In this document: positions 1 to 64,000 of the stretch, piece by piece | How the letters are laid out: each line of letters begins with the position of its first letter | Numbering within the stretch: position 1 is the stretch's first letter | DNA from: Rhizobiales bacterium UBA3584 | GTDB taxonomy: Bacteria > Pseudomonadota > Alphaproteobacteria > Rhizobiales > Devosiaceae | Direction of reading: 5' to 3' | Length of the DNA stretch: 64,000 nucleotides | Assembly: GCA_002375765.1 (NCBI GenBank) | Contig: DFMV01000016.1 | Coordinates: 135,002 to 199,001, forward strand | Notes under the pieces: generated by a model | Database searches by the model: none | Seen by the model: the letters and a program-made list of their open reading frames with translations, nothing else | Told to the model about the DNA's origin: nothing | Position numbers and translations under genes: made by a program

Positions 1-68
1 CAGCCCGCATAACACTGGGGCGCGGTACACCCGCGCTCTGATACCTCATTCCAGCCACAGGGGCGGTC

Positions 69-518
69 ATGTACGGCACTATTGCAGACTGGAGGGCATA
101 TGCCACGGCACGCGGTAACAGCGCCCCTGCGGACGCCCCTGACGGCGATGCAACGGCCGCCCTGATACGGGCGTCGGATATGATCCGGCTGCGCTATGTC
201 CCGCTGCTGCTCTCAGGCTATGGCGTGGACTTCACCCCGACCGGCTCCGATCTTCCGCTGGTCGAGGAGGCAAGCTATATCGCGGCCGGGCTCGAACTGG
301 AAACGCCTGGGTTCTTCTCTAAGACCTATACGGCCAGCGAGCAGAAGATACTCACGCAAGTGCAGAGCATCCGTTGGCAGGTCGTGGGCGATGCCAAGGG
401 CACCTATGCCGCCATGCCGGTCAGCACGCTTATCGATGCTCTGTTCTGGCCGTATATCAGCGATCCTGACGACGACAGTTTCTTCTTTCGCTCGATCGGG
501 CCGGGGGCTTGCGTCTGA
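69..518 (+). CDS. Phage head-tail connector-like protein
   Basis: A 149-residue protein rich in predicted helices, preceding a neck-protein gene with which it shares a TGATG stop/start overlap. Size, position and sequence style match the small connector proteins of HK97-type phages, which sit under the portal; relatives are often labelled 'DnaT-like' in databases, a name that does not fit a structural position. The start ATG follows a short AGGGGCGG stretch. It is the first complete gene of the window; whatever precedes base 69 is too short to identify. Role is inferred from synteny. Confidence 0.6.
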   Translation: MYGTIADWRAYATARGNSAPADAPDGDATAALIRASDMIRLRYVPLLLSGYGVDFTPTGSDLPLVEEASYIAAGLELETPGFFSKTYTASEQKILTQVQSIRWQVVGDAKGTYAAMPVSTLIDALFWPYISDPDDDSFFFRSIGPGACV

Positions 519-943
519 TGGCTGAGGACTGGAACGCCGTCGCTGCCGAAGTGGAAGCGGCTCTTGCCTCGATCGGCGACACCTCCGAGCCCAACGGCCA
601 CCCCGCCGTCATCCGCAAGGTCGTGCCGGGCGTGGTCGATCCCGAGGAACCTTGGGCGCCGGTCACAGACACGATCACCTATCACCAGGTCGTGGTGCTG
701 ATCAGCGACACGGAATTGCGCGACATCAACGGCACGCTGATCGGCATGGCCAAGCGCACCGTGACCATCTCGGGCGCGGCCGGTGTTGTGCCCCATGATG
801 ATGACCGGATTGTGCTGGGGATGACCTCTGCGCAGGTGACGACTGCCGGGGATGCCAACGTGGCTTGGCGAGATTTGGTCAGCGTCAAACCCCTCGCTCC
901 GGCAGGGATAGCCGTTTTGTACGAACTCACGCTGCAAGGATAG
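518..943 (+). CDS. Phage neck / head-completion-type protein
   Basis: A 141-residue acidic protein with a mostly beta-type C-terminal half, located between the connector gene and the rest of the neck/tail genes. The ATG at 518 overlaps the upstream stop (TGATG); a TTG nine bases earlier is in frame but less likely. No diagnostic motif is visible. A head-tail joining or head-closure role is inferred from position and size alone. Confidence 0.5.
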   Translation: MAEDWNAVAAEVEAALASIGDTSEPNGHPAVIRKVVPGVVDPEEPWAPVTDTITYHQVVVLISDTELRDINGTLIGMAKRTVTISGAAGVVPHDDDRIVLGMTSAQVTTAGDANVAWRDLVSVKPLAPAGIAVLYELTLQG

Positions 944-947
944 ATCA

Positions 948-1079
948 ATGGGCTTTCGTGAAGGGTTTCGCCGAGGCTATCAAAACCCGACAGGGCTTGG
1001 CTCTGTAATCGGGCGATGGTTGGCGGCTGCCGTCATTGTCGCGCCTGTGGTGATTGCCGCTATTCTCGTATTGGCATAA
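948..1079 (+). CDS. Small single-pass membrane protein of the prophage
   Basis: A 43-residue reading frame, tightly packed between the neck gene (ends 943) and the MuF-like gene (starts 1083). The first half is Arg/Gly rich (MGFREGFRRGYQNP), the second is a continuous hydrophobic run (AAAVIVAPVVIAAILVLA) long enough to span the membrane, giving a positive-inside topology. Function unknown; spacing of 4 and 3 bases to its neighbours argues that it is translated as part of the late operon. Confidence 0.6.
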   Translation: MGFREGFRRGYQNPTGLGSVIGRWLAAAVIVAPVVIAAILVLA

Positions 1080-1082
1080 CTC

Positions 1083-2120
1083 ATGGCCCGTCGCCCGACA
1101 CGCGCCCAGCTCCGGCGCCAGTTCGAAGCCTTGGCCGATGAATGGTCGCCTCGTGTTCGTGATGCCTTCCTCGCCGCCGTGGCAGACATCGCCAACCGGG
1201 CAGAGCTTGGGCGCATTATCGAACGCCTGGAGCGCGGAGACATCGCCGGGGCCATAGATGCCGTGCATCTCGATCCAGCCGCCTACAGGGCTCTTGAAAC
1301 GGCTCTAACGGGCGCTTTCGGGGCAGGTGGGGCGGCAACCGTTGCCGGTCTGCCGGTTCTGCGCGATCCCACAGGCGCAAACGTTGTGATCCGGTTCGAT
1401 GTCCGGGCCCCGCGCGCCGAGGCATACCTTCGCGAGCATTCGGCCCAACTGGTCACGCGCATCATTGATGATCAGCGCCAGGCCATCCGGTCGGTGCTGG
1501 AAACCGGGCTGATTGAGGGGCGCAATCCCCGCACAACAGCCCTCGACATCATAGGCCGCACCACAAGGGCCACAAATAGCCGCGTGGGCGGCATAATCGG
1601 CTTGTCGGCACCACAGGCGCAGGCAGTGGACAAAGCCCGCTCAGCGCTTACTTCTGGCGACCCTGCGGCCATGCGGGACTATCTGAACCTGACACGGCGC
1701 GATAAACGCTTCGATGCAACGGTTCGCAAGGCAATTGCAGAAGGCAAGGCGCTGCCGGCCGATGTTGCGCAGCGCATCACGGGCCGGTATTCAGATCGGC
1801 TCTTGCAGCTTCGCGGTGAGACGATCGCCCGAACTGAAACTTTGTCGTCACTTCACGCTTCAAAGGCAGAGGCTTTTGAGCAGGCGATAGACACGGGCGC
1901 GGTACAGCGCAGCCAGGTCAAAAAGCAATGGATCGCTACACGAGATAGCCGATCCCGCGATCATCACGCCTCGGCGGACCGAGAGCGCGTCGGGTTGGAT
2001 GAAAGATTTAGCACTGGGCTGCTCTACCCACACGAACCCGGCGCCCCCGCATCAGAGGTGATCAACTGTCGGTGCGATTATGAGCATGTGATCGATTTCC
2101 TTGCGGGGTTTGGCCAGTGA
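1083..2120 (+). CDS. MuF-like phage head morphogenesis protein
   Basis: A 345-residue protein with a helical N-terminal part and a C-terminal segment typical of the Mu gpF / SPP1 gp7 family: a basic 'KQWIATRDSRSRDHH' stretch, and a closing INCRCD motif (about residues 327-332) with two cysteines. Members are minor head proteins, present in a few copies per capsid and often bound to the portal. The end overlaps the next gene's GTG start by four bases. In many phages this gene lies directly after the portal, so its place after the connector genes is somewhat unusual. Confidence 0.7.
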   Translation: MARRPTRAQLRRQFEALADEWSPRVRDAFLAAVADIANRAELGRIIERLERGDIAGAIDAVHLDPAAYRALETALTGAFGAGGAATVAGLPVLRDPTGANVVIRFDVRAPRAEAYLREHSAQLVTRIIDDQRQAIRSVLETGLIEGRNPRTTALDIIGRTTRATNSRVGGIIGLSAPQAQAVDKARSALTSGDPAAMRDYLNLTRRDKRFDATVRKAIAEGKALPADVAQRITGRYSDRLLQLRGETIARTETLSSLHASKAEAFEQAIDTGAVQRSQVKKQWIATRDSRSRDHHASADRERVGLDERFSTGLLYPHEPGAPASEVINCRCDYEHVIDFLAGFGQ

Positions 2121-2521
2121 CCACCTACAAGTTTAGCGAAATGCACCTGTTCACCGACAAGGTGATGAACAGGGTGGATCTTATCGTAAAGGAAAGCGCT
2201 CAGCGTGTCGGGCTGGGTGTCAAATACCGCACAAGACGCGACACCGGGTTTTTGCGGGCGTCATGGCTGGCGTCGACCGCGTCGATGCCGCTAATTGATC
2301 GCAATGCGCGGCCCGAGAAAGGCGCGCTGTATCAGGACAATGACAGTCAGATCGCGCTGGTGATTGCAGGTGCCACGCTGGGACAGCCGATCTTTTTCGG
2401 CTTCACGGCGGGGTATGCGGACATCCGAGAGTATCACGATGGGATGGTGAGGCTTGAGGCTCAGCGCTGGGGCGCTATCGTCTCCGAGGTCGTGGCGGAA
2501 GCCAAAGCCCGCTACCCCTGA
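2117..2521 (+). CDS. HK97 gp10-like tail completion / neck protein
   Basis: A 134-residue protein beginning at GTG inside the GTGA overlap with the MuF-like gene. It carries the 'DTGFLRASW' segment and a late 'YADIREYHDGMVRLEAQRW' helix, which resemble the tail-completion proteins of HK97-type phages that cap the tail tube at its head-proximal end (established for the family; assigned here by pattern and synteny). Its last ten bases overlap, in the convergent sense, a small minus-strand frame. Confidence 0.6.
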   Translation: MTTYKFSEMHLFTDKVMNRVDLIVKESAQRVGLGVKYRTRRDTGFLRASWLASTASMPLIDRNARPEKGALYQDNDSQIALVIAGATLGQPIFFGFTAGYADIREYHDGMVRLEAQRWGAIVSEVVAEAKARYP

Positions 2522-2691
2522 TCCATCTTCTTGAGCAAGGACATCTTGAGCGCGAGCAGTACCTGCCTCGCTGCTTTGAGGCTGTTCTGCCCGAGCTCTG
2601 TTTCGCCTTCGCTGTCATAGCCGATGTCATCGAGCGCCACGCCAAGGCGGGCTTCGATCTGCTCATCGGTTAGGGGCGGCTTATCTGGCAT
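2512..2691 (-). CDS. Small antisense protein inside the prophage tail operon (unknown)
   Basis: A 59-residue frame (MPDKPPLTDEQIEARLG...) on the minus strand that fills almost exactly the 185-base gap between the tail-completion gene (ends 2521) and the tail-terminator gene (starts 2707); no plus-strand frame occupies that gap. The product is acidic in the middle (DSEGETE) and ends in a basic amphipathic helix (KMSLLKKM). Composition looks protein-like, but no clear Shine-Dalgarno precedes the ATG. Function unknown; it could be an early-expressed accessory gene or a chance frame. Confidence 0.5.
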   Translation of the reverse strand: MPDKPPLTDEQIEARLGVALDDIGYDSEGETELGQNSLKAARQVLLALKMSLLKKMDQG

Positions 2692-2706
2692 TGAGAAAGC
2701 AATAGC

Positions 2707-3141
2707 ATGGCAACGCCGAATGTGAACACCAAGATTTGGCTTGCCCTGCGCGCTCGTGTCGCAAGCCTGGCGCTGACGCCGGCGCTCCCGGTCATCTGGC
2801 CGGGGCAGAACAAGGACTTGCCCTCGGTTCGGTGTATCGAGGTGGTGAACATGGTCAACCGGCCAGATCGCCGCTTCATTGGGTCGAACGATCCACACGA
2901 TCGGATGGGCATCCTGCAAATCGGCCTCTTATCATTGTTCGCGGACAGCGAGCACGCCGAGACCACAACCCGCGAGATTGCCGGGGATATCGCCGACCAT
3001 TTCGTGGTCGACATGCCGCTCCGCTACCAGGACGTCGATGTGCGCGTCTATGAGGCGCCAGAGGTAGGGACGTCACTCAAGGACGAAGCCCGCAGCCGGA
3101 TCGTGACGCCGGTCAGCATCAGGTGGCGCACCTTCGCATAA
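2707..3141 (+). CDS. Phage tail terminator-like protein
   Basis: A 144-residue protein directly upstream of the major tail protein, where the lambda gpU-type tail terminator is found. The sequence alternates beta strands and helices ('MGILQIGLLSLFADSEHAETTTREIAGDIADHF') as expected for this fold, which forms a ring that ends tail tube growth. GAGAAAG precedes the ATG. Assignment rests on order, length and pattern; no catalytic residues are expected. Confidence 0.65.
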   Translation: MATPNVNTKIWLALRARVASLALTPALPVIWPGQNKDLPSVRCIEVVNMVNRPDRRFIGSNDPHDRMGILQIGLLSLFADSEHAETTTREIAGDIADHFVVDMPLRYQDVDVRVYEAPEVGTSLKDEARSRIVTPVSIRWRTFA

Positions 3142-3169
3142 ACCGAATTCCCGGCCATCCGGGGAACAC

Positions 3170-3197
3170 AGGGCTCGCTTCGGCGGGCCTTTTCTTT
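3170..3197 (+). terminator. Intrinsic terminator before the major tail gene
   Basis: A 7-bp G+C-rich stem (3172-3178 with 3183-3189, one G-U pair) closed by a TTCG tetraloop and followed by TTTTCTTT. It lies between the tail terminator gene and the major tail protein gene, so upstream late transcription would be partly stopped here, or antiterminated. Confidence 0.75.
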
Positions 3198-3220
3198 GCC
3201 ATTGAAAAGGAGAAGCCCCG

Positions 3221-3991
3221 ATGGCGATACACACGAATGCTGATACCAAGATGTTTATCTCGCCGACGCCCGTCGACGTGGACAGCATCAACGCCATGAC
3301 GGACCAGAACGCCATTGCGTTCTTCGATGCGATCGATGATTGGATCGAGGTCGAGGAGCTTGAGGATCTGGGCGAGCTCGGCGACACGTCTGAGGCGATC
3401 ACCTTTACCGCGCTCAACAATGCCCGCGTCCGCAAGCTCAAGGGCCCGCGCGATGCCGGCACACAGGCAATCGTGGTTGGCCGTGACCCCCTCGATGATG
3501 GTCAGGAGGCATTGATTGCCGCCGAAAAGACCAAGTTCGACTATGCGGTCAAGCTCGAACTGGCCGACGCCCGCACCGATGCCTACAGCAATTCGGTGAT
3601 GTATTACGGGGCGATGATCATGAACGCCCCGACGAACCTGGGCAACGTGTCGAACGTCGTGCGCCGCAATTTCAGCGCGGGCATCAATACCGCCGTCTTT
3701 GAGGTTGGCAGTGCCATTCTGGCCGCCCCGACCAACACGCTTGAACCGTCCATTGCTGGCGTTCTGGCAGAGGACGAGGTGCTTACCGCCATCGAAGGCA
3801 CGTGGACCGGCTCGCCGACCTTTACCTATGTCTGGAATCGCGACGGCACGCCCATCGGTGGGGCTACGTCCAAGACATACACCATCGTTGCCGCAGACGT
3901 CGGAACGGCCCTCTCGGTCACTGTTACTGGCACCAACTCGGCCGGCAACGCTTCTGCCACATCGGCAGAGACGGCCAACATCCCCGCTTAA
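3221..3991 (+). CDS. Major tail (tube) protein with C-terminal Ig-like domain
   Basis: A 256-residue protein. Residues 1 to about 165 fit a siphovirus tail-tube subunit (acidic segment 'EVEELEDLGELGDTSEAITF' and the later 'DAGTQAIVVGRDPLDDGQEA'). From about residue 172 to the end the sequence changes to a bacterial Ig-like module (tryptophan in 'GTWTGSPTFTYVW', then 'SKTYTIVAADVGTALSVTVT'), as found on the tail surface of lambda-type phages, where it helps weak binding to cell-surface sugars. A strong AAGGAG precedes the ATG, as expected for an abundant structural protein, and a terminator lies just upstream. Confidence 0.8.
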   Translation: MAIHTNADTKMFISPTPVDVDSINAMTDQNAIAFFDAIDDWIEVEELEDLGELGDTSEAITFTALNNARVRKLKGPRDAGTQAIVVGRDPLDDGQEALIAAEKTKFDYAVKLELADARTDAYSNSVMYYGAMIMNAPTNLGNVSNVVRRNFSAGINTAVFEVGSAILAAPTNTLEPSIAGVLAEDEVLTAIEGTWTGSPTFTYVWNRDGTPIGGATSKTYTIVAADVGTALSVTVTGTNSAGNASATSAETANIPA

Positions 3992-4078
3992 CCCCGTTCG
4001 CACGTGCGATAGGCCCGCTCTGTCGTCGGGGCAGGGCGGGCCAACCCCGACACCCGACATTCCCGATAGGTGAAACTC

Positions 4079-4555
4079 ATGACCAACAAGACATTCGATT
4101 TCGATACCAACTTCGTTTCGGTCGAGAGCCAAGAGAAGGGCTCCGAGTTCGAGGTTATCAGCGATGCCGGAAAAAAGACCGGCATGTTCATCCGCCTGGC
4201 CGGGCCGGACAGCCCGCGCCGCAAGCGGACACAGGCCCGCCTCAAGGACTTCTACCTCAAGTCTGGTATCGGTGTTCCGAAGGCGGATGCGGTGAACAAC
4301 CGCAAGGCCCGCCGCGCTCTGGCCACTCAGGGCGATCGCTACAGCGGCGAGACTGCGGATCAGTTCTATGAGCTGCGCATGGACGATCTCGTGGCAGCCA
4401 CGATCTCATGGCGCTATCCCGAGGGCTTTTCCGGCCCGGACTGCACCCCCGAAAACGCCGCGGACCTTTACCAAAAGCACCCGACCCTGTTTGAGCAGGT
4501 CGCCGGTGCCGCGGACGATCTTGACCGTTTTACCACGCGCTCGGCGAAGCCCTGA
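4079..4555 (+). CDS. Tail assembly chaperone, G-type protein
   Basis: A 158-residue protein between the major tail and tape measure genes, the fixed place of the lambda gpG-type tail chaperone that coats the tape measure during assembly. ATG 4079 is preferred over an in-frame GTG at 4070 because AGGTGA (4068-4073) sits five bases upstream of it. The C-terminus ends at TGA 4553-4555, but the -1 frame is open across this stop and continues with a T-type domain, the classic G/GT arrangement. Confidence 0.75.
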   Translation: MTNKTFDFDTNFVSVESQEKGSEFEVISDAGKKTGMFIRLAGPDSPRRKRTQARLKDFYLKSGIGVPKADAVNNRKARRALATQGDRYSGETADQFYELRMDDLVAATISWRYPEGFSGPDCTPENAADLYQKHPTLFEQVAGAADDLDRFTTRSAKP

Positions 4556-5031
4556 CGGCTTTTGCCGAGCGCTCTTTTGCGCTTGAACGGAACGAGGAAG
4601 GCAGGACGCGGCGAGACAGGCTCGAGTCGCGGCTTGAGCGGGCAATCCGCAAGGGCCGCGATGACATTGCCGAGGAGATCGAGGAACAGCTTTTCGTCCC
4701 GCCGTTCCCTGATCCTCTAACCCACATTTGGGAAGCATGGATGCGTGTTCGCCGCCGCAAGGCGCCGGGCATGAATGGCCCAAGCCCAATCGAATGGCCC
4801 GACATTGATGCGTTCATTCGTCATTCGGGAGAGAGCTTTGAGCCTTTCGAAGTCCGCTTGATCGAAGACCTGGACGATACCTACCTCGCATCTGTGTCCG
4901 CCGAGGCCAGTGAGGAAGACAAGCAACAAGCGCTGAGGGATGACCTCTTGAGCGCCGGCAAGCCACGAGCAGGGGATCGCCCCGTGTCTGGAGAAACGCA
5001 CAATGGCAGACATAGCCCAGCTCGGCCTTGA
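4525..5031 (+). CDS. Tail chaperone T-domain, -1 frame extension (GT product)
   Basis: This frame is open from 4525 (after a stop at 4522-4524) to TGA 5029-5031 and encodes a convincing protein: a charged helical part (4555-4690), then 'PLTHIWEAWMRVRRRKAPGM' and 'PIEWPDIDAFIRHSG', the pattern of phage T-type chaperone domains. No ATG, GTG or TTG occurs before ATG 4741, so about 70 residues of good coding sequence would be untranslated unless ribosomes shift -1 from the G gene between 4525 and 4553, or start at CTG 4552, which overlaps the G stop as CTGA. A TTTT run at 4528-4531 permits P-site slippage, but there is no perfect X XXY YYZ heptamer. The end overlaps the tape measure start by 29 bases. 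Confidence 0.7.
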   Translation, partial: PFYHALGEALTAFAERSFALERNEEGRTRRDRLESRLERAIRKGRDDIAEEIEEQLFVPPFPDPLTHIWEAWMRVRRRKAPGMNGPSPIEWPDIDAFIRHSGESFEPFEVRLIEDLDDTYLASVSAEASEEDKQQALRDDLLSAGKPRAGDRPVSGETHNGRHSPARP

Positions 5032-7387
5032 GGTTCGCTCCGACAGCGTCGTTACGGCCACGGATCGCAACCGCAAGTTTGCGGAAGGCGCAAGCCATGC
5101 CGAAAGGGCGGCGGACAGGATGGGCCGCACCGTGGGCCGTCTCGCCGGGCAGTTCATCGCCCTCGCCGCTGTCACGTTCTCGTTCAACACCATGATCCGC
5201 GAGGCTCGTGCCTTCGATGCCGCATTGGCCGAAGTCTCGACGCTTCTCCCGGTGGTGGAAGGAGAGATCGACGCCATCGCGGAAGCCTCGCGGCGCATGT
5301 CTCGAGAGTTCGGCACCACGGCGGCGTCACAGGCCCAAGCCTTCTATCAGGCCATCTCTGCCGGGGCAGGGGATGCGGCACAGGCAACGGAATTGCTTAC
5401 GGTCGCAAACCGTACCGCCATCGGTGGCATCACTCAGGTCACGGTCGCGGTCGATATCCTGACCACGGCGACAAACGCATATGCCGCCAGTGGCCTCACG
5501 GCTTCGGACGCGGCCGATACGCTGTTCGTCGGCATGAGGGCAGGCAAGACCACAATTGACGAGCTGGCGAGCACGCTGGGCCGGGTTATTCCCCAGGCTA
5601 CGGCTGTGGGTCTGAGCTTTGATGAGATCGTCGCTGCCACGGCCGCCCTGACCACTCAGGGGCAGTCGACCGAAATGGCCGTCACTGGCCTGTCGGGCAT
5701 CATGACGCAACTGCTCAAGCCTTCTTCTCAGGCCGTCGATCTGGCCAAAGAGCTGGGCATCGAGTTCAGCGCTACGGCTGCACAGACCATGGGCCTTGCC
5801 GGGTTCATGGAATATCTGGTCGAGGCGACCGGGGGCAGCCAAGAAGCGCTTGCCATGCTGTTCGGATCGACCGAGGCCCTGCGGGCGGTGTTCTCGCTTG
5901 CGGGTCAGGGCGGCGAGAAGTTCAACGACATCCTTGGCGATATGGAGGAACGGGCAGGGGCGGCAGACGAAGCGTTCAACCGGGTTTCGGAATCGCTCGA
6001 TCAGCGGCTCAATGTCGTCATGGCCCGCTTTGGCGATCATGCCTTGGGTGCTGGGCAAGTGTTGCTGTCCGTCATGGTCCCTGCCTTGGAACTGCTTGCC
6101 GGTGCAGCCGACATTCTGGCCGCCAATATGGATCGCCTTGTTTCGTATCTTGGTGTTGCCGCGGTAGCTGGGGCCATCGCCTTCCGTGGTGCGATCGCAG
6201 CGGCAGCGGCTGCCACCTGGGGCTTCGTCTCGGCACTGGTCGCAACCCGTGCAGCGTTGATCCGAACCGGGCTAGGCGCCCTTGTCGTGGTTCTCGGTGA
6301 GCTGGTCTATCAGCTTTGGGAGGCCATCGACCGCGCCGGCGGATTCGGCAATGCCATGCAGGCAGCGGGACGCACAGCGAACCGCGCCATCGAGAGCATC
6401 AAGAACGGCGCGACGGCAATGGATCGGGCCCTGCGCGGTGTTGCCTTTAGCGTCGAGGCGGCATTTCGCACGGCATGGGGCAACATTCTCATTGGTTTTG
6501 AGAACATGATGGCCGCGATCACCGGTCAGGCTCCCGATACATTCGGCGCCATAGCGTCTCCCGGCAATCTCCAGCTTAGTGAGGCTGATCGCGCACGGGA
6601 ATCGGCAGATCGAGAGTTCGGCTATGCAAGCCATTTCTGGGATTTGGCGATGAACGGCACGCCTGAGCCCAACGTGCCGGGTACACCGGGCGGTCGTGGT
6701 CGTGGCGGGGGTCTCGACACTGACAACATGCCCGACATTCCAGCGATGACCCAAGACCTCGAAATGCTTGGCGGCGCGCTTGAGGCGGCCAACGACAATC
6801 TTGATGAGTTTGCCGAGGCGCTTGCCCTTGTGGATGGCCAGAAAAGCCCATTCGAGCAGCTTGCCAATGATATGGCCGTGCTGGATGAGGCTTTGGCCGC
6901 CGGTGCCATATCGTGGGAGCAATACGGGGCAGCGGCTTTCCGGGCCAACGCCACGGCTGCGAGCTCGGTCCTCGGTCTTGCGGGCGGCCTGACGAGCGCC
7001 CTGAGCCAGATGTTCCAGGACAATAAGGCCTTTGCCATCGCCAACGCGGTGGTTTCGACTGCCGAGGCGGTGATGAAAGCCCTGGCCACCTATGGCCCAA
7101 CGCCATGGGGCTTTGCCGCCGCTGGTGTGGCCGCTGCCACGGGCGCGGCCCAGATCGCGGCTATCGCCAGTGCCCAGAAGGGCAGCGCAAGTGCGCCCGG
7201 TGTGAAAGGCTCTGCCGTGTCGCAGGCTTCCCAGCCGCAACAGACGCAAAGCACCACCCAGATCAATCTCACCCTTGGCGGCAATGGCCGCTATTCGAGG
7301 GATGACGTCAGGGATTTGCTTGAGCAGATGACAAACGAGCTAAGCGATGGCGTCGGGACCAAATTCAAACTGGCGGTGAACCAATGA
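5003..7387 (+). CDS. Phage tail tape measure protein
   Basis: A 794-residue protein, by far the longest in the tail block. Residues about 65-330 carry the TP901-type tape measure domain ('EASRRMSREFGTTAASQAQA', 'AGKTTIDELASTLGRVIPQA', 'AALTTQGQSTEMAV'). A long hydrophobic, Ala-rich stretch follows (about 345-440), consistent with the membrane-penetrating segment of such proteins; a Gly-rich linker lies near residues 555-570. Using the known ratio of about 1.5 angstrom per residue, the tail would be near 120 nm. GGAGAA precedes the ATG, and the stop overlaps the next start (ATGA). Confidence 0.9.
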   Translation: MADIAQLGLEVRSDSVVTATDRNRKFAEGASHAERAADRMGRTVGRLAGQFIALAAVTFSFNTMIREARAFDAALAEVSTLLPVVEGEIDAIAEASRRMSREFGTTAASQAQAFYQAISAGAGDAAQATELLTVANRTAIGGITQVTVAVDILTTATNAYAASGLTASDAADTLFVGMRAGKTTIDELASTLGRVIPQATAVGLSFDEIVAATAALTTQGQSTEMAVTGLSGIMTQLLKPSSQAVDLAKELGIEFSATAAQTMGLAGFMEYLVEATGGSQEALAMLFGSTEALRAVFSLAGQGGEKFNDILGDMEERAGAADEAFNRVSESLDQRLNVVMARFGDHALGAGQVLLSVMVPALELLAGAADILAANMDRLVSYLGVAAVAGAIAFRGAIAAAAAATWGFVSALVATRAALIRTGLGALVVVLGELVYQLWEAIDRAGGFGNAMQAAGRTANRAIESIKNGATAMDRALRGVAFSVEAAFRTAWGNILIGFENMMAAITGQAPDTFGAIASPGNLQLSEADRARESADREFGYASHFWDLAMNGTPEPNVPGTPGGRGRGGGLDTDNMPDIPAMTQDLEMLGGALEAANDNLDEFAEALALVDGQKSPFEQLANDMAVLDEALAAGAISWEQYGAAAFRANATAASSVLGLAGGLTSALSQMFQDNKAFAIANAVVSTAEAVMKALATYGPTPWGFAAAGVAAATGAAQIAAIASAQKGSASAPGVKGSAVSQASQPQQTQSTTQINLTLGGNGRYSRDDVRDLLEQMTNELSDGVGTKFKLAVNQ

Positions 7388-8181
7388 TCGTTCTTTCCCG
7401 GTCGCTGGTTCTCAGCCCGACCAGCGCCGTTAATCTATCCGCGCCTGTCATCCTGTGGGATTCGATTGCGGACGTTGCATCGATTACGGCCAGTTCGGAG
7501 GATGATGCATATCCTGCCAGCAACCTTGCGACCGAATCCACCATCGAAGTGTGGAAGGCAGAGGCCACGGGCGAGGTCACCATCGAGGTCAACACCGGGG
7601 GCCAAATCATTGATGCGGTCGGGTTTGCCCGGTCCAACTTCGGCACTGCCGGAGCGATGATCATGGTCGAGGCTCTTATCGATGCGGTTTGGGTAGAGGT
7701 GATCGAGGAATTCATTCCCGCCGACAACTCGCCGCTGTTGATGAGGTTTGAGCCTGCCAACGTCACGACGCTGCGGGTGACCATCACGTCGCCGACAGTC
7801 GTGGCCTCGGCCGCTGTCATGTTCGTGGGCAAGCTTCTCGTTTTCCCCCACGGGATATCGGCAGGGCATGTCCCTCTCGATCATGCGCGCGAAACTCAGG
7901 TGGTCAATGGAACGTCAGAGGCAGGTAACTTCCTCGGGCGCATCGTGACGGGCCAGTCGGCCCAGACCAGCGCGCAGTTCAACAACCTGCCGGCGGACTG
8001 GTTCTACGATGAGATGAGTGAGTTTGTTCAACGCGGGGCATCAGGGGCGTTCTTCTTTGCCTGGCTGCCCAAGAGCAGACCCCAGAGCGTTGGGTATAGC
8101 TGGCTGACCGCCGACCCGCAGCCCAACGAAGGATCGATCTATGTCGATGTCGTGCTGAACTACGGCGGCATGGTCCGCTAG
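7384..8181 (+). CDS. Distal tail-type protein
   Basis: A 265-residue, beta-rich protein starting inside an ATGA overlap with the tape measure gene. The position directly after the tape measure is that of the distal tail (Dit) or lambda gpM/gpL-type proteins at the tail tip. The middle ('AEATGEVTIEVNTGGQIIDA' and 'MRFEPANVTTLRVTI') reads like a galactose-binding/discoidin-type sandwich, suggesting a carbohydrate-binding tip subunit. No catalytic motif. Function inferred from order; a strong terminator follows. Confidence 0.6.
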   Translation: MIVLSRSLVLSPTSAVNLSAPVILWDSIADVASITASSEDDAYPASNLATESTIEVWKAEATGEVTIEVNTGGQIIDAVGFARSNFGTAGAMIMVEALIDAVWVEVIEEFIPADNSPLLMRFEPANVTTLRVTITSPTVVASAAVMFVGKLLVFPHGISAGHVPLDHARETQVVNGTSEAGNFLGRIVTGQSAQTSAQFNNLPADWFYDEMSEFVQRGASGAFFFAWLPKSRPQSVGYSWLTADPQPNEGSIYVDVVLNYGGMVR

Positions 8182-8206
8182 CCGCACCGTATCGATGGAT
8201 TTACCA

Positions 8207-8232
8207 ACGCCGCCTTTCGGGGCGGCTTTTTT
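8207..8232 (+). terminator. Intrinsic terminator after the distal tail gene
   Basis: A perfect 6-bp stem GCCGCC/GGCGGC (8209-8214 and 8221-8226) with a six-base loop, followed by six T. It separates the tail-assembly block from the fibre genes. Confidence 0.8.
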
Positions 8233-8242
8233 GTGAGCCGCT

Positions 8243-10531
8243 ATGACTGCCCAACGCGCGATAACCCTAGTCGAGATCGACATTCCCTATTGCACGCTGA
8301 GCTATGGCGTTGCGCCATGCACCGCCGTGCTGGGCGTCGATAGCGAAGTCAAATGCTGGAACACATTTTCGACATGTGCGAAACGCGAGGACTTTGACGA
8401 GGGCACCGTTACGCTGCGGTTCGCCAAGGCAGCCACCTATCTCGATGAGAGCGGCATTGATGCCATTCCATCGATCATAGATGCCCGCTACGAGCCCGCT
8501 GAGCTGTCTTTGGGGGAGCCGAGCCTTGGGGTGCGGGCCAAGCTGTCCGTGACGCTCTCCGACCATCCCTACGGCGATACGGGGGAAGGTTTCGACAAGT
8601 ATCGCACCGAACGGACATATGACCCGGCAAAGACGGGCACATTCTGGGGCAAATTCCGCGCCCGGCATCCGGTTCTCAAGGGCCGCCCCATCCGCCTCAT
8701 TCGCGGCTTTGTGGGTCAAACACTGGAGGAAATGGAAACCCGGCACCTGTTTGTCGATTCGACGGACACGGATGAGGATGGGCGGTTCACAATCACCGGC
8801 AAGGACGTGATCAAGTTGGCCGATGGCGACCGTGCCCTGGCTCCCACACCTTCGAAGGGCTATCTCGTTGCCGACATCACCGCCGGGGCAACATCGGCAA
8901 CGCTGGCGCCGTCTGGCATAGGCAATGCTGAATATCCGTCATCGGGTCATCTGGCGATCGGTGGCAGCGAGATTGTCGCCTTCACACGGTCGGGTGACAC
9001 CCTGACCTTAACGCGGGGTCAGTTCGGGACCGAGGCGCAGTCCCATAGCGCTCAGGACCGGGCCCAGGTCTGCCTCTATTATCAGGGCGTCGACCCAGCG
9101 GACATCATCGAAGATCTGTTCACGACCTACGCCAACATTCCTGACGCTCAAATCCCGCTGGCGGACTGGAAGGACGAAACCGCGGCATATCTGCGCCGGG
9201 TCTATACCGCGATGATCGCCGAGCCGACCCCGGTTCGCGATCTGGTGTCCGAACTGGTCGAGCAGGCCGCATTGGTCCTGATCCCGGATGACATCACCCA
9301 GACCATCCGGCTCCAGGTGCTGCGGACCATCAACACCGATGCCGCGATCTGGAGCGAGGAGAACATTGGCAAGGGTACGCTGCGGATCAAGGATCAGCCC
9401 GCAAAGCGCATCACGAACTGCATCACGTATTACGGGCTCATCAACCCGCTTGAGAACGTCGATGACCCCAAGAACTATCGCTCGATCGAGGCCTACGACG
9501 CGACCGACTTTGACGTTGAGAACCAGCCCACCATCAAGCGCATATTCTCGCGCTGGATACCGGCCTTTGGGCGCACCGTTGCCGAACGGCTCAACCTGAT
9601 CCAGATCGGGCGGTATCAGTCCGCGCCTCGCGCGTTCTCTTTCGACGTGTTCCGCGACCGCGATCCCCAGCTTGGCACAGGCTACCTGATGTCTTCATGG
9701 CCGATGCAGTTGGCCAGCGGAGAGCGCGATCAGGTGCCGATGCAGATCACGCGCATGCGTCCCGGCGATGCGTGGCTTTCGCTTGAAGGTGAGGAGGTGC
9801 GCTTTCTCGACCTTGATGAGCAGGATCTGACGAACCGCGTCATCATCATCGATGGCAGCGCGAACAACATCAATCTGCGCAGCATTCACGACAGCCTGTT
9901 TCCGCCACTGACAGAAGGCGATGAGATCACCTTCATCGTCAATTCGGGGGTTGTGGTCGGGTCCACCAGCACCGGCAGTCCCGCTATGCACGTCGGCACT
10001 TGGCCAGCAGGGTTTGTTCCGCTCGTTCAGGTGCGCGGGAGAATACAGGGCCGCGCCGGTAACGGCGGGCGGGGCGGTCAGAACGGCGGTAACGGTGCAT
10101 CAGGTGGTGCAGGCGGGCGTGCGCTCTACACCCGCTCTCCGATTACCCTAGAGCTTCTATCGGGCGCCCAGATTTGGGGCGGCGGCGGCGGTGGCGGCGG
10201 TGGTGGTTCGCGGTTCGGCGCCAGAGGCGGCGGCGGTGGTGGCGGCGGCGCGGGCACACTGCCGGGATCGGGCGGGGCCGGAGGGTCGGGGCAGCAGAGC
10301 GGTCAGCCAGGCAAGCCGGGCACAGCAACCGCTGGCGGGGCGGGTGGTGCTGGCGCCTACTCAGCAGGCGACGGTCGCGCTGGTGGCGGGCCGGGCCAGT
10401 CGGGTACGGCAGGTCAGGCGGGTTACGGAACAAGCGGCGGCGCTGGCGGTGCTGCAGGATCGGCCATCGATGGCGTGTCTTACATCACAATAACGGGTTC
10501 GGGCGACCTTCGCGGGCCCCAGGTCAACTAG
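8243..10531 (+). CDS. Tail tip / central fibre protein with glycine-rich adhesin end
   Basis: A 762-residue protein. The N-terminal 600 residues look like a siphovirus tail-hub/central-fibre protein (phage baseplate-type, no enzymatic motif recognised). Residues about 600-745 are extremely glycine-rich, with two runs of eight or more Gly, spaced by short Arg/Ser/Tyr segments, and end in 'YITITGSGDLRGPQVN'. Such tails are known from T-even gp38-type adhesins, where stacked polyglycine helices hold receptor-binding loops. The end here is therefore a probable receptor-recognition tip. The gene sits between a terminator and the tailspike gene, ten bases upstream of the latter. Confidence 0.7.
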   Translation: MTAQRAITLVEIDIPYCTLSYGVAPCTAVLGVDSEVKCWNTFSTCAKREDFDEGTVTLRFAKAATYLDESGIDAIPSIIDARYEPAELSLGEPSLGVRAKLSVTLSDHPYGDTGEGFDKYRTERTYDPAKTGTFWGKFRARHPVLKGRPIRLIRGFVGQTLEEMETRHLFVDSTDTDEDGRFTITGKDVIKLADGDRALAPTPSKGYLVADITAGATSATLAPSGIGNAEYPSSGHLAIGGSEIVAFTRSGDTLTLTRGQFGTEAQSHSAQDRAQVCLYYQGVDPADIIEDLFTTYANIPDAQIPLADWKDETAAYLRRVYTAMIAEPTPVRDLVSELVEQAALVLIPDDITQTIRLQVLRTINTDAAIWSEENIGKGTLRIKDQPAKRITNCITYYGLINPLENVDDPKNYRSIEAYDATDFDVENQPTIKRIFSRWIPAFGRTVAERLNLIQIGRYQSAPRAFSFDVFRDRDPQLGTGYLMSSWPMQLASGERDQVPMQITRMRPGDAWLSLEGEEVRFLDLDEQDLTNRVIIIDGSANNINLRSIHDSLFPPLTEGDEITFIVNSGVVVGSTSTGSPAMHVGTWPAGFVPLVQVRGRIQGRAGNGGRGGQNGGNGASGGAGGRALYTRSPITLELLSGAQIWGGGGGGGGGGSRFGARGGGGGGGGAGTLPGSGGAGGSGQQSGQPGKPGTATAGGAGGAGAYSAGDGRAGGGPGQSGTAGQAGYGTSGGAGGAAGSAIDGVSYITITGSGDLRGPQVN

Positions 10532-10541
10532 GAATTAATCC

Positions 10542-13481
10542 ATGACATTGGCAAGATATACCGGAACCGTGCAGGACGCGGCGGGCAACGCTGTGGCTGG
10601 TTGTGAGATCGAGGTGCGCAGCGAAAGCACCGGACTTCTGGCGGTCCTTTATTCTGACAGGGACGGGCTCAATCAGATCAGCAATCGGTTCACGGCTCCA
10701 GACGCGACGTTTTCGTTCCACACCACGGGCGGGGCTTACCGAGTCACGGCGACTAAGGCCGGGTTCTCGGCAGAATGGCGCTTTGTGGCCATAGGGACGA
10801 TGCAGGAACAGGATGTCGAGGGCATTGTGTTCAGCCTGCAGGCGGGCATTGTTCCGGCCCTGACACGGGCCGAACTGGAGCTTTACATCCCGCCCGTGCC
10901 AGAGGAAGGCGAAGCTCTCCCCCGCGCCGGGGTGGTCTATGCCGATCCAGTCGCGTCGAACAACGGGTATTGGGTCTATAGCTTTGCTGATGAGGAATGG
11001 AAGTGGGCACGGCCCCTGTCCGATACGCTGGCAAGGCTGACGATTGTTGGCGGGGATGAAAACGCCATTGTTGCGACGGCTTCGCCAGGCGTTGATCCTG
11101 CATCGGTGATTGCGTTCTTCATCGACCCTTCGACGCCCAACACCGGCCCGGTGACGATCTCGATCAATGGCGATGATCCGGTTTCGGCCTATGATTACAC
11201 TGGGGCTGAATTTCCCGCTGGGGCGTTTTCTAACCGCCTGTTCCTAACGCGCGAGGCGGATGGATCTCTGCAGTCGGTAATGCCGGCTGACATCGTTGCG
11301 CAGGCCGCCGCCAAGCTGGAAGAATTCCTGTCCCATTTCCTTGGCAACTTCGCTGACGATACGGCTGCCGCAACGGCCGCCGGAACGCCAGTCGAGGGCC
11401 AGTTCTACTGGAACACCACGAGCAAGATCTATCGGTATTTTGATGGATCAACATGGCAGCCCTTCCCGTACGCGGCACTCGATGACGGGTCCGTTACCGA
11501 GCCCAAGCTTGCAAACGCTGTGGCCCTATCCCTCGCCAATGTGCAGCCGACGCGTGCTGGTATAGCCGCGCTTGATACCACACGCTACAACGTCGCCTAT
11601 CTGGCAGAGTCGGGGCGGGCGGGAGCGTTCCTTTGGAACCCGAGCGATCTTTCGGCAAGGCTGTCGCCGTCCTCGCTGACGACGACCAGTGTTGACGATG
11701 CGGGAGACGTTCTCACGCTCGCAGATCACGGGTTACGCACTGGCGACGGCCTATATCCAACCACGACAGCAGATGGTCTGACAGCAGAAACGATCTATCG
11801 AGTTATCGCGCAGGAAACAGATGCCGTATACTTCTATAATCAGACTGCGGCGTTTACGGTAGGTCAGACGCTGACAGGCGGCACTTCGGGCGCGACGGCG
11901 ACCATTGACAAGATCGATGATCGCGGGACGTGGGGCCTTCTTTATCTGAGCAATTTGACTGGCGCGTATGTCGTTGATGAGACGATTACCGATGGCGCGG
12001 GCGGCTCAGCAGACGCACAGAAGGTCAACGCCACCGAATACGACCCCGACCGTTTTCAAGTGGCATTGAACGCGACTGATGCCTTTGCGGGAACCGCCGT
12101 CAATCTCACAGGAACAACGAACCTCACCTTCAACAAGCATATTGACCCTGGAGAAGGTGTTTACATCATTCCAGATGGTTCTGCCATTGACGGATCGCAA
12201 GGCGCGTGGGTTCGTCAGCACGATGGCCCTCACGACATACGCTGGTGGGGTGGAAAGTCAGACAGCGGCACGACAAACAACGCTATTGCGCTCCACGATG
12301 CTCAGGCAGCGCTCCCGTCCGAAGGGGGCAGTATTTACGTCCCCGGCGCTTCAGGGTTTTACCAACTGAATAACAACTTCTACCTCAAGAGCCATAACTG
12401 GTTGGTTGGCGAGGGCGTTGCTTCGTTCCTAAAGGGCAACGGTGCGGGCGTTGTGGTTGATGCTGTCTCTTTCCCAGAGATACGCACCTTGTGGGGCATC
12501 GATAAGATCAGGGTTGACCGCGCCGGGGCGGTTGGGCCTGCCGTATTCCTGAGGGGCAAGGCTGTAAGCGGCCATGCGCCTGTTCGTGGTGTCATCCGCG
12601 ACTTGACAATCCGCGCATCTACCGGCGATGGGCTGGTCTCTGAGGGGTCATATCTTGTCGATATGTATAACCCCAATATTCACGATTTGACCAACGGCAT
12701 TGGGCTGAAGCTCACGCAAGACCCTAATGCATCTTTGGGCGCCTATGCATGGAAGGTGTACGGCGGCGAAATCGCCTGGTGCAATATAGGCGTTTTTATC
12801 TACCGCGCATTTGGTGTCCATTTTTACGGAACGGCCATTGAGGGCAACCTGACAAGAGGTGCCGATGTCAATGAATTCTCCGATGCGGTCGGGTTCTATG
12901 GGTGTTATTTCGAGGCGAACGGCGGCAGCACTGGGCAGGACATCCGCACTCCGCCGCTACAGGTTCGGGCTCCGCGCTCGCTCGTTATTGATGGGTGCAA
13001 CTTCCAGGACAGCGGAGGGAAAGACCATTCAATTGTACTGAATGCCGGAGAAAACGTCTCCGTCACTAACAATTGGTTCAACGGCTATCCTGTTTCAAAG
13101 GTCATGGTTGGCTCTGGTGTTACTGGGTATGAGCGCAACAATCGCGTCGACGCTTCCAGCCCCACCGTGGACACGTACCGCACCGGATTTCGTGCTCCGC
13201 TGGATGAACACGTGGTTACTGCGGAAGTTGTTTTTGATTGGCCTTCGATCGCGGCTGGCGGCGCATCATCTTCTACGTTTACAGTTTCCGGGGTCTCCGC
13301 AGGAGATATCGTCATCGGATGGTCAACTACGTCGACCGGGATTGTTGGTCTGCAAATGACAGCTGCGGTCGTCGGCACAAATACGGTCCGCGTTAATATT
13401 CACAACCCTTCCGGGTCGGCCGTTGACATGAGCAGCGCAACGTTCCGGTTTATTGTGCTGAAACAGGATGAATGGTTGTAG
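10542..13481 (+). CDS. Tailspike / tail fibre with beta-helix domain
   Basis: A 979-residue protein. Residues 1-105 form a carboxypeptidase-regulatory-like (Cna-B/Ig) module; an 'FYWNTTSKIYRYFDGSTWQP' segment lies near residue 290. From about 565 ('DIRWWGGKSDSGTTNNAIAL') to about 890 it has the start of a Pectate_lyase_3-type parallel beta-helix, common in tailspikes that cleave capsule or O-antigen, with a short C-terminal beta domain afterwards that may trimerise. No active-site residues can be assigned from sequence alone. The second half is visibly poorer in G+C (27 of 60 bases at 12781-12840) than the tape measure gene, suggesting exchange by recombination. It is followed by a strong hairpin and a convergent polysaccharide cassette. 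Confidence 0.8.
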   Translation: MTLARYTGTVQDAAGNAVAGCEIEVRSESTGLLAVLYSDRDGLNQISNRFTAPDATFSFHTTGGAYRVTATKAGFSAEWRFVAIGTMQEQDVEGIVFSLQAGIVPALTRAELELYIPPVPEEGEALPRAGVVYADPVASNNGYWVYSFADEEWKWARPLSDTLARLTIVGGDENAIVATASPGVDPASVIAFFIDPSTPNTGPVTISINGDDPVSAYDYTGAEFPAGAFSNRLFLTREADGSLQSVMPADIVAQAAAKLEEFLSHFLGNFADDTAAATAAGTPVEGQFYWNTTSKIYRYFDGSTWQPFPYAALDDGSVTEPKLANAVALSLANVQPTRAGIAALDTTRYNVAYLAESGRAGAFLWNPSDLSARLSPSSLTTTSVDDAGDVLTLADHGLRTGDGLYPTTTADGLTAETIYRVIAQETDAVYFYNQTAAFTVGQTLTGGTSGATATIDKIDDRGTWGLLYLSNLTGAYVVDETITDGAGGSADAQKVNATEYDPDRFQVALNATDAFAGTAVNLTGTTNLTFNKHIDPGEGVYIIPDGSAIDGSQGAWVRQHDGPHDIRWWGGKSDSGTTNNAIALHDAQAALPSEGGSIYVPGASGFYQLNNNFYLKSHNWLVGEGVASFLKGNGAGVVVDAVSFPEIRTLWGIDKIRVDRAGAVGPAVFLRGKAVSGHAPVRGVIRDLTIRASTGDGLVSEGSYLVDMYNPNIHDLTNGIGLKLTQDPNASLGAYAWKVYGGEIAWCNIGVFIYRAFGVHFYGTAIEGNLTRGADVNEFSDAVGFYGCYFEANGGSTGQDIRTPPLQVRAPRSLVIDGCNFQDSGGKDHSIVLNAGENVSVTNNWFNGYPVSKVMVGSGVTGYERNNRVDASSPTVDTYRTGFRAPLDEHVVTAEVVFDWPSIAAGGASSSTFTVSGVSAGDIVIGWSTTSTGIVGLQMTAAVVGTNTVRVNIHNPSGSAVDMSSATFRFIVLKQDEWL

Positions 13482-13492
13482 TTTCGGCATCG

Positions 13493-13516
13493 GCGGTGCC
13501 CCTAATGGGGCACCGC
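13493..13516. terminator. Perfect hairpin between convergent genes
   Basis: A 10-bp perfect inverted repeat (13493-13502 with 13507-13516) around a TAAT loop lies between the ends of the tailspike gene and the flippase-like gene. No T run follows on either strand, so it may act as a pause or mRNA 3'-end stabiliser for both transcripts rather than as a classical terminator. Confidence 0.5.
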
Positions 13517-13525
13517 GCATACTCC

Positions 13526-14701
13526 TCAAGCGCGATGAGTGGCGGCAACAGGCCCAATGCTACGAGCGGCCAGCACGTATACGAACACAAGTGCAACAAT
13601 GGATATGCTGATTGCCAAATCCGCTGATCCGCTCAAAGCGAAAAGCGCGTAAAACATCGCCATCAGCACCACTGAAAGCAACGCTGGGAACGTGGTGTTG
13701 AAGATGGGAGAAAGGGGTCTGAGGACGAATATGTAGTAGGCCAAGGGCTGCGCAACTAAAAACAGTGAGGCTGCAAGCAGCGTGATCCGATTGAACGAAG
13801 GGCTGCCGAAAGCCAACTCGTAGGCGAGAGGGAAAGCCGCAACCAGGACGGATGCAAAGACCAAATAAGAAGCCCCATAATATCGCAACAACGTGGGCAG
13901 TTCCGTATCGCCGAATGCCAGGTGCCGCTGGATCGATGCCTGAAGTTTTGCGAGGGGGACGACGTTTATGAAGCGCCCTGAACTTATCGCGGCCATGAAG
14001 ATGCGGAATTCGCCAATGGTGGCCGCCGTTGCTCCGGCGTATCCGAGAACGATCGTTGTGAGGCCGGTTATGCATATTGTGGGCAGACGAAACGATAACC
14101 CGCCTGCGAGTGTTCCAAAAGAGGGCCGGTCCCACCGAAACGACACCCTGCGCTGAGTCAGTAGAATGCCGCCTACAATCGTGGACGCCAAGGCAAAGCC
14201 AGCCAAGTTGGCAGCAATAATGGCTCCTTCGATATCCAGATAGACCATGGACACGAATGTCACGAGATAAGCCGCAAGGGAGGTGTATCGGGCAACTGCT
14301 GCGAGTTTCACATCTTTCAAGGCAAACGCGGCCGCGCCAATGAGAGAGTAGAGGGCGTAAAATATGGCGACGAAGATCAGCAGAATGATATCGAAGTCGC
14401 CTATCGTTGCCGCGACGGCGATTGTCATTAACACGCCTGTTTGAAGAGCGATATTCGAGAGATTGATGTTGGCTGTTTCGCCGTCGGTGCTTGAGTTCAA
14501 GTCAGCCTGATAGGATGGTTCCAGAAGCGCCTGGGCAAAGAACACCGGCGCCAAAAACAGCATCTGCGCACCGAATGCCGCAACGCCGATAATGAACGGG
14601 GCCACGAATGACTGAAACATCATCAGGGCAATGTTGCCAAACTGAAAGTGAATCGATGGGCTTCTAACTGCCCTGATCAGAAGCGATAGAAGTTTTTTCA
14701 T
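13526..14701 (-). CDS. Polysaccharide flippase-like membrane protein (prophage cargo)
   Basis: A 391-residue protein with about ten to twelve hydrophobic segments spread over its whole length and few polar loops, resembling the polysaccharide transporter (Wzx/MATE-like) class that flips lipid-linked sugar repeat units across the inner membrane. It is a little shorter than usual for Wzx (roughly 400-480). GGGGGG precedes the ATG on the minus strand. Encoded 115 bases downstream of an O-antigen polymerase-like gene and opposite to the phage late genes. G+C is low: hand counts give 30 of 60 (14401-14460) and 32 of 60 (13741-13800). The class assignment is by topology and context; another multi-pass transporter is possible. 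Confidence 0.6.
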   Translation of the reverse strand: MKKLLSLLIRAVRSPSIHFQFGNIALMMFQSFVAPFIIGVAAFGAQMLFLAPVFFAQALLEPSYQADLNSSTDGETANINLSNIALQTGVLMTIAVAATIGDFDIILLIFVAIFYALYSLIGAAAFALKDVKLAAVARYTSLAAYLVTFVSMVYLDIEGAIIAANLAGFALASTIVGGILLTQRRVSFRWDRPSFGTLAGGLSFRLPTICITGLTTIVLGYAGATAATIGEFRIFMAAISSGRFINVVPLAKLQASIQRHLAFGDTELPTLLRYYGASYLVFASVLVAAFPLAYELAFGSPSFNRITLLAASLFLVAQPLAYYIFVLRPLSPIFNTTFPALLSVVLMAMFYALFALSGSADLAISISIVALVFVYVLAARSIGPVAATHRA

Positions 14702-14815
14702 TATGACCCCCCGAAAAGTTACACTGAGCGAGACCGAGCGTTAAGAATATTGCGACAGCGCTTTGCGTTATCACGAAGCATATCTGCACAAAACTGGCAA
14801 ACGCCAGTGCGACAA

Positions 14816-16162
14816 TCATCTTTTTCGTGCTGACTTGTCGCTCTGTAGGGTGGGCAACGCACTCGCAGCAGCTAGCCCGATGAACACCATGGGGTCGTCG
14901 ATCAACCCTTGGTGCAGAACCGCCATGCCGATAAGTGCGCCACGGTAGGCTAGCAGCCCGATAAAAAATACCCGCGTTTCCGGATCAGAAGGACGCAGGG
15001 CTGATCGTATGTGATGAGGGATGCCATAAAAAGCCAGCAACAGAATTATCGCAAGCCCGAGGACATATCCGTGTCGATAGATGATCATCACATAGGTAAT
15101 GTGCGGAGCACGGACGATGCGCTCCACTCCACTGGGCGTAGTGACTGTCTGTCGTGTGCCTGCGCCAATCCCGAAAAGCGCCGACTGCCAGCTTGAATTC
15201 GTAAGGGCGAGAAAGTACTCGGCCTCTGCCAAACGTGTTCCCAAGCCAGCCGCGTTAGAGGCGATAGCGGCCTCCCAACGACTGTGGGCTTCGGTCGCGT
15301 CGGTGAAAGTGGAAGGATCTTCCCCGCCAACGCCGGTGTCGGACGCTGTGCCATATTCGTAATCTGGCGTAGACGGCAGCGCTTCATCTTCAAATACGGC
15401 GCTCGCATCCAATCGACCAAACCCCGGCATGGAGACAACCATAGGAATCAAGGCTATAATTATCACGAAGGCGCTTATCGCTCCGAGTGTGATGCTTCTA
15501 GGCGTGTGCCGGAAGATTCCTGCTAAGGCAAAAAGTCCGCAAATTCCCGCAGCCAGGATTGTCCCGGCCACCACGGAACGCGTAAGCCCGAGCGAGAAGA
15601 TTGCCACCACGGCAAGTAGGGCAGCAGCGAGAGCACCCAGTTGGCGTCTTCGGCAATAGAGGGTGAGTGGAATCAGGAGAGCAGGGAGAAACACTTCCCA
15701 CTGAATCCCGTACCGCATTATTCGGTTGGCAATGAGAAGATGAATGACGGTTCGGAGCACAACCCAAACGGCTAGCGAGCTTATGATTGCGGTAAGGATG
15801 GTCCGGATGGGGAGCGTTCGGAACATCAGCAAGCCAAAGAGCAGATAGCCCACGGGCAATGCGTACCGAACCGCATCGGCTATCATGTCGATCCCGAAAT
15901 TGCCGTTGATGATTCCGATGATGAAATACGGCGATATTAGAAGGAACCAGAGGGCAGCGAGCCAGTTGAACTGCCTAAGCATAGGTCGGGCGACTGGCAA
16001 CCACACAGCGCCTTGTGCAAGAACCCACACCGCAAACGCGAGGCGCATGAACTCACGGCGCTGGTCCGGGTCCATATAGACGCGCAGGTCGTACCAGCCG
16101 ATTTTAGAGAAAAGAACGAAACAGAACGTCCAGAATACGGCGGTCGCGAAACGCGCGTTCAT
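14816..16162 (-). CDS. O-antigen polymerase/ligase-like protein (prophage cargo)
   Basis: A 448-residue protein with about twelve membrane segments and one large polar loop (about residues 245-355, from 'GFGRLDASAVFEDEALPSTP' on) followed by 'RAPHITYVMIIYRHGYVLG'. This is the layout of Wzy polymerases and WaaL-type ligases, which join lipid-linked sugar units in the periplasm; the histidine in 'APHITY' corresponds to the H of the family's H(N)xYL-like motif. AAGGAAAG precedes the ATG. Low G+C (28 of 60 at 15001-15060, versus 37 of 60 at 5161-5220 in the tape measure gene). It sits inside the phage late region, so a serotype-conversion role is inferred, as in phages that carry their own wzy. 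Confidence 0.7.
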   Translation of the reverse strand: MNARFATAVFWTFCFVLFSKIGWYDLRVYMDPDQRREFMRLAFAVWVLAQGAVWLPVARPMLRQFNWLAALWFLLISPYFIIGIINGNFGIDMIADAVRYALPVGYLLFGLLMFRTLPIRTILTAIISSLAVWVVLRTVIHLLIANRIMRYGIQWEVFLPALLIPLTLYCRRRQLGALAAALLAVVAIFSLGLTRSVVAGTILAAGICGLFALAGIFRHTPRSITLGAISAFVIIIALIPMVVSMPGFGRLDASAVFEDEALPSTPDYEYGTASDTGVGGEDPSTFTDATEAHSRWEAAIASNAAGLGTRLAEAEYFLALTNSSWQSALFGIGAGTRQTVTTPSGVERIVRAPHITYVMIIYRHGYVLGLAIILLLAFYGIPHHIRSALRPSDPETRVFFIGLLAYRGALIGMAVLHQGLIDDPMVFIGLAAASALPTLQSDKSARKR

Positions 16163-16227
16163 CGATGAAGTCTTTCCTTCTCAGCCCCAGTGGCACCTAA
16201 ACCGCGTCCAACACAGAATTGCAACCC

Positions 16228-16252
16228 GCCCCGCCATAGAGCGGGGCTTTTT
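16228..16252 (+). terminator. Intrinsic terminator between cargo cassette and lysis genes
   Basis: A perfect 7-bp stem GCCCCGC/GCGGGGC (16228-16234, 16241-16247) with a CATAGA loop and five T, oriented rightwards. Because the flanking cassette is transcribed leftwards from 16162, this terminator most likely once ended the tail-fibre transcript; the cassette would then have been inserted between the tailspike gene and its terminator. Confidence 0.75.
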
Positions 16253-16365
16253 CATATCCATCCACAGGTGAACCAGTGAACTTCGTTGGAACGGGGCACG
16301 GCCTTGCGCAGGGCGACGTTGGCACCTGCACACCCTGACCATCAAACATCGATAAGGAGGCCGTG

Positions 16366-17049
16366 ATGGCCCGAGAGAACTTCGCTTCGGCGTTGACGGA
16401 GGTGCTTGCCCATGAGGGTGGGTATGTGAACAATCCTGCCGATCCGGGTGGCCCAACCAATCTCGGCGTCACGCTGGGAACGGCCAAGCGGCTGGGAATT
16501 GACGTAGATGGCGACGGCGACACCGACATCATCGACATAAAGCTGCTCCAGCCTGCCGATGCGGCCAAGGTCTATCGAGCAGAATACTGGAACAAGGTGC
16601 GCGGCGATGATCTGCCGTCCGGGCTCGATTTTGCCGTGTTCGACTTTGCCGTGAACTCAGGACCGGGCAGGGCAGCGAAATATCTCCAGGCACTGGTTGG
16701 CGTTGCTCAGGACGGTTCCATTGGTCCGAAGACCCTGGCAGCGGTCGCGGCATACGACCCCGCCAAGCTTATCGACCGGCTCTGTGATCGCCGCATGACC
16801 TTCCTGCGCAATCTCTCACACTGGTCCACGTTCGGCAAAGGCTGGACCCGCCGAGTGGAAGGCGTGCGCGCCGTTGCCAAGCAGATGGCGGCCCAAGCGC
16901 CAGAGATGCCCACGCAGCCGCAAAAGCCCGTTCCGTCGCCGCAAGCACCCGAAACGGGCAAACCCCACTCTCCGATCAAATCTGGCGGTCTTGTCGCCAT
17001 CCTCGTAGGGGCCGCCGCTTTGGTGGCCTTCTTTATTTTCGGTCGCTGA
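16366..17049 (+). CDS. GH108-type endolysin (N-acetylmuramidase) with C-terminal membrane anchor
   Basis: A 227-residue lysis enzyme cutting peptidoglycan glycan strands. The N-terminus has the GH108 signature 'HEGGYVNNPADPGGPTNLGV' (residues 16-35) with the catalytic Glu17; a peptidoglycan-binding_3 domain follows ('DFAVNSGPGRAAKYLQALVG' to about residue 170). Residues 46-54 (DVDGDGDTD) form a DxDGDGxxD calcium-loop-like insertion. A Pro/Gln-rich linker (about 178-203) leads to one hydrophobic segment at 207-225, close to the end. ATG 16366 is chosen because AAGGAGG lies five bases upstream; GTG 16363 would be too close. First gene of the lysis block. Confidence 0.85.
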   Translation: MARENFASALTEVLAHEGGYVNNPADPGGPTNLGVTLGTAKRLGIDVDGDGDTDIIDIKLLQPADAAKVYRAEYWNKVRGDDLPSGLDFAVFDFAVNSGPGRAAKYLQALVGVAQDGSIGPKTLAAVAAYDPAKLIDRLCDRRMTFLRNLSHWSTFGKGWTRRVEGVRAVAKQMAAQAPEMPTQPQKPVPSPQAPETGKPHSPIKSGGLVAILVGAAALVAFFIFGR

Positions 17050-17061
17050 AAGGAAAGCACC

Positions 17062-17337
17062 ATGTCTATCATCTTTCGCATCCTCTCCATGTTCGGCCCT
17101 CTGACAGCGGCCAAGTTCTGGTTCTCCATCGTCATGGCCGGGGTTCACTTCGTCCGCCTGTATTTCGGCATCGATCTTGGGCTTGATGAGGGAACCGCAC
17201 TCACCATCATCAACGGCATCTGGGCCGCTGGGGTTTGGGCTATCGGTAACAAGAAGCCTTCCATCCCGGTCCTGACCGAAGCCGAGGCTCGGGCACGCAC
17301 CGGCTATTACGGCGAGATCGAAACCCGCAACCGCTGA
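17062..17337 (+). CDS. Small membrane protein of the lysis block (holin candidate)
   Basis: A 91-residue protein starting 12 bases after the endolysin gene with an AAAGGAAAG ribosome site. Two hydrophobic stretches (about residues 12-34 and 44-62) are followed by a charged C-terminus (LTEAEARARTGYYGEIETRNR), a layout seen in class II holins. It is not an unambiguous family member; the holin role is inferred from its place beside the endolysin. Confidence 0.55.
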   Translation: MSIIFRILSMFGPLTAAKFWFSIVMAGVHFVRLYFGIDLGLDEGTALTIINGIWAAGVWAIGNKKPSIPVLTEAEARARTGYYGEIETRNR

Positions 17338-17398
17338 CAACCACCGGCGTCCGGTAGAACCGGGCGCCTACCAAGGGCATTTGACTATAGGGGCTCCC

Positions 17399-17785
17399 GT
17401 GGCAGATCAGGACAATGACATGAATGTCTCCGCTCCAAAATTCCAATGGGTTTGGAACCTCAACACCATCACCGTGCTGATCGGCTTTGCCGCTGGTTTC
17501 GTAGCGTGGGGCTACACCATCTCGGAAATGCAGACCGGACGAGCGCAGAACGCTGCCAATATCGTACGGCTGGAAACGCGGGTGGGCAGTCTCGAAGCCT
17601 CGACGCGTATGATCGACAACCACGAGTTGCGCATCGGCGTGATCGAAGCCCAGATCAGGGATACGTCGGACGCGATGCGATCTCTGGAAACCACGCTCAA
17701 CTCATTGGCGGCCGACCTCCGCGTCACTCGGGAAATACTCGAGCGCCTTGAACGATCACAGACCGCCAGCATCGATCCTCAATGA
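17399..17785 (+). CDS. Membrane-anchored coiled-coil protein of the lysis block
   Basis: A 128-residue protein: a short polar N-terminus, one membrane segment ('TVLIGFAAGFVAWGYTI', about residues 28-44) and then a long helical part with regular hydrophobic spacing (to the end), i.e. an inner-membrane-anchored coiled coil. That is the topology of i-spanins and of DUF2730-like phage proteins. GTG 17399 is preferred because AGGGG lies just upstream; a TTG at 17381 is also in frame. No o-spanin lipoprotein is seen nearby. Confidence 0.5.
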   Translation: MADQDNDMNVSAPKFQWVWNLNTITVLIGFAAGFVAWGYTISEMQTGRAQNAANIVRLETRVGSLEASTRMIDNHELRIGVIEAQIRDTSDAMRSLETTLNSLAADLRVTREILERLERSQTASIDPQ

Positions 17786-17949
17786 TTATCTGCCCGAAAT
17801 GCTCCAAGCCCGTGGACTGGCGGCCCCACAAGATATCCGGGCGTCTCGTTCTCACCTTCGCCTGTTGTGGCGCGGGGCAGACCGCCGAGGCCGATTTCGT
17901 CGTGACAGAGATTCGTGAGGGCCTGCGCCTCATTCGTCCGGCTGACTGA
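17782..17949 (+). CDS. Small CxxC zinc-ribbon-like protein
   Basis: A 55-residue frame that begins inside an ATGA overlap with the preceding gene, so it is probably co-translated. It carries two cysteine pairs, CPKC near the N-terminus and a CC doublet at residues 28-29, as in half zinc-ribbon or rubredoxin-like knuckles, followed by an acidic/basic helical tail. Function unknown. Its last 20 bases overlap a convergent minus-strand gene. Confidence 0.65.
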   Translation: MIICPKCSKPVDWRPHKISGRLVLTFACCGAGQTAEADFVVTEIREGLRLIRPAD

Positions 17950-18097
17950 TCTCCATATCGGCCCGTCGCAGGTTCTGGGCCAATGAGAGCAGGGCGGCAT
18001 AAACCGTCTCTCTGTCCCATCCCGCCTTTATGGCTGCGTCGATCGCCTGCCTGATGTCAGGCTCCATGGCCTCCTCGCAAGCCAGCACATCATCCAT
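17930..18097 (-). CDS. Small prophage accessory protein with KAGW motif (A)
   Basis: A 55-residue acidic helical protein. The start at 18097 is well supported: AGGAGG (18103-18108, minus strand) lies five bases upstream. The core 'AIKAGWDRETVYAALLSLAQ' recurs in its neighbour (18107-18529) as 'AFKAGWEPEAVYAAIHRWTD', so the two share a short domain. Reads opposite to the lysis genes, next to the attachment site, a typical place for lysogeny-expressed cargo genes. Function unknown. Confidence 0.65.
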   Translation of the reverse strand: MDDVLACEEAMEPDIRQAIDAAIKAGWDRETVYAALLSLAQNLRRADMEISQPDE

Positions 18098-18106
18098 TCC
18101 CGCCTC

Positions 18107-18529
18107 CTATGTCCCGCCATGCGGATTTCTCCCCGTGGCCTTACGGTCAAATTCTGCCATGTCATCGGTCCATCTGTGAATAGCGGCGTAGACCGCTTCT
18201 GGTTCCCATCCGGCCTTGAACGCCGTGCTGCATATATGGGCCAATGATCCCGCTATGGCATCGAGGCACGCATCTGGCAGGGCTTCCGCATCCGCATCCT
18301 CTGGCGGGGGCTGTATCGTCATGTTGGCGATAAAGCTCTCCCGCTCATCCTCCAGCACCAGCAGTTTCCCGACGGCTTCTTTCACGAGCTTGCGCAGCGC
18401 AACATAGTCCTGCCATGCCTCCGGGGTGGCCTTGCGATGCTCCTCGGCCTTCCTGCGGGCCAGCTCGAGCTTTGTCACGAACTCGCTGGGCACTCTGTTG
18501 CCGATGGTCCATAGGCGATCTTCTGGCAT
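18107..18529 (-). CDS. Prophage accessory protein with KAGW motif (B)
   Basis: A 140-residue, mostly helical and acidic protein; 'LELARRKAEEHRKATPEAWQ' and 'YVALRKLVKEAVGKLLVLED' read as a coiled-coil or helical bundle, followed by the C-terminal KAGWxxExVYAA motif it shares with the downstream 55-residue protein, nine bases away. The two genes probably form one leftward operon at the right end of the prophage. No known domain is recognised, and no membrane segment or catalytic motif is seen. Roles such as superinfection exclusion are only speculation. Confidence 0.65.
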   Translation of the reverse strand: MPEDRLWTIGNRVPSEFVTKLELARRKAEEHRKATPEAWQDYVALRKLVKEAVGKLLVLEDERESFIANMTIQPPPEDADAEALPDACLDAIAGSLAHICSTAFKAGWEPEAVYAAIHRWTDDMAEFDRKATGRNPHGGT

Positions 18530-18765
18530 GAAGCGTGTCCTCCGTCCTCTGTCGTGGCTCAGGACGGGCGTTTATGCCATGGGCGGGACTGTGGGCGCTA
18601 GGAGATGTTTCGCCGCTGTGTGAGAACGAATCTCGAACCTGTCGTGGGAATGTCGTGGGACTTTTTGTCCCGCACTGCGCAAATCGGCGCTGATCTTTCC
18701 GTTTCGTTCTCCCCGGGCGTGATCGGCGGGGGATGCCGAAAAGCCCGGGAAAGAAACGGTTTTGA
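18530..18765. other. Prophage-chromosome junction region without clear genes
   Basis: No convincing gene is seen in these 236 bases. A frame that runs from here through the tRNA on the minus strand is a shadow of the tRNA sequence. A short hairpin (GTGGGAC, TTTTT loop, GTCCCGC) lies near 18655-18675, beside a direct repeat of GTCGTGGGA. The stretch contains or borders the right attachment core; the promoter of the KAGW operon should also be here, reading left. Confidence 0.5.
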
Positions 18766-18842
18766 TGGTCGGAGCGGCCGGATTTGAACCGACGACCCTT
18801 TGTCCCCCAGACAAATGCGCTACCAGGCTGCGCTACGCCCCG
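18766..18842 (-). tRNA. tRNA-Pro (GGG), likely prophage attachment gene
   Basis: A 77-base cloverleaf on the minus strand with acceptor CGGGGCG pairing to CGCTCCG, encoded CCA, T-loop GGTTCGAATCC and anticodon loop CTGGGGG, giving anticodon GGG. The 3' end points left, directly at the prophage, the normal geometry for integration into a tRNA 3' end that leaves the gene intact. A second copy of the 3' part is expected at the far (left) end of the element. Confidence 0.93.
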
Positions 18843-18963
18843 ATTGGCCTTTCACCTATATAATAGCGCTCCTTAGCGCAAGGGGTACGATGGCCAAAAA
18901 ACGGTTATGTGGAACGCGTTTCCACCTGCGCCGTTTCTTCTCAATTCAAACAGGGGATTTTTT

Positions 18964-19131
18964 ATGCCGATACTTTTGATCGTGCTGGTGGCCATTCTGA
19001 TCGGCACCGTGGGCTTTTGGGATTCGCTGGGAGCGCTGCTCGGCGCAGTCGTCGTTTTGGGCCTGTTCTGGCTATTGGTGGCCATAACCGGAATTCTTGC
19101 CGTGCTGTGGCTGGTCCGAAAGATATTTTAA
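18964..19131 (+). CDS. Small two-helix membrane protein
   Basis: A 55-residue frame (MPILLIVLVAILIGTVGFWD...) made almost wholly of two hydrophobic helices separated by a short turn and ending in a basic 'WLVRKIF' tail. It lies between the tRNA-Pro gene and the exopolysaccharide locus and overlaps the end of the convergent polymerase gene by four bases. Function unknown; high hydrophobicity and compact length suggest a real small membrane protein rather than a chance frame. Confidence 0.55.
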   Translation: MPILLIVLVAILIGTVGFWDSLGALLGAVVVLGLFWLLVAITGILAVLWLVRKIF

Positions 19132-20393
19132 GGCAGTTGGCGCTCTCGCCGTTCAGTGTGAGGCGCCGCAGCGCAAATACCCCACACCAGTCCTGTTACC
19201 AGGAACCAGTGTCTCCAGTGATCGGTATCGATGATTCCCGATAGGGCGATCATCGGCACAAACGTGGCAAACACCGGAATCAGGAGTGGGCGGTGGGCGC
19301 GATGGACCAGTGCCTTGCTGCCGGCCACCAGGGTCGATCCGACAAGAAGGTAATAGATGATTGCGCCGCCCCAGCCATACGTCAAAGCGACATTGAGATA
19401 AGTGTTGTGCGGCTGCTCGGTGATGCGCAGAAATCCGTATTCCAGCGGACCTATACCCCAGGGATGGGTCAGGACCACATCGATCGTGTACCAGATGCGC
19501 CCGAAACGGCCCAACTCGCCGGTGTCATAACTCTGGGTAAGGGAAAATCGCTGGGCGAAAAGCTCAGAGACCACCGGGATCGACAGGAGCACCGCCATGG
19601 CGGCGGCCAACATCATCAGCCCGCCGATGGCGATCAACAGCAGGCGCACTTTTTCCCGCGCCGACGCCTCAAGGAAAAACACCATGGCGAAGGTCAGAAG
19701 GGAAGAAGCGGCCAGATGGCCCCATGCGCCGCGCGAAAAGCTCACGAAAACGCCCACAAAGATGACGAGATAAGCAGCGCCGTTCCAAAGGGAGGAGCGC
19801 CCGCTTGTTAGCAGTACTCGCTGCAAAACAAACATCGCTGGAAGAATGAGGAAGGGGCCATAAACGTTGGGGTCGTTAAAAAACGCCTTGGCACGACCAA
19901 ACCGCAGGAACACATCCTCACCCGGCAAAAAGCCCATATAGGCCAAAGTTCCGACAACGGACGCGATCAGCGCAATGGCAACATAGGCCTTGGCGATCAG
20001 TCGCATATTGGTATGGGGCGCCTGAGCCACAAAGTTGGCGACGAAATAGCTTGTGATCAGTAGAAAGATCGTAACGAGATTGAAGATCAATCCATCAAGC
20101 ACGCCCTGGTAGACCATGAAAAATGGCGAGATCAGAGCAAACGGCGCAAAAGCAACGACTATGAACAGCAGGGGCAATGTCTGGCGCCGTAGCTGCAGCC
20201 CGCCGGCCAGCGCTACGGCAAAGGCAAGCAGAAACATCACCTCATAGGGTGATGGTTCGACGATCACGAACCCTCCTGAAAAAATCCATATGCCGACGAT
20301 CAGCCCCAGCGCCTTTCTGGCGCTCGCGCCGAGCCACGCCCGGCCACGCTCGGACTGCGCAAGCGCGGTTGGAGCGGGCAGGGCGAGGGTCAA
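19128..20393 (-). CDS. Exopolysaccharide polymerase / O-antigen ligase family protein
   Basis: About 421 residues if started at TTG 20393, which overlaps the stop of the upstream sugar-transferase gene (TTGA); the frame is open further upstream but only into that gene. About ten membrane helices, a large periplasmic loop near the middle-to-end, and the motif 'EQPHNTYLNVALTYGWGG' are hallmarks of Wzy/WaaL/ExoQ proteins, which polymerise lipid-linked repeat units in the periplasm. Last gene of the leftward EPS operon. It is unlike the prophage polymerase at 14816-16162 in sequence, so the two are not recent duplicates. Confidence 0.75.
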   Translation of the reverse strand: MTLALPAPTALAQSERGRAWLGASARKALGLIVGIWIFSGGFVIVEPSPYEVMFLLAFAVALAGGLQLRRQTLPLLFIVVAFAPFALISPFFMVYQGVLDGLIFNLVTIFLLITSYFVANFVAQAPHTNMRLIAKAYVAIALIASVVGTLAYMGFLPGEDVFLRFGRAKAFFNDPNVYGPFLILPAMFVLQRVLLTSGRSSLWNGAAYLVIFVGVFVSFSRGAWGHLAASSLLTFAMVFFLEASAREKVRLLLIAIGGLMMLAAAMAVLLSIPVVSELFAQRFSLTQSYDTGELGRFGRIWYTIDVVLTHPWGIGPLEYGFLRITEQPHNTYLNVALTYGWGGAIIYYLLVGSTLVAGSKALVHRAHRPLLIPVFATFVPMIALSGIIDTDHWRHWFLVTGLVWGICAAAPHTERRERQLP

Positions 20394-21919
20394 AACGCGT
20401 TCTCGTTCTTGGTGAACAGAGAAATTGGTGTCATCACAAGGATGTAGAGGTCGAGCAGGATGGACCAGTTCTCGATGTAATAAAGGTCGTGATCGACGCG
20501 GGCCATCAGCTTGTCGACCGTATCGGTTTCGCCGCGCCAACCGTTGATTTGCGCCCACCCGGTGATGCCGGGCTTAACCTTGTGTCGCGCAAAATAGCCA
20601 TGGACTGCATCGTGATAAAGCCGGTTGGCGGCTTTCGCCTCCAGCGCATGGGGGCGCGGGCCCACGATGGAAAGCTCTCCCTTGAGGACGTTGAAGAGCT
20701 GCGGCAGTTCGTCGATGGACGTCTTGCGAATTATCCGTCCGACCGGGGTAACGCGCGGATCGTTGCGTGTGACGAGCGTTGACGCTTTGGCGTCGCTCAT
20801 GTCGGTGTACATTGACCGGAATTTATAGACTGCGATCAACTCGTTATTGAAGCCGTGACGGTTCTGTTTGAAAAGAACCGGCCCCTTGCTCGTCGCTTTG
20901 ACAGCGATGGCCGTCCCGATCATCACGGGCGAGAGCACGACGAGCGCGAACAGCGCGACGAGCTTGTCAAACACCCATTTGAAAACAAGATTCCAGTCCG
21001 AAATCGGCCGGTCGGCCATCTCGAAGACCGGGAGATCGCCGACATAGGAATAGGTCTTGTCGGTAAAGCGCAGCTTGCTCATATGGGCGCTGAGCCGGAT
21101 ATCGACCGGGAGCACCCACAGTTGGCCCAGCATTTCGAGCAGGCGGGATTCGGCCGACAGAGGCATCGAAACGATGACCAGATCGATGCGGGCGCGGCGC
21201 GCGAACTCAACAAGATCGGCAACCTTGCCGAGCTTTTTTACCCCGGCGACCGCCTCGGGAGAGCGTTCGTCATAGCGGTCGTCGAACAGACCTATGAGGT
21301 CGATATCGCTGGTCGCGCTTTTTTCGATTGCCCCGATAAGAGCTTCGGCCGCGGGGCCTCCGCCGACGATCACAGTGCGCCGCCGCAGGCGGCCCTTGGT
21401 GGACCAGTCAAGGACCAGCGCCCGTAGTGTCAGGCGATAGAAGACCAGCGCGACCCCGCCCGATAATGCCCAACTGCCAAGCCAGATTCGCGAAACCAGA
21501 TCGCCCGCCTTGAAGGCGAAAAGGCCGGCGACGACAAGCAGGAAGACACCAGTCCAGCCCCCCAAAACACGCAGGATTTGCTTGAAAAGCGTCCTGTAGG
21601 CCGCAATGCGGTGGGTGCGGGCAACGTTGAAGGCGATGTTTGCCGCTGCCACGATGCCGAGCGAAAGCGGCACATAAAGCACCGGATCGATCCCGCCGAG
21701 ATAAAACAGATAAATACCCAATCCGAGCGTCAAAAGCAGCACGGCTTCGATCAGCTGAGCAAAGCCGGAGACCAGTTTATGCGAAAGCGTTGGCGAGACG
21801 GGGGCCTGCACGGCCGCCTCCGCATCCGCGCCAAGCGTCCCCATGGTTCCGGTGCTCGCGGATATGTGGCTGAGTACGGCTTCTTTGGGATCGACCCTGA
21901 ACACGGGTTGGCCTCGCAC
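20390..21919 (-). CDS. Undecaprenyl-phosphate sugar phosphotransferase (WcaJ/ExoY type)
   Basis: A 509-residue polyprenyl glycosylphosphotransferase that starts each repeat unit by moving a sugar-1-phosphate to undecaprenyl phosphate at the inner membrane. Four N-terminal membrane helices (to about residue 165), a Rossmann-like CoA-binding_3 domain (from 'RRTVIVGGGPAAEALI'), and the C-terminal catalytic domain with 'GPVLFKQNRHG', 'KFRSM', 'RKTSIDELPQLFN' and 'SIVGPRP' are all present. The frame opens at GTG 21919; a GTG at 21904 has a better-placed GAGG and may be the true start. Confidence 0.85.
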   Translation of the reverse strand: MRGQPVFRVDPKEAVLSHISASTGTMGTLGADAEAAVQAPVSPTLSHKLVSGFAQLIEAVLLLTLGLGIYLFYLGGIDPVLYVPLSLGIVAAANIAFNVARTHRIAAYRTLFKQILRVLGGWTGVFLLVVAGLFAFKAGDLVSRIWLGSWALSGGVALVFYRLTLRALVLDWSTKGRLRRRTVIVGGGPAAEALIGAIEKSATSDIDLIGLFDDRYDERSPEAVAGVKKLGKVADLVEFARRARIDLVIVSMPLSAESRLLEMLGQLWVLPVDIRLSAHMSKLRFTDKTYSYVGDLPVFEMADRPISDWNLVFKWVFDKLVALFALVVLSPVMIGTAIAVKATSKGPVLFKQNRHGFNNELIAVYKFRSMYTDMSDAKASTLVTRNDPRVTPVGRIIRKTSIDELPQLFNVLKGELSIVGPRPHALEAKAANRLYHDAVHGYFARHKVKPGITGWAQINGWRGETDTVDKLMARVDHDLYYIENWSILLDLYILVMTPISLFTKNENAF

Positions 21920-21995
21920 TGATTGTCATGAATTCGTGCGCGGGACTATGAGGTGCCGATGGTGAAAAGGCGTTAAAACCGCCCTCGGCAATTGG

Positions 21996-23117
21996 TCAAA
22001 TGGTTAGCGACTGGTAGAGAGCCTCGATCTCGTCGACCATGCGGGTCAGCGAGAAGCGAGAATGGACGAATTCACGGCGCGCCTCTGCTTCGGACTCAAA
22101 AGAGGCCGGGTCGGCAAGAAACGCCGCCATGGCATCTTTGAGGGGCGCGGAATCCTCGGGCGCAATCAGGCTTTGCGACGTCGGGCCGAAAATTTCTCCG
22201 ATCCCCCCAACATCGGTGGCGATGACCGGCCTGCCAGCCGCCGCCGCTTCCATCACAACGTAGGGCAGCGACTCGGCACGAGAGGGGACCAGAACGCACC
22301 GTCCGCTTGCGAAAATCTCCCGCGCGGGACGAATGCCGGCCAACCTGACGCGATCGGTTAGTCCCATTTGGCCGATGCGATCACGCAAAGCTGCAGCGTC
22401 AGGGCCGTCGCCAGCCATGATGATACTGGCGGGGCGACCATCTGGTGCCTTGAGCGGTGCCAAGGCCTCAACGATCAGATCGATGCCCTTGAGAGTCCGC
22501 AATTCACCGACAAAGGCAAAATCTGCAGCATCGGGATTGGGATTTATGGGGATGAACTCGGCCTCGGCTAATCCGTTGTGGATCACCTCCTGTCGCCCGT
22601 GTGGCGGACTGACATGGGAGGCAAAGGTCGTCTGCGCATAGCGGCTTTCAAAGATCAGCGCATCCGTCAGCCGCAAGAGCGTGCGTTCGATAGTCATGAA
22701 CGCGCCACCCGACAGCGAGCGCGGATCGAAATGCAGCGCACCCCCATGCGGCGTGTAGACCGCGCGGGCCTGCTTTCGACCTATACGCGCCAGCCTGGCG
22801 CCAAAGCCGCCCTTGGCGCCGTGCCCGTGCAGGATGTCGGCCCGCAATGACTTGGCCAGTGCACGAATCTTGTAGGGGGTCGTGATGTCCTGCGGCCCCA
22901 GCAGGCGCGGGATGGAGAAGCGATGGATGCCCAGTGCGGCGAACGGCGCGATGGTCGCCAGCTTGGCGTCGGATTGCGCATCGCCACTTTCATCCACCAC
23001 GATGCCGATCTCGTGTCCCCGTTCTGCAAGGGTGCGCGTGAGATCGGCAACATGGCGGAAGAGGCCGCCGACCGGAGCGCGCATGACCTGCAGAATGCGC
23101 AGGCTGTTGTTGGCCAC
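21996..23117 (-). CDS. Glycosyltransferase family 4
   Basis: A 373-residue GT-B enzyme adding a sugar to the lipid-linked EPS unit. The N-terminal domain has 'APVGGLFRHVADLTRTLAER' (acceptor side), and the C-terminal domain 'FVGELRTLKGIDLIVEA' and the nucleotide-sugar motif 'SRAESLPYVVMEAAAAGRPV', with the E-x7-E glutamates. Starts at GTG three bases after the exporter gene's stop, so it belongs to the same leftward operon. Donor and acceptor sugars cannot be told from sequence. Confidence 0.8.
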   Translation of the reverse strand: MANNSLRILQVMRAPVGGLFRHVADLTRTLAERGHEIGIVVDESGDAQSDAKLATIAPFAALGIHRFSIPRLLGPQDITTPYKIRALAKSLRADILHGHGAKGGFGARLARIGRKQARAVYTPHGGALHFDPRSLSGGAFMTIERTLLRLTDALIFESRYAQTTFASHVSPPHGRQEVIHNGLAEAEFIPINPNPDAADFAFVGELRTLKGIDLIVEALAPLKAPDGRPASIIMAGDGPDAAALRDRIGQMGLTDRVRLAGIRPAREIFASGRCVLVPSRAESLPYVVMEAAAAGRPVIATDVGGIGEIFGPTSQSLIAPEDSAPLKDAMAAFLADPASFESEAEARREFVHSRFSLTRMVDEIEALYQSLTI

Positions 23118-23120
23118 AGC

Positions 23121-23678
23121 TCAGATCCAGCGTTCTGCGATAACGATGGTATCGCCCGGCAGGATCGGGAAGTCGAGTTCGACGCTCCCTTTGACCATCT
23201 CGTTGCCCTGGCGGCGGTAAATTGTTGCGGTGTTGCGGTTTGCCGTATCGGTAAAGCCGCCCGCAGCACTGATCGCGGCCCGCACCGTCATGCCGTAGGA
23301 ATAGGAGTATTGCCCGGAAGAACCGACTGCACCCTGGATGAAAAAGGGCCTGTATTCAGCAACTTCCACGGCAACGTTGGGGTTTCGCATATAGCCGGCA
23401 GCCAGAGCCGATGCGACCTTGCGCGACAGCGCTTCGGTGGTTGCGCCGCGGGCCTGCACCGCGCCCACCAGCGGCATGGCGATGGCGCCGGAATCGTCGA
23501 CCCGGTAGGTGTTGGTGAGGTTGGCATCGCCGTAAACGCTGACCCGCAGTACATCGCCGCTGTCGAGCAAATAAGGCCCGCTCTGTTCGACCAGATAGGT
23601 GGCCGGGCGTCCGCTATGTGCGCACGCGCCCAAAAAAAGCGGCAACAAAAGCAAGGCTAGGCGCAGCCGACCCATCAT
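23121..23678 (-). CDS. Polysaccharide export lipoprotein (Wza/ExoF type)
   Basis: A 185-residue outer-membrane export protein: signal peptide with lipobox 'LFLGAC' (about residues 14-19), then the Poly_export domain ('YLLDSGDVLRVSVYGDANLT' and 'AIAMPLVGAVQARGATTEAL') and a SLBB-like segment. Short compared with full Wza (about 380), as is usual in alphaproteobacteria. First gene of the leftward EPS operon, divergent from the co-polymerase gene across 141 bases. Confidence 0.8.
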   Translation of the reverse strand: MMGRLRLALLLLPLFLGACAHSGRPATYLVEQSGPYLLDSGDVLRVSVYGDANLTNTYRVDDSGAIAMPLVGAVQARGATTEALSRKVASALAAGYMRNPNVAVEVAEYRPFFIQGAVGSSGQYSYSYGMTVRAAISAAGGFTDTANRNTATIYRRQGNEMVKGSVELDFPILPGDTIVIAERWI

Positions 23679-23723
23679 ATCCGTCCCGTTTCATGCAGTG
23701 AGCTTACGTCTCCCACGTCATGG

Positions 23724-23738
23724 TTAAAAAGCTCTTAG
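23724..23738. promoter_or_regulatory. CtrA-like box in the divergent EPS promoter region
   Basis: TTAA, seven bases, TTAG: one mismatch to the alphaproteobacterial CtrA consensus TTAA-N7-TTAA. It lies in the 141-base interval between the divergent exporter and co-polymerase genes. A single near-match is weak evidence; chance is possible. Confidence 0.25.
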
Positions 23739-23819
23739 CGCGAGCCGGGCGAAAAGGGGGCTTAACCGAATGCTTACCATGTCGGGGCGATAAGCGCGTG
23801 ACGAACGAAGGGCGACCAA

Positions 23820-25835
23820 ATGAGCGATTCCGCATCCGGGGCAGATAGGTCCGAGGAAAGCATAGACGCTGGCGTCATTCTCAAAGCGGTGTTCTCAAAG
23901 CTGCTTCGCATCGGGTTTGTGACCGTGCTGCTGCTGGCGGCCGCTTATGTGGTTTTGCAGTTTGTGCCCAGGCTCTATGAATCCCGGGCCGAACTTCTCG
24001 TCGAGCCACGCAGTACGGCCTATACAAGCGCCGCGAGCAATCAGAGTGCTGAAACCTATTATATCGACATCGCGACCGTTTCGAGCCAGATCGAATTGAT
24101 CAAGTCGCGGGACACGATCCTTGCTGCCGTGGAGACTGCGGCGCTCGGCGACGAGTCAGCCTTCGAGGGGTGGAGCGACAACAGGATCATTGGCGAAATC
24201 GCTGAAAACCTTGTCGTGACGCAAGAACGCAGCTCCCGGCTGATTTCGGTGGCCTATCGCCACACCGATCCTGAATTGGCGGCCAGGGTCGCCAATGCCA
24301 TCGTTCGGGCCCACGTCCAGAGGCGGGCTGGCCAGCAGATATCCGATACGGTCGACGCGACAGCGTGGCTGCAACAGGAAATCGACCGGTTGCGCCAAAG
24401 CGTTGTCGCTGCGGAGCGGGCCATCGCCGATTACCGAGTTCAGAATGATTTGTTTACGGGGTCCAACAACGAGAGCCTGACCAATCAGCAGCTCTCCAAT
24501 TTTTCGTCACAGATCACCGCAGCCAACGAGCGGCGCAATGCAGCCCAGTCACGAGCTCAACTGATCCGGAGCCTGCTTGAATCCGGGCAGTCGGTTGGCG
24601 GGGTCTCTGATGTGCAGGCTTCTTCTGTCGTGCAGCAGCTTAGCCAGGAACTGGCGCGCCTGCAGGGAGAGCGCGCCCAGCAAGCGGCAACATTCCTGCC
24701 CAGCCATCCCACGATCCGCGCGCTCGACGCCCAGATCGCCGAAATCAATTCCCAGATTGCCAGCGAAGGGCGCCGGGTCGCCCAAGCCCTGGAAGCTCAG
24801 GCTCAAATCGAGGCCGATCTTGAGCAGTCCCTCCGCGCTGAACTCGATCGGGTCAAAGTGACCGCTGGTGCCGATACCATCGAAGGTGTCGGCCTCGCCG
24901 AGCTCGAACGCGAGGCAGCTGCGCAGCGCGAACTGCTCAACGCCTATCTGCTGCGCTTCACCGAGGCGTCGGCGCGGTCTGACATGAGTTCGGCGCTGCC
25001 CGACGTGCGCATCGTCAGTGAAGCTGTGCCGGCATCTTCGCCCGCATCGCCGAAGTCAAGCCTGGTGCTCCTTGCGGTCGGCGTTGCTTCGGTTCTCCTG
25101 CAGACTGGCGCTGTTATTTTCTCTGAGCTCTTGTCGGGCCGCGCGCTGGTCGAACGGACGGTGCGCAAAGTCAGCTCCGAGATCAGCGAAGAAAAGAATG
25201 CCGCGGGCACACCGGCTTTGGCAGACGAGGCGGCCAAGCCGGCATCTTCACCTCCGTTGGCGATAATCGGTCATCGGCCTCCAGCGGACCTTATCGACAC
25301 CGAAATCGAAGCGCTCGCCGCCAGCGTCCTGGCGCGGCTCGACAGGTTGGTCATTGTTGCGTCCGACCGCGACGACGAGGAAAGCCTTGCCTTTGCCGAG
25401 CGGCTCACGGCCGCGGTGGTGGAAAACGGCCAGAGTGTAGCGGAAATCGATGCGGCGAGTGGTCAGCAGGGCATAGAGATGGGGCTCACCGATCTATGCG
25501 CGGAAGGCGCCGACTTCGGAGATGTCGTGCACCGGGGTGCTGACGACCGATTTGCCTTCGTGCCCTGGGGACAAGGAACCCGGCTCAACCGCAACACCGA
25601 ACGCGTTGCTACCCTGGTTGATGCACTGTCAGATATCTATGAGGTTATCGTTGTTGTGACGGGCCGGGTCGGCATGACCTCGAGCCTGCCGCTCTTTGCC
25701 GGCGTTGAGGGCAAATGTGTCCTGCTCTCCTCGATAGGGGCCAGCAACAGTGCTGCCGCCAGGGAAATCGGCGCGCTCGGCTTCTCCGATGTCCGCATCA
25801 TTGCGACTGCCGAAGCGCAGTCCGAAGTCGCCTGA
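23820..25835 (+). CDS. Wzc/GumC/ExoP-like chain-length co-polymerase, kinase-like domain degenerate
   Basis: A 671-residue inner-membrane protein controlling EPS chain length and export. It has a first membrane helix near residues 31-53, a Wzz domain with long periplasmic coiled coils (about 55-415), a second helix near 418-437, and a cytoplasmic C-terminal domain of P-loop fold. The latter lacks a Walker A (GxxxxGK[ST]) motif where BY-kinases have one ('LVIVASDRDDEESLAFAERL'), and no C-terminal tyrosine cluster is seen, so it is probably not an active tyrosine kinase. AAGGG precedes the ATG. Confidence 0.85.
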   Translation: MSDSASGADRSEESIDAGVILKAVFSKLLRIGFVTVLLLAAAYVVLQFVPRLYESRAELLVEPRSTAYTSAASNQSAETYYIDIATVSSQIELIKSRDTILAAVETAALGDESAFEGWSDNRIIGEIAENLVVTQERSSRLISVAYRHTDPELAARVANAIVRAHVQRRAGQQISDTVDATAWLQQEIDRLRQSVVAAERAIADYRVQNDLFTGSNNESLTNQQLSNFSSQITAANERRNAAQSRAQLIRSLLESGQSVGGVSDVQASSVVQQLSQELARLQGERAQQAATFLPSHPTIRALDAQIAEINSQIASEGRRVAQALEAQAQIEADLEQSLRAELDRVKVTAGADTIEGVGLAELEREAAAQRELLNAYLLRFTEASARSDMSSALPDVRIVSEAVPASSPASPKSSLVLLAVGVASVLLQTGAVIFSELLSGRALVERTVRKVSSEISEEKNAAGTPALADEAAKPASSPPLAIIGHRPPADLIDTEIEALAASVLARLDRLVIVASDRDDEESLAFAERLTAAVVENGQSVAEIDAASGQQGIEMGLTDLCAEGADFGDVVHRGADDRFAFVPWGQGTRLNRNTERVATLVDALSDIYEVIVVVTGRVGMTSSLPLFAGVEGKCVLLSSIGASNSAAAREIGALGFSDVRIIATAEAQSEVA

Positions 25836-25844
25836 GCGAACCAG

Positions 25845-26891
25845 GTGCCCCGTTACGGAGTTTACAGGGCTGCCTTTGAGGCATTGGCACTACCGGGGAT
25901 TGCGGCCGGACTGCGGCGGTTTTCGGCGGCGCGCGGGCTCATCTTTACCCTGCACAGGGTTTTGCCCGATGCCCCGGCAGCATTTTCGCCCAACTCCATC
26001 CTGCAGATCCGGCCCGACTTTCTCGAAGCTGTCATCGTGCGTGCGCGAGAGGCCGGTTTCGATATCGTCGATCTCGACGAGGCTACAAGGCGCATCGCGA
26101 GCGAGGATGCCAAACCCTTCATCGTTCTCACTTTTGACGACGGCTATCGCGACAATCTCGTCCACGCCTTGCCAATCCTGCGCAAGCATGCGGCTCCCTT
26201 CACCCTCTATATCCCGACCGGTCTGATCGATGGGGTGGGGCTGGTCTGGTGGCAGGCGCTTGAGGATATCATTGCCGCCAATGACGTCGTTGTCGTTGAG
26301 ATGCCCGAGGGACCGCACTACGGCGATGCGGGAACATTGGAGCAAAAGAATACCACTTTTGCTCACATCTACCAGCGCTACCGCAAAATGCCCGAACCTC
26401 AGCGCGAGGCGTCGATCAGGACGCTGGCGCAGCGCTATGGCCTCGACCTGGGGGCGCACTGCCGCGGTCTCATTATGGATTGGTCCGAGCTCAGGACGTT
26501 CACCGACGAGCCGCTCTGCACTATCGGCGCGCACACAGTCCATCATTACGAGCTTTCAAAGCTTGACGAGAACCAGATGCGGGCCGAGATTGAGCAATCG
26601 GCCAATGTGCTCGAAGCCCAGTTCGGCACGCGACCTCGCCATCTGTCCTATCCCATCGGCGGCGTTGCCGCCGCCGGGCCGCGCGAGTTTGCCGCCGCGA
26701 CCGACCTTGGATTTGCCACTGCCGTGACCACGCGCCCGGGCGGCCTCTACGCCGAACACGCCGCCCACCTCAACGCGCTGCCTCGCGTGTCGCTCAATGG
26801 ATTGTTTCAGAAACAGCGATTCATTGACGTGTTCCTGACCGCCGAAATGTTCACCCTGATGCGGCGCGGTCGTCGGCTCGATGTGGAATAA
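25845..26891 (+). CDS. Polysaccharide deacetylase (NodB family)
   Basis: A 348-residue carbohydrate esterase 4-type enzyme, starting at GTG nine bases after the co-polymerase stop. Motif 1 'LTFDDGYRDN' supplies the Asp pair and motif 2 'GAHTVHHYEL' the HxxxH zinc ligands; 'SYPIGG' lies where the R/PxY motif is expected. These enzymes remove N- or O-acetyl groups from sugars; here probably the EPS made by the neighbouring genes. It has no signal peptide, so it may work on lipid-linked intermediates in the cytoplasm. Confidence 0.85.
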   Translation: MPRYGVYRAAFEALALPGIAAGLRRFSAARGLIFTLHRVLPDAPAAFSPNSILQIRPDFLEAVIVRAREAGFDIVDLDEATRRIASEDAKPFIVLTFDDGYRDNLVHALPILRKHAAPFTLYIPTGLIDGVGLVWWQALEDIIAANDVVVVEMPEGPHYGDAGTLEQKNTTFAHIYQRYRKMPEPQREASIRTLAQRYGLDLGAHCRGLIMDWSELRTFTDEPLCTIGAHTVHHYELSKLDENQMRAEIEQSANVLEAQFGTRPRHLSYPIGGVAAAGPREFAAATDLGFATAVTTRPGGLYAEHAAHLNALPRVSLNGLFQKQRFIDVFLTAEMFTLMRRGRRLDVE

Positions 26892-26893
26892 GG

Positions 26894-27100
26894 TCAGGTG
26901 TCGGGACGCTGCATCCAGCGTATCACGACCATTGCAGGAAACACCCATGCGAGACCGAACAGAACGAAAAAGCCAAGGTGCACGAGGTTGTGTGCGCCCA
27001 CCAGCCACAGTTCGTAAATCCACAGGCCCAGCGCCGTCCACACGACAAGCGTCAAAAGGGTCAGTCCTATGCCGATGGCTTTGCGCTGGCGCTGGGTCAT
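26894..27100 (-). CDS. DUF2842 membrane protein
   Basis: A 68-residue protein with two membrane helices (about 8-26 and 40-60) and the family-typical layout of 'MTQRQRKAIG' followed by 'WIYELWLVGAHNLVHLGFFV'. ATG 27100 is chosen because GGAG lies seven bases upstream. The family is restricted to alphaproteobacteria; its function is unknown. Convergent with the deacetylase gene (two-base gap) and divergent from the heme A synthase gene. Confidence 0.85.
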   Translation of the reverse strand: MTQRQRKAIGIGLTLLTLVVWTALGLWIYELWLVGAHNLVHLGFFVLFGLAWVFPAMVVIRWMQRPDT

Positions 27101-27194
27101 TGGTGTCTCCATACTGCGGCGTTTGTTATCATTGCCATCCGCCGGACATCCCATTAGCACTTCGGGCAGGATTGACAACTCCGGTACGCTCACT

Positions 27195-28256
27195 GTGTCT
27201 GCCATCGCTTCAGCTGGTTCCGCATCGCTCGATTACGACCGCATTCGGCCCGTCCGCATCTGGCTCTATTGCCTGGCGGCGTTCGTTTTGCTGATCGTGG
27301 TGGTGGGCGGGGGTACGCGGTTGACCGAATCCGGTTTGTCGATCACCAGCTGGAAGCCTATTTCCGGTATCATCCCGCCGCTTTCCGCCGCTGACTGGCA
27401 GGCCGAATTCGAGGCGTATCAGCAGATTCCGCAGTACCGTCTGGTCGAAAGTTGGATGGGCGTCGATGAATTCAAGTTGATCTTCTGGTGGGAATGGGGG
27501 CATCGCTTCCTTGCGCGCATGCTCGGTTTCGCTTTCGCCGTTCCCTTTGTGATCTTCCTTGTCCAGCGCCGCATACCCAAAAGTCTCGTCTGGCCGATGG
27601 CGGGTCTGTTTGTTGCCGGCGCTTTCCAGGGGTTTCTGGGCTGGTGGATGGTGTCCTCGGGTCTTTCAGAGCTGACCTCGGTTTCCCAATACCGCCTCGC
27701 CGCTCATCTATGCGCGGCCAGCGTTTTGATGATGGCGCTCGTCTGGGTGGCGAGAACGCTCGAGCCTCCTGCACGGGGCGCAGCGCCATCACGCGGATGG
27801 CTTGTTGCCAATTGGGTATTGGTTGCGTTGCTGTTTATCCAGATCGGGGCAGGGGCGCTCGTTGCCGGTCTCGATGCCGGATTTATCTACAACACCTGGC
27901 CACTGATCGACGGTGTGATCGTGCCTGAAGGGCTGTTCACCCTCGACCCGGCCTGGCGCAACATCTTCGAGAATATCCTCACTGTGCAGTTCAACCACCG
28001 GAACCTTGCCTACCTCATCACCGTCTACGCGCTTGTCCTGTGGTGGCGTGGCCGCAAAAGGTCCGACCTTGCAGGCGTTCACGCCTGGTTGCCGCGCATT
28101 GCGATGCTTGTCGTGTTGCAGGTTGCAGTGGGGATCACGACGCTGTTGTCGGTGGTCAATATTCCCATCGCGCTCGTTCATCAGGCGCTGGCTTTCACAC
28201 TGGTCGCGATGGTAATCGCCTATCTCTCTGATATGCATAGGATTTCTGTGCGGTAA
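27195..28256 (+). CDS. ctaA: Heme A synthase (CtaA/COX15)
   Basis: About 353 residues; converts heme O to heme A for the aa3-type cytochrome oxidase in the inner membrane. Eight hydrophobic helices, 'GGGTRLTESGLSITSWKPIS' after the first helix, and conserved heme-ligand histidines in 'WEWGHRF', 'RLAAHL', 'FNHRN' and 'LVHQ' identify the alphaproteobacterial (cysteine-free loop) type. The start is uncertain: GTG 27195 gives the usual family length, although no good ribosome site precedes it; the frame is open to 27069. Confidence 0.88.
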   Translation: MSAIASAGSASLDYDRIRPVRIWLYCLAAFVLLIVVVGGGTRLTESGLSITSWKPISGIIPPLSAADWQAEFEAYQQIPQYRLVESWMGVDEFKLIFWWEWGHRFLARMLGFAFAVPFVIFLVQRRIPKSLVWPMAGLFVAGAFQGFLGWWMVSSGLSELTSVSQYRLAAHLCAASVLMMALVWVARTLEPPARGAAPSRGWLVANWVLVALLFIQIGAGALVAGLDAGFIYNTWPLIDGVIVPEGLFTLDPAWRNIFENILTVQFNHRNLAYLITVYALVLWWRGRKRSDLAGVHAWLPRIAMLVVLQVAVGITTLLSVVNIPIALVHQALAFTLVAMVIAYLSDMHRISVR

Positions 28257-28307
28257 AATTATACCGCAAATGTAAGTCATTGTTATAAAATAGAAATCAC
28301 TTTGTAC

Positions 28308-28336
28308 TTGACGACCTTTGCGGCCGCCTGTATCAC
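28308..28336 (+). promoter_or_regulatory. Promoter of the rplM-rpsI operon
   Basis: TTGACG (28308-28313), a 17-base spacer, and TATCAC (28331-28336) form a good sigma-70-type promoter about 95 bases upstream of rplM. Confidence 0.6.
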
Positions 28337-28375
28337 CCGCGTCGAAATGGCCATTCGCAAGTCTGGCCGGGGAAG

Positions 28376-28395
28376 GGCCGTCGGCTTCGGCGGCC
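28376..28395 (+). promoter_or_regulatory. Leader hairpin upstream of rplM
   Basis: An 8-bp stem (28376-28383 with 28388-28395, one G-U pair) with a GCTT loop in the rplM 5' leader, 37 bases before the start codon. No T run follows, so it is not an obvious terminator; it may be a ribosomal-protein autoregulatory site, but this is inference. Confidence 0.35.
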
Positions 28396-28431
28396 TTGTC
28401 TCGTAAGAGATATCCAAAAGGATCAAGAACA

Positions 28432-28896
28432 ATGAAAACCTACTCGGCCAAGGCTGGCGAGATCGACAAGAAGTGGGTTTTGATCGACGCGGAAGGCCTG
28501 GTCGTGGGCCGTCTCGCTGCGGTCATCGCCACCCGTCTGCGCGGCAAGCACCTGCCGACTTTCACCCCCAATCAGGACATGGGCGACAATGTTATTGTCA
28601 TCAATGCCGACAAGGTGAAGTTCACCGGCAAGAAGCTCGATGACAAGCGCTTCTACTGGCACACCGGCTATCCCGGCGGCATCAAGGATCGCACCATGCG
28701 CGAACTGCTTGAGGGCCGTTTCCCTGAGCGCGTCGTTGAAAACGCCGTGCGCCGTATGATGCCGGGCGGCCCGCTGACCCGTGCCCAGCTCAAGAACCTG
28801 CGCGTTTACGCCGGTGCCGAGCATCCCCATGAAGCCCAGCAGCCCGAAACTCTCGATGTTGCCGCGCTCAACACCAAGAATGTGAGGGTGAAGTAA
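28432..28896 (+). CDS. rplM: Ribosomal protein uL13
   Basis: A 154-residue large-subunit protein, the usual alphaproteobacterial length. ATG 28432 fits the family N-terminus ('[20 protein letters not shown]'); the frame extends upstream only into the leader. Conserved '[15 protein letters not shown]' and '[20 protein letters not shown]' are present. Followed within one base by rpsI, the nearly universal rplM-rpsI pair. Confidence 0.97.
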
Positions 28897-28897
28897 T

Positions 28898-29377
28898 ATG
28901 TCCGAGACCATCAACTCCCTCGAAGACCTCGGCACGGCTACCGACTCCAATGTCGAAGCGGCACCGGTTTATACCCAGAAGCTCGACAGCTATGGCCGCG
29001 CTTATGCCACTGGCAAGCGTAAGGACGCCGTTGCCCGCGTGTGGGTCAAGCCCGGTTCGGGCAAGATCACCGTCAACGGCAAGGAATTCACTGCCTATTT
29101 TGCCCGTCCGGTTCTGCAGATGATCCTGCAGCAGCCCATCGTGGCGACCGAGCGAGTGGACCAGTATGACGTGATCGCCACTGTCGCTGGTGGTGGTCTG
29201 TCCGGCCAGGCCGGCGCCATCCGTCACGGTCTGTCCCAGGCGCTGACCCACTACGAGCCCGAGCTTCGACCGGTCCTCAAGAAGGGTGGTTTCCTGACCC
29301 GCGACAGCCGCGTGGTTGAACGCAAGAAGTACGGCAAGGCCAAGGCCCGTCGCTCCTTCCAGTTCTCCAAGCGTTAA
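28898..29377 (+). CDS. rpsI: Ribosomal protein uS9
   Basis: A 159-residue small-subunit protein. After a 30-residue alphaproteobacterial N-terminal extension come '[20 protein letters not shown]' and the C-terminal basic tail ending 'FSKR', which reaches the decoding site. Starts one base after the rplM stop; a strong terminator follows. Confidence 0.97.
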
Positions 29378-29400
29378 TCCATCGCTTCCCGGTTTTTGGA

Positions 29401-29427
29401 AAGGCCCGCTTCCGGCGGGCCTTTTTT
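29401..29427 (+). terminator. Terminator of the rplM-rpsI operon
   Basis: Perfect 7-bp GGCCCGC/GCGGGCC stem (29403-29409, 29415-29421), extended by AA/TT pairs, followed by a T run. Confidence 0.88.
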
Positions 29428-29496
29428 GTTGCTACGGGGCTGGTCATCGACCGATTGCATCTTATATAGGCACCTCTGGCCGGAGGGCGAATTTCC

Positions 29497-30444
29497 ATGA
29501 ACATGCAAATAACGACCGCAGAACCCGCGGTTGCGGTCATGGGTCTTAACAAGATCTATGATACGGGCTTTCAAGCCCTCAAAGACATCAATCTTGACAT
29601 CAGGGTGGGCGAAATTTTCGCGTTGCTCGGCCCCAATGGTGCGGGAAAGACCACGCTGATCGGCACGATATGCGGCATGGTCCGGCCCACCGACGGGCAG
29701 ATTCTGGTCGGCGGACATGACGTCGTCACTGAATTCCGCAAGACACGAGCCATGATTGGCATGGTGCCCCAAGAGTTGAGCGCGGATCGCTTCGAGACCG
29801 TATGGGCCACCGTCTCGTTCACCCGGGGCCTGTTCGGAAAGCCGCGAAACGATAAGGTGATTGAAAAGATTCTGCGTGACCTTTCGCTCTGGGATAAACG
29901 CAACGACAAGCTGATTACGCTTTCGGGCGGCATGAAGCGGCGCGTGTTGATCGCCAAGGCCCTCAGCCACGAACCGAAAATCCTGTTTCTCGACGAGCCC
30001 ACGGCGGGTGTCGACGTCGAGCTCCGGCGCGACATGTGGAACGTTGTGCGCGAACTGCGTGAAAACGGCGTCACTATCATTCTTACTACCCACTATATCG
30101 AAGAAGCCGAGGAAATGGCCGACCGGATCGGGGTCATCTCGAATGGCGAGATCATTCTGGTCGAGGAAAAGACCGAACTCATGCGCCAGCTCGGCAAGAA
30201 AGACCTTGCCGTGCAGTTGCAGGAGCCGCTTAAGGCCTTGCCGCAATCGCTAACCGATCTCGGGCTCAAGCTTTCCGATGATGGCGAGGAGTTGCGCTAC
30301 AGCTATGACAGCCAGGCCGATCGTACCGGCATCGCAACCCTGATCGGTGCGCTTAACGCAGAAGGCATCAGTATCAAGGATCTGTCGACCCATCAGTCGT
30401 CGCTCGAGGAAATCTTCATTGGCCTTTTGAGGGACCGGACATGA
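29497..30444 (+). CDS. yadG: ABC-2 type transporter ATPase (YadG-like)
   Basis: A 315-residue ATPase: Walker A '[12 protein letters not shown]', signature 'LSGGMKRR' and Walker B '[17 protein letters not shown]'. The whole sequence, including '[15 protein letters not shown]' and the H-loop '[15 protein letters not shown]', resembles E. coli YadG, part of an exporter of unknown substrate. Its stop overlaps the permease start (ATGA), so the two are translationally coupled. A TATATA-like -10 lies near 29464, without a clear -35. Confidence 0.85.
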
Positions 30445-31202
30445 ACTATTACGCGATCAAGGCCATTTATATCTTCGAGATGGCGCGCTGGTGGCGCACA
30501 GTCACCCAATCGATCATTTCGCCCGTCGTTTCCACATCGCTCTATTTCGTCGTGTTTGGGGCAGCCATCGGCTCGCGCATCGAATCGGTTGAAGGTGTCA
30601 GCTACGCCGCCTTCATCGTGCCGGGACTGATCATGCTGTCGCTGCTGCAGCAATCGCTCTCGAACGCATCCTTTGGAATCTATTTTCCCAAATTTGCCGG
30701 CACGGTCTATGAAATCCTGACTGCTCCGATCTCCCATGTGGAAACGGTGATTGCCTTTGTCGGGGCAGCGGCGACGAAGTCGGTGATCTTGGCGCTCATC
30801 ATTCTTTTGACGGCCAGCTTCTTTGTGGATCTTCAGATCCAGCACCCGATCTGGATGGTGACCTTCATGGTCTTGACCGCTGTCACCTTCTCGCTGATCG
30901 GCTTTATCATCGGTATCTGGGCGGACGGGTTCGAAAAGCTCCAGCTTATTCCGCTGCTCATCGTCACGCCTTTGGCTTTTCTGGGCGGCACGTTCTATTC
31001 GATCACCATGCTGCCCGAGACATGGCAGAATATCGCGCTGCTCAATCCCGTGGTCTATCTCGTTAGCGGTTTCCGCTGGAGCTTTTATGGGGTGGCCGAT
31101 GTTGATGTCGGGATCAGCCTGGGCATGACGCTGGTTTTCATGGCCGCCTCATTGGCCATCATTACCTGGATATTCCGGACCGGGTACAAGCTGCGCGCCT
31201 GA
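30441..31202 (+). CDS. yadH: ABC-2 type transporter permease (YadH-like)
   Basis: A 253-residue inner-membrane permease with about six helices, the length of YadH/NodJ-type proteins, and the ABC-2 segment '[20 protein letters not shown]' before the last helices, followed by '[16 protein letters not shown]'. It forms an exporter with the preceding ATPase. The substrate is unknown; nearby glycosyltransferase genes make a glycolipid possible, but nothing in the sequence decides it. Confidence 0.83.
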
Positions 31203-31219
31203 TCAGCAAAGACAAGCAG

Positions 31220-31263
31220 GCCGGCGGGTTCAGTCTCGATCGAGGCGCCGTCGGCTTTTTTTT
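31220..31263 (+). terminator. Terminator after the YadGH-like exporter
   Basis: An 8-bp stem (31220-31227 with 31248-31255, one G-U pair) with a 20-base loop that contains its own CTCGATCGAG palindrome, then eight T. The T run overlaps the end of the convergent glycosyltransferase gene. Confidence 0.65.
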
Positions 31264-32548
31264 ACGCCAGCTTGCGTGCGCTGCGCGGCTGGTAGTTGGC
31301 CATCACCCGCTCGATGACCTTGATCGCCTTGCCGGTGCCATCTTCGGCACGCAATTGCTCGCCTATCTTTTCGGCATTGCGGGCAAAGCCGGGGTTGGAA
31401 TCGAGCTGGCTCAACGCATCGGCCAGCGCCTCGGCTGTCAGCTTGCGGCGGCGAACCGGCTTTGGGCCGCAACCCAACTCATGCACGCGCCCGCCCCAAT
31501 AGGGCTGATCGACCATTTGCGGAACGATGAAAGTCGGCTTTCCGAGTATCAGGCCCGACGCAGTCGTTCCCGCTCCCCCATGATGGACAACGGCCTTCAC
31601 GTATTTGAAAAGTTGGTCGTGTGGGGCCCTGTCGATGACATAGACTTTGTCCGAGGGTAGGTCATCTGGCTTGATGCCTCCCCAGCCTCGCCCCACGACC
31701 ACGCGGCCATTCCAGAATTTGAGCGCTTCGCGCAGGATGTCGGTATTTCGATCCGCGCCCCAGGGCATTGACCCAAATCCTACATAGATCGGCGGAGGAC
31801 CCTTGGCGAGAAAGTCTTTGAACTCTTGGGAGGGCTGCCACCCGGAATTATCGGGCAGCATCCAGTAACCGGTGACGATCGAGGTTTTCGGCCAGTCGCG
31901 CGGACGTGGCGAAATAACTTCTGAATAAGCATTCAGCGTCCACAGCGGAGTGCCATCGGTGTCCTTGAAGAACCCGCCGTTTTTGCGCGGTCCCAGCCCC
32001 ATCAACTCGCGGCGCAGCTTGTTGCGTGGCAGATTGTAATAGATCTGCTGCACCGTCATCGTCGAATAGGTCAGTCGGTTGATGGTTTTCCCGAAGGTCG
32101 GCCCGTAATAGATGCAGAGCGGAAACTCGCTGGTCGAATTAAGAGGCTGCAGCGCAGCGACGATCGCCGGGATATCGAGCGCTTCGGCGATATCGATCGA
32201 AAAGCTCGTGTTCATATTGAGCAGAATGCAATCGGCGCCCTGGGCCATATCCCAAGCGGCACGCGCGGCGCGATCCACGATTTTCTGGCCCTGACGGAGC
32301 AGGGCTGGGGCGTTGACCAGCAGGTTCTGGTTCATCGCGCGCTCAAACTGGCTCTGCTTGACGAATTCCTGCATCGAGGGGCCCAGGCTCCAAAACTCGA
32401 TGCCATATCCGGTGACCATGGACTCGAAATCATCGGTGGTGCCGATGACAACCGAATAGCCTTGAGCGGTCATGGATCGTGCCAGGGCGACATAAGGTTG
32501 AACGTCACCTTGCGTGCCCAGTGTGGCCATCGCAATGCGCTTTGTCAT
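31262..32548 (-). CDS. GT1-family glycosyltransferase (sterol/UGT-like)
   Basis: A 428-residue GT-B enzyme. The N-terminal 'MATLGTQGDVQPYVALARSM' and C-terminal 'VVHHGGAGTTASGLILGKPT' followed by 'VPQMVDQPYWGGRVHELGCG' are the acceptor and nucleotide-sugar sites of the UGT / sterol 3-beta-glucosyltransferase group, which glycosylates lipids or small hydrophobic compounds. ATG 32548 is preferred over GTG 32554 because GAGGTGA lies at the right distance before it. Convergent with the YadGH-like exporter and divergent from argC. Confidence 0.82.
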   Translation of the reverse strand: MTKRIAMATLGTQGDVQPYVALARSMTAQGYSVVIGTTDDFESMVTGYGIEFWSLGPSMQEFVKQSQFERAMNQNLLVNAPALLRQGQKIVDRAARAAWDMAQGADCILLNMNTSFSIDIAEALDIPAIVAALQPLNSTSEFPLCIYYGPTFGKTINRLTYSTMTVQQIYYNLPRNKLRRELMGLGPRKNGGFFKDTDGTPLWTLNAYSEVISPRPRDWPKTSIVTGYWMLPDNSGWQPSQEFKDFLAKGPPPIYVGFGSMPWGADRNTDILREALKFWNGRVVVGRGWGGIKPDDLPSDKVYVIDRAPHDQLFKYVKAVVHHGGAGTTASGLILGKPTFIVPQMVDQPYWGGRVHELGCGPKPVRRRKLTAEALADALSQLDSNPGFARNAEKIGEQLRAEDGTGKAIKVIERVMANYQPRSARKLA

Positions 32549-32677
32549 CTTCACCTCAATACCCCTGCCGCGGCGGGTGCGCCAATGGCGCTTGGGTCAT
32601 TTACATTGTCGTTACAGAGCATTATGACGACCCCTCGCGTGTTTCATTTACACAATCGGACAACGAGGGCAAGTCAG

Positions 32678-33730
32678 ATGGAGTCGCCTAAGACAGCCGC
32701 ACTTCTTGGTGCTTCCGGATATACCGGAGCTGATCTTTTGCGACTTGGCGTACGCCATCCGGGCCTCAAATTTGTGGCGCTGACCGCCAACACCCATGCC
32801 GGTAAGCCGATGGCGTCCGTGTTTCCGCATCTGGCCGTGGCCGAACTGCCCGACCTTGTGGCCAACGAGGACGTGGATTTCTCGGGCATCGACGTGGTGT
32901 TCTGTGGCCTTCCGCACGGAACGAGCCAGAAACTTGTTACCAAAATCGCCCAAGAAAATTCCTCCCTGCGTGTCATCGATATGGGGGCCGACTTCCGCTT
33001 CCGCAATGCCGAGGACTACGGTCCGGTCTATGGCGCAGATCATGTTGCGCCTCATCTGCAGGAAAAAGCGGCGTACGGCCTGACCGAGCACAATCGCGAC
33101 GCCATCCGCGACGCCAAGATCATCGCGTGCCCGGGCTGCTATCCCACAGCAACGCTTCTGGCGCTTCTGCCGCTGGTCAAATCCGGCGCGATTTCGACCG
33201 ATGACATCATCATCGATGCCAAGTCCGGTGTCACCGGAGCGGGCAGGGCGCCCAAGCAGAATACCCTTCTGGCCGAAGCCGGCGAGAGCCTGACGCCCTA
33301 TGGCGTTGGCGTGCATCGTCACGCGCCCGAGATCGAGCAGGAAATCGGACTGGTTGCCGGCAAGAAGGTGGCCGTCAATTTTACTCCGCATCTGATCCCG
33401 ATGAGCCGCGGCGAGTTGATTACCGCGCACGTAAGGCTCGATGGTGCCAAGAATGCTGACGAGGTCCGTGCGGCGCTGAGTGATGCCTATGAAGGCGAGC
33501 CTTTTATCCGTGTGGCCGAAAAGGGCGTAATTCCCTCCACAGGCCACGTGCGCGGCTCGAACTATTGCGTCATCAACGTGTTTGACGACCGCATTCCCGG
33601 TCGGGTTATCATCATTGCCGCTATCGACAATCTGGTGAAGGGAAGCGCCGGCCAGGCGATTCAGAACTTCAACGTGGCCTTCGGCTACCCCGAGGCGACC
33701 GCTATCGAGGCTCTGCCGCTCTTTCCATAA
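32678..33730 (+). CDS. argC: N-acetyl-gamma-glutamyl-phosphate reductase
   Basis: A 350-residue NADPH-dependent enzyme, third step of arginine synthesis (N-acetylglutamyl phosphate to the semialdehyde). Visible: nucleotide-binding 'ALLGASGYTGADLLRL', the catalytic cysteine in 'ACPGCYPTATLL', and 'HLIPMSRGELIT'. ATG 32678 gives the normal length of type-1 ArgC; an open frame to 32462 precedes it but lacks similarity. GAGGG lies about nine bases upstream of this ATG. Confidence 0.93.
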   Translation: MESPKTAALLGASGYTGADLLRLGVRHPGLKFVALTANTHAGKPMASVFPHLAVAELPDLVANEDVDFSGIDVVFCGLPHGTSQKLVTKIAQENSSLRVIDMGADFRFRNAEDYGPVYGADHVAPHLQEKAAYGLTEHNRDAIRDAKIIACPGCYPTATLLALLPLVKSGAISTDDIIIDAKSGVTGAGRAPKQNTLLAEAGESLTPYGVGVHRHAPEIEQEIGLVAGKKVAVNFTPHLIPMSRGELITAHVRLDGAKNADEVRAALSDAYEGEPFIRVAEKGVIPSTGHVRGSNYCVINVFDDRIPGRVIIIAAIDNLVKGSAGQAIQNFNVAFGYPEATAIEALPLFP

Positions 33731-33901
33731 GAGCGACAGGGCCGGTAAAGACCACGGCGCGGGCCGGTCTTAACAAAAGCGGACGCCCGTTCATACTTTG
33801 AACACCATGACAGCCAGATAATTGCCCTTGCTTGCCGCGCGTCCTATTCGCGCCGCAGCATCGGTCACAACGGGATCGAACCCGATCCCATCGAGGACAA
33901 A

Positions 33902-35116
33902 ATGAGCGAAGAATTCCATCGCATCCGCCGCCTGCCGCCTTATGTGTTCGAGCACATCAACCCGATCAAGGCCAAGGCGCGCGCCGAAGGCGTCGACGTT
34001 ATCGACCTGGGTATGGGCAATCCCGACTTGCCGACGCCAACCCATATCGTTGAAAAGCTCAAGGAAACGGTCAAAGACCCGCGCACTCACCGCTATTCGA
34101 CCTCGCGCGGCATTCCGGGTCTGCGCAAGGCCCAGGCCTCCTACTATGGGCGCCGGTTCGGCGTAAAGCTCGATCCCAACACGCAGGTCGTCGCAACGCT
34201 TGGCTCCAAGGAAGGCTTTGCCAACATGGCCCAGGCGATCACCGCCCCGGGCGATGTCGTGCTGGTGCCTAATCCGACCTATCCCATCCACTCGTTCGGC
34301 TTCATCATGTCGGGCGGGGTCGTGCGGTCAATGCCTGCCGACCCTAACGAGGATTTCATGCGCTCGCTCGACAGGGCCGTGCGTCATTCGATCCCCAAAC
34401 CGATCGCGCTGATTCTCAACTACCCGGCCAACCCCACGGCCTATGTCGCCTCGTTCGATTTCTACAAGGAAGTGGTGGAGTACTGCCGCAAGAACGAGAT
34501 TTTTATCCTCTCCGATCTTGCTTATTCTGAGATATATTTCGAGGACGAGCCGCCCCATTCGGTGCTCGAAGTGCCCGGCGCCATGGATGTGACCGTCGAG
34601 TTCACGTCCATGTCGAAAACCTTCTCCATGCCCGGCTGGCGCATGGGTTTTGCCGTGGGCAATGAGCGGCTGATCGCGGCATTGGCCCGAGTCAAATCCT
34701 ATCTCGATTATGGTGCGTTCACACCCATCCAGGTCGCCGCGGCATCGGCGCTCAACGGCGATGATTCCTGTATCGAGGAGGTGCGTAGCATCTACCGTCA
34801 TCGCCGCGACGTCATGGTCGAAAGCTTCGGCCGCGCCGGCTGGCATATCCCCAGCCCAGCAGCAACCATGTTTGCCTGGGCTCCGATCCCTGATCAGTTT
34901 GCCGATCTGGGCAGCCTCGAATTTGCCAAGTTGCTGATCCGCGAGACCGGGGTTGCCGTCGCGCCCGGCGTGGGTTTTGGCGAGTATGGCGATCAGTACG
35001 TGCGGCTGGCCTTCGTGGAAAACGAGCAGCGTATCCGTCAGGCGGCCCGCGCCATCAAGAAGTTCCTCGGCGGCTCGGCCAGCAACGGCAACGTTGTTCC
35101 CCTCGCCAAAATCTGA
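33902..35116 (+). CDS. alaC: PLP-dependent aminotransferase (AlaC type)
   Basis: A 404-residue class I/II aminotransferase, fold type I. It has 'DLGMGNPDLPTPTHIV' at the N-terminus, 'GSKEGFANM', 'NYPANPTAYVAS' (binding PLP through N and P), and the Schiff-base lysine in 'TSMSKTFSMPGWRMGF'. Closest in pattern to the glutamate-pyruvate / LL-diaminopimelate-like group often found upstream of hom in Hyphomicrobiales. An alanine transaminase role is inferred from the family; a DAP-related role cannot be excluded. Confidence 0.85.
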   Translation: MSEEFHRIRRLPPYVFEHINPIKAKARAEGVDVIDLGMGNPDLPTPTHIVEKLKETVKDPRTHRYSTSRGIPGLRKAQASYYGRRFGVKLDPNTQVVATLGSKEGFANMAQAITAPGDVVLVPNPTYPIHSFGFIMSGGVVRSMPADPNEDFMRSLDRAVRHSIPKPIALILNYPANPTAYVASFDFYKEVVEYCRKNEIFILSDLAYSEIYFEDEPPHSVLEVPGAMDVTVEFTSMSKTFSMPGWRMGFAVGNERLIAALARVKSYLDYGAFTPIQVAAASALNGDDSCIEEVRSIYRHRRDVMVESFGRAGWHIPSPAATMFAWAPIPDQFADLGSLEFAKLLIRETGVAVAPGVGFGEYGDQYVRLAFVENEQRIRQAARAIKKFLGGSASNGNVVPLAKI

Positions 35117-35194
35117 CGTTTGACCCTTACAAGGGTTGACGTGTAGGCAAATTCCTATTCATGGTCGCGCGCAATTTCAAAACTGCGTGCGATC

Positions 35195-36709
35195 ATGAAT
35201 GATATAGACAGCTTCAAGGCATCCATCGAGACCTTCATCTCCGAACGCGACTGGACACCCACGCGCTTCGGCCGCGAGATAGCCGGCGATCCGCTTTTTG
35301 TCTTCGACCTGCGCGAAGGTCGAGAACCGCGCAGCGAAACCCGTCAACGCATCACTCGTGCCATGCAAGCTTATGCCAGCGGTGAGGGCGAGGAGATGCG
35401 CCCGCTACGCATAGGCATCGCCGGCTTGGGCACGGTTGGCGCCGCGCTCATTAGCATCCTCACCGAAGATGGCGATGCCATCACCCGCAAGCTGGGCCGC
35501 AGGATCGTTGTTTCCGCCGTTTCGGCTCGGTCCCGTTCGCGAGACAGGGGAGTCGATATCTCTCCCTTTAAGTGGTTCGACGACCCTGTGGCGCTGGCCC
35601 GTTCGGGTGAAATCGATCTTTATGTCGAACTCATTGGCGGCGAGGACGGTCCTGCCCTCGCTTCGGTCACCGCGGCGCTCGAAAATGGCTGCCCGGTCGT
35701 GACGGCCAATAAGGCATTGCTGGCGCGCCACGGCGTGACACTCGCCGCTGCTGCCGAGGCTGCTCACGCGCAACTGGGCTTTGAGGCCGCTGTCGCCGGC
35801 GGCATCCCGGTCATTAAGACGCTGCGCGAAGGGCTTGGCTCTGCCGCCATCACCCGCGTCTATGGCATCATGAACGGCACCTGCAATTACATCCTCACCC
35901 GCATGGGCAATGAGGGAATCGGCTTTGAAGAGTGCCTCAAAGACGCGCAGGCGCTTGGCTATGCCGAGGCCGACCCGACATTCGACGTTGAAGGATTCGA
36001 TACCGCGCATAAGCTTGCGATCCTCGCAAGTCTCTGCTTTGAAACTGAAATTGCCGCCGATCAGGTGTTTGTTGAAGGTATTTCGCGCATAACGCAGGCT
36101 GACATAAAAGTTGCTGCAGATCTCGGATACAAGATCAAGCTGCTGGGCATGGCCCGCAAGGTCGAAAGCGGAATCGAACAGCGCGTGCATCCAACGCTTG
36201 TCAGAAAATCGAGCGCCATAGCAGGCGTCGACGGTGTCCTCAACGCCGTGGCGCTGGAGACCAACCATGTGCAGGAACTGCTTTTGGCCGGGCCGGGTGC
36301 CGGGGGGGAGGCGACAGCGGCATCGGTCCTCTCCGACATCCTCGATATCGCTCGCGGCACCCAGGTGCCGCCGCTGGGCGTGCCCAGTTCCGAACTCAAG
36401 CCCTGTGAACGCGCGCCCATGCGCATTCATGAAGGCGGTTATTATATCAGGCTCAACGCAAGGGATGTGCCCGGGGCGCTAGCTGCCATTGCCACTCGAA
36501 TGGGCGAGGGTAACATCTCGCTCGAAAGTGTTATTCAGCGTCCTGATTTGCGGGCCAGCGAGCCCGGCGTCGAGGAAGAAACCTCTCGCACGGTGGTGCT
36601 CATCACCCACGAAACGATTGAAAGTGCTGTGCGCGAAGCGCTTGAACGGATTGCCAAGGACGGGTTTATCGTGGGACAGCCTCAATTGATACGCATCGAG
36701 GAGTTCTGA
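35195..36709 (+). CDS. hom: Homoserine dehydrogenase with N-terminal HTH-like extension
   Basis: Converts aspartate semialdehyde to homoserine (threonine/methionine pathway). From residue 68 on it is a normal 437-residue enzyme: 'IGIAGLGTVGAALIS' (NAD binding), 'ELIGGEDGP', 'TANKALLARHG', 'ADPTFDVEGFDTAHKLAILA' and a C-terminal ACT domain ('YYIRLNARDVPGALAAIATR'). In front, in the same frame with no stop, lies a 67-residue segment ('RDWTPTRFGREIAGDPLFVF') like small stand-alone alphaproteobacterial helix-turn-helix proteins. ATG 35396, preceded by GAGGGCGAGGAG, may be the enzyme's own start, so two products or a fusion are possible. Confidence 0.92.
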   Translation: MNDIDSFKASIETFISERDWTPTRFGREIAGDPLFVFDLREGREPRSETRQRITRAMQAYASGEGEEMRPLRIGIAGLGTVGAALISILTEDGDAITRKLGRRIVVSAVSARSRSRDRGVDISPFKWFDDPVALARSGEIDLYVELIGGEDGPALASVTAALENGCPVVTANKALLARHGVTLAAAAEAAHAQLGFEAAVAGGIPVIKTLREGLGSAAITRVYGIMNGTCNYILTRMGNEGIGFEECLKDAQALGYAEADPTFDVEGFDTAHKLAILASLCFETEIAADQVFVEGISRITQADIKVAADLGYKIKLLGMARKVESGIEQRVHPTLVRKSSAIAGVDGVLNAVALETNHVQELLLAGPGAGGEATAASVLSDILDIARGTQVPPLGVPSSELKPCERAPMRIHEGGYYIRLNARDVPGALAAIATRMGEGNISLESVIQRPDLRASEPGVEEETSRTVVLITHETIESAVREALERIAKDGFIVGQPQLIRIEEF

Positions 36710-36712
36710 CCT

Positions 36713-37684
36713 GTGGCCAAACCCGTGCCAGCCCCGACAAAGGTCGACGGCAATCTCACCCTTGAGATCGCCCGCATCACGGAGCGCGCCGCCATCGCGG
36801 CGGCGGGCTGGCGCGGGCGAGGTGATGAAATGCGCGCCGATCAGGCCGCGGTCGAAGCCATGCACCTGGCGCTCAGCTACATCGACATTGCCGGGACAAT
36901 CGTAATTGGAGAGGGCAGAAACGTTCCCCTGCTTGGCTTCGAAGAGGCCGTTGGCACTGGCAAGGGCCCCGAAATCGAAGTCGCCGTCGACCCGCTCGAG
37001 GGCGTAACCGGGTGTGCCAAGAATCTCTCCGACTCTCTGTCCGTCATGGCATTTGCCGAGCGCGGTGCCCTGTTGCGGGTGCCCGACGCCTATATGGAAA
37101 AGATTGCCATTGGGCCGGGCTATCCTGAAGGTATTGTCGATCTTGATAAAACAGCGACCGAAAACGTCGCCGCATTGGCCGAGGCCAAAGGCGTCGCCAC
37201 GTCCGACATTGTCACCTGCGTGCTCGATCGGCCCCGCCATGCCGCGCTGATTGCCGAATTGCGTGACGTCGGTGTAGCCGTCAAACTGCTTCCAGACGGG
37301 GACATTGCAGCAGTTATTCACGCCGCCAACAGCGACGACACAGGTATAGACATCTACCTGGGTTCCGGTGGGGCCCATGAAGGCATTTTGGCCGCTGCGG
37401 CCATGCGGTGCATGGGCGGTCAGATGCAAGGGCGCCTGATTCTCGATACGCCCGACAAGCGCGCCCAAGCCCGCGAGATGGGCCATTCCGACCCCACGGT
37501 CAAGTTTTCGGCGCTGGATATGGCGAAAGGGGACGTGCTCTTTGCCGCCACCGGTGTTACCGATGGCAGCCTGCTTCGAGGCGTAAAGCTCATGCCGCGC
37601 AAGATCGTCACGTCAAGCGTGGTAATGCGTTCCTGGTCCCACACCATCCGTTGGATCACGGCTGAACATGGGCGCTTAAGCTAG
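36713..37684 (+). CDS. glpX: Fructose-1,6-bisphosphatase class II
   Basis: A 323-residue metal-dependent sugar phosphatase of gluconeogenesis, starting at GTG three bases after the hom stop. Conserved GlpX segments: 'AAIAAAGWRGRGDEMRADQA', 'IVIGEGRNVPLLGFEEAVGT', 'DPLEGVTGCAKN' (the DPxEGT/V metal site) and 'YLGSGGAHEGILAAAAMRCM'. The hom-glpX-recJ order is typical of Hyphomicrobiales. Confidence 0.93.
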   Translation: MAKPVPAPTKVDGNLTLEIARITERAAIAAAGWRGRGDEMRADQAAVEAMHLALSYIDIAGTIVIGEGRNVPLLGFEEAVGTGKGPEIEVAVDPLEGVTGCAKNLSDSLSVMAFAERGALLRVPDAYMEKIAIGPGYPEGIVDLDKTATENVAALAEAKGVATSDIVTCVLDRPRHAALIAELRDVGVAVKLLPDGDIAAVIHAANSDDTGIDIYLGSGGAHEGILAAAAMRCMGGQMQGRLILDTPDKRAQAREMGHSDPTVKFSALDMAKGDVLFAATGVTDGSLLRGVKLMPRKIVTSSVVMRSWSHTIRWITAEHGRLS

Positions 37685-37687
37685 GCG

Positions 37688-38224
37688 CTATTCTTCCAGC
37701 CCTAACGCCTGGCGGGTCCGCTCTTCCGCGGTGTCACCGGCCGCAACCACCTCGGAGGCTGATTGTCCAAGCGCACGGGCTGCCTCTTCGGCGGCGTTCC
37801 GGACATTGGCGACGATCTCCCGTTTTTGTTCGTCGGTCATGTTCTCGTCGCGCACTTCGGCAGCATTGGCTACCAGCGTATCGATCTGGACCTCTATGGC
37901 GTCAGCGGTCGATGTCATCTGCTCGCTGAGGGCGCTCATCGCGTCATCGCCCATTTCAACAAGGTTGTCACCCGCCTCTTGGGTGTCCGTCATAATCGAC
38001 TCAAAAGTCTGCTGCGCCTCTTGTTCGATTTCCTCGCGGCGCTGCTGCATTTCTTCGGGCGACATGACGTCAGCCGGAGCTTCCGATTCCTCGATCGGCT
38101 CAGCAAATGCTTCGGGACTGCCCGCATCGGGGTCGGGTGTTTCAGGCGCCTCAGAGCGATTTTCGCAGGCCGCCAGCGACAGGGCGGAAATCAATACAAT
38201 CGGCAGAATGAGATTAGTGTTCAT
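37688..38224 (-). CDS. Acidic coiled-coil lipoprotein
   Basis: A 178-residue protein with signal peptide and lipobox 'LSLAAC' (Cys about residue 18), then a Pro/Glu-rich acidic linker and long helices rich in Glu, Gln and Ala ('MQQRREEIEQEAQQTFESIM'), likely a coiled coil in the periplasm. ATG 38224 is chosen because it places the signal peptide first and GAGGG precedes it; the frame is open further upstream. Function unknown. Lies antisense between glpX and recJ. Confidence 0.75.
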   Translation of the reverse strand: MNTNLILPIVLISALSLAACENRSEAPETPDPDAGSPEAFAEPIEESEAPADVMSPEEMQQRREEIEQEAQQTFESIMTDTQEAGDNLVEMGDDAMSALSEQMTSTADAIEVQIDTLVANAAEVRDENMTDEQKREIVANVRNAAEEAARALGQSASEVVAAGDTAEERTRQALGLEE

Positions 38225-38403
38225 CGGCAATCCCTCGAAAGAACCATTAATGAGGTTGTCGGCAACCGTCGTCGAGAAAAACGGCGATAAGGGGGTGGAT
38301 GTTCCCTTGCTGAGCCCGCATGTCGCATCGCAAAAGGAAATTCCGTGCAAAAGACAGGACTTCGGACTATCGATCGAGCATGTCCACCGTCTATAGATAG
38401 CCC

Positions 38404-40194
38404 ATGAAGCCAGAGCCCCAAGCCTTTCTCAACGTTGAAAGATCGGTCTGTGGAAAGCGCTGGATCGATCGGCTCGACCTCGCTGCAAGCCGCATGGCCG
38501 GTGCAATAGCCCAGCAAACCGAACTGCCCGAAATTCTCGCCCGCATCGTAGCGGCGCGCGGCGTCGCTGTAGAGGATGCGCAGACCTTTATCGCGCCGAC
38601 CATTCGCGAATTGATGCCCGATCCTTCCACGCTCGCCGGCATGGACCCGTTGGCCGAGCGCCTGGCCCAAGCCATTGCCACCAACGAGTCCATTGGGCTG
38701 TTCGGCGATTATGACGTGGATGGCGCCAGCGCCGTGGCGCTTATGGTCCGTTATATGCGCCATTTCGGCCTCAATCCTCCTACGCATATCCCCGACCGCA
38801 TATTCGAAGGCTACGGGCCAAACAATGCGGCCATGGAAAGCCTTATTGAACAGGGCGTCTCGCTGATCGTGACCCTCGATTGCGGCACTGCCAGCCACGG
38901 CCCCATCGCGCATGCAAAGGCGCTTGGTGCTGATGTCCTGGTCATTGATCACCACCTTGCACCCGACACGCTTCCCGACGCGAACGCGCTGGTCAATCCC
39001 AACCGGCGCGACGACATTTCCGGGTTGGGATATCTTTGCGCCACCGGCGTCGCCTTCATGGTTCTCGTCGCCGCCAATCGGATTTTGCGTGGACAGGGCC
39101 GGACGGACCTTCCCGACTTGATGGTGTGGCTCGACCTGGTTGCTCTGGCCACTATATGCGACGTCGTTCCGCTCAAGGGGCTCAACCGGGCGTTCGTTCT
39201 ACGCGGCCTCGATGTCATGCGGGCCGGCAAGAATGTCGGCCTCGCCAGCCTCGCTATTGCAGCCCGCGTCTCGGGCCCAGCCAATGCCTACCACATGGGC
39301 TTTCTGCTCGGGCCGCGCATCAATGCAGGCGGGCGCATCGGTGATGCCGGACTCGGCGCCCGTCTATTATCGACAGACGACGAATACGAAGCACTGGCTT
39401 TGGCCCAGCGCCTCGATGAGCTCAACGGCGAACGACAGCGCATCGAGGTCGCTGCCGTCGAGCAGGCCATGGCCGCTGCCGAGATGGAAATCGGAGACGG
39501 CCCAGGACCTTCCGTACTGGTGACCGGCTCTTCAGACTGGCACCAGGGTATCGTCGGGCTGGTCGCCGCACGGCTCAAGGAACGTTTCGGGCGCCCAGCC
39601 TTCGCCATTGCTCTTGGAGCGGATGGTGGGGGAACGGGCTCGGGTCGTTCCATCCCCAAAGTCGATCTTGGTGCTGCGGTCGTTGACGCTGTGCGTGGCG
39701 GCATTATCGCCAAGGGAGGCGGCCACGCCATGGCCGCCGGAGTAACATTGGCGCCGGGCCAGCTTGGACCATTCAGACAGTACCTCAATGACACCCTGAC
39801 CGACGATGTTCTAGCGGCCCGCTCCGAAGACGGGCTCAAGATCGACGCTGCCCTTACAGCCCGCGGCGCCAATCCCGATTTCATTCATCAGATCGAACGG
39901 GCAGGGCCGTTTGGTGCCGGAAACCCCACACCCGTTTTCGCGCTCCCTGCCCACCAGATCCGGTTTGCAGATGTCGTCGGGGCCGGCGGACATGTGCGCT
40001 GCACAGTGAGTTCGAGCGATGGCGCCAACCTCAAGGCCATAGCCTTTCGCGCCGCGGGCACGCCTTTGGGAGAAGCGTTGCTAAAGGCGCGGGATGGCCA
40101 GCGTCTGCATGTGGCGGGGTCACTCAATCTTGATCATTGGCAGGGCCGCGAAACTGTTCAGCTCCGGATTATCGATGCTGCAACACCGGGTTAG
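38404..40194 (+). CDS. recJ: Single-stranded-DNA exonuclease RecJ
   Basis: A 596-residue 5'-3' exonuclease for recombination and mismatch repair, a DHH-family metal enzyme. Visible: 'LFGDYDVDGASAVALM' (motif I), 'VTLDCGTAS' (II), 'LVIDHHLAPD' (III, DHH), 'RINAGGRIGDAGL', and the DHHA1 motif 'IAKGGGHAMAAGVTL'. Length is normal for alphaproteobacteria. Confidence 0.95.
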   Translation: MKPEPQAFLNVERSVCGKRWIDRLDLAASRMAGAIAQQTELPEILARIVAARGVAVEDAQTFIAPTIRELMPDPSTLAGMDPLAERLAQAIATNESIGLFGDYDVDGASAVALMVRYMRHFGLNPPTHIPDRIFEGYGPNNAAMESLIEQGVSLIVTLDCGTASHGPIAHAKALGADVLVIDHHLAPDTLPDANALVNPNRRDDISGLGYLCATGVAFMVLVAANRILRGQGRTDLPDLMVWLDLVALATICDVVPLKGLNRAFVLRGLDVMRAGKNVGLASLAIAARVSGPANAYHMGFLLGPRINAGGRIGDAGLGARLLSTDDEYEALALAQRLDELNGERQRIEVAAVEQAMAAAEMEIGDGPGPSVLVTGSSDWHQGIVGLVAARLKERFGRPAFAIALGADGGGTGSGRSIPKVDLGAAVVDAVRGGIIAKGGGHAMAAGVTLAPGQLGPFRQYLNDTLTDDVLAARSEDGLKIDAALTARGANPDFIHQIERAGPFGAGNPTPVFALPAHQIRFADVVGAGGHVRCTVSSSDGANLKAIAFRAAGTPLGEALLKARDGQRLHVAGSLNLDHWQGRETVQLRIIDAATPG

Positions 40195-40318
40195 CTGGTC
40201 TTGCATCGTCGTGCACGGGCGTTAAGATCGTGGGTGAGGGCACCAATCTGAAACCGCCGTGGGTTCGTATCCGTACGTGTCACAGCAGCATAGGTTGTCC
40301 GCGGTAGGGGACGAAGTC

Positions 40319-41551
40319 ATGAGTCAGGTCACATTCGATCGTGAGCAAACACGCCCAGGATGGGGAACACGCATCAAGTCTGTCCTTCTGGAAAAGGCTG
40401 GCGCCGCGCTTGTGGGTATCCCGCACAAGGGCGCTTTGACGGTGACCTTTCCCAGCGGGCGCTGCCGGACCCTTGGCGACGCCGCTACAGGCGAACATGC
40501 ATTTCTCAAGCTCAACAACTTCAAGGTGCTGCGGGCGGCCATGCGCCGCGGCACATTGGGCTTTGCAGAAGCCTATATGCGCGGCGACATCGAGATTAAG
40601 GATCTTACGGCTCTGTTCCGGTTTTTCCTTCAGAACCGGGATATTTTCGACAATGCCAATCCGGGCATTTTCCGGCGCGCCGCGCAGGACCTCGCTTATC
40701 ACATGTCTCGGCCCAATACCCGCGAGGGGAGCCAGAAAAACATCGCTGAGCACTATGATCTCGGCAACGATTTTTACGCCGAATGGCTCGACCCTTCCAT
40801 GACCTATTCTTCGGCCTATTTCGCGGGTCAGGATATCTCGCTCGAGGAAGCTCAGCGCGCCAAATATCAGCGCATCATGGTCATGGCCGGCATCCAATCG
40901 GGTCATCATGTTCTCGAGATCGGCTGCGGCTGGGGTGGATTCGCGGAAACCGCGGCGCGGGCCGGCGCGCATTTGCGCGGCATCACACTGTCGAAAGAAC
41001 AGCTCAAATATGGCGTCGAACGCCTCGAAAATGCGGGGCTTTCCGATTTTGGTACCCTGGTTTTCGAAGATTATCGCGACACAAAGGGGGCCTTCGACCA
41101 CGTCGCCTCGATCGAAATGATTGAAGCTGTTGGAGAGGAGCACTGGCCCGATTATTTCAAGACCGTCCACGACAGACTCAAGCCGGGCGGGACCGCTGCA
41201 ATTCAGGCCATTACAATCGCCGAACGAGACTTTGAAATCTATAAGGCCTATCCCGATTTCATCCAGCGCTACATTTTCCCCGGCGGCATGCTGCTAACCA
41301 AGACAGTGATGAAGGAGGCCGCGGCCAAGGTTGGGCTGGTCCTCGAGGCGACCGACTGTTTCCGGCTCGATTACGCCCGTACCTTGCGTGCCTGGAGCAA
41401 GCGATTTATCGAGCGCTGGGATACAATTGCCAAGCTGGGCTATGACGAGGCCTTCAAGCGCAAATGGCTCTACTATCTGGCTTATTGCGAGGCGGGCTTC
41501 ACCGAAGGCACCATCGACGTTGGCATTTACCAGTATAAACGCCCGCAATAG
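40319..41551 (+). CDS. cfa: Cyclopropane-fatty-acyl-phospholipid synthase
   Basis: A 410-residue SAM-dependent enzyme that adds a methylene bridge across cis double bonds of membrane phospholipids, usually in stationary phase or acid stress. SAM site 'VLEIGCGWGGFAETAARAGA', 'YDLGNDFYAEWLDPSMTYSS', 'YIFPGGMLL' and 'YCEAGF' are characteristic. ATG 40319 (after GGGGACGAAG) fits the family; the open frame to 40259 is not conserved-looking. Confidence 0.92.
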   Translation: MSQVTFDREQTRPGWGTRIKSVLLEKAGAALVGIPHKGALTVTFPSGRCRTLGDAATGEHAFLKLNNFKVLRAAMRRGTLGFAEAYMRGDIEIKDLTALFRFFLQNRDIFDNANPGIFRRAAQDLAYHMSRPNTREGSQKNIAEHYDLGNDFYAEWLDPSMTYSSAYFAGQDISLEEAQRAKYQRIMVMAGIQSGHHVLEIGCGWGGFAETAARAGAHLRGITLSKEQLKYGVERLENAGLSDFGTLVFEDYRDTKGAFDHVASIEMIEAVGEEHWPDYFKTVHDRLKPGGTAAIQAITIAERDFEIYKAYPDFIQRYIFPGGMLLTKTVMKEAAAKVGLVLEATDCFRLDYARTLRAWSKRFIERWDTIAKLGYDEAFKRKWLYYLAYCEAGFTEGTIDVGIYQYKRPQ

Positions 41552-41574
41552 CGGGGCGCTGGCGCGCATTTAAC

Positions 41575-41603
41575 TTGACTGGGAAAATCATAAAATATAG
41601 CTA
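41575..41603 (+). promoter_or_regulatory. Promoter with IRO-like (RirA) operator of the iron operon
   Basis: TTGACT (41575-41580) and an A/T-rich -10 (TATAGC 41596-41601, or TAGCTA 41598-41603) form a promoter. Overlapping the -35 is TGA, nine bases, TCA (41576-41590), the consensus of the iron-responsive operator bound by RirA in Hyphomicrobiales. Position and downstream genes fit repression under iron sufficiency. Confidence 0.65.
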
Positions 41604-41643
41604 GGCCCAATCCCGCTGACCACCGCTGGAGCGATTGGCGCCC

Positions 41644-42693
41644 GTGACTGCTATAGCCGAACAAGCCAAGGCCGCGAGCCGGCCCGGCGTTGCCGCAAAC
41701 GACGCGCGGCGCCTGACCGGTCTTCTGATCTGTCTTGCGGTGCTGGTTGGTGCAGTATTGGGCAGCATCACCATCGGCTCGCGTGATATTCCGTTGCTGA
41801 CGGTCCTCGATGCCCTTTTCGCCTATGACGACTCCAACGACCACGCCATTGTTCAGAGCCTTCGGCTGCCCCGTACCGTGCTCGGACTGCTGGTCGGCGC
41901 AGCTTTGGGGATTTCCGGTGCGCTGATTCAGGCCTTAACTCGCAATCCCCTGGCCGATCCCGGCATTCTCGGGGTCAATGCGGGTGCGAGCTTTTTTGTT
42001 TTGATTGCCGTGGGCTATTTCGGCATGACGTCGCTGCAGTCCTTTATCTGGTTTGCATTTCTTGGCGCTATCCTCACCACGGTCATGGTCTATATTGTGG
42101 GCTCGTCGGGACGAAACGGCGCCACGCCCGTAACGCTGACGCTGGCCGGCGTTGCAGTCGGGGCAATCCTTGGCGGCGTTTCCACGGCCCTGACGCTGCT
42201 CAATCCGACAGCGTTCGACCGCATGCGCTTCTGGGCCGCCGGAGCGCTGAGCGGCGGCACATACGAGGCAGTCACGACGGTGGCGCCCTTCATAATCGTG
42301 GGCCTGTTGCTCGCAGCCGTTATGGCGCGCCCTCTCAATGCGGTGGCGCTGGGTGACGATCTGGCCAAGTCTCTGGGTGCCAACATCGTGCGAGTTCGTA
42401 CGGTGGTCGTGGTCGCGGTCACTCTGCTTGCGGGCGGCGCGACAGCCGCAGTGGGCCCGATCGGGTTTGTCGGACTGATGGTGCCGCACGTCGCGCGCTG
42501 GATCGTCGGACCCGATCAACGCTGGATCATGGCATATACGGTAGTTCTCGCCCCGGTGCTGCTTTTGGTATCGGACATCATCGGACGCATCGTCATGCGT
42601 CCCGGCGAAATCCAGGTCGCCATCGTCACCGCCTTCATCGGTGCACCTGTGCTGATCCTTCTGGCCCGCAGGCGCAGGGTAAGCGGACTATGA
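41644..42693 (+). CDS. Iron-siderophore ABC permease 1 (FecCD type)
   Basis: A permease of about 349 residues with nine to ten helices and the FecCD signatures 'LRLPRTVLGLLVGAALGISG' and 'QALTRNPLADPGILGVNAGA' in the first half and 'VGPIGFVGLMVPHVARWIVG' (the ATPase-contact loop) in the second. The start is uncertain: GTG 41644 has its GGAG somewhat far, TTG 41635 has it very near. Stop overlaps the next start (ATGA). First gene of the operon. Confidence 0.9.
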   Translation: MTAIAEQAKAASRPGVAANDARRLTGLLICLAVLVGAVLGSITIGSRDIPLLTVLDALFAYDDSNDHAIVQSLRLPRTVLGLLVGAALGISGALIQALTRNPLADPGILGVNAGASFFVLIAVGYFGMTSLQSFIWFAFLGAILTTVMVYIVGSSGRNGATPVTLTLAGVAVGAILGGVSTALTLLNPTAFDRMRFWAAGALSGGTYEAVTTVAPFIIVGLLLAAVMARPLNAVALGDDLAKSLGANIVRVRTVVVVAVTLLAGGATAAVGPIGFVGLMVPHVARWIVGPDQRWIMAYTVVLAPVLLLVSDIIGRIVMRPGEIQVAIVTAFIGAPVLILLARRRRVSGL

Positions 42694-43742
42694 GCGCTAT
42701 CGATTTCGGACGGCCCACGAAAATTCTGCGCCTGTTCGAAGGCCGCGTTACCATGCGTCTCGACATGCGCGCTTTGGCGCTCGTCGGCATCATGCTGGCT
42801 GTTGCGCTTGTCTTTACGCTGCTGGCTCTGGCGAGCGGTGAATATCCGGTTGCAATATCCGACGTCATATCGGCCCTGGCCGGCCAGGCCGACGGTCGCA
42901 TTCATATGGTGGTCGTGGAATGGCGCTTGCCGCGCTCGCTACTGGCTGTCGTCCTCGGCGCAGCGCTGGGCATGAGTGGCGCAGTATTTCAGTCGCTCAC
43001 CCGCAATCCGCTGGGCAGTCCCGACGTAATCGGCTTCAACTCCGGCGCCTATACCGGCGCCCTGATCGCCATCATCGTCTTTTCGGGAAATTACTACCAG
43101 ATCGCTGGCGGCGCACTGCTCGGCGGCGTCTTGACCGCACTCGCGGTATATGCCCTGGCCTGGCGGCGCGGCGTGCAGGGCTTTCGCCTGATCATCGTAG
43201 GTATCGGCATGAGCGCCATGCTCTCCTCGCTTAACACCTGGTTGATGCTGCGCGCCAAGCTCGAAGTAGCAATGGCCGCCGCAGTTTGGGGAGCTGGCTC
43301 GCTCAACGGACTCGGTCTGGACAAGCTCTGGCCGACGCTTGCCGTGCTCGGCATTCTGATTCCGCTGGTTTTGATCCTGGGGCGCCCCATGAAGCAGCTC
43401 GAAATGGGCGACGACACGGCCCGCGCGCTGGGTATCCGCGCCGAACCGGTGAGACTGGCGCTTCTGGTGCTCGGAGTGGCGCTGACGGCAACGGCGACTG
43501 CCGTGGCTGGTCCCATCTCGTTCGTTGCGCTGGCCGCACCACAGATCGCGCGCCGGGTCACCGGCGCTGCAGGCGTTGCGCTGCTGCCCTCTGCCGCCAT
43601 GGGTGCGCTGCTGCTCGCGGCCGCGGATTTTCTGGCGCAGCGGGCCTTTGCACCCACCCAGCTTCCCGTCGGGGTGGTCACCGTCTCCATCGGGGGGCTG
43701 TATTTCGTCTGGCTGCTGATGCGTGAAGCGAAAAGGCAATGA
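42690..43742 (+). CDS. Iron-siderophore ABC permease 2 (FecCD type)
   Basis: A 350-residue permease paralogous to its neighbour: 'WRLPRSLLAVVLGAALGMSG', 'FQSLTRNPLGSPDVIGFNSG' and 'VAGPISFVALAAPQIARRVT'. With permease 1 it would form the heterodimeric channel of a siderophore importer. Overlaps both neighbours by four bases. Confidence 0.9.
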   Translation: MSAIDFGRPTKILRLFEGRVTMRLDMRALALVGIMLAVALVFTLLALASGEYPVAISDVISALAGQADGRIHMVVVEWRLPRSLLAVVLGAALGMSGAVFQSLTRNPLGSPDVIGFNSGAYTGALIAIIVFSGNYYQIAGGALLGGVLTALAVYALAWRRGVQGFRLIIVGIGMSAMLSSLNTWLMLRAKLEVAMAAAVWGAGSLNGLGLDKLWPTLAVLGILIPLVLILGRPMKQLEMGDDTARALGIRAEPVRLALLVLGVALTATATAVAGPISFVALAAPQIARRVTGAAGVALLPSAAMGALLLAAADFLAQRAFAPTQLPVGVVTVSIGGLYFVWLLMREAKRQ

Positions 43743-44605
43743 CAGGGGACACCACGATGAACAAGCATTTTGACCCCACGAAGCTTGCCGGCGCGCCGCG
43801 ACTCTTCGCAGACAAGGCGACGATTGGATATGACAGCCGGGTCATCTCGCGCGAGCTTTCCGTTCAGATCCCCGATCATGGTTTTACCGTGATCGTGGGC
43901 GCCAACGCCTGCGGAAAGTCGACCCTTCTGCGGGCGCTTTCGCGCCTTATCCAGCCCAGCCAGGGCCATGTCATGCTCGACGGCAAGGCCATTTCGCACT
44001 ATCCGGCCAAGGAAGTTGCCCGCCGCCTGGGGCTGTTGCCGCAAACCTCGATTGCGCCCGAAGGCATAACGGTTGCAGATCTCGTGGCCCGCGGCCGGTA
44101 TCCACACCAGAAATTTATCCGCCAATGGTCGGTGGAGGACGAAGCTGCGGTGATAGGCGCTATGGAAGCCACAAAGATCACGCCCCTTTCACACCGGCTG
44201 GTCGATGAGCTCTCGGGCGGCCAGCGGCAGCGCGTCTGGGTTGCCATGGTTCTGGCCCAGCAAACCCCTATGCTGTTGCTGGACGAGCCAACCACCTACC
44301 TTGATATTGCCCACCAGATCGAGCTTCTCGAACTTCTGAGCACACTCAACAAGCGCGACGGCCACACGGTTGTCGCCGTGCTGCACGACCTTAATCACGC
44401 CTGCCGCTACGCAAGCCACATCATCGCGATGCGGGACGGACAAATTCTCGCCGAAGGCGCTCCCGGCGAGATCATCACCGCAAACCTTGTTGAAGAGGTC
44501 TTCGGTCTGCCCTGCATCATCATCGAAGATCCATTAGCTAGAACGCCGATGGTCATTCCCCGCGGTTCGATTCCTCACGCCGAACCCCGACCGGCTGAAA
44601 CATGA
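43739..44605 (+). CDS. Iron-siderophore ABC ATPase (FepC/FecE type)
   Basis: An ATPase of 282-288 residues: Walker A 'GANACGKSTLLRALS' (Cys where Gly is usual), signature 'LSGGQRQRVWVAMV', Walker B 'LLLDEPTTYLDIAHQ' and H-loop 'VLHDLNHACRYASH'. The ATG at 43739 overlaps the upstream stop (ATGA); ATG 43757 has an AGGGG eight bases ahead and may be the real start. Energises import by the two permeases. Confidence 0.92.
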   Translation: MTGDTTMNKHFDPTKLAGAPRLFADKATIGYDSRVISRELSVQIPDHGFTVIVGANACGKSTLLRALSRLIQPSQGHVMLDGKAISHYPAKEVARRLGLLPQTSIAPEGITVADLVARGRYPHQKFIRQWSVEDEAAVIGAMEATKITPLSHRLVDELSGGQRQRVWVAMVLAQQTPMLLLDEPTTYLDIAHQIELLELLSTLNKRDGHTVVAVLHDLNHACRYASHIIAMRDGQILAEGAPGEIITANLVEEVFGLPCIIIEDPLARTPMVIPRGSIPHAEPRPAET

Positions 44606-44612
44606 GGAAATC

Positions 44613-45572
44613 ATGAGACATATTGCATTGGCAGCGGCATCTGCCGTGGCCCTTATCGCCATGCCCGCATCCGGGCAGGACACGTTTCCCGTCACGCTCG
44701 ATCATTTTTACGGCGAGACGGTCATCGAAGCCAAAGCCGAACGCATAGTGACCATCAGCTGGATGGCACAAGACACCGTATTGGCTCTGGGCGAAGTGCC
44801 GATTGCCATCCAGAGCCAGACATGGGGCGGCGATGAAAACGGCTACCTGCCATGGGTAAAGGAAGCGATAGAGGAACTAGGGGAGGACGTTCCAGTAGCT
44901 CTCGACACTGCCAATGGCCTGCCGTTTGAGCAGATTCTCGAACTCGAGCCTGATCTTATACTGGCGCCGTATAGTGGCATCAGCCAGGACGACTACGACC
45001 GCCTGTCGGCCATCGCTCCCACCGTCGCCTTCAAGGAAGCGCCGTGGACCGGCAGCTGGCAATATGTGGTCGAAACGGTCGGCGCAGCGATGGGGCGTAG
45101 CGAAGAAGCGTCCGGTCTTGTCGACAGTACTCAGGACCGCATCGCTGAATATGCAGCGGAAAATCCTCAATTTGCCGGTCGCACCTTTGCCTTTGGTGGC
45201 GGTTCGGACGCGGGCAGCGTCGGGCTTTACGTTCCTTCGGACCCTCGCGTGCATCTGATGGAAGATCTAGGATTGGTGCCGGCAGAGGCGCTAAACGATC
45301 TGCCGACCGACAACTATGTGCAGCAGGTCAGTTTCGAACAACTCGACGGCGTTGACGCCGAAGTCTTCATCGCCTGGTATTCCAGCCAGGATGATCTCGA
45401 TGCCATCTTGTCGAATCCGCTGTTTGCGCGCTGGAAGCCCATTGCCAACGATAATTTCGTGCCCCTGATCGACCGGGCCTTCGTCATGGCGGTGTCGGCA
45501 CCCTCACCGCTGTCGATCCCCTGGATGATGGACCGTTTCGTGCCGATTCTCGCCGAAACGCTCGAACAATAA
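44613..45572 (+). CDS. Iron-siderophore periplasmic binding protein 1
   Basis: A 319-residue class III binding protein with a signal peptide ending near 'AMPASGQD' and the family segment 'AERIVTISWMAQDTVLALGE' at the start of the mature protein, then a long backbone helix. Binds ferric siderophore in the periplasm. It is followed by a second, different binding protein in the same operon, so the importer may accept two ligands or have one binding protein borrowed by another system. Confidence 0.85.
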   Translation: MRHIALAAASAVALIAMPASGQDTFPVTLDHFYGETVIEAKAERIVTISWMAQDTVLALGEVPIAIQSQTWGGDENGYLPWVKEAIEELGEDVPVALDTANGLPFEQILELEPDLILAPYSGISQDDYDRLSAIAPTVAFKEAPWTGSWQYVVETVGAAMGRSEEASGLVDSTQDRIAEYAAENPQFAGRTFAFGGGSDAGSVGLYVPSDPRVHLMEDLGLVPAEALNDLPTDNYVQQVSFEQLDGVDAEVFIAWYSSQDDLDAILSNPLFARWKPIANDNFVPLIDRAFVMAVSAPSPLSIPWMMDRFVPILAETLEQ

Positions 45573-45594
45573 CCCAAGCGTAAGGGAGCGTTTC

Positions 45595-46545
45595 ATGAAA
45601 CGCCTGACGATCACATCTGCCCTTGCTGTCCTCATGGCGGGAACGGCGTCCTTGGCTATCGCCCAGGAATGGAGTTTCACCGACGGTGCAGGCAACACGA
45701 TTACCCTCGACAGCCCGCCCGAACGGATCGTGGCTTTCTCATCCTCTGCGGCAGGACTCATGCAGTTCGGCATTGAACCGGTCGGCATATTCACCGACGA
45801 TAGTACCTCTGAAAAAAGCTACGCCGAATTCGACCTTTCCGGCATCGAAATTGTCCGCACGGCCTACAATGAACTGCAGGCCGAAAGCCTGCTGGCGTTC
45901 GATGCCGATCTGATCGTGACCGAATACTGGCCGCGCACGGGTGACTACAGCGGCGGCGACGCGATGCGTCCCGATGGCCAGTTCGCCGACATCGCCCCGA
46001 TCGTCGGCGTGCTCCAGGGAGATTCAGTTCTGGGGTTGATCGAGGACTATGGCAGGCTGGCGGAGGCGCTGGGTGCCGATCTCGACGCCCCCGAAATCGA
46101 GCAGAAGCGAACTGCGTTTAACCAGGCGCGCGCCCAGCTCACGGCGGCTGCCGAGGCAAAGCCGGGCCTGACGGTTATGGCCGCATGGGCCGACACCGAT
46201 AGCTTGTACGTCGCTGCACCCACCGGCGCAGCGGAACTCAACGATTTCGCATCCTGGGGCCTGAACATGGTTGAACCAGATGCGCCCGAAGGAGAGTATT
46301 GGGGCATTCTGAGCTGGGAGAATGCCGACACTTATCCCGCTGACGTTCTGCTCCTCGACGATCGGTTCGGAACGGCAACGCGGGAGGCAGTCGACGCTCA
46401 ACCGCTGGCCGAACTCATACCCGCTGTCGCAGCGGGTCAGGTGGGCGACTGGCCGGCCTGGTGGATCAGGACCTATGGCGCCTATACCGCAGAAATCGAA
46501 AAGCTTACGGCACTTGTGGAAAATGCTGAGGTCGTCCAAGAGTGA
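45595..46545 (+). CDS. Iron-siderophore periplasmic binding protein 2
   Basis: A 316-residue protein with signal peptide (cleavage near 'SLAIAQE') and FecB-like mature sequence: 'FTDGAGNTITLDSPPERIVA' and 'ESLLAFDADLIVTEYWPRTG'. Only distantly similar to the first binding protein. GGGAG lies before the ATG. Last gene of the operon; a bidirectional terminator follows. Confidence 0.83.
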   Translation: MKRLTITSALAVLMAGTASLAIAQEWSFTDGAGNTITLDSPPERIVAFSSSAAGLMQFGIEPVGIFTDDSTSEKSYAEFDLSGIEIVRTAYNELQAESLLAFDADLIVTEYWPRTGDYSGGDAMRPDGQFADIAPIVGVLQGDSVLGLIEDYGRLAEALGADLDAPEIEQKRTAFNQARAQLTAAAEAKPGLTVMAAWADTDSLYVAAPTGAAELNDFASWGLNMVEPDAPEGEYWGILSWENADTYPADVLLLDDRFGTATREAVDAQPLAELIPAVAAGQVGDWPAWWIRTYGAYTAEIEKLTALVENAEVVQE

Positions 46546-46551
46546 AACCGA

Positions 46552-46577
46552 AAAGGGCGACCACTGGGCCGCCCTTT
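46552..46577. terminator. Bidirectional terminator of iron operon and SDR gene
   Basis: An 8-bp stem AAAGGGCG/CGCCCTTT (46552-46559, 46570-46577) with a ten-base loop, between two convergent genes. The A/T ends of the stem give short U tracts on both strands (stronger on the minus strand). Confidence 0.7.
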
Positions 46578-46578
46578 A

Positions 46579-47331
46579 TCATTTCGACGGTTGCGAGATC
46601 AGTCGCGACATCAAGGCAAAAAACATCGGATAGGGCAGCAGCCGGATCGTCTTCAGGATCAGGACGAAGGGCAGGGGAAAAGCGATCTCGAACTTTCGCG
46701 AGTTGAGCAAGCCATTCGCTATCCGCTTGCCCGCCTCTTCTGCCTCCATCAGAAACGGCATCGGGAAGTCGTTCTTGGCCGTAAGGTCGGTTCTCACAAA
46801 CCCGGGGCAGACCAGCCGGACGCTGATATTGTCGGAGGCAAGTTCGGTTCGCATAGTCTCGGCCAACGCAATCATTGCCGATTTCCCCGAAGAATAGGCT
46901 GCCGAGCGCGGCAGTCCGAAATAGCCGGCCACGGAAGCCACCAGCGCGATTTCCCCAGACCGCTGCTTGCGCATCTGAGCCACCACCGGGTCGATAACCC
47001 GCATGGCGCCCAGCAGATTGGTATCTATGATTTTGGCATAGCTTTCGTAGTCGTACCGACCCGGCTCAGTGACCTCCCAGGCGGCGACCGAAAAGATAAC
47101 GAGATCGATCTTGCCAAGGTCCTCGGCGATGCGGGAGACGGTAGTCTTTACCGCGTCGAAGTCGGTAACGTCGAGAGGGTAGGGGCGCGCGCCGTGACTG
47201 ACCGAGAGCGCGTTGAGCGGCTGTTCGCGTCGCCCCGATATCGCAACCGTCCATCCACGCCGCGAAAGCTGTTTGACCGTCTCGGCGCCGATTCCCGAAC
47301 CGCCGCCAAGCACCCACGCTACCTTTGCCAT
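46579..47331 (-). CDS. Short-chain dehydrogenase/reductase
   Basis: A 250-residue classical SDR: nucleotide site 'GGGSGIGAETVKQL', 'LVASVAGYFG' with the catalytic Ser region, and the catalytic 'YSSGKS' (YxxxK). A short C-terminal hydrophobic stretch ('LPFVLILKTIRLLPYPMFFA') may attach it to membrane. ATG 47331 (AGGG about nine bases upstream) is preferred over the TTG at 47364. Substrate unknown. Confidence 0.85.
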   Translation of the reverse strand: MAKVAWVLGGGSGIGAETVKQLSRRGWTVAISGRREQPLNALSVSHGARPYPLDVTDFDAVKTTVSRIAEDLGKIDLVIFSVAAWEVTEPGRYDYESYAKIIDTNLLGAMRVIDPVVAQMRKQRSGEIALVASVAGYFGLPRSAAYSSGKSAMIALAETMRTELASDNISVRLVCPGFVRTDLTAKNDFPMPFLMEAEEAGKRIANGLLNSRKFEIAFPLPFVLILKTIRLLPYPMFFALMSRLISQPSK

Positions 47332-47400
47332 TCGCTTGACCCTTTCGCTTGCACTCTTGGTCAATACGAAATGGGTTGGCGACAGATCAGGTTGCTACAA

Positions 47401-48792
47401 TTATTTCGACAGCGCATCGAGCACCCGCACCCATGACCGGATGCCCTTGTGGTAGCTCTCAAGATTATATTTTTCGTTGGGCGAATGGATGCGGTCGTCC
47501 GTCTGGGCGTATCCGATCAGAAGCGAATCCATGCCCAGCTTGCGCTTGAAATCGCCTACAATGGGGATCGATCCGCCCGAGCCCGCGATAGCGGCCTCGC
47601 GGCCCCACTCGTCGGTCAGCGCGCCGAGCGCCTTTTGCAGCATGGCGCCGTCCGAAGGAACGACCGATGCCGGGCTCGCGCCGTGTTCATGGAAGGTCAC
47701 GGTGCAATCGGCGGGCACCCGAGCCTCGACATGCGCGCGGAATGCCTTGCGGATCTTGTGCGGGTCCTGATTGCCCACGAGTCGGAAAGAAATCTTGGCC
47801 CCAGCCTTGGCCGGGATCACTGTCTTGAAGCCGTCGCCAGTATAGCCACCCCACATACCGTTGATTTCGCAAGTGGGGCGCGAAGTGATCTGTTCGAGAA
47901 CTGAGCGGTTCTTCTCGCCGGCAGGCTCGGACAGACCCACAGCGCCGAGATAAGCCTTCTCATCGAACGGCAGCCGCTTCCATTGCTCCGCGACTTCGGT
48001 GGGCAGTTCCGGCACATCGTCATAGAAGCCTTCGACGGCAACCGATCCGTCGGGATTGCGCAGAGAGGCGATGATTTCGGCCAGTACCTGATTGGGATTG
48101 CGCGCCGCATTCCCATACATGCCCGAATGCAAGTCACGGCTCGCCGCCTGGATCTCCACATTGTCGGCCATCAGCCCGCGCAACATGGTTATGATCGAGG
48201 GCGTCTCCTCGTCCCACATGTCAGTGTCGCACACCAGTGCGATGTCGGCCCTGAGTTCCTCGGCGTTGTCTTTGAGGAAGCCATCGAGCGATGGGGAGCC
48301 GGATTCTTCCTCGCCTTCGAGTAGCACCGTGACGCCGACCGGCAGCGAGCCGCGGACGGCCTTATACGCCCGGCAGGCTTCGATGAAGGTCATCAACTGG
48401 CCCTTGTCGTCCGACGCGCCGCGAGCAAGAATCACCTTCCGTCCATTCTCCTCGCCGATCCTGGGCTCGAACGGCTCGCTCGTCCAAAGTTCGATCGGAT
48501 CGACAGGCTGAACATCGTAGTGCCCGTAAAACAGCACGTTTGGCCCCACAGCGCTGCGCTGGTGCCCCACTACCATCGGATGGCCGGGGGTAGGGCGTAC
48601 CGCAGAATCGAAATCGAGACCCTGCAGTTCATTGGTCAGCCATTCGGCCGCCTTGTGACATTCGCCTGCATAGGTGGGGTCAGTGGAAATGGAGGCAATC
48701 CGCAAGAGCGTAAACAGCCGCTCGAGACTTTCCTCGATATGGGCATCGACATGGGAAAGCACGGCATCGAGCGGAGCGTTGGCATCAGTCAT
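47401..48792 (-). CDS. M20-family metallopeptidase (dipeptidase-like)
   Basis: A 463-residue two-zinc peptidase of the carnosinase/PepV-like group. Visible metal-site motifs: 'YGHYDVQPVDP' (His, Asp), 'RGASDDKGQ' (bridging Asp), 'EGEEESGSPSL' (catalytic Glu plus ligand) and 'CDTDMWD'. It lacks a signal peptide and is probably cytoplasmic, hydrolysing dipeptides or N-acyl amino acids. Confidence 0.88.
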   Translation of the reverse strand: MTDANAPLDAVLSHVDAHIEESLERLFTLLRIASISTDPTYAGECHKAAEWLTNELQGLDFDSAVRPTPGHPMVVGHQRSAVGPNVLFYGHYDVQPVDPIELWTSEPFEPRIGEENGRKVILARGASDDKGQLMTFIEACRAYKAVRGSLPVGVTVLLEGEEESGSPSLDGFLKDNAEELRADIALVCDTDMWDEETPSIITMLRGLMADNVEIQAASRDLHSGMYGNAARNPNQVLAEIIASLRNPDGSVAVEGFYDDVPELPTEVAEQWKRLPFDEKAYLGAVGLSEPAGEKNRSVLEQITSRPTCEINGMWGGYTGDGFKTVIPAKAGAKISFRLVGNQDPHKIRKAFRAHVEARVPADCTVTFHEHGASPASVVPSDGAMLQKALGALTDEWGREAAIAGSGGSIPIVGDFKRKLGMDSLLIGYAQTDDRIHSPNEKYNLESYHKGIRSWVRVLDALSK

Positions 48793-48875
48793 TGCGGAAA
48801 GGTCCGTCGTTGGATTGGAAGTGCCGCGACCTTATCAGCCGAGTCGGGCCAGTAAAGAAATTTTACCGGCCAGGT

Positions 48876-49109
48876 TCAATCGAGAAGCTCAGCGGGCAAC
48901 ATCCCTGTTTTGAACAGCACCAGCGGCTCATCATAGCAATCGGTCTCGACGTCGACCTCTTGGGAAAAAGCCACAACACCGGCCTTTGAGGGAGCAATAC
49001 GCACCGCCGTTGCAATCGCACTTTCGGCCGTCTTCGCCCTTTGCAGGGGATCAGACACCAGCTTGCGTCCGCGTTGCTGGAACGATTGAATCAAGAACGT
49101 CGTGGTCAT
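48876..49109 (-). CDS. Small conserved-looking protein, unknown function
   Basis: A 77-residue protein with a mixed helix/strand pattern: a basic amphipathic start ('TTFLIQSFQQRGRKLVSD'), an 'AESAIATAVRIAPSKAGVVA' segment and an acidic C-terminus. No cysteines, no membrane segment. Similar small proteins occur in Hyphomicrobiales genomes without known function. Transcribed independently between the M20 peptidase and tRNA-Glu. Confidence 0.65.
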   Translation of the reverse strand: MTTTFLIQSFQQRGRKLVSDPLQRAKTAESAIATAVRIAPSKAGVVAFSQEVDVETDCYDEPLVLFKTGMLPAELLD

Positions 49110-49277
49110 GGTGCCTCACTGGTTGAGGCTTACTGTATCACCCGCAACAGTCGGCAGGTGGTTTCTTTACAAGACCGGCCGGCAGTCAAGAGCAAAACCG
49201 ATTCCATCGGGAAACCATGGGTGGCAGGGGGTGATGTGGGGAGTGTTTCGACCGCGACTGCGAAATTGCGAAAAACT

Positions 49278-49352
49278 TGGCGCGCCCTACGGGACTCGAA
49301 CCCGTGTTACCGCCGTGAGAGGGCGGCGTCCTGACCGCTAGACGAAGGGCGC
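49278..49352 (-). tRNA. tRNA-Glu (CTC)
   Basis: A 75-base cloverleaf on the minus strand: acceptor GCGCCCT/AGGGCGC, encoded CCA, T-loop GGGTTCGAGTCCC, anticodon loop CTCTCAC, giving CTC. One base shorter in the D-loop than the neighbouring tRNA-Glu. Confidence 0.93.
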
Positions 49353-49503
49353 CTAGAGCGCTTCAAAGAAGCGCGGTAAAAATACTCGAAACGATCCGCA
49401 ATATGAAACGCAGAAAGCTCCAGAACCGTTTGTAGCCGACATAGATAGCGTCGTGCGTAACTACATGCAACGGGAAACGGCCAAATCTTCGCGAAGAAGA
49501 GGA

Positions 49504-49579
49504 TGGCGCGCCCTACGGGACTCGAACCCGTGTTTCCGCCGTGAAAGGGCGGCGTCCTAGACCGCTAGACGAAGGGCGC
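49504..49579 (-). tRNA. tRNA-Glu (TTC)
   Basis: A 76-base cloverleaf on the minus strand with the same acceptor stem as the copy 151 bases away; anticodon loop CTTTCAC gives TTC. The two genes differ in the anticodon, at a few neighbouring bases and by one D-loop base, so they look like an old tandem duplication. Confidence 0.94.
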
Positions 49580-49675
49580 GGCGGGCTGTCAGCGGTTCAC
49601 CGCGTCGGCCAGTGAGCGGGTGTATAGGGGGGGCTTTGCGATTGCGCAATACCCAAATTCGATTTTATTTCAATT

Positions 49676-50140
49676 TCAACAGCCGCTGAATGTGACCGGG
49701 CCGCGATACCCCCGCGGACGGTCGCGCACGTCGACATGAACGAAGTTCTGTCCGGGGTAGCAGCCCAGGCCGCCAACCAGTCCGTTATTGCGCGCGTAAG
49801 CGATGATGCGCGATTTCGGGACGCCGGGAATATAGAAATCGGCCGCCATGCATTTGGTGTGGTAGGAGGCCTCGGCGCCGCCCACTGAGGCGTTGTGCCA
49901 TGGCGTACGATAGCCCGAATTCATCACGACCTTTTTGCCGAAATGGCCCTCGACGTCCCAGATCAGAAGGCGCAGCTTGGGCGAAAGGCAAAAGGCGTTC
50001 ACATTGTCATGGGAGACGAAGGTGCCCCAGTCGGTCCGCAACCCGTTGTAGCCGCTGCCGCTCCCCGAGGCGAACATGGCCATCGGAGCGCAGGCGCCGA
50101 GCAGGCCCACCATGACGATCAGACTGGACAGTAAACGCAT
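49676..50140 (-). CDS. M15-like (YcbK/DUF882) peptidase lipoprotein
   Basis: A 154-residue protein with signal peptide and lipobox 'GLLGAC' (Cys about residue 17), then the M15_3 pattern: 'SGYRTPWHN', 'SYHTKCMAADFYIPG' (SxHxxxxAxDF, zinc ligands His and Asp) and 'FVHVDV' (third ligand His). Probably a murein endopeptidase or carboxypeptidase anchored to membrane. ATG 50140 is chosen since it places the signal peptide first. Confidence 0.82.
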   Translation of the reverse strand: MRLLSSLIVMVGLLGACAPMAMFASGSGSGYNGLRTDWGTFVSHDNVNAFCLSPKLRLLIWDVEGHFGKKVVMNSGYRTPWHNASVGGAEASYHTKCMAADFYIPGVPKSRIIAYARNNGLVGGLGCYPGQNFVHVDVRDRPRGYRGPVTFSGC

Positions 50141-50249
50141 CAAAACCACTTCCGTGTCGGGGTTGAAATCGTCCCAAACCACAGACACAAAAATACCGGC
50201 GGTTGCCTAACCGCCGGTCAATCAGCGTGGTTAATTTCTCGTTATGCGT

Positions 50250-50666
50250 TTACCACGTTCCTGAATTGGGCATTGAAGCCCAAGGCTCCTGCGCTTCGAG
50301 ATTGCCGTCCTGAAGCAACTCGACCGAAATCCCGTCGGGGGATTTCACAAATGCCATGTGCCCATCGCGTGGCGGACGGTGGATGGTGTACCCCATATCC
50401 TGCAGATGCTGGCAGAGCGCATAGATGTTTTCGACCCGATAGGCGAGGTGGCCGAAATTGCGGCCACCCGAATACTCTTCGGGGTCCCAGTTGTAGGTCA
50501 ACTCGACCTTGGCACTTTCATCGCCGGGGGCGTGGAGGAATATGAGCGTGAAGCGCCCTTTTTCATTTTCGATGCGATGCGATTCAACAAGGCCCAGCCC
50601 TTCACTGTAAAAGCGAAGACTTTCCTCTATGTTGGAAACGCGCACCATTGTGTGGAGATATTTCAA
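50250..50666 (-). CDS. gloA: Lactoylglutathione lyase (glyoxalase I-type)
   Basis: A 138-residue VOC-fold protein; 'MVRVSNIEESLRFYSEGLGL' with a metal His in 'YLHTMVRV', 'NFGHLAYRVEN' (second His) and 'SPDGISVELLQDG' (metal Glu). Converts the methylglyoxal-glutathione hemithioacetal to S-lactoylglutathione. The glyoxalase I assignment is likely, but another VOC lyase cannot be ruled out. Confidence 0.8.
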   Translation of the reverse strand: MKYLHTMVRVSNIEESLRFYSEGLGLVESHRIENEKGRFTLIFLHAPGDESAKVELTYNWDPEEYSGGRNFGHLAYRVENIYALCQHLQDMGYTIHRPPRDGHMAFVKSPDGISVELLQDGNLEAQEPWASMPNSGTW

Positions 50667-50897
50667 AGCAAGGCTCCGGCTCTTTTGTGGTCATCCCGGC
50701 ACCATCAGGGCAGGGCGCTACAAAGGCTAACAGAAGCCAGCATCGCGCGCCAAGCCGCGCTTTGACAAAGAGGGTAGTTAATTGCTGTCAACAAATTTAT
50801 GAATGGTTCTTAACTTTTGATCCTGAATCGGCCAGACTACGCAAGATTGTAATGAGTACCTGCGGCTTTGCAGGGGCGTGTGTGGAAGGCGTTGCGC

Positions 50898-51524
50898 ATG
50901 GGGGCGAAAAACATTTCCGGCACCGGACCAGACTCCAGGACTGTGGGGCACGACGATGCTCGCCGCGAAGGGGCCGATCAGGATATCCGCAATCCGGCCA
51001 CGGACTTCGACGTCATAGAAGTTGTCGGAACCATCAAGTGGTTTGACGCTGGCAAGGGCTTTGGCTTTATCGTGCCCGACGCGGGCGGTGCTGATGTGCT
51101 GTTGCACGTGACCTGCCTTCGGAGGGACGGCTATCAGACGGCCCATGAGGGCGCGCGCATAGTGGTTGAGGCGCTCAATCGCCCCGGCGGTCTGCAAGCC
51201 TTCCGAATCATATCGATGGATGAATCGACGGCACGCCACCCGGCACAAATGCCCGCAGCTCGTACACACGTCCATGTTGAACCGACTTCAAAGCTTGAAC
51301 GCCTTGAGGTCAAATGGTTCAACAGGGTGCGCGGTTTCGGTTTTCTTTCGGCAGGTGAGGGTCATCCCGACATTTTCATTCACATGGAAACATTGCGCCA
51401 GTTCGGGCTGACCGAATTGCGCCCCGGACAGTTTGTGCTGGCCCGGTATGGCGATGGTCCCAAAGGCCTTATGGTCGCCGAAATCCGCCCAGATGGTTGG
51501 GGCGACGCTCCGTCTTCTCACTAA
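50898..51524 (+). CDS. Double cold-shock-domain protein
   Basis: A 208-residue RNA/DNA chaperone. After a 40-residue polar N-terminal extension come two CSDs: the first with RNP1 'KGFGFIV' and RNP2 'DVLLHV', the second with 'RGFGFLS' and 'DIFIHM', separated by a 30-residue linker. Twin-CSD proteins of this size are typical of alphaproteobacteria (CspC/CspD of Caulobacter). ATG 50898 is supported by GGAAGG upstream. It has a rather long untranslated leader, with a TTGACA at 50763. Confidence 0.88.
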   Translation: MGAKNISGTGPDSRTVGHDDARREGADQDIRNPATDFDVIEVVGTIKWFDAGKGFGFIVPDAGGADVLLHVTCLRRDGYQTAHEGARIVVEALNRPGGLQAFRIISMDESTARHPAQMPAARTHVHVEPTSKLERLEVKWFNRVRGFGFLSAGEGHPDIFIHMETLRQFGLTELRPGQFVLARYGDGPKGLMVAEIRPDGWGDAPSSH

Positions 51525-51555
51525 GGCAGGCACCTCTCAGCCAGGATTGATTTGC

Positions 51556-52026
51556 ATGCGCGCCACCAGAAATATCATGATCTCGGCGGTGCTCATGCTC
51601 GCCAGCCTCGCTCCGGCCCTCGGGCAGGAAAACGAAGAGATCGCAGTAATCCATTCCGGGGATCAGAGTTTCACGTTTGCCGTCGAGATTGCCGACACGC
51701 CCGAGGAGACCTCGCGCGGGCTAATGTTCCGCGAAGAACTGGCGGCCGATGCCGGCATGCTTTTCGACTTCATAGATGAGCGCCCGGCCAGCTTCTGGAT
51801 GCAGAACACCCTCATTCCGCTCGACATGCTGTTCATCAAGGCGGATGGTGAGGTTGTACGTATCCACGAAAATGCCGTTCCCATGGATACGACACCAATC
51901 CCCTCCGGCGAACCGGTGCGCTTCGTTCTGGAAATTCCCGGCGGACGTTCCGCCGAACTGGGGCTGAAAGCGGGTGCCCGGCTGGAGCACCCGCGGGTAG
52001 AGCTGGACACCGAAACAGCAGAATAG
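51556..52026 (+). CDS. DUF192 periplasmic protein
   Basis: A 156-residue protein with a signal peptide (cleavage near 'LAPALGQE') followed by the DUF192 domain: 'EETSRGLMFREELAADAGML', 'FWMQNTLIPLDMLFI' and 'MDTTPIPSGEPVRFVLEIPG'. Role unknown in this family. Follows the cold-shock gene by 31 bases and may be read through from it. AGGA lies before the ATG. Confidence 0.85.
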   Translation: MRATRNIMISAVLMLASLAPALGQENEEIAVIHSGDQSFTFAVEIADTPEETSRGLMFREELAADAGMLFDFIDERPASFWMQNTLIPLDMLFIKADGEVVRIHENAVPMDTTPIPSGEPVRFVLEIPGGRSAELGLKAGARLEHPRVELDTETAE

Positions 52027-52040
52027 CCGCTGTTATTCGA

Positions 52041-52475
52041 TTAGCGCACGACCAGCACCGGCACGGTGCTCGACGTGAGAACTTCGGTCGTCTGACTACC
52101 CAGCAGCATTTTGCGGAATCCGCGGCGGCCATGGGAGGCCATTACGATGAGATCCACGTCCATTTCCTGAGAAACCTCAACAATGGCATCGGCGGGATAG
52201 CGGTTAGCGATGTGCCGCGTCTCGCATTGAACCCCGGTCTCCGATGCAAATCGGGCAGCCTCTTCTAGAATATCCTTCACCGCTGCATGCATTGCCGCAT
52301 CATATTCGGCAATGCTTGTGGGCCCGGCGACAGCCAACGCGCCCGAGGCCCACATATCGGTGACGGTGATTACCGTAACCTTCGAGCCTAATTGTTTGGC
52401 GAGCTTGAGGCCCTGATCCAGCCCTTTGGTAGCCAATTCCGAACCGTCGGTTGCGATGAGGATGTGTTTATACAT
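52041..52475 (-). CDS. Universal stress protein (UspA family)
   Basis: A 144-residue protein of the ATP-binding type: 'ILIATDGSELATKGLDQGLK' at the N-terminus (Asp of the nucleotide site) and 'MASHGRRGFRKMLLGSQTTE' near the C-terminus (G-rich phosphate loop). Strong AAGGAG seven bases upstream of the ATG. Convergent with the DUF192 gene. Confidence 0.9.
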   Translation of the reverse strand: MYKHILIATDGSELATKGLDQGLKLAKQLGSKVTVITVTDMWASGALAVAGPTSIAEYDAAMHAAVKDILEEAARFASETGVQCETRHIANRYPADAIVEVSQEMDVDLIVMASHGRRGFRKMLLGSQTTEVLTSSTVPVLVVR

Positions 52476-52549
52476 GGCGCGTCTCCTTTGCGATGAACAA
52501 CGCTAACCTGAGCCGATCCGTTGCGACTTGATTTGGGTCAACGGGGTTG

Positions 52550-53389
52550 TCAGTCCCGCAAAAACGCCCGCACGGGCTCAATCTGTGCGGCAACGTTCAG
52601 GGCTGGCGCGTGTCCAACGCCGGCAATATCGAGTCGCTGTGGCCGCGGTCCGCGCGCCTGCATGCTCACGGCAAGGTCTTCGCTCAACAGGTCGCTTTCA
52701 GCTCCCCGGATTAGCAGCATCGGCGCAGTGATGGCATCGAAATCGGACCATTGATCGCCGACGTCGTTTGCTGCATCGAATTGAGCGACGATGGCCGGGT
52801 CATAATGGACAGTCACTTTTCCCTCGTCCGTGCGCCGCGCCGAACTGTCCGCCATCGCCCGCCATTCGGCGTCGCTAAGCGGCCCGAACGGCGCATAAAC
52901 GGCGCGCAGCCAGGCTTCAAGCTCCCGGATTGTGTCAAAGACCGGTGGGTTGCCGACATAGGTCGAAATGCGTTCGACGGCGGTGGTGGGGATTTCGGGG
53001 CCGATATCGTTGATGACGAGGTGGCTGATGCGCCCGCGCATGGGACCACCCGCGAGGCGTATGCCGACGGCTCCGCCCATGGAGGTGCCTATCCAGCGAC
53101 AGGTGGAAATGCCGAGCTGATCGAGCAGCTCCATCGCCATGGCGCCGAAATTGTCGAGCCGGTATTCGCTTGATGGGTCGTCCGCCCATTGGCTCAGTCC
53201 ACGCCCGAGCGTGTCGGGCGCAAGGATGAAGTACTGGTCCCTCAAGGCGCGTGCGATGGTGTCGAAATCGCGTCCCGTACGGGCCAGACCGTGCCACATG
53301 ATGAGCGCCGGCTTGTCCGGAGTTCCCCATTGGGAAACGTGGATTTCCCTATCACGCAGCGCGAAGTAGCGGGAGACGGGCTCGGTCAT
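52550..53389 (-). CDS. Alpha/beta hydrolase in the Liv operon
   Basis: A 279-residue alpha/beta-fold hydrolase: 'IMWHGLARTGRDFD' (oxyanion HG), 'WIGTSMGGAVGIRLA' (GxSxG with catalytic Ser) and 'GVGHAPAL' (catalytic His). Its ATG overlaps the LivM stop, so it is the last gene of the amino-acid-type ABC operon. It may cleave an ester or amide form of the transported compound; no substrate is evident. Confidence 0.85.
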   Translation of the reverse strand: MTEPVSRYFALRDREIHVSQWGTPDKPALIMWHGLARTGRDFDTIARALRDQYFILAPDTLGRGLSQWADDPSSEYRLDNFGAMAMELLDQLGISTCRWIGTSMGGAVGIRLAGGPMRGRISHLVINDIGPEIPTTAVERISTYVGNPPVFDTIRELEAWLRAVYAPFGPLSDAEWRAMADSSARRTDEGKVTVHYDPAIVAQFDAANDVGDQWSDFDAITAPMLLIRGAESDLLSEDLAVSMQARGPRPQRLDIAGVGHAPALNVAAQIEPVRAFLRD

Positions 53390-54447
53390 TCGAATTTTCC
53401 TCTAAAACGTCCGACAATTCCGGTCGGAAAGAAATAAACGCTGAGGATGAACAACAGCCCGAGCCAGAACAACCAACGGTCCGGGTGCAGCAGATCGGGG
53501 ACGAATGGAATATCTGCAGTTGCCGCGCTTGCCGTAGCCATCACATCGCGCAGATAGTTCTGGGCCAGTACAAAAATTGTCGCGCCCAGAATGGCGCCCC
53601 ACATGGTGCCCATGCCACCGATCACCACCATGACCAGTATGTCGATCATTAGGTCGAGCGATAGCGTGGTTTCAGGACCGGTGTAGCGAAGCCAGACGGC
53701 AAAGAGCGCGCCGACAAGTGCGGCGGCGACTGCCGAAATCACCGAGGCGATCGTGCGGTAGTAAACTGTCTTGAAGCCCAAGGCCTCGGCCCGGAAATCG
53801 TTCTCGCGGATTGCCTGAAGGACGCGGCCGAACGGGGAATTGACGAAACGCATGAGGAGAAGAAACAGCGCGGTCGCACCGACAAAGACGAGATAGTAGG
53901 CCAAAAGCCTGCCATCGAGCCTCACGTCGAAAATGCGGAAGTCGGCAAGCTTGAAGGCCGGGGTAAGGATATGAGGCACCCGATAGGTCAGCCCGTCCTC
54001 CCCGCCCGTAATCGTATAGAGCTGCGAGATGAGGATACCGAAGGCGCTAGAAACGGCGAGTGTGATCATCGCAAAAAAGATCGCCCGCACGCGTAGCGAG
54101 GCGAGCGCGATAAACAGCGCCAGAACAGCCGCGATCGCCACGCCGATCAGCGTGCCCAGCCCGATCGAACCCCAGCCCGGTCCAAAGTTGTATGATGCAA
54201 TCGCAACGCCATAAGCGCCAAGACCAAAAAACATGGTGTGGGCAAACGAAACGATCCCCGTGTAGCCCAGCAGCAGGTCATAGCTCGCGACAAGTGCGAT
54301 GATGATGCAGATACGTGCTGCCGTATCCATCGACCGCGTGCCCGGAAAAATGAAGGGCGCAAAAGCCAGGCACAAAACGATCGCCGCTATAGCGACGCTC
54401 AGGAGCGGCCTGCCTGGCGTGTCGCCGGAAAGAATGGATTTGAACAT
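53386..54447 (-). CDS. livM: Branched-chain amino acid-type ABC permease LivM
   Basis: A 353-residue inner-membrane permease of the HAAT family with about ten helices; 'IGGMGTMWGAILGATIFVLA' is the typical EAA-like loop touching the ATPases. Six bases downstream of livH and overlapping the hydrolase start. Confidence 0.9.
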   Translation of the reverse strand: MFKSILSGDTPGRPLLSVAIAAIVLCLAFAPFIFPGTRSMDTAARICIIIALVASYDLLLGYTGIVSFAHTMFFGLGAYGVAIASYNFGPGWGSIGLGTLIGVAIAAVLALFIALASLRVRAIFFAMITLAVSSAFGILISQLYTITGGEDGLTYRVPHILTPAFKLADFRIFDVRLDGRLLAYYLVFVGATALFLLLMRFVNSPFGRVLQAIRENDFRAEALGFKTVYYRTIASVISAVAAALVGALFAVWLRYTGPETTLSLDLMIDILVMVVIGGMGTMWGAILGATIFVLAQNYLRDVMATASAATADIPFVPDLLHPDRWLFWLGLLFILSVYFFPTGIVGRFRGKFE

Positions 54448-54453
54448 CGTCGC

Positions 54454-55488
54454 TTACCTCGATCCGCTTGGCTGCAGCAGGCCGTTGGGGCGCCACATCA
54501 AAACGACCACCATGAGCAGGATGGCGGAACCCAACGACAGCTTGGGCGCGAGATAGGCGACATAGTTATTGGTCAGCCCAATCAACAACGCTGCAACGAA
54601 GCAGCCTTCGATCGAGCCCAAACCGCCGATGATGATGGTGATGAACACCAGAATCATCACGCTCATGCCCATGTGTGCGGTGATCACCTCGTCATAGAGC
54701 CCCCACATGATGCCGCCCATCCCGCCAAGTGCCGAAGCGGCAACGAAGACACCGATGAAAAGGACAGAAATGCGGTAGCCCAGCGCTTGCACCATTTCGC
54801 GGTTCTCGACGCCTGCCCGCACAAGCAGCCCGATCTTGGTGCGCGTCAGGATGATCCGCAGCGCCACAAACAGCGCGAGGCCCAGGCCGACGGCAAGTAG
54901 CCGGTATTTTTCGAGTATCACGCCTCCAACGATGAAGGCGCCCTTTAGGCTTTCTGGGCGCGGGATGGGGATTTCATTGGGACCCCAGATGACAATGATG
55001 AGCTGTTCGATAACGATAAGCCCACCGGTGGTGATCAATATCTGCTTGAGGTGGTGGCCATAGACAGGGCGCACGATCAGCCGCTCGAAGGCGAGGCCCA
55101 GAACGCCTGCGGCAACCATTGCCGCCAAGGCGCTAAGCAGCAGGGCGAGAAGATTGAGTTCGATTGCTGCCGCGCCGTAGAGCGGTCCGAGTGCCAAAAG
55201 CACGGACACCCCGACAAAGGCGCCAAACGAAATCATCGCGCCGTGTCCGAAATTGAGAACGTCCATCAACCCAAAAACAAGGGTGAGCCCGGACGCCATG
55301 ATGAAGATCATTAGCCCCATGGCAAGCCCCGCCAGCGTCAGCGTGCCCCAGGTCGGTACGCTGCTGATCGGTAGCAATGCCAATAAGATCAGCAACGGCA
55401 CGGTGAAATAGGCGAGGCGATCCCGCACATATCCCACAGGGCCGCGCCGGTTGCCCGAGAGGGCGATCGGTTCATCATTCGCGCTCAT
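54454..55488 (-). CDS. livH: Branched-chain amino acid-type ABC permease LivH
   Basis: A 344-residue permease partner of LivM; 'GLTLVFGLMDVLNFGHGAMI' and 'IIIGGLGSIEGCFVAALLIG' are the family hallmarks. It starts at ATG 55488, overlapping the livF stop (ATGA). Confidence 0.9.
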   Translation of the reverse strand: MSANDEPIALSGNRRGPVGYVRDRLAYFTVPLLILLALLPISSVPTWGTLTLAGLAMGLMIFIMASGLTLVFGLMDVLNFGHGAMISFGAFVGVSVLLALGPLYGAAAIELNLLALLLSALAAMVAAGVLGLAFERLIVRPVYGHHLKQILITTGGLIVIEQLIIVIWGPNEIPIPRPESLKGAFIVGGVILEKYRLLAVGLGLALFVALRIILTRTKIGLLVRAGVENREMVQALGYRISVLFIGVFVAASALGGMGGIMWGLYDEVITAHMGMSVMILVFITIIIGGLGSIEGCFVAALLIGLTNNYVAYLAPKLSLGSAILLMVVVLMWRPNGLLQPSGSR

Positions 55489-56219
55489 GCCGTGTCTCCC
55501 CCAACATCGAACCCCAGCAGCCGGCACTGAAGCGCTGTGTCGGCGCTCAGCGCTGCCATGGTCCCGGTGTGTGTGATCTTGCCGTCGTCCATGACAGCAA
55601 CCCGGTCACCCACCCGCTCGGCGAGCGCGAAATTCTGTTCGACCATCAAAATCGTGACGCCCGTCTCCTTGAGCGCATCGATCGCATTGGCCAGAGCATC
55701 GATGATCGTGGGCGCCAATCCCTTTGTGGGTTCATCAATGAGCAGCAGGTCCGCCGGCTCGATGATGGCGCGCGCGATGGCAAGCATTTGTCTTTGCCCG
55801 CCCGAAAGCTGACCGGCCGGCCAGCGCCAGAATTTGCGGAGCGCCGGAAAGAGGTCATAGATCCACTCGAGCCGCTTGGCATTGGGCTCGCCAGCCCGCG
55901 CCGCCAGCACCATGTTCTCCTCTACGCTCAGAGTGCCGAAAATGCCCATATTCTCGGGAACATACGCAATGCCGCGCCGCGCGATCTCTGGCGTCGAGAG
56001 TCTGGTCACGTCCTCGCCGGCAAAAACGATGCGCCCCTCGCGCACCGGCCAGAGCTTCATTATCGTGCGCATCGTGGTGGTCTTGCCGGCGCCGTTGCGT
56101 CCGAGCAGCATCGTCAGTTCGCCGCGCGGGATTTCAAGATTGACGCCGTGCAGAATGTGATAGCGCCCGATATAGGTATGAACGTCAGAGAGCGATAAAA
56201 GCGCGTCGGTTCCTGCCAT
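55485..56219 (-). CDS. livF: Branched-chain amino acid-type ABC ATPase LivF
   Basis: A 244-residue ATPase: Walker A 'GRNGAGKTTTMRTI', signature 'LSGGQRQMLAIARAI', Walker B 'LLLIDEPTKGL'. Nine bases downstream of the second ATPase gene. Confidence 0.92.
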   Translation of the reverse strand: MAGTDALLSLSDVHTYIGRYHILHGVNLEIPRGELTMLLGRNGAGKTTTMRTIMKLWPVREGRIVFAGEDVTRLSTPEIARRGIAYVPENMGIFGTLSVEENMVLAARAGEPNAKRLEWIYDLFPALRKFWRWPAGQLSGGQRQMLAIARAIIEPADLLLIDEPTKGLAPTIIDALANAIDALKETGVTILMVEQNFALAERVGDRVAVMDDGKITHTGTMAALSADTALQCRLLGFDVGGDTA

Positions 56220-56228
56220 CGTCGCCTC

Positions 56229-56999
56229 CTAATGTCCCATGGTTCCGAGATAGGCATCACGAACGACGTCAGACCTCATCACCTCCGCCGGAACGCCGGC
56301 GGCCACGAGCTGGCCGTTGTGGAGCACCATGATTTCGTCGGCCAGCGATCGGATAACGTCCATCTTGTGCTCCACCAGGATAATGGCTTTGCTCGCATCG
56401 GATTTGATGGACTGGATAAGCTCGAGAATGATCGGGGCTTCATCCGCGCTCATGCCGGCGGTTGGCTCATCGAACATGACAATGGAGCTTTCGAGCGCCA
56501 GCAGCAGCGCGACCTCCAGCTTGCGCTGGTCGCCATGCGAAAGATTGGCGGCGGGTTCATTGCGTCGTCCGGCGAGCCCGCAGCGCTCGATATAGCTCAT
56601 GGCGGTGTCGATTGCGAATTTGTCCGCATCGGCGAGCCGAAAAATGTCCATGGCTCCCGGGTGTCGGGCCTGAATGGCAAGCCGGACGTTTTCGAGAACC
56701 GAAAGTCGCGGAAACAGATTGGTCAACTGAAACGCCCGCCCGATCCCACGCCGTGTGCGCTCAGGCACCGAGAGTCGGGTGATATCGTCGCCCTGGTGAA
56801 TGACGGTGCCGCTGCTGGCGCGCAACTGGCCGGAAATCAGGTTGAAATAGGTCGTTTTGCCGGCCCCGTTCGGCCCCACGATCGCAACAAGACATCCGGG
56901 ACGAAAATCGTAGCTCACCGAATCCACGGCGACATGGCCGCCAAAGCGGACCGTCAGGTTGCGGGTCTGCAGCGCCGGCGCCGTGGTGTGGTCCATCAT
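56229..56999 (-). CDS. livG: Branched-chain amino acid-type ABC ATPase LivG
   Basis: A 256-residue ATPase with Walker A '[18 protein letters not shown]', 'NLSHGDQRKLEVALLL' (LSHGD signature, typical of LivG) and Walker B 'IVMFDEPTAGM'. GGAG lies four to seven bases before two adjacent ATGs (56999, 56996). Confidence 0.92.
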   Translation of the reverse strand: MMDHTTAPALQTRNLTVRFGGHVAVDSVSYDFRPGCLVAIVGPNGAGKTTYFNLISGQLRASSGTVIHQGDDITRLSVPERTRRGIGRAFQLTNLFPRLSVLENVRLAIQARHPGAMDIFRLADADKFAIDTAMSYIERCGLAGRRNEPAANLSHGDQRKLEVALLLALESSIVMFDEPTAGMSADEAPIILELIQSIKSDASKAIILVEHKMDVIRSLADEIMVLHNGQLVAAGVPAEVMRSDVVRDAYLGTMGH

Positions 57000-57027
57000 C
57001 GGTCTCCGCTGATCGAACAGGCAGGGA

Positions 57028-57049
57028 CGGGCGCGCTCCCCGGCGCCCG
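57028..57049 (-). promoter_or_regulatory. Intercistronic hairpin between livK-like and livG
   Basis: A 7-bp G+C stem (57028-57034 with 57043-57049) in the 73-base gap. Hairpins here commonly protect the binding-protein message and lower expression of the membrane genes; no T run. Confidence 0.4.
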
Positions 57050-57072
57050 CCACCTCCTTAAGAGATTGGATG

Positions 57073-58269
57073 TCAGTTCCGGACGGGAATATCCATCTCT
57101 TCCGCTTCGATCACCTCGACCAAGGCCGGTACGCCCCATTCGACGCCGTCCTGCACTTCAATCCTGAAGTGGAACATGTCCTGCATCGCCTGGTGATCCT
57201 CGGGTCGGAAGGTCATTTCGCCCTTGGGCGTGTCCCAGCTCATGCCCTCCATGGTCGAGATCAGCGTCTCGGTATCGGTGTCACCGCCCGTCGCCTCGAG
57301 CGCCGCGACGATCGCCCCGGCCGCGGCAAAACCACCAGCGGTGAAGAAGTCGGGCGGACCGTCAAAACGCACCTGGTGTTGCTCGACGAGCCAGTCGTTG
57401 ATGGGGTTTTCTAGGTTCTCATAATAATAGTAGGTCGCCCCTTCCATGCCGGGGAAATCTCTGTAGGCGACAAGTGCCGGCAGGATATTGCCACCGGTTG
57501 CCAGTTCGATGCCGAGTCGGTTCGGATCCATGTCCTGGATCTTGCCCAGCGGATTGCCGCCGCCGGCCCAGATCACGAAGATGACCTTGCGCCCGTCTTC
57601 GCCTTCGAGTGCATCGAAGATGCGCTGGGCATGTGCAGTGAAGTCGGTGGTGTCTTGGGGCGCGTATTCCTCGAACACCAGCTCGGCGCCGGTGCTCTCG
57701 AGAGCCTCGCGGAACGCGGCGACCCCGTCGCGGCCAAAAGCATAGTCTTGCGCCAGCGTGGCGATCTTGACGTCGTCCTGACCGAGAGCCACAGCGTTGG
57801 CGACAGCATCCTGGGACGAGTTGCGGCCCGTGCGGAAGATATAGCGATTCCAGTTCTCGCCAGTGATGGAGTCGGCCACCGCCGGCTCCACGATAAAGAT
57901 CTTGCCGTATTCCTCGGCGACCGGCAGCATGGCCAACGCGACACCTGAGCTCACCCCGCCGACGGCAAGATCGACTTCATCGTCGCCATAAGCCTCCGCG
58001 AGCAGCGCCCGGCCAATATCGGGCTGGAGCTGGGTGTCCTTTTCGATGACCTCAATCGGCCGCCCGGCAATCTCCATCGTGCCGTCGGTGTAATATTCGA
58101 GCCCCAGCATCAGGCCGTTGTGGGACTGCGTGGCATAGGCTTCAAGCGGGCCTGTCTTGCCATAGACATGGGCGATGGTGATTGGATCGGCGTCCTGAGC
58201 GCCTGCGGTACCCGCGGCAGCTGCCATCGCGGCCAAAGCGGCTATGACGAGTATTTTACTGAGTTTCAT
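57073..58269 (-). CDS. Branched-chain amino acid-type ABC binding protein
   Basis: A 398-residue periplasmic binding protein (Peripla_BP_6): signal peptide ending near 'AGTAGAQDAD', then 'ITIAHVYGKTGPLEAYATQS' and 'YAFGRDGVAAFREALESTGA'. First gene of the leftward operon, with GGAGGAAA before the ATG. This subgroup binds varied ligands (aromatic acids, amides, urea), so the substrate need not be a branched-chain amino acid; the hydrolase at the operon end hints at another type of compound. Confidence 0.87.
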   Translation of the reverse strand: MKLSKILVIAALAAMAAAAGTAGAQDADPITIAHVYGKTGPLEAYATQSHNGLMLGLEYYTDGTMEIAGRPIEVIEKDTQLQPDIGRALLAEAYGDDEVDLAVGGVSSGVALAMLPVAEEYGKIFIVEPAVADSITGENWNRYIFRTGRNSSQDAVANAVALGQDDVKIATLAQDYAFGRDGVAAFREALESTGAELVFEEYAPQDTTDFTAHAQRIFDALEGEDGRKVIFVIWAGGGNPLGKIQDMDPNRLGIELATGGNILPALVAYRDFPGMEGATYYYYENLENPINDWLVEQHQVRFDGPPDFFTAGGFAAAGAIVAALEATGGDTDTETLISTMEGMSWDTPKGEMTFRPEDHQAMQDMFHFRIEVQDGVEWGVPALVEVIEAEEMDIPVRN

Positions 58270-58480
58270 AGTTTCCTCCCGTTGAGCAACCGCGCATCCC
58301 TTGCCCCTGCTTTGCTGGTCTCTCGACAATCGCGGCGGCCATCCTCCTGGAGCCGAACGCGCGCCGGCTTGCAGCTTCCCGCAAATAGCGTGCCAACTCC
58401 CGGGAGGCGGTCCAACTGTTCAAAACTATCGGAGATTTGCGGGTTCGCTGGGTTCTCGTTTCCGTTGCGCTTTGGTCGTG

Positions 58481-58520
58481 CCGTCCGGATTGCCGGACGG
58501 ATGTCCGGTGTGCCGGACAT
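58481..58520. promoter_or_regulatory. Two abutting perfect palindromes upstream of the Liv operon
   Basis: Two 20-bp inverted repeats, each with 8-bp arms and a four-base centre, follow each other without a gap (58481-58500 and 58501-58520). Both contain TCCGGnnTGCCGGA, and their centres are 20 bp apart, near two helical turns. They lie about 210 bases before the binding-protein start, and look like a tandem operator. The rest of 58270-58536 holds no gene that I can see. Confidence 0.6.
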
Positions 58521-58536
58521 CATGCGAAGCAACCCA

Positions 58537-58680
58537 TTATACTGAGCCCGCGACACGTCGCGGACGGCGGATGGCGAGCACGATGAGCAGAGTTGCCGCG
58601 AGCAGCATGATGCTGCTGGCTATGAAAACGCTTGTTGCGCTACTGGTGTCGAAGATGGCGCCGACAACAGCCGCGCTCGC
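58537..58680 (-). pseudogene. C-terminal remnant of an MFS-type transporter
   Basis: The minus-strand frame ends 'AAVVGAIFDTSSATSVFIAS' and then a hydrophobic helix and a basic tail (IRRPRRVAGSV), as in the last helix and C-terminus of major facilitator transporters. The 5' nine-tenths of such a gene (about 400 residues) is missing; the frame runs instead into antisense of an AraC remnant. Confidence 0.5.
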
Positions 58681-58926
58681 AGTACTTGCAGCTGAGATAG
58701 GCAACTCGCGGTCGGTGTTCGCCGAACGGTTCATGGCCGTGACCGGCGCGACGCCGGTGCGCCATCTCACCGAATTGCGGATGCAGTTGGCGACCCAATG
58801 GATCGCCCGCGATCAGCAGTCCATCGATCGCGTAGGTCAAAAGCTCGGCTGCAACTCGCAGGCAGCCTTCAGCCGGGCGTTCAAGCGAGTAGTCGGAGCG
58901 CCGCCAAGCGCGGTGCGTTCGCCGGC
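58670..58926 (+). pseudogene. C-terminal remnant of an AraC-family regulator
   Basis: About 85 residues matching the two-HTH DNA-binding domain: 'LAVLAAEIGNSRSVFAERFM', 'GATPVRHLTELRMQLATQWI' and 'LGCNSQAAFSRAFKRVVGAP'. No N-terminal ligand domain or proper start precedes it; upstream the frame reads antisense of the MFS remnant. Together they look like a divergent regulator-transporter pair whose 5' halves were deleted. Confidence 0.7.
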
Positions 58927-58947
58927 CGGGCTGTACAAGACCCAAAG

Positions 58948-59024
58948 TGGCGACCCCGACAGGATTCGAACCTGTGACCAATAGCTTAGAAGGCTACTGC
59001 TCTATCCAGCTGAGCTACGGGGCC
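58948..59024 (-). tRNA. tRNA-Arg (TCT)
   Basis: A 77-base cloverleaf on the minus strand: acceptor GGCCCCG/CGGGGTC, encoded CCA, T-loop GGTTCGAATCC, anticodon loop CTTCTAA giving TCT. Its 3' end faces the gene remnants on the left. Confidence 0.94.
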
Positions 59025-59361
59025 GTCAAGTGCCGTCTAGCTCAAATAGCACGGCTTGTCAGCATGTGACATTGTCGGCGCTTGACTTTGTATCCACAAC
59101 AACCGATATGAACGCTATGCTAGGTGCTGCCGCGTGAGCAGCCATCGCGTCCCCGCTTAGGGTGACCCCTTGAACCGGCATGATTTCCCAAGTTCCCAGA
59201 TCACGCGGGGTTCTGACAGGTCCGACGCTCGGTGCGCAATGTGGCGCGTGAGTTTGGATGGATCTGCAACCGCAACGGCAAACGCGCAGCTTCATGAGTT
59301 GGCGCGGTAAAGCCGCATAATGTCCGGCGCGCGTTTCGGCGCTGCCGGAAAAGGATATAAT
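59025..59361. other. Intergenic region upstream of the helicase
   Basis: No protein-coding frame is convincing in these 337 bases; the long minus-strand frame across them is a shadow of the helicase gene. A possible promoter is TTGACT near 59083 with GATATG 17 bases downstream, reading right. The long leader that this would give is in line with the cold-induced DEAD-box helicases, but this is inference. Confidence 0.4.
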
Positions 59362-60654
59362 TTGACTCAGTTTCAGGCTCTCGGCCTTGACGATCACCTT
59401 CTTAAAGCCATCGCAGGGCTCGGCTTTTCCGACCCCACGCCCATTCAGGAACGGGCAATTCCGCTTGTTCTGGAGGGCCGCGATATCATGGGCCTTGCCC
59501 AGACCGGCACCGGCAAGACCGCCGCATTTGGTCTTCCCATCATTCAGCAGCTCCTGGCCAAAGCTGGAAAGCCTGACCCCAAGACGTGCAAGGCCCTGAT
59601 TCTTGCGCCGACCCGCGAACTGGTGAACCAGATTGCCGTCAACTTGCGCGCTTTCACCAAGGGCTCGCCCATCAAGGTCAATTCCGTTGTCGGCGGCATG
59701 TCCATCGGGACCCAGATCAAGGCGCTGGCGCACGGTAGCGACATTGTCGTCGCAACGCCGGGCCGTCTACTCGATCTCGTCAAGCGCCAGGCTATCCGGC
59801 TCGATTCCGCCAGGCATCTCGTGCTCGACGAGGCCGATCAGATGCTCGATCTTGGCTTTATCCACGCTCTGCGTGATATCTCACGCCTTGTCGGCCAGCC
59901 CCGCCAGACCCTTCTGTTTTCGGCCACAATGCCCAAGCAGATGAATGAGATCGCAGCGGTTTACCTCAAGGATCCCGTCCGCGTTCAGGTGACGACACCG
60001 GGCAAGACCGCCGACAAGGTGACCCAGAGCGCTCATTTCGTTGAGCCGGGCGGCAAGCTTGCGCTGCTCAAGCAATTGCTTTCGGTCGACAAGGACTCGC
60101 TCTCGCTGGTTTTTGCCCGCACCAAGCACGGCGCTGAAAAGCTCTCGAAATCTCTTGCTGCGGCCGGCTTTGCCTCGGGCTCGATCCACGGCAACAAGAG
60201 CCAGGGCCAGCGTGACCGCACCCTCAAATCGTTCCGCAGTGGGGAAATCCGCGTTCTGGTGGCAACCGATGTCGCAGCGCGGGGTATCGACATTCCCGGC
60301 GTCAGCCATGTCTATAATTACGAGTTGCCTCAGGTTGCCGAAAACTACGTCCATCGCATCGGGCGCACAGCGCGAGCCGGCGCCGAGGGCGAGGCGGTAG
60401 CTCTGGTGTCAGGCGAAGAGTACGGCCTGTTGCTCGATATCGAGCGACTTACCGGGCTTTCGATCTCCACCGCAGGTGGCGAGCGCCCGCTGCGCAAAAC
60501 GTCGACCGCTCCCGCCAAGAAGCGCACGCAGGGCCGAAACGGCAAGCCACAATCAAAGGGGCAGGGGGCTGGCAAGCCCTTCGACCCCGCAAAGGCTGCT
60601 GCCCAGCGCAACCGCAACAAGCAGCGCAACAAGCGGGCTCGCCAGGCTGCGTAA
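59362..60654 (+). CDS. rhlE: DEAD-box RNA helicase (RhlE-like)
   Basis: About 430 residues from TTG 59362, which has AAGGA six bases upstream and gives the family's usual start; an in-frame ATG at 59320 would add 14 residues. ATP-dependent RNA unwinding. Motifs in order: Q motif 'PTPIQERAIPL', Walker A 'AQTGTGKTAAFG', 'PTRELVNQI', 'VLDEADQMLDLGF' (DEAD), 'FSATMP' (SAT), 'VATDVAARGIDI' and 'HRIGRTARAG'. A basic, low-complexity tail follows. Confidence 0.93.
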   Translation: MTQFQALGLDDHLLKAIAGLGFSDPTPIQERAIPLVLEGRDIMGLAQTGTGKTAAFGLPIIQQLLAKAGKPDPKTCKALILAPTRELVNQIAVNLRAFTKGSPIKVNSVVGGMSIGTQIKALAHGSDIVVATPGRLLDLVKRQAIRLDSARHLVLDEADQMLDLGFIHALRDISRLVGQPRQTLLFSATMPKQMNEIAAVYLKDPVRVQVTTPGKTADKVTQSAHFVEPGGKLALLKQLLSVDKDSLSLVFARTKHGAEKLSKSLAAAGFASGSIHGNKSQGQRDRTLKSFRSGEIRVLVATDVAARGIDIPGVSHVYNYELPQVAENYVHRIGRTARAGAEGEAVALVSGEEYGLLLDIERLTGLSISTAGGERPLRKTSTAPAKKRTQGRNGKPQSKGQGAGKPFDPAKAAAQRNRNKQRNKRARQAA

Positions 60655-60680
60655 GTACGACAATCACGGCAAATGATGAA

Positions 60681-60710
60681 AAGGCAGTCGCTACGGCGGC
60701 TGCCTTTTTT
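60681..60710 (+). terminator. Terminator of the helicase gene
   Basis: A 9-bp stem (60683-60691 with 60696-60704, one G-U pair) with a TACG loop, followed by six T. Confidence 0.88.
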
Positions 60711-60790
60711 GCGTTGGGCGGTGGAAAATCGCGTCGACCGCATTTGGCAGAGGCGCTTATCCACATATTCGACTTTGGTATTACCTCCTC

Positions 60791-60870
60791 TTGACATCGA
60801 TTACATTTTGGCATGTGATGCTTGTAATCGATTGCAGCGAGTGCGACTTGCACACGTGTAATCGATTACA
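60791..60870 (+). promoter_or_regulatory. Sugar-operon promoter with three LacI-type operators
   Basis: TTGACA (60791-60796), a 17-base spacer and TGTGAT (60814-60819) form the promoter. The palindrome TGTAATCGATTACA occurs perfectly at 60857-60870, with one change at 60823-60836 and two at 60792-60805. The central CG and sequence style fit LacI-family repressors. Centres are 31 and 34 bp apart, near three helical turns, placing all sites on one DNA face: one inside the promoter, one at the start point, one downstream. The regulator gene is not in the window. Confidence 0.8.
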
Positions 60871-60972
60871 TCTCCGTGTCGAGGAGACCCGCGTGTTGAG
60901 GAGCCGCGGTACGGTTGATGGAGGAGGGGCGGCCAACATGCCGTCTTGAGGAAACCCTGGGAGGATTATCCG

Positions 60973-62214
60973 ATGAAGAAATTCACAGTGGCTGCATCCA
61001 TTGCGGTCGCCTTGATGTCGACGACTGCGGTGTCCGCGGCTGAGCTTGAAGTCACGCACTGGTGGACCTCGGCCGGCGAGGCGGCATCGATCGCTGAATT
61101 CGCACGCATTTTTGAAGAAGAAACCGGCCATACTTGGGTCGACAGCGCCCTTGGCGGTTCGGGCACAGGCGCAAACCCCGTCATCATTAGCCGCATCATC
61201 GGCGGTGATCCGATGGGGGCAACCCAGATGAACACCGGCCGTGATGCCGAGGAACTCATCCAGGCGGGCCTTATGCGCGACCTGACCGACATCGCCGAAG
61301 AAATGAATATTCGCGATTTCTACGTCGATGAATCCCTGCTTGAGCCCTGCACTTATGAGGGGCGCATCTACTGCTTCCCCATCAATATCCACTCGTGGGA
61401 TTGGCTGTGGCTGTCGACGGCGGCCTATGAGGAAATCGGGCAGCCTGTTCCAACCAATTGGCACGAATATGTAGAAAGCTGGCCCGCGCTCCAGGAGGCC
61501 GGCATCCTGCCTTTCGGCCTTGCTTCAGGTTGGCCGATCAACGGCGTTCCGGGCGTGCTTCTGGCAGGCATCGGCGGCACCGATCTGGTTCTCGCCGTTA
61601 ACCGCGACAAGAGCGGCGACGCGGTGCGGAGCCCTGAATTCCGGGAAGTGGCCGAAGCCCTCGATGATCTGCGCAGCGTGATTTCGCCCGAAATGATGGT
61701 CCCGAGCTTTGGTGACGTAGGCAATCAGATTCTTGCCGGTGAAGCTGCTGGCAACATCCATGGCGACTGGCTCCAGGGCGATCTTCAGGTTGCCGGTGGT
61801 GTTCCCGGAGAAGACTACGAATGCGTTCCTGCCCTTGGTCTGAATGACCAGCTTTCGGGTGGCGGTGACTCCTTCTTCTTCCCTGTGTTGCCGGAAGGCA
61901 CTGATCCGGAGGTTCTCGAGGCACAAACCCAGCTGGCACGCATTCTGATTTCGCCGGAAGGTCAGCTTGCCTTTAACCTCAAGAAGGGATCGATGCCGAT
62001 CCGTACCGACATTGATCTCGAGCAAGCAAACCCGTGCATGCAGAAGGCCCTTGGCCTGCTCGGCAACGGCTTGCTCCCCGCCGGTGAGTCCACGCTGACC
62101 AGCGACACTCAGCAGCAGCTCGATGATCTGACCAGAGAGTTCATCGATAACGACTCGATCACAGTCGATGACTACATCGAGCGGTACGCTACCCTCATCG
62201 AGAACGCTGACTAA
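60973..62214 (+). CDS. Sugar ABC binding protein (GtsA-like)
   Basis: A 413-residue family-1 binding protein: signal peptide ending near 'TTAVSAAE', mature start 'LEVTHWWTSAGEAASIAEFA' and 'GGSGTGANPVIISRIIGGDP', resembling glucose/mannose binding proteins such as Pseudomonas GtsA. GGGAGGA precedes the ATG. First gene of an operon with two permeases; repressed probably through the three operators upstream. Glucose-type ligand is inferred by resemblance only. Confidence 0.87.
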   Translation: MKKFTVAASIAVALMSTTAVSAAELEVTHWWTSAGEAASIAEFARIFEEETGHTWVDSALGGSGTGANPVIISRIIGGDPMGATQMNTGRDAEELIQAGLMRDLTDIAEEMNIRDFYVDESLLEPCTYEGRIYCFPINIHSWDWLWLSTAAYEEIGQPVPTNWHEYVESWPALQEAGILPFGLASGWPINGVPGVLLAGIGGTDLVLAVNRDKSGDAVRSPEFREVAEALDDLRSVISPEMMVPSFGDVGNQILAGEAAGNIHGDWLQGDLQVAGGVPGEDYECVPALGLNDQLSGGGDSFFFPVLPEGTDPEVLEAQTQLARILISPEGQLAFNLKKGSMPIRTDIDLEQANPCMQKALGLLGNGLLPAGESTLTSDTQQQLDDLTREFIDNDSITVDDYIERYATLIENAD

Positions 62215-62292
62215 GCGTTTGCCTGGATGACTTGAACGCGGCCGGCCCATAAAGCAGGCTGGCCGCTGTTCCCCCATATTGGAGGGACTAAA

Positions 62293-63228
62293 TTGGCTCA
62301 CGTTTCGCACGCCGCCAGCTCACAGTCTGGGTCGGCTTTTGCACGCTATTTCAAGCAGCTCTTTACAAGAAATCTCGCTGCAAAATTCGCGGCAACGCCG
62401 ATGGTCGTTACTGTTCTGGTGGTTTTTGTCGGCTGCACCGGTTGGACGATATGGTACTCCTTCACCGGATCTCGCTTGTTGCCCAACAACACTTTCGTTG
62501 GGCTTGAGCAGTACCAGCGTCTCTTCGCTTCGTCCCGGTGGAACATCTCCATCCGAAACCTCTTCATTTTCGGCTGTTTTTCGCTGGTCTTCACTATGGT
62601 GATCGGCTTCGTGCTCGCCGTTCTCATGGATCAGAAAATCCGGTTTGAGAGCGCTTTCCGCACGATCATGCTCTACCCCTTTGCTCTCTCGTTTATCGTA
62701 ACGGGTCTGGTCTGGCAGTGGATCATGAACCCTACGCTCGGCCTGCAGGGGACTATGCGCAACCTGGGCTGGGAGAGTTTCCGGTTCGACTGGATCGCCC
62801 AGTCCGACATGGTGATCTATGCGCTCCTGATCGCCGGACTTTGGCAGGGAACCGGATTCGTTATGGTGCTCATGCTGGCGGGTCTGCGTGGCATTGACGA
62901 GGAGATATGGAAGGCCTCACGGATCGATGGCATACCGACGTGGAGAACATATCTCTTCATCGTTCTGCCGATGATGCGGGGGGTTCTCGTTACCGCTGTT
63001 GTGATTGTCGGTTCGGGAATTGTGCGGCTTTACGACCTTGTGGTTGCGTTGACCAGGGGCGGCCCCGGCATCGCCTCTGAAGTACCGGCCAAATACGTTT
63101 ACGATTACATGTTCACCGCCGGCAATATCGGGCAGGGGCTGGCCGCCTCCACCATGATGCTTCTGACGGTCATGATCATCATCATTCCCTGGGCTTATCT
63201 CGAATTCGGCGGGGGCAAAAAGTCATGA
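62293..63228 (+). CDS. Sugar ABC permease 1 (MalF/GtsB type)
   Basis: A 311-residue permease with six helices and the EAA-type loop 'WKASRIDGIPTWRTYLFIVL'. The start is TTG 62293, six bases after GGAGGG, with no better start nearby. Stop overlaps the next ATG (ATGA). Confidence 0.9.
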   Translation: MAHVSHAASSQSGSAFARYFKQLFTRNLAAKFAATPMVVTVLVVFVGCTGWTIWYSFTGSRLLPNNTFVGLEQYQRLFASSRWNISIRNLFIFGCFSLVFTMVIGFVLAVLMDQKIRFESAFRTIMLYPFALSFIVTGLVWQWIMNPTLGLQGTMRNLGWESFRFDWIAQSDMVIYALLIAGLWQGTGFVMVLMLAGLRGIDEEIWKASRIDGIPTWRTYLFIVLPMMRGVLVTAVVIVGSGIVRLYDLVVALTRGGPGIASEVPAKYVYDYMFTAGNIGQGLAASTMMLLTVMIIIIPWAYLEFGGGKKS

Positions 63229-64000
63229 GCAATCCGGCAGCAATTTCCGGCACGGTCGCAACCGACGCGGTCAAAAAGGACCTCGCATTGTCCGAACCGC
63301 ACGGTCCGCGCCCCAAGCCCTTTTTCACCCCGCGCCGGATCGTCATGTATTCGATCCTGTTCGTGGCGTGCCTCTACTACCTGTTTCCGCTCTACGTCAT
63401 GGTCATGACCTCGTTCAAGACCATGCCCGAGATCCGCTTTGGCAACATTTTCGCGCCGCCGCGTGAATTTTCGGCTGAAGGCTGGGTGAAGGCCTGGACC
63501 AGCGCGTGCACGGGCCTGACCTGTCAGGGCCTGAGCCCGGGGTTCTGGAACTCGGTGAAAATCCTCGTCCCGAGCGTTATCGTTTCGACCTCGATTGCCG
63601 CGGTCAACGGCTATGCTCTGGTCAACTGGAAGTTCAGAGGGTCTGAAGTCTTCTTTGCCATCCTCATCTTCGGATCATTCATCCCCTATCAGGTGATGCT
63701 CTATCCACTGGTGATGATAACCCGTGACCTCGGCATCTTCGGCACCATCCCGGCGGTCATCATGGTTCATACCATCTTCGGCATGCCCATCCTGACCCTG
63801 CTGTTCCGCAACTATTTCGCCTCGCTTCCCGTGGAGTTGTTCAAGGCAGCCCGCGTGGATGGCGCAGGGTTCTGGCGGATATTTTTCGAGATCATGCTGC
63901 CCATGAGCCTTCCCATCATCGTTGTGGCCCTGATCCTGCAGGTGACCGGCATCTGGAACGACTTCCTGTTCGGCGTCGTCTTTGCGGGAACGCAGAATTA
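63225..64000 (+). CDS. Sugar ABC permease 2 (MalG/GtsC type), partial
   Basis: The first 258 residues are in the window and the gene runs off the right edge. Helices begin after a 35-residue cytoplasmic N-terminus; the EAA loop 'FKAARVDGAGFWRIFFEIML' is present. An 'SACTGLTCQGLSPGFWN' cysteine-bearing periplasmic segment is typical of the GtsC group. An ATPase gene is expected downstream. Confidence 0.9.
   Translation, partial: MSNPAAISGTVATDAVKKDLALSEPHGPRPKPFFTPRRIVMYSILFVACLYYLFPLYVMVMTSFKTMPEIRFGNIFAPPREFSAEGWVKAWTSACTGLTCQGLSPGFWNSVKILVPSVIVSTSIAAVNGYALVNWKFRGSEVFFAILIFGSFIPYQVMLYPLVMITRDLGIFGTIPAVIMVHTIFGMPILTLLFRNYFASLPVELFKAARVDGAGFWRIFFEIMLPMSLPIIVVALILQVTGIWNDFLFGVVFAGTQN

Follow-up and report, generated by a model that had tools for sequence, protein, structure and literature searches.

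Phage-borne changes of surface polysaccharides

Conversion of surface sugars by prophages is known. The serotype-converting unit of Pseudomonas phage D3 consists of three genes, including those for an inhibitor peptide (Iap) and an acetylase, and GtrA of the P22-type conversion operon is a small protein for lipid-linked glucose. The D3 unit carries Wzy-beta, an O-antigen polymerase that changes the linkage (PMC4815439), and the P22-type operon gtrABC includes GtrA as its flippase (PMC11436027). Prophages of Acinetobacter baumannii bear wzy1Ph or wzy2Ph near depolymerase genes, and the authors speculate that the new capsule form shields the lysogen from close relatives (PMC13228068); a prophage Wzy changes the linkage (PMC9241936). 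Nine cases of capsule systems in prophages (PMC6322790) and an rfbABCD set in a roseobacter prophage (PMC8224337) have also been described. The comparisons below draw on excerpts of these papers.

Here we analysed a window of 64,000 nucleotides (contig DFMV01000016.1, positions 135,002 to 199,001) from Rhizobiales bacterium UBA3584 (assembly GCA_002375765.1), in which a prophage carries a flippase-like gene next to a polymerase-like gene. We propose, with a probability of roughly 0.55, that this pair is a moron-type accessory cassette in a complete temperate phage and encodes a WaaL/Wzy-class glycosyltransferase and a Wzx-class flippase that change the polysaccharide of the lysogen and are likely to block phages. 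New in comparison with the known conversions is the two-gene set of a flippase and a polymerase-like protein; in the open-licence literature, searched mostly by listing, we found no description of a prophage with only a Wzx and Wzy pair.

The pair differs in content from the three-gene D3 unit with its inhibitor peptide and acetylase, and from gtrABC, which has no polymerase and whose GtrA belongs to another family than the Wzx-like protein. It shares with D3 a phage-borne O-antigen polymerase, of predicted function in our case, while Wzx is absent from the excerpted account of D3 (PMC4815439), and it shares with gtrABC the presence of a flippase in a phage conversion unit (PMC11436027). The A. 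baumannii wzy prophages are similar in having an integrase at one end, in the closeness of depolymerase and wzy (near the other end for wzy2Ph), in carrying Wzy as cargo and, for one of them, in residing in a tRNA gene (PMC13228068, PMC9241936). However, they have another host and another protein family, wzx has 0 occurrences in the excerpted text of PMC13228068, and the linkage change there is shown by chemistry, whereas here it is predicted. Surface-polysaccharide machinery as prophage cargo is likewise common to the prophage capsule systems (PMC6322790), but those cases were detected as capsule systems, whereas only two genes are present here, which would depend on host-made repeat units.

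A complete prophage at a tRNA-Pro gene

The contig that contains the window is 208 kb long and belongs to a genome of 3.95 Mb (G000; 87 contigs, 92.8% complete). The prophage begins about 29.1 kb ahead of the window, reaches window position 18.8 kb and is flanked by identical 49-bp repeats, the left one adjoined by an integrase ORF. Its features discussed here are, in window coordinates:

-29130 to -29082 (upstream of the window): left 49-bp repeat, identical to the right repeat
10542 to 13481, plus strand: tailspike-like gene (979 aa) with a beta-helix region (Pfam Beta_helix, E 2.2e-5; PHROG tail-fibre family, E 1.8e-35)
13526 to 14701, minus strand: Wzx-like MOP-fold flippase gene (391 aa, putative), second of the pair
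14816 to 16162, minus strand: WaaL/Wzy-class membrane glycosyltransferase-like gene (448 aa), first of the pair
16228 to 16247, plus strand: rightward terminator-like hairpin (7 G-C pairs, then TTTTT) between the pair and the endolysin gene
16363 to 17049, plus strand: endolysin gene (glycosyl hydrolase 108)
18765 to 18813, no strand: right attachment-site core (attR), 49 bp, containing the 3' end of tRNA-Pro
18766 to 18842, minus strand: tRNA-Pro(ggg), the integration target

PHROG matches in the prophage comprise integrase, CI-like repressor, terminase, portal, primase-helicase, head morphogenesis, major tail, tape-measure and tail-fibre proteins and endolysin. In G533, a complete genome of the same species, the site is unoccupied, with the left flank 99.94% and the right flank 99.96% identical and the two flanks overlapping by exactly the 49-bp core. 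The repeats at tRNA-Pro, the phage genes and the empty site together indicate that the prophage is real, and it is a complete temperate phage. The pair lies 2.6-5.2 kb inside its right end, so that the prophage location proposed by an earlier sequence-only reading is borne out. Both the position of the pair between the att repeats and the unoccupied G533 site rule out ordinary host genes at the prophage edge. When 15,001 positions of the window were compared with a second record of the prophage, a 47.6-kb viral contig, 10 differences were seen, none of them in the gene pair; the two long frames are uninterrupted in each record and do not differ between the records.

Layout and composition of the gene pair

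On the minus strand the polymerase-like gene comes first (16162 to 14816) and the flippase-like gene second (14701 to 13526), between the tailspike-like and endolysin genes, both of the opposite strand. The two ORFs and the hairpin thus lie where the sequence-only reading had placed them; terminator-like sites as a class are not enriched in the region (6 found versus a mean of 4.5 in shuffles). The lower G+C that it had noticed was also recovered, as the two ORFs, at 53.4% (13526-14701) and 55.8% (14816-16162), are the lowest of the 22 compared (14 other prophage ORFs, 57.0-62.9%; six host ORFs, 57.2-62.7%). Their GC3 values (61.7% and 61.2%) lie at the lower end but overlap those of two other prophage ORFs (61.0% and 62.2%), indicating that part of the drop is due to amino-acid composition.

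Purine-rich, Shine-Dalgarno-like stretches were seen by eye ahead of both starts. A search of the minus strand from 13300 to 16600, which may miss alphaproteobacterial promoters, gave no sigma-70-like promoter. A hydropathy counter, which undercounts, assigned 7 membrane segments to each protein. Neither protein matched a defence-system model (PADLOC), and no glycosyltransferase or acetyltransferase family was found among the prophage proteins scanned (two sets of 10 and the ORFs of the Pfam and PHROG scans, a part of all ORFs).

Folds and families of the two proteins

In predicted structures, an MOP-type flippase fold is recognisable in the 391-aa protein and a WaaL/Wzy fold in the 448-aa protein, the latter in a model of middling confidence. 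We regard them as a putative Wzx-class lipid-linked-oligosaccharide flippase and a putative WaaL/Wzy-class membrane glycosyltransferase, respectively. For neither protein was there a meaningful hit in Pfam, PHROGs, NCBIfam or PADLOC, the best value being at chance level (E about 0.2), and among solved structures no credible sequence relative was found for the flippase family, the polymerase family or the tailspike. The flippase-like protein had no Pfam match at E <= 1 and none in NCBIfam or PHROGs, nor did any of its four homologues (4/4) match a Pfam family. For Wzx flippases of the MOP superfamily a profile match is diagnostic, not defining; since the curated profiles had no match, we label the protein Wzx-like rather than a member of PF01943.

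The 448-aa protein itself did not match the Wzy_C profile (PF04932) at E <= 1, and two of its five homologues did so at 2.3e-6 and 4.6e-5, both below the curated cut-off; this family is named O-antigen ligase and includes both ligase and polymerase activities. R195 and H354 are invariant in all six polymerase-family sequences, and a conserved Arg and His belong to the active region of the Wzy/WaaL class. In an hhalign comparison with the host Wzy_C family, H354 was paired with H384, weakly (12.6% probability).

The best solved-structure match of the modelled 448-aa protein was WaaL, a ligase. A match named Wzy was absent both from the 50 Foldseek matches listed and from a second look, so the nearness to WaaL may reflect only the content of the library. 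If the protein is a ligase (WaaL- or oligosaccharyltransferase-like), it would transfer the oligosaccharides moved by the flippase onto a new acceptor, either a protein or the lipid A core, resulting in capping or glycosylation and no new repeat linkage. The WaaL match and the weak hits of two homologues to a family named after ligases are in line with this, but it would be uncommon for a ligase to come with a flippase of its own and no glycosyltransferases, and we consider this explanation rather unlikely. The flippase-like and polymerase-like designations of the sequence-only reading stand at the level of MOP and WaaL/Wzy folds, but not at that of Wzx or Wzy profiles; its proposal of a pair that would change the surface polysaccharide is partly supported, as it agrees with the anatomy (gene content, prophage context, folds), but in its polymerase part meets a protein nearer to a ligase than to a proven polymerase.

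Occurrence of the pair elsewhere

A protein search, which scored about 8,000 candidates with the most shared words per query, recovered at least four other flippase relatives and at least five other polymerase relatives. Among these homologues, P0008 lies on a 694-kb contig and P0002, P0006 and P0010 on contigs of 7-25 kb. Species-representative genomes yielded a single related flippase locus, on a 4.2-kb MAG contig (L006; homologue 47%). There the last codons of a polymerase homologue precede the flippase gene (hmmsearch E 2.9e-6 over 24 positions) in the same gene order as here, and behind it lie genes recognised by eye as an ABC transporter operon for amino acids. At both places the flippase-like gene adjoins the polymerase-like gene and has no adjacent glycosyltransferase gene, and no phage gene is visible on the short L006 contig. 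The pair is thus a two-gene unit that exists also outside visible prophages. The L006 bin is assigned to Candidatus Sumerlaeia, yet its transporter ATPase is closest in a plasmid collection to Microvirga (66%, alphaproteobacterial), and the contig may sit in the wrong bin.

The polymerase homologue occurred in 1 of 151 genomes and in 1 of 13 genomes of the genus, in each case the own genome, and in 2 of 385 genomes of the class, the second being a partial match in G333 (profile positions 297-429, E 6.4e-5). The flippase homologue occurred in 2 of 397 genomes of the order, the own one and G746 (50 profile positions with a stop, E 2.6e-4). These samples overlap, those of class and order are drawn from larger groups, and G533 was covered for the polymerase, not for the flippase. 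Such sparse occurrence rules out vertically inherited host genes.

A gene shared among phages has no support either, since the pair had no match in phage records, matched only this prophage's own record among viral contigs and gave nothing convincing in PHROGs. In 86 viral loci related by tail-fibre and endolysin proteins, comparable genes were absent except from two loci that are this prophage, in a comparison that can miss relatives because many loci are short, maybe not reaching the comparable place, and because the membrane-segment counter is crude and undercounts. A looser repeat of this comparison, in which 53 loci with upstream sequence were listed by hand and the others run in a second loop, brought up nothing more than a 129-aa ORF in L016 and the tape-measure protein of this prophage itself. 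In L014, whose endolysin is a 69% match, the gap between the endolysin gene and the large gene before it on the same strand measures about 0.45 kb and contains only a 78-aa ORF on the opposite strand. As to whether tailspike and cassette travel together, the tailspike relatives comprised the same prophage and one 50-residue match only. With no viral relative carrying the pair, there is no recurrence to back selection as a phage cassette.

Polysaccharide genes of the host

One protein of the window's genome matches PF04932:

19128 to 20558, minus strand: Wzy_C protein of the host exopolysaccharide cluster, outside the prophage, the only PF04932 match in the genome

The cluster (19128-26891) begins directly across attR from the prophage. 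It encodes, besides the Wzy_C protein, a sugar transferase, a glycosyltransferase, Poly_export and Wzz/GNVR proteins and a deacetylase. The host Wzy_C protein is a possible functional partner or competitor of the phage pair. Hits of one host protein in the plasmid collection, at 51-57%, place the host group probably in the Hyphomicrobiales.

The Wzx profile PF01943 has matches in 10 of 13 genus genomes and none in the window's genome, 92.8% complete, whose sole PF13440 match is MurJ, judged by eye from sequence start and neighbours. Given this incompleteness and the fact that Wzx profiles miss the phage flippase too, we make no claim that a flippase is missing from the host. In G533 (L113 6632-11461), genes for a sugar-nucleotide dehydrogenase, an epimerase and a PF01943 flippase form a group, followed by an ORF of 327 aa that matches no Pfam family; an IS110-type transposase gene lies 4-5 kb away from the group. 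Except for the epimerase at 72%, this group has no DNA match in G000, indicating that polysaccharide genes differ between the two strains; its absence may be real or due to incompleteness.

These strain differences and the missing PF01943 match would fit a pair that gives the lysogen a new or more abundant exopolysaccharide for surface attachment or protection, with phage exclusion not the selected effect. At 92.8% completeness, however, absences are weak, and the place beside the tailspike gene recalls the prophages with close depolymerase and wzy genes (PMC13228068, in excerpt). We consider this explanation unlikely.

How a conversion cassette would work

That the pair belongs to the accessory genes of the temperate phage is indicated by its place inside the att repeats, the empty site in G533 and its absence from related viral loci. 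Provided that it is expressed in the lysogen, a conversion cassette would take as substrate the undecaprenyl-linked repeat units that host glycosyltransferases make: the flippase would move the repeat unit outward, and the 448-aa protein, as polymerase rather than ligase, would join the units by its own linkage, changing whichever surface glycan is built from them. The cassette would probably pay off by denying adsorption to phages that use the original polysaccharide, and we hypothesize that phages with this phage's own tailspike would be among those excluded. Merely changing a linkage needs no flippase, which counts against the cassette, as do the missing Wzx and Wzy profile matches, the ligase as nearest solved match of a middling model, and the lack of a recognisable promoter, of a second phage with the pair among the records searched and of glycosyltransferases or acetyltransferases among the proteins scanned. 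A phage polymerase that functions only together with the phage flippase, or the export of a different repeat unit, may make an own flippase necessary.

If the conversion cassette is real, prophage polysaccharide conversion, known in Pseudomonas, Salmonella, Shigella and Acinetobacter, extends to an alphaproteobacterium that is probably environmental, and such cassettes are undercounted, since Pfam, PHROGs, NCBIfam and PADLOC models miss the proteins of the pair. The complete G533 genome with its empty site is a ready control for a direct test.

A passenger origin, with bacterial genes acquired by chance, hardly or not expressed and without present function, would agree with the lower G+C, the absence of another viral carrier and the lack of a minus-strand promoter. 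It is quite improbable in view of two frames kept open and identical in prophage records that differ elsewhere, the Shine-Dalgarno-like stretches and the recognisable folds.

A small ORF between the two genes and other small ORFs

A further candidate lies between the two genes:

14664 to 14819, minus strand: tentative hydrophobic ORF of 51 aa; its ATG overlaps the stop codon of the polymerase gene (ATGA), and its end overlaps the start of the flippase gene

It may be no gene, and is possibly an Iap-like inhibitor peptide or possibly chance. No homologue of it was found, and the gap in L006 holds no comparable hydrophobic ORF by eye. In a simple, post hoc shuffle control, the frame stayed open over this length in 18% of shuffles, and in 0.3% it was also as hydrophobic. 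We regard as highly improbable a three-part takeover in which this peptide, translationally coupled through the ATGA overlap, would silence the host polymerase in the way that Iap acts in phage D3, so that with its own polymerase and flippase the prophage would replace the whole host flip-and-join step at once and the tailspike would no longer recognise the lysogen.

Two other small ORFs of the prophage were observed. Between the lysis-region genes and attR lies a 140-aa ORF (window 18107-18529, minus strand) with no significant Pfam, PHROG or PADLOC match. In the early region, a 137-aa ORF (L003 2116-2529, minus strand) matches TonB_C above the curated cut-off (E 2e-6), which is odd for that part of a phage.
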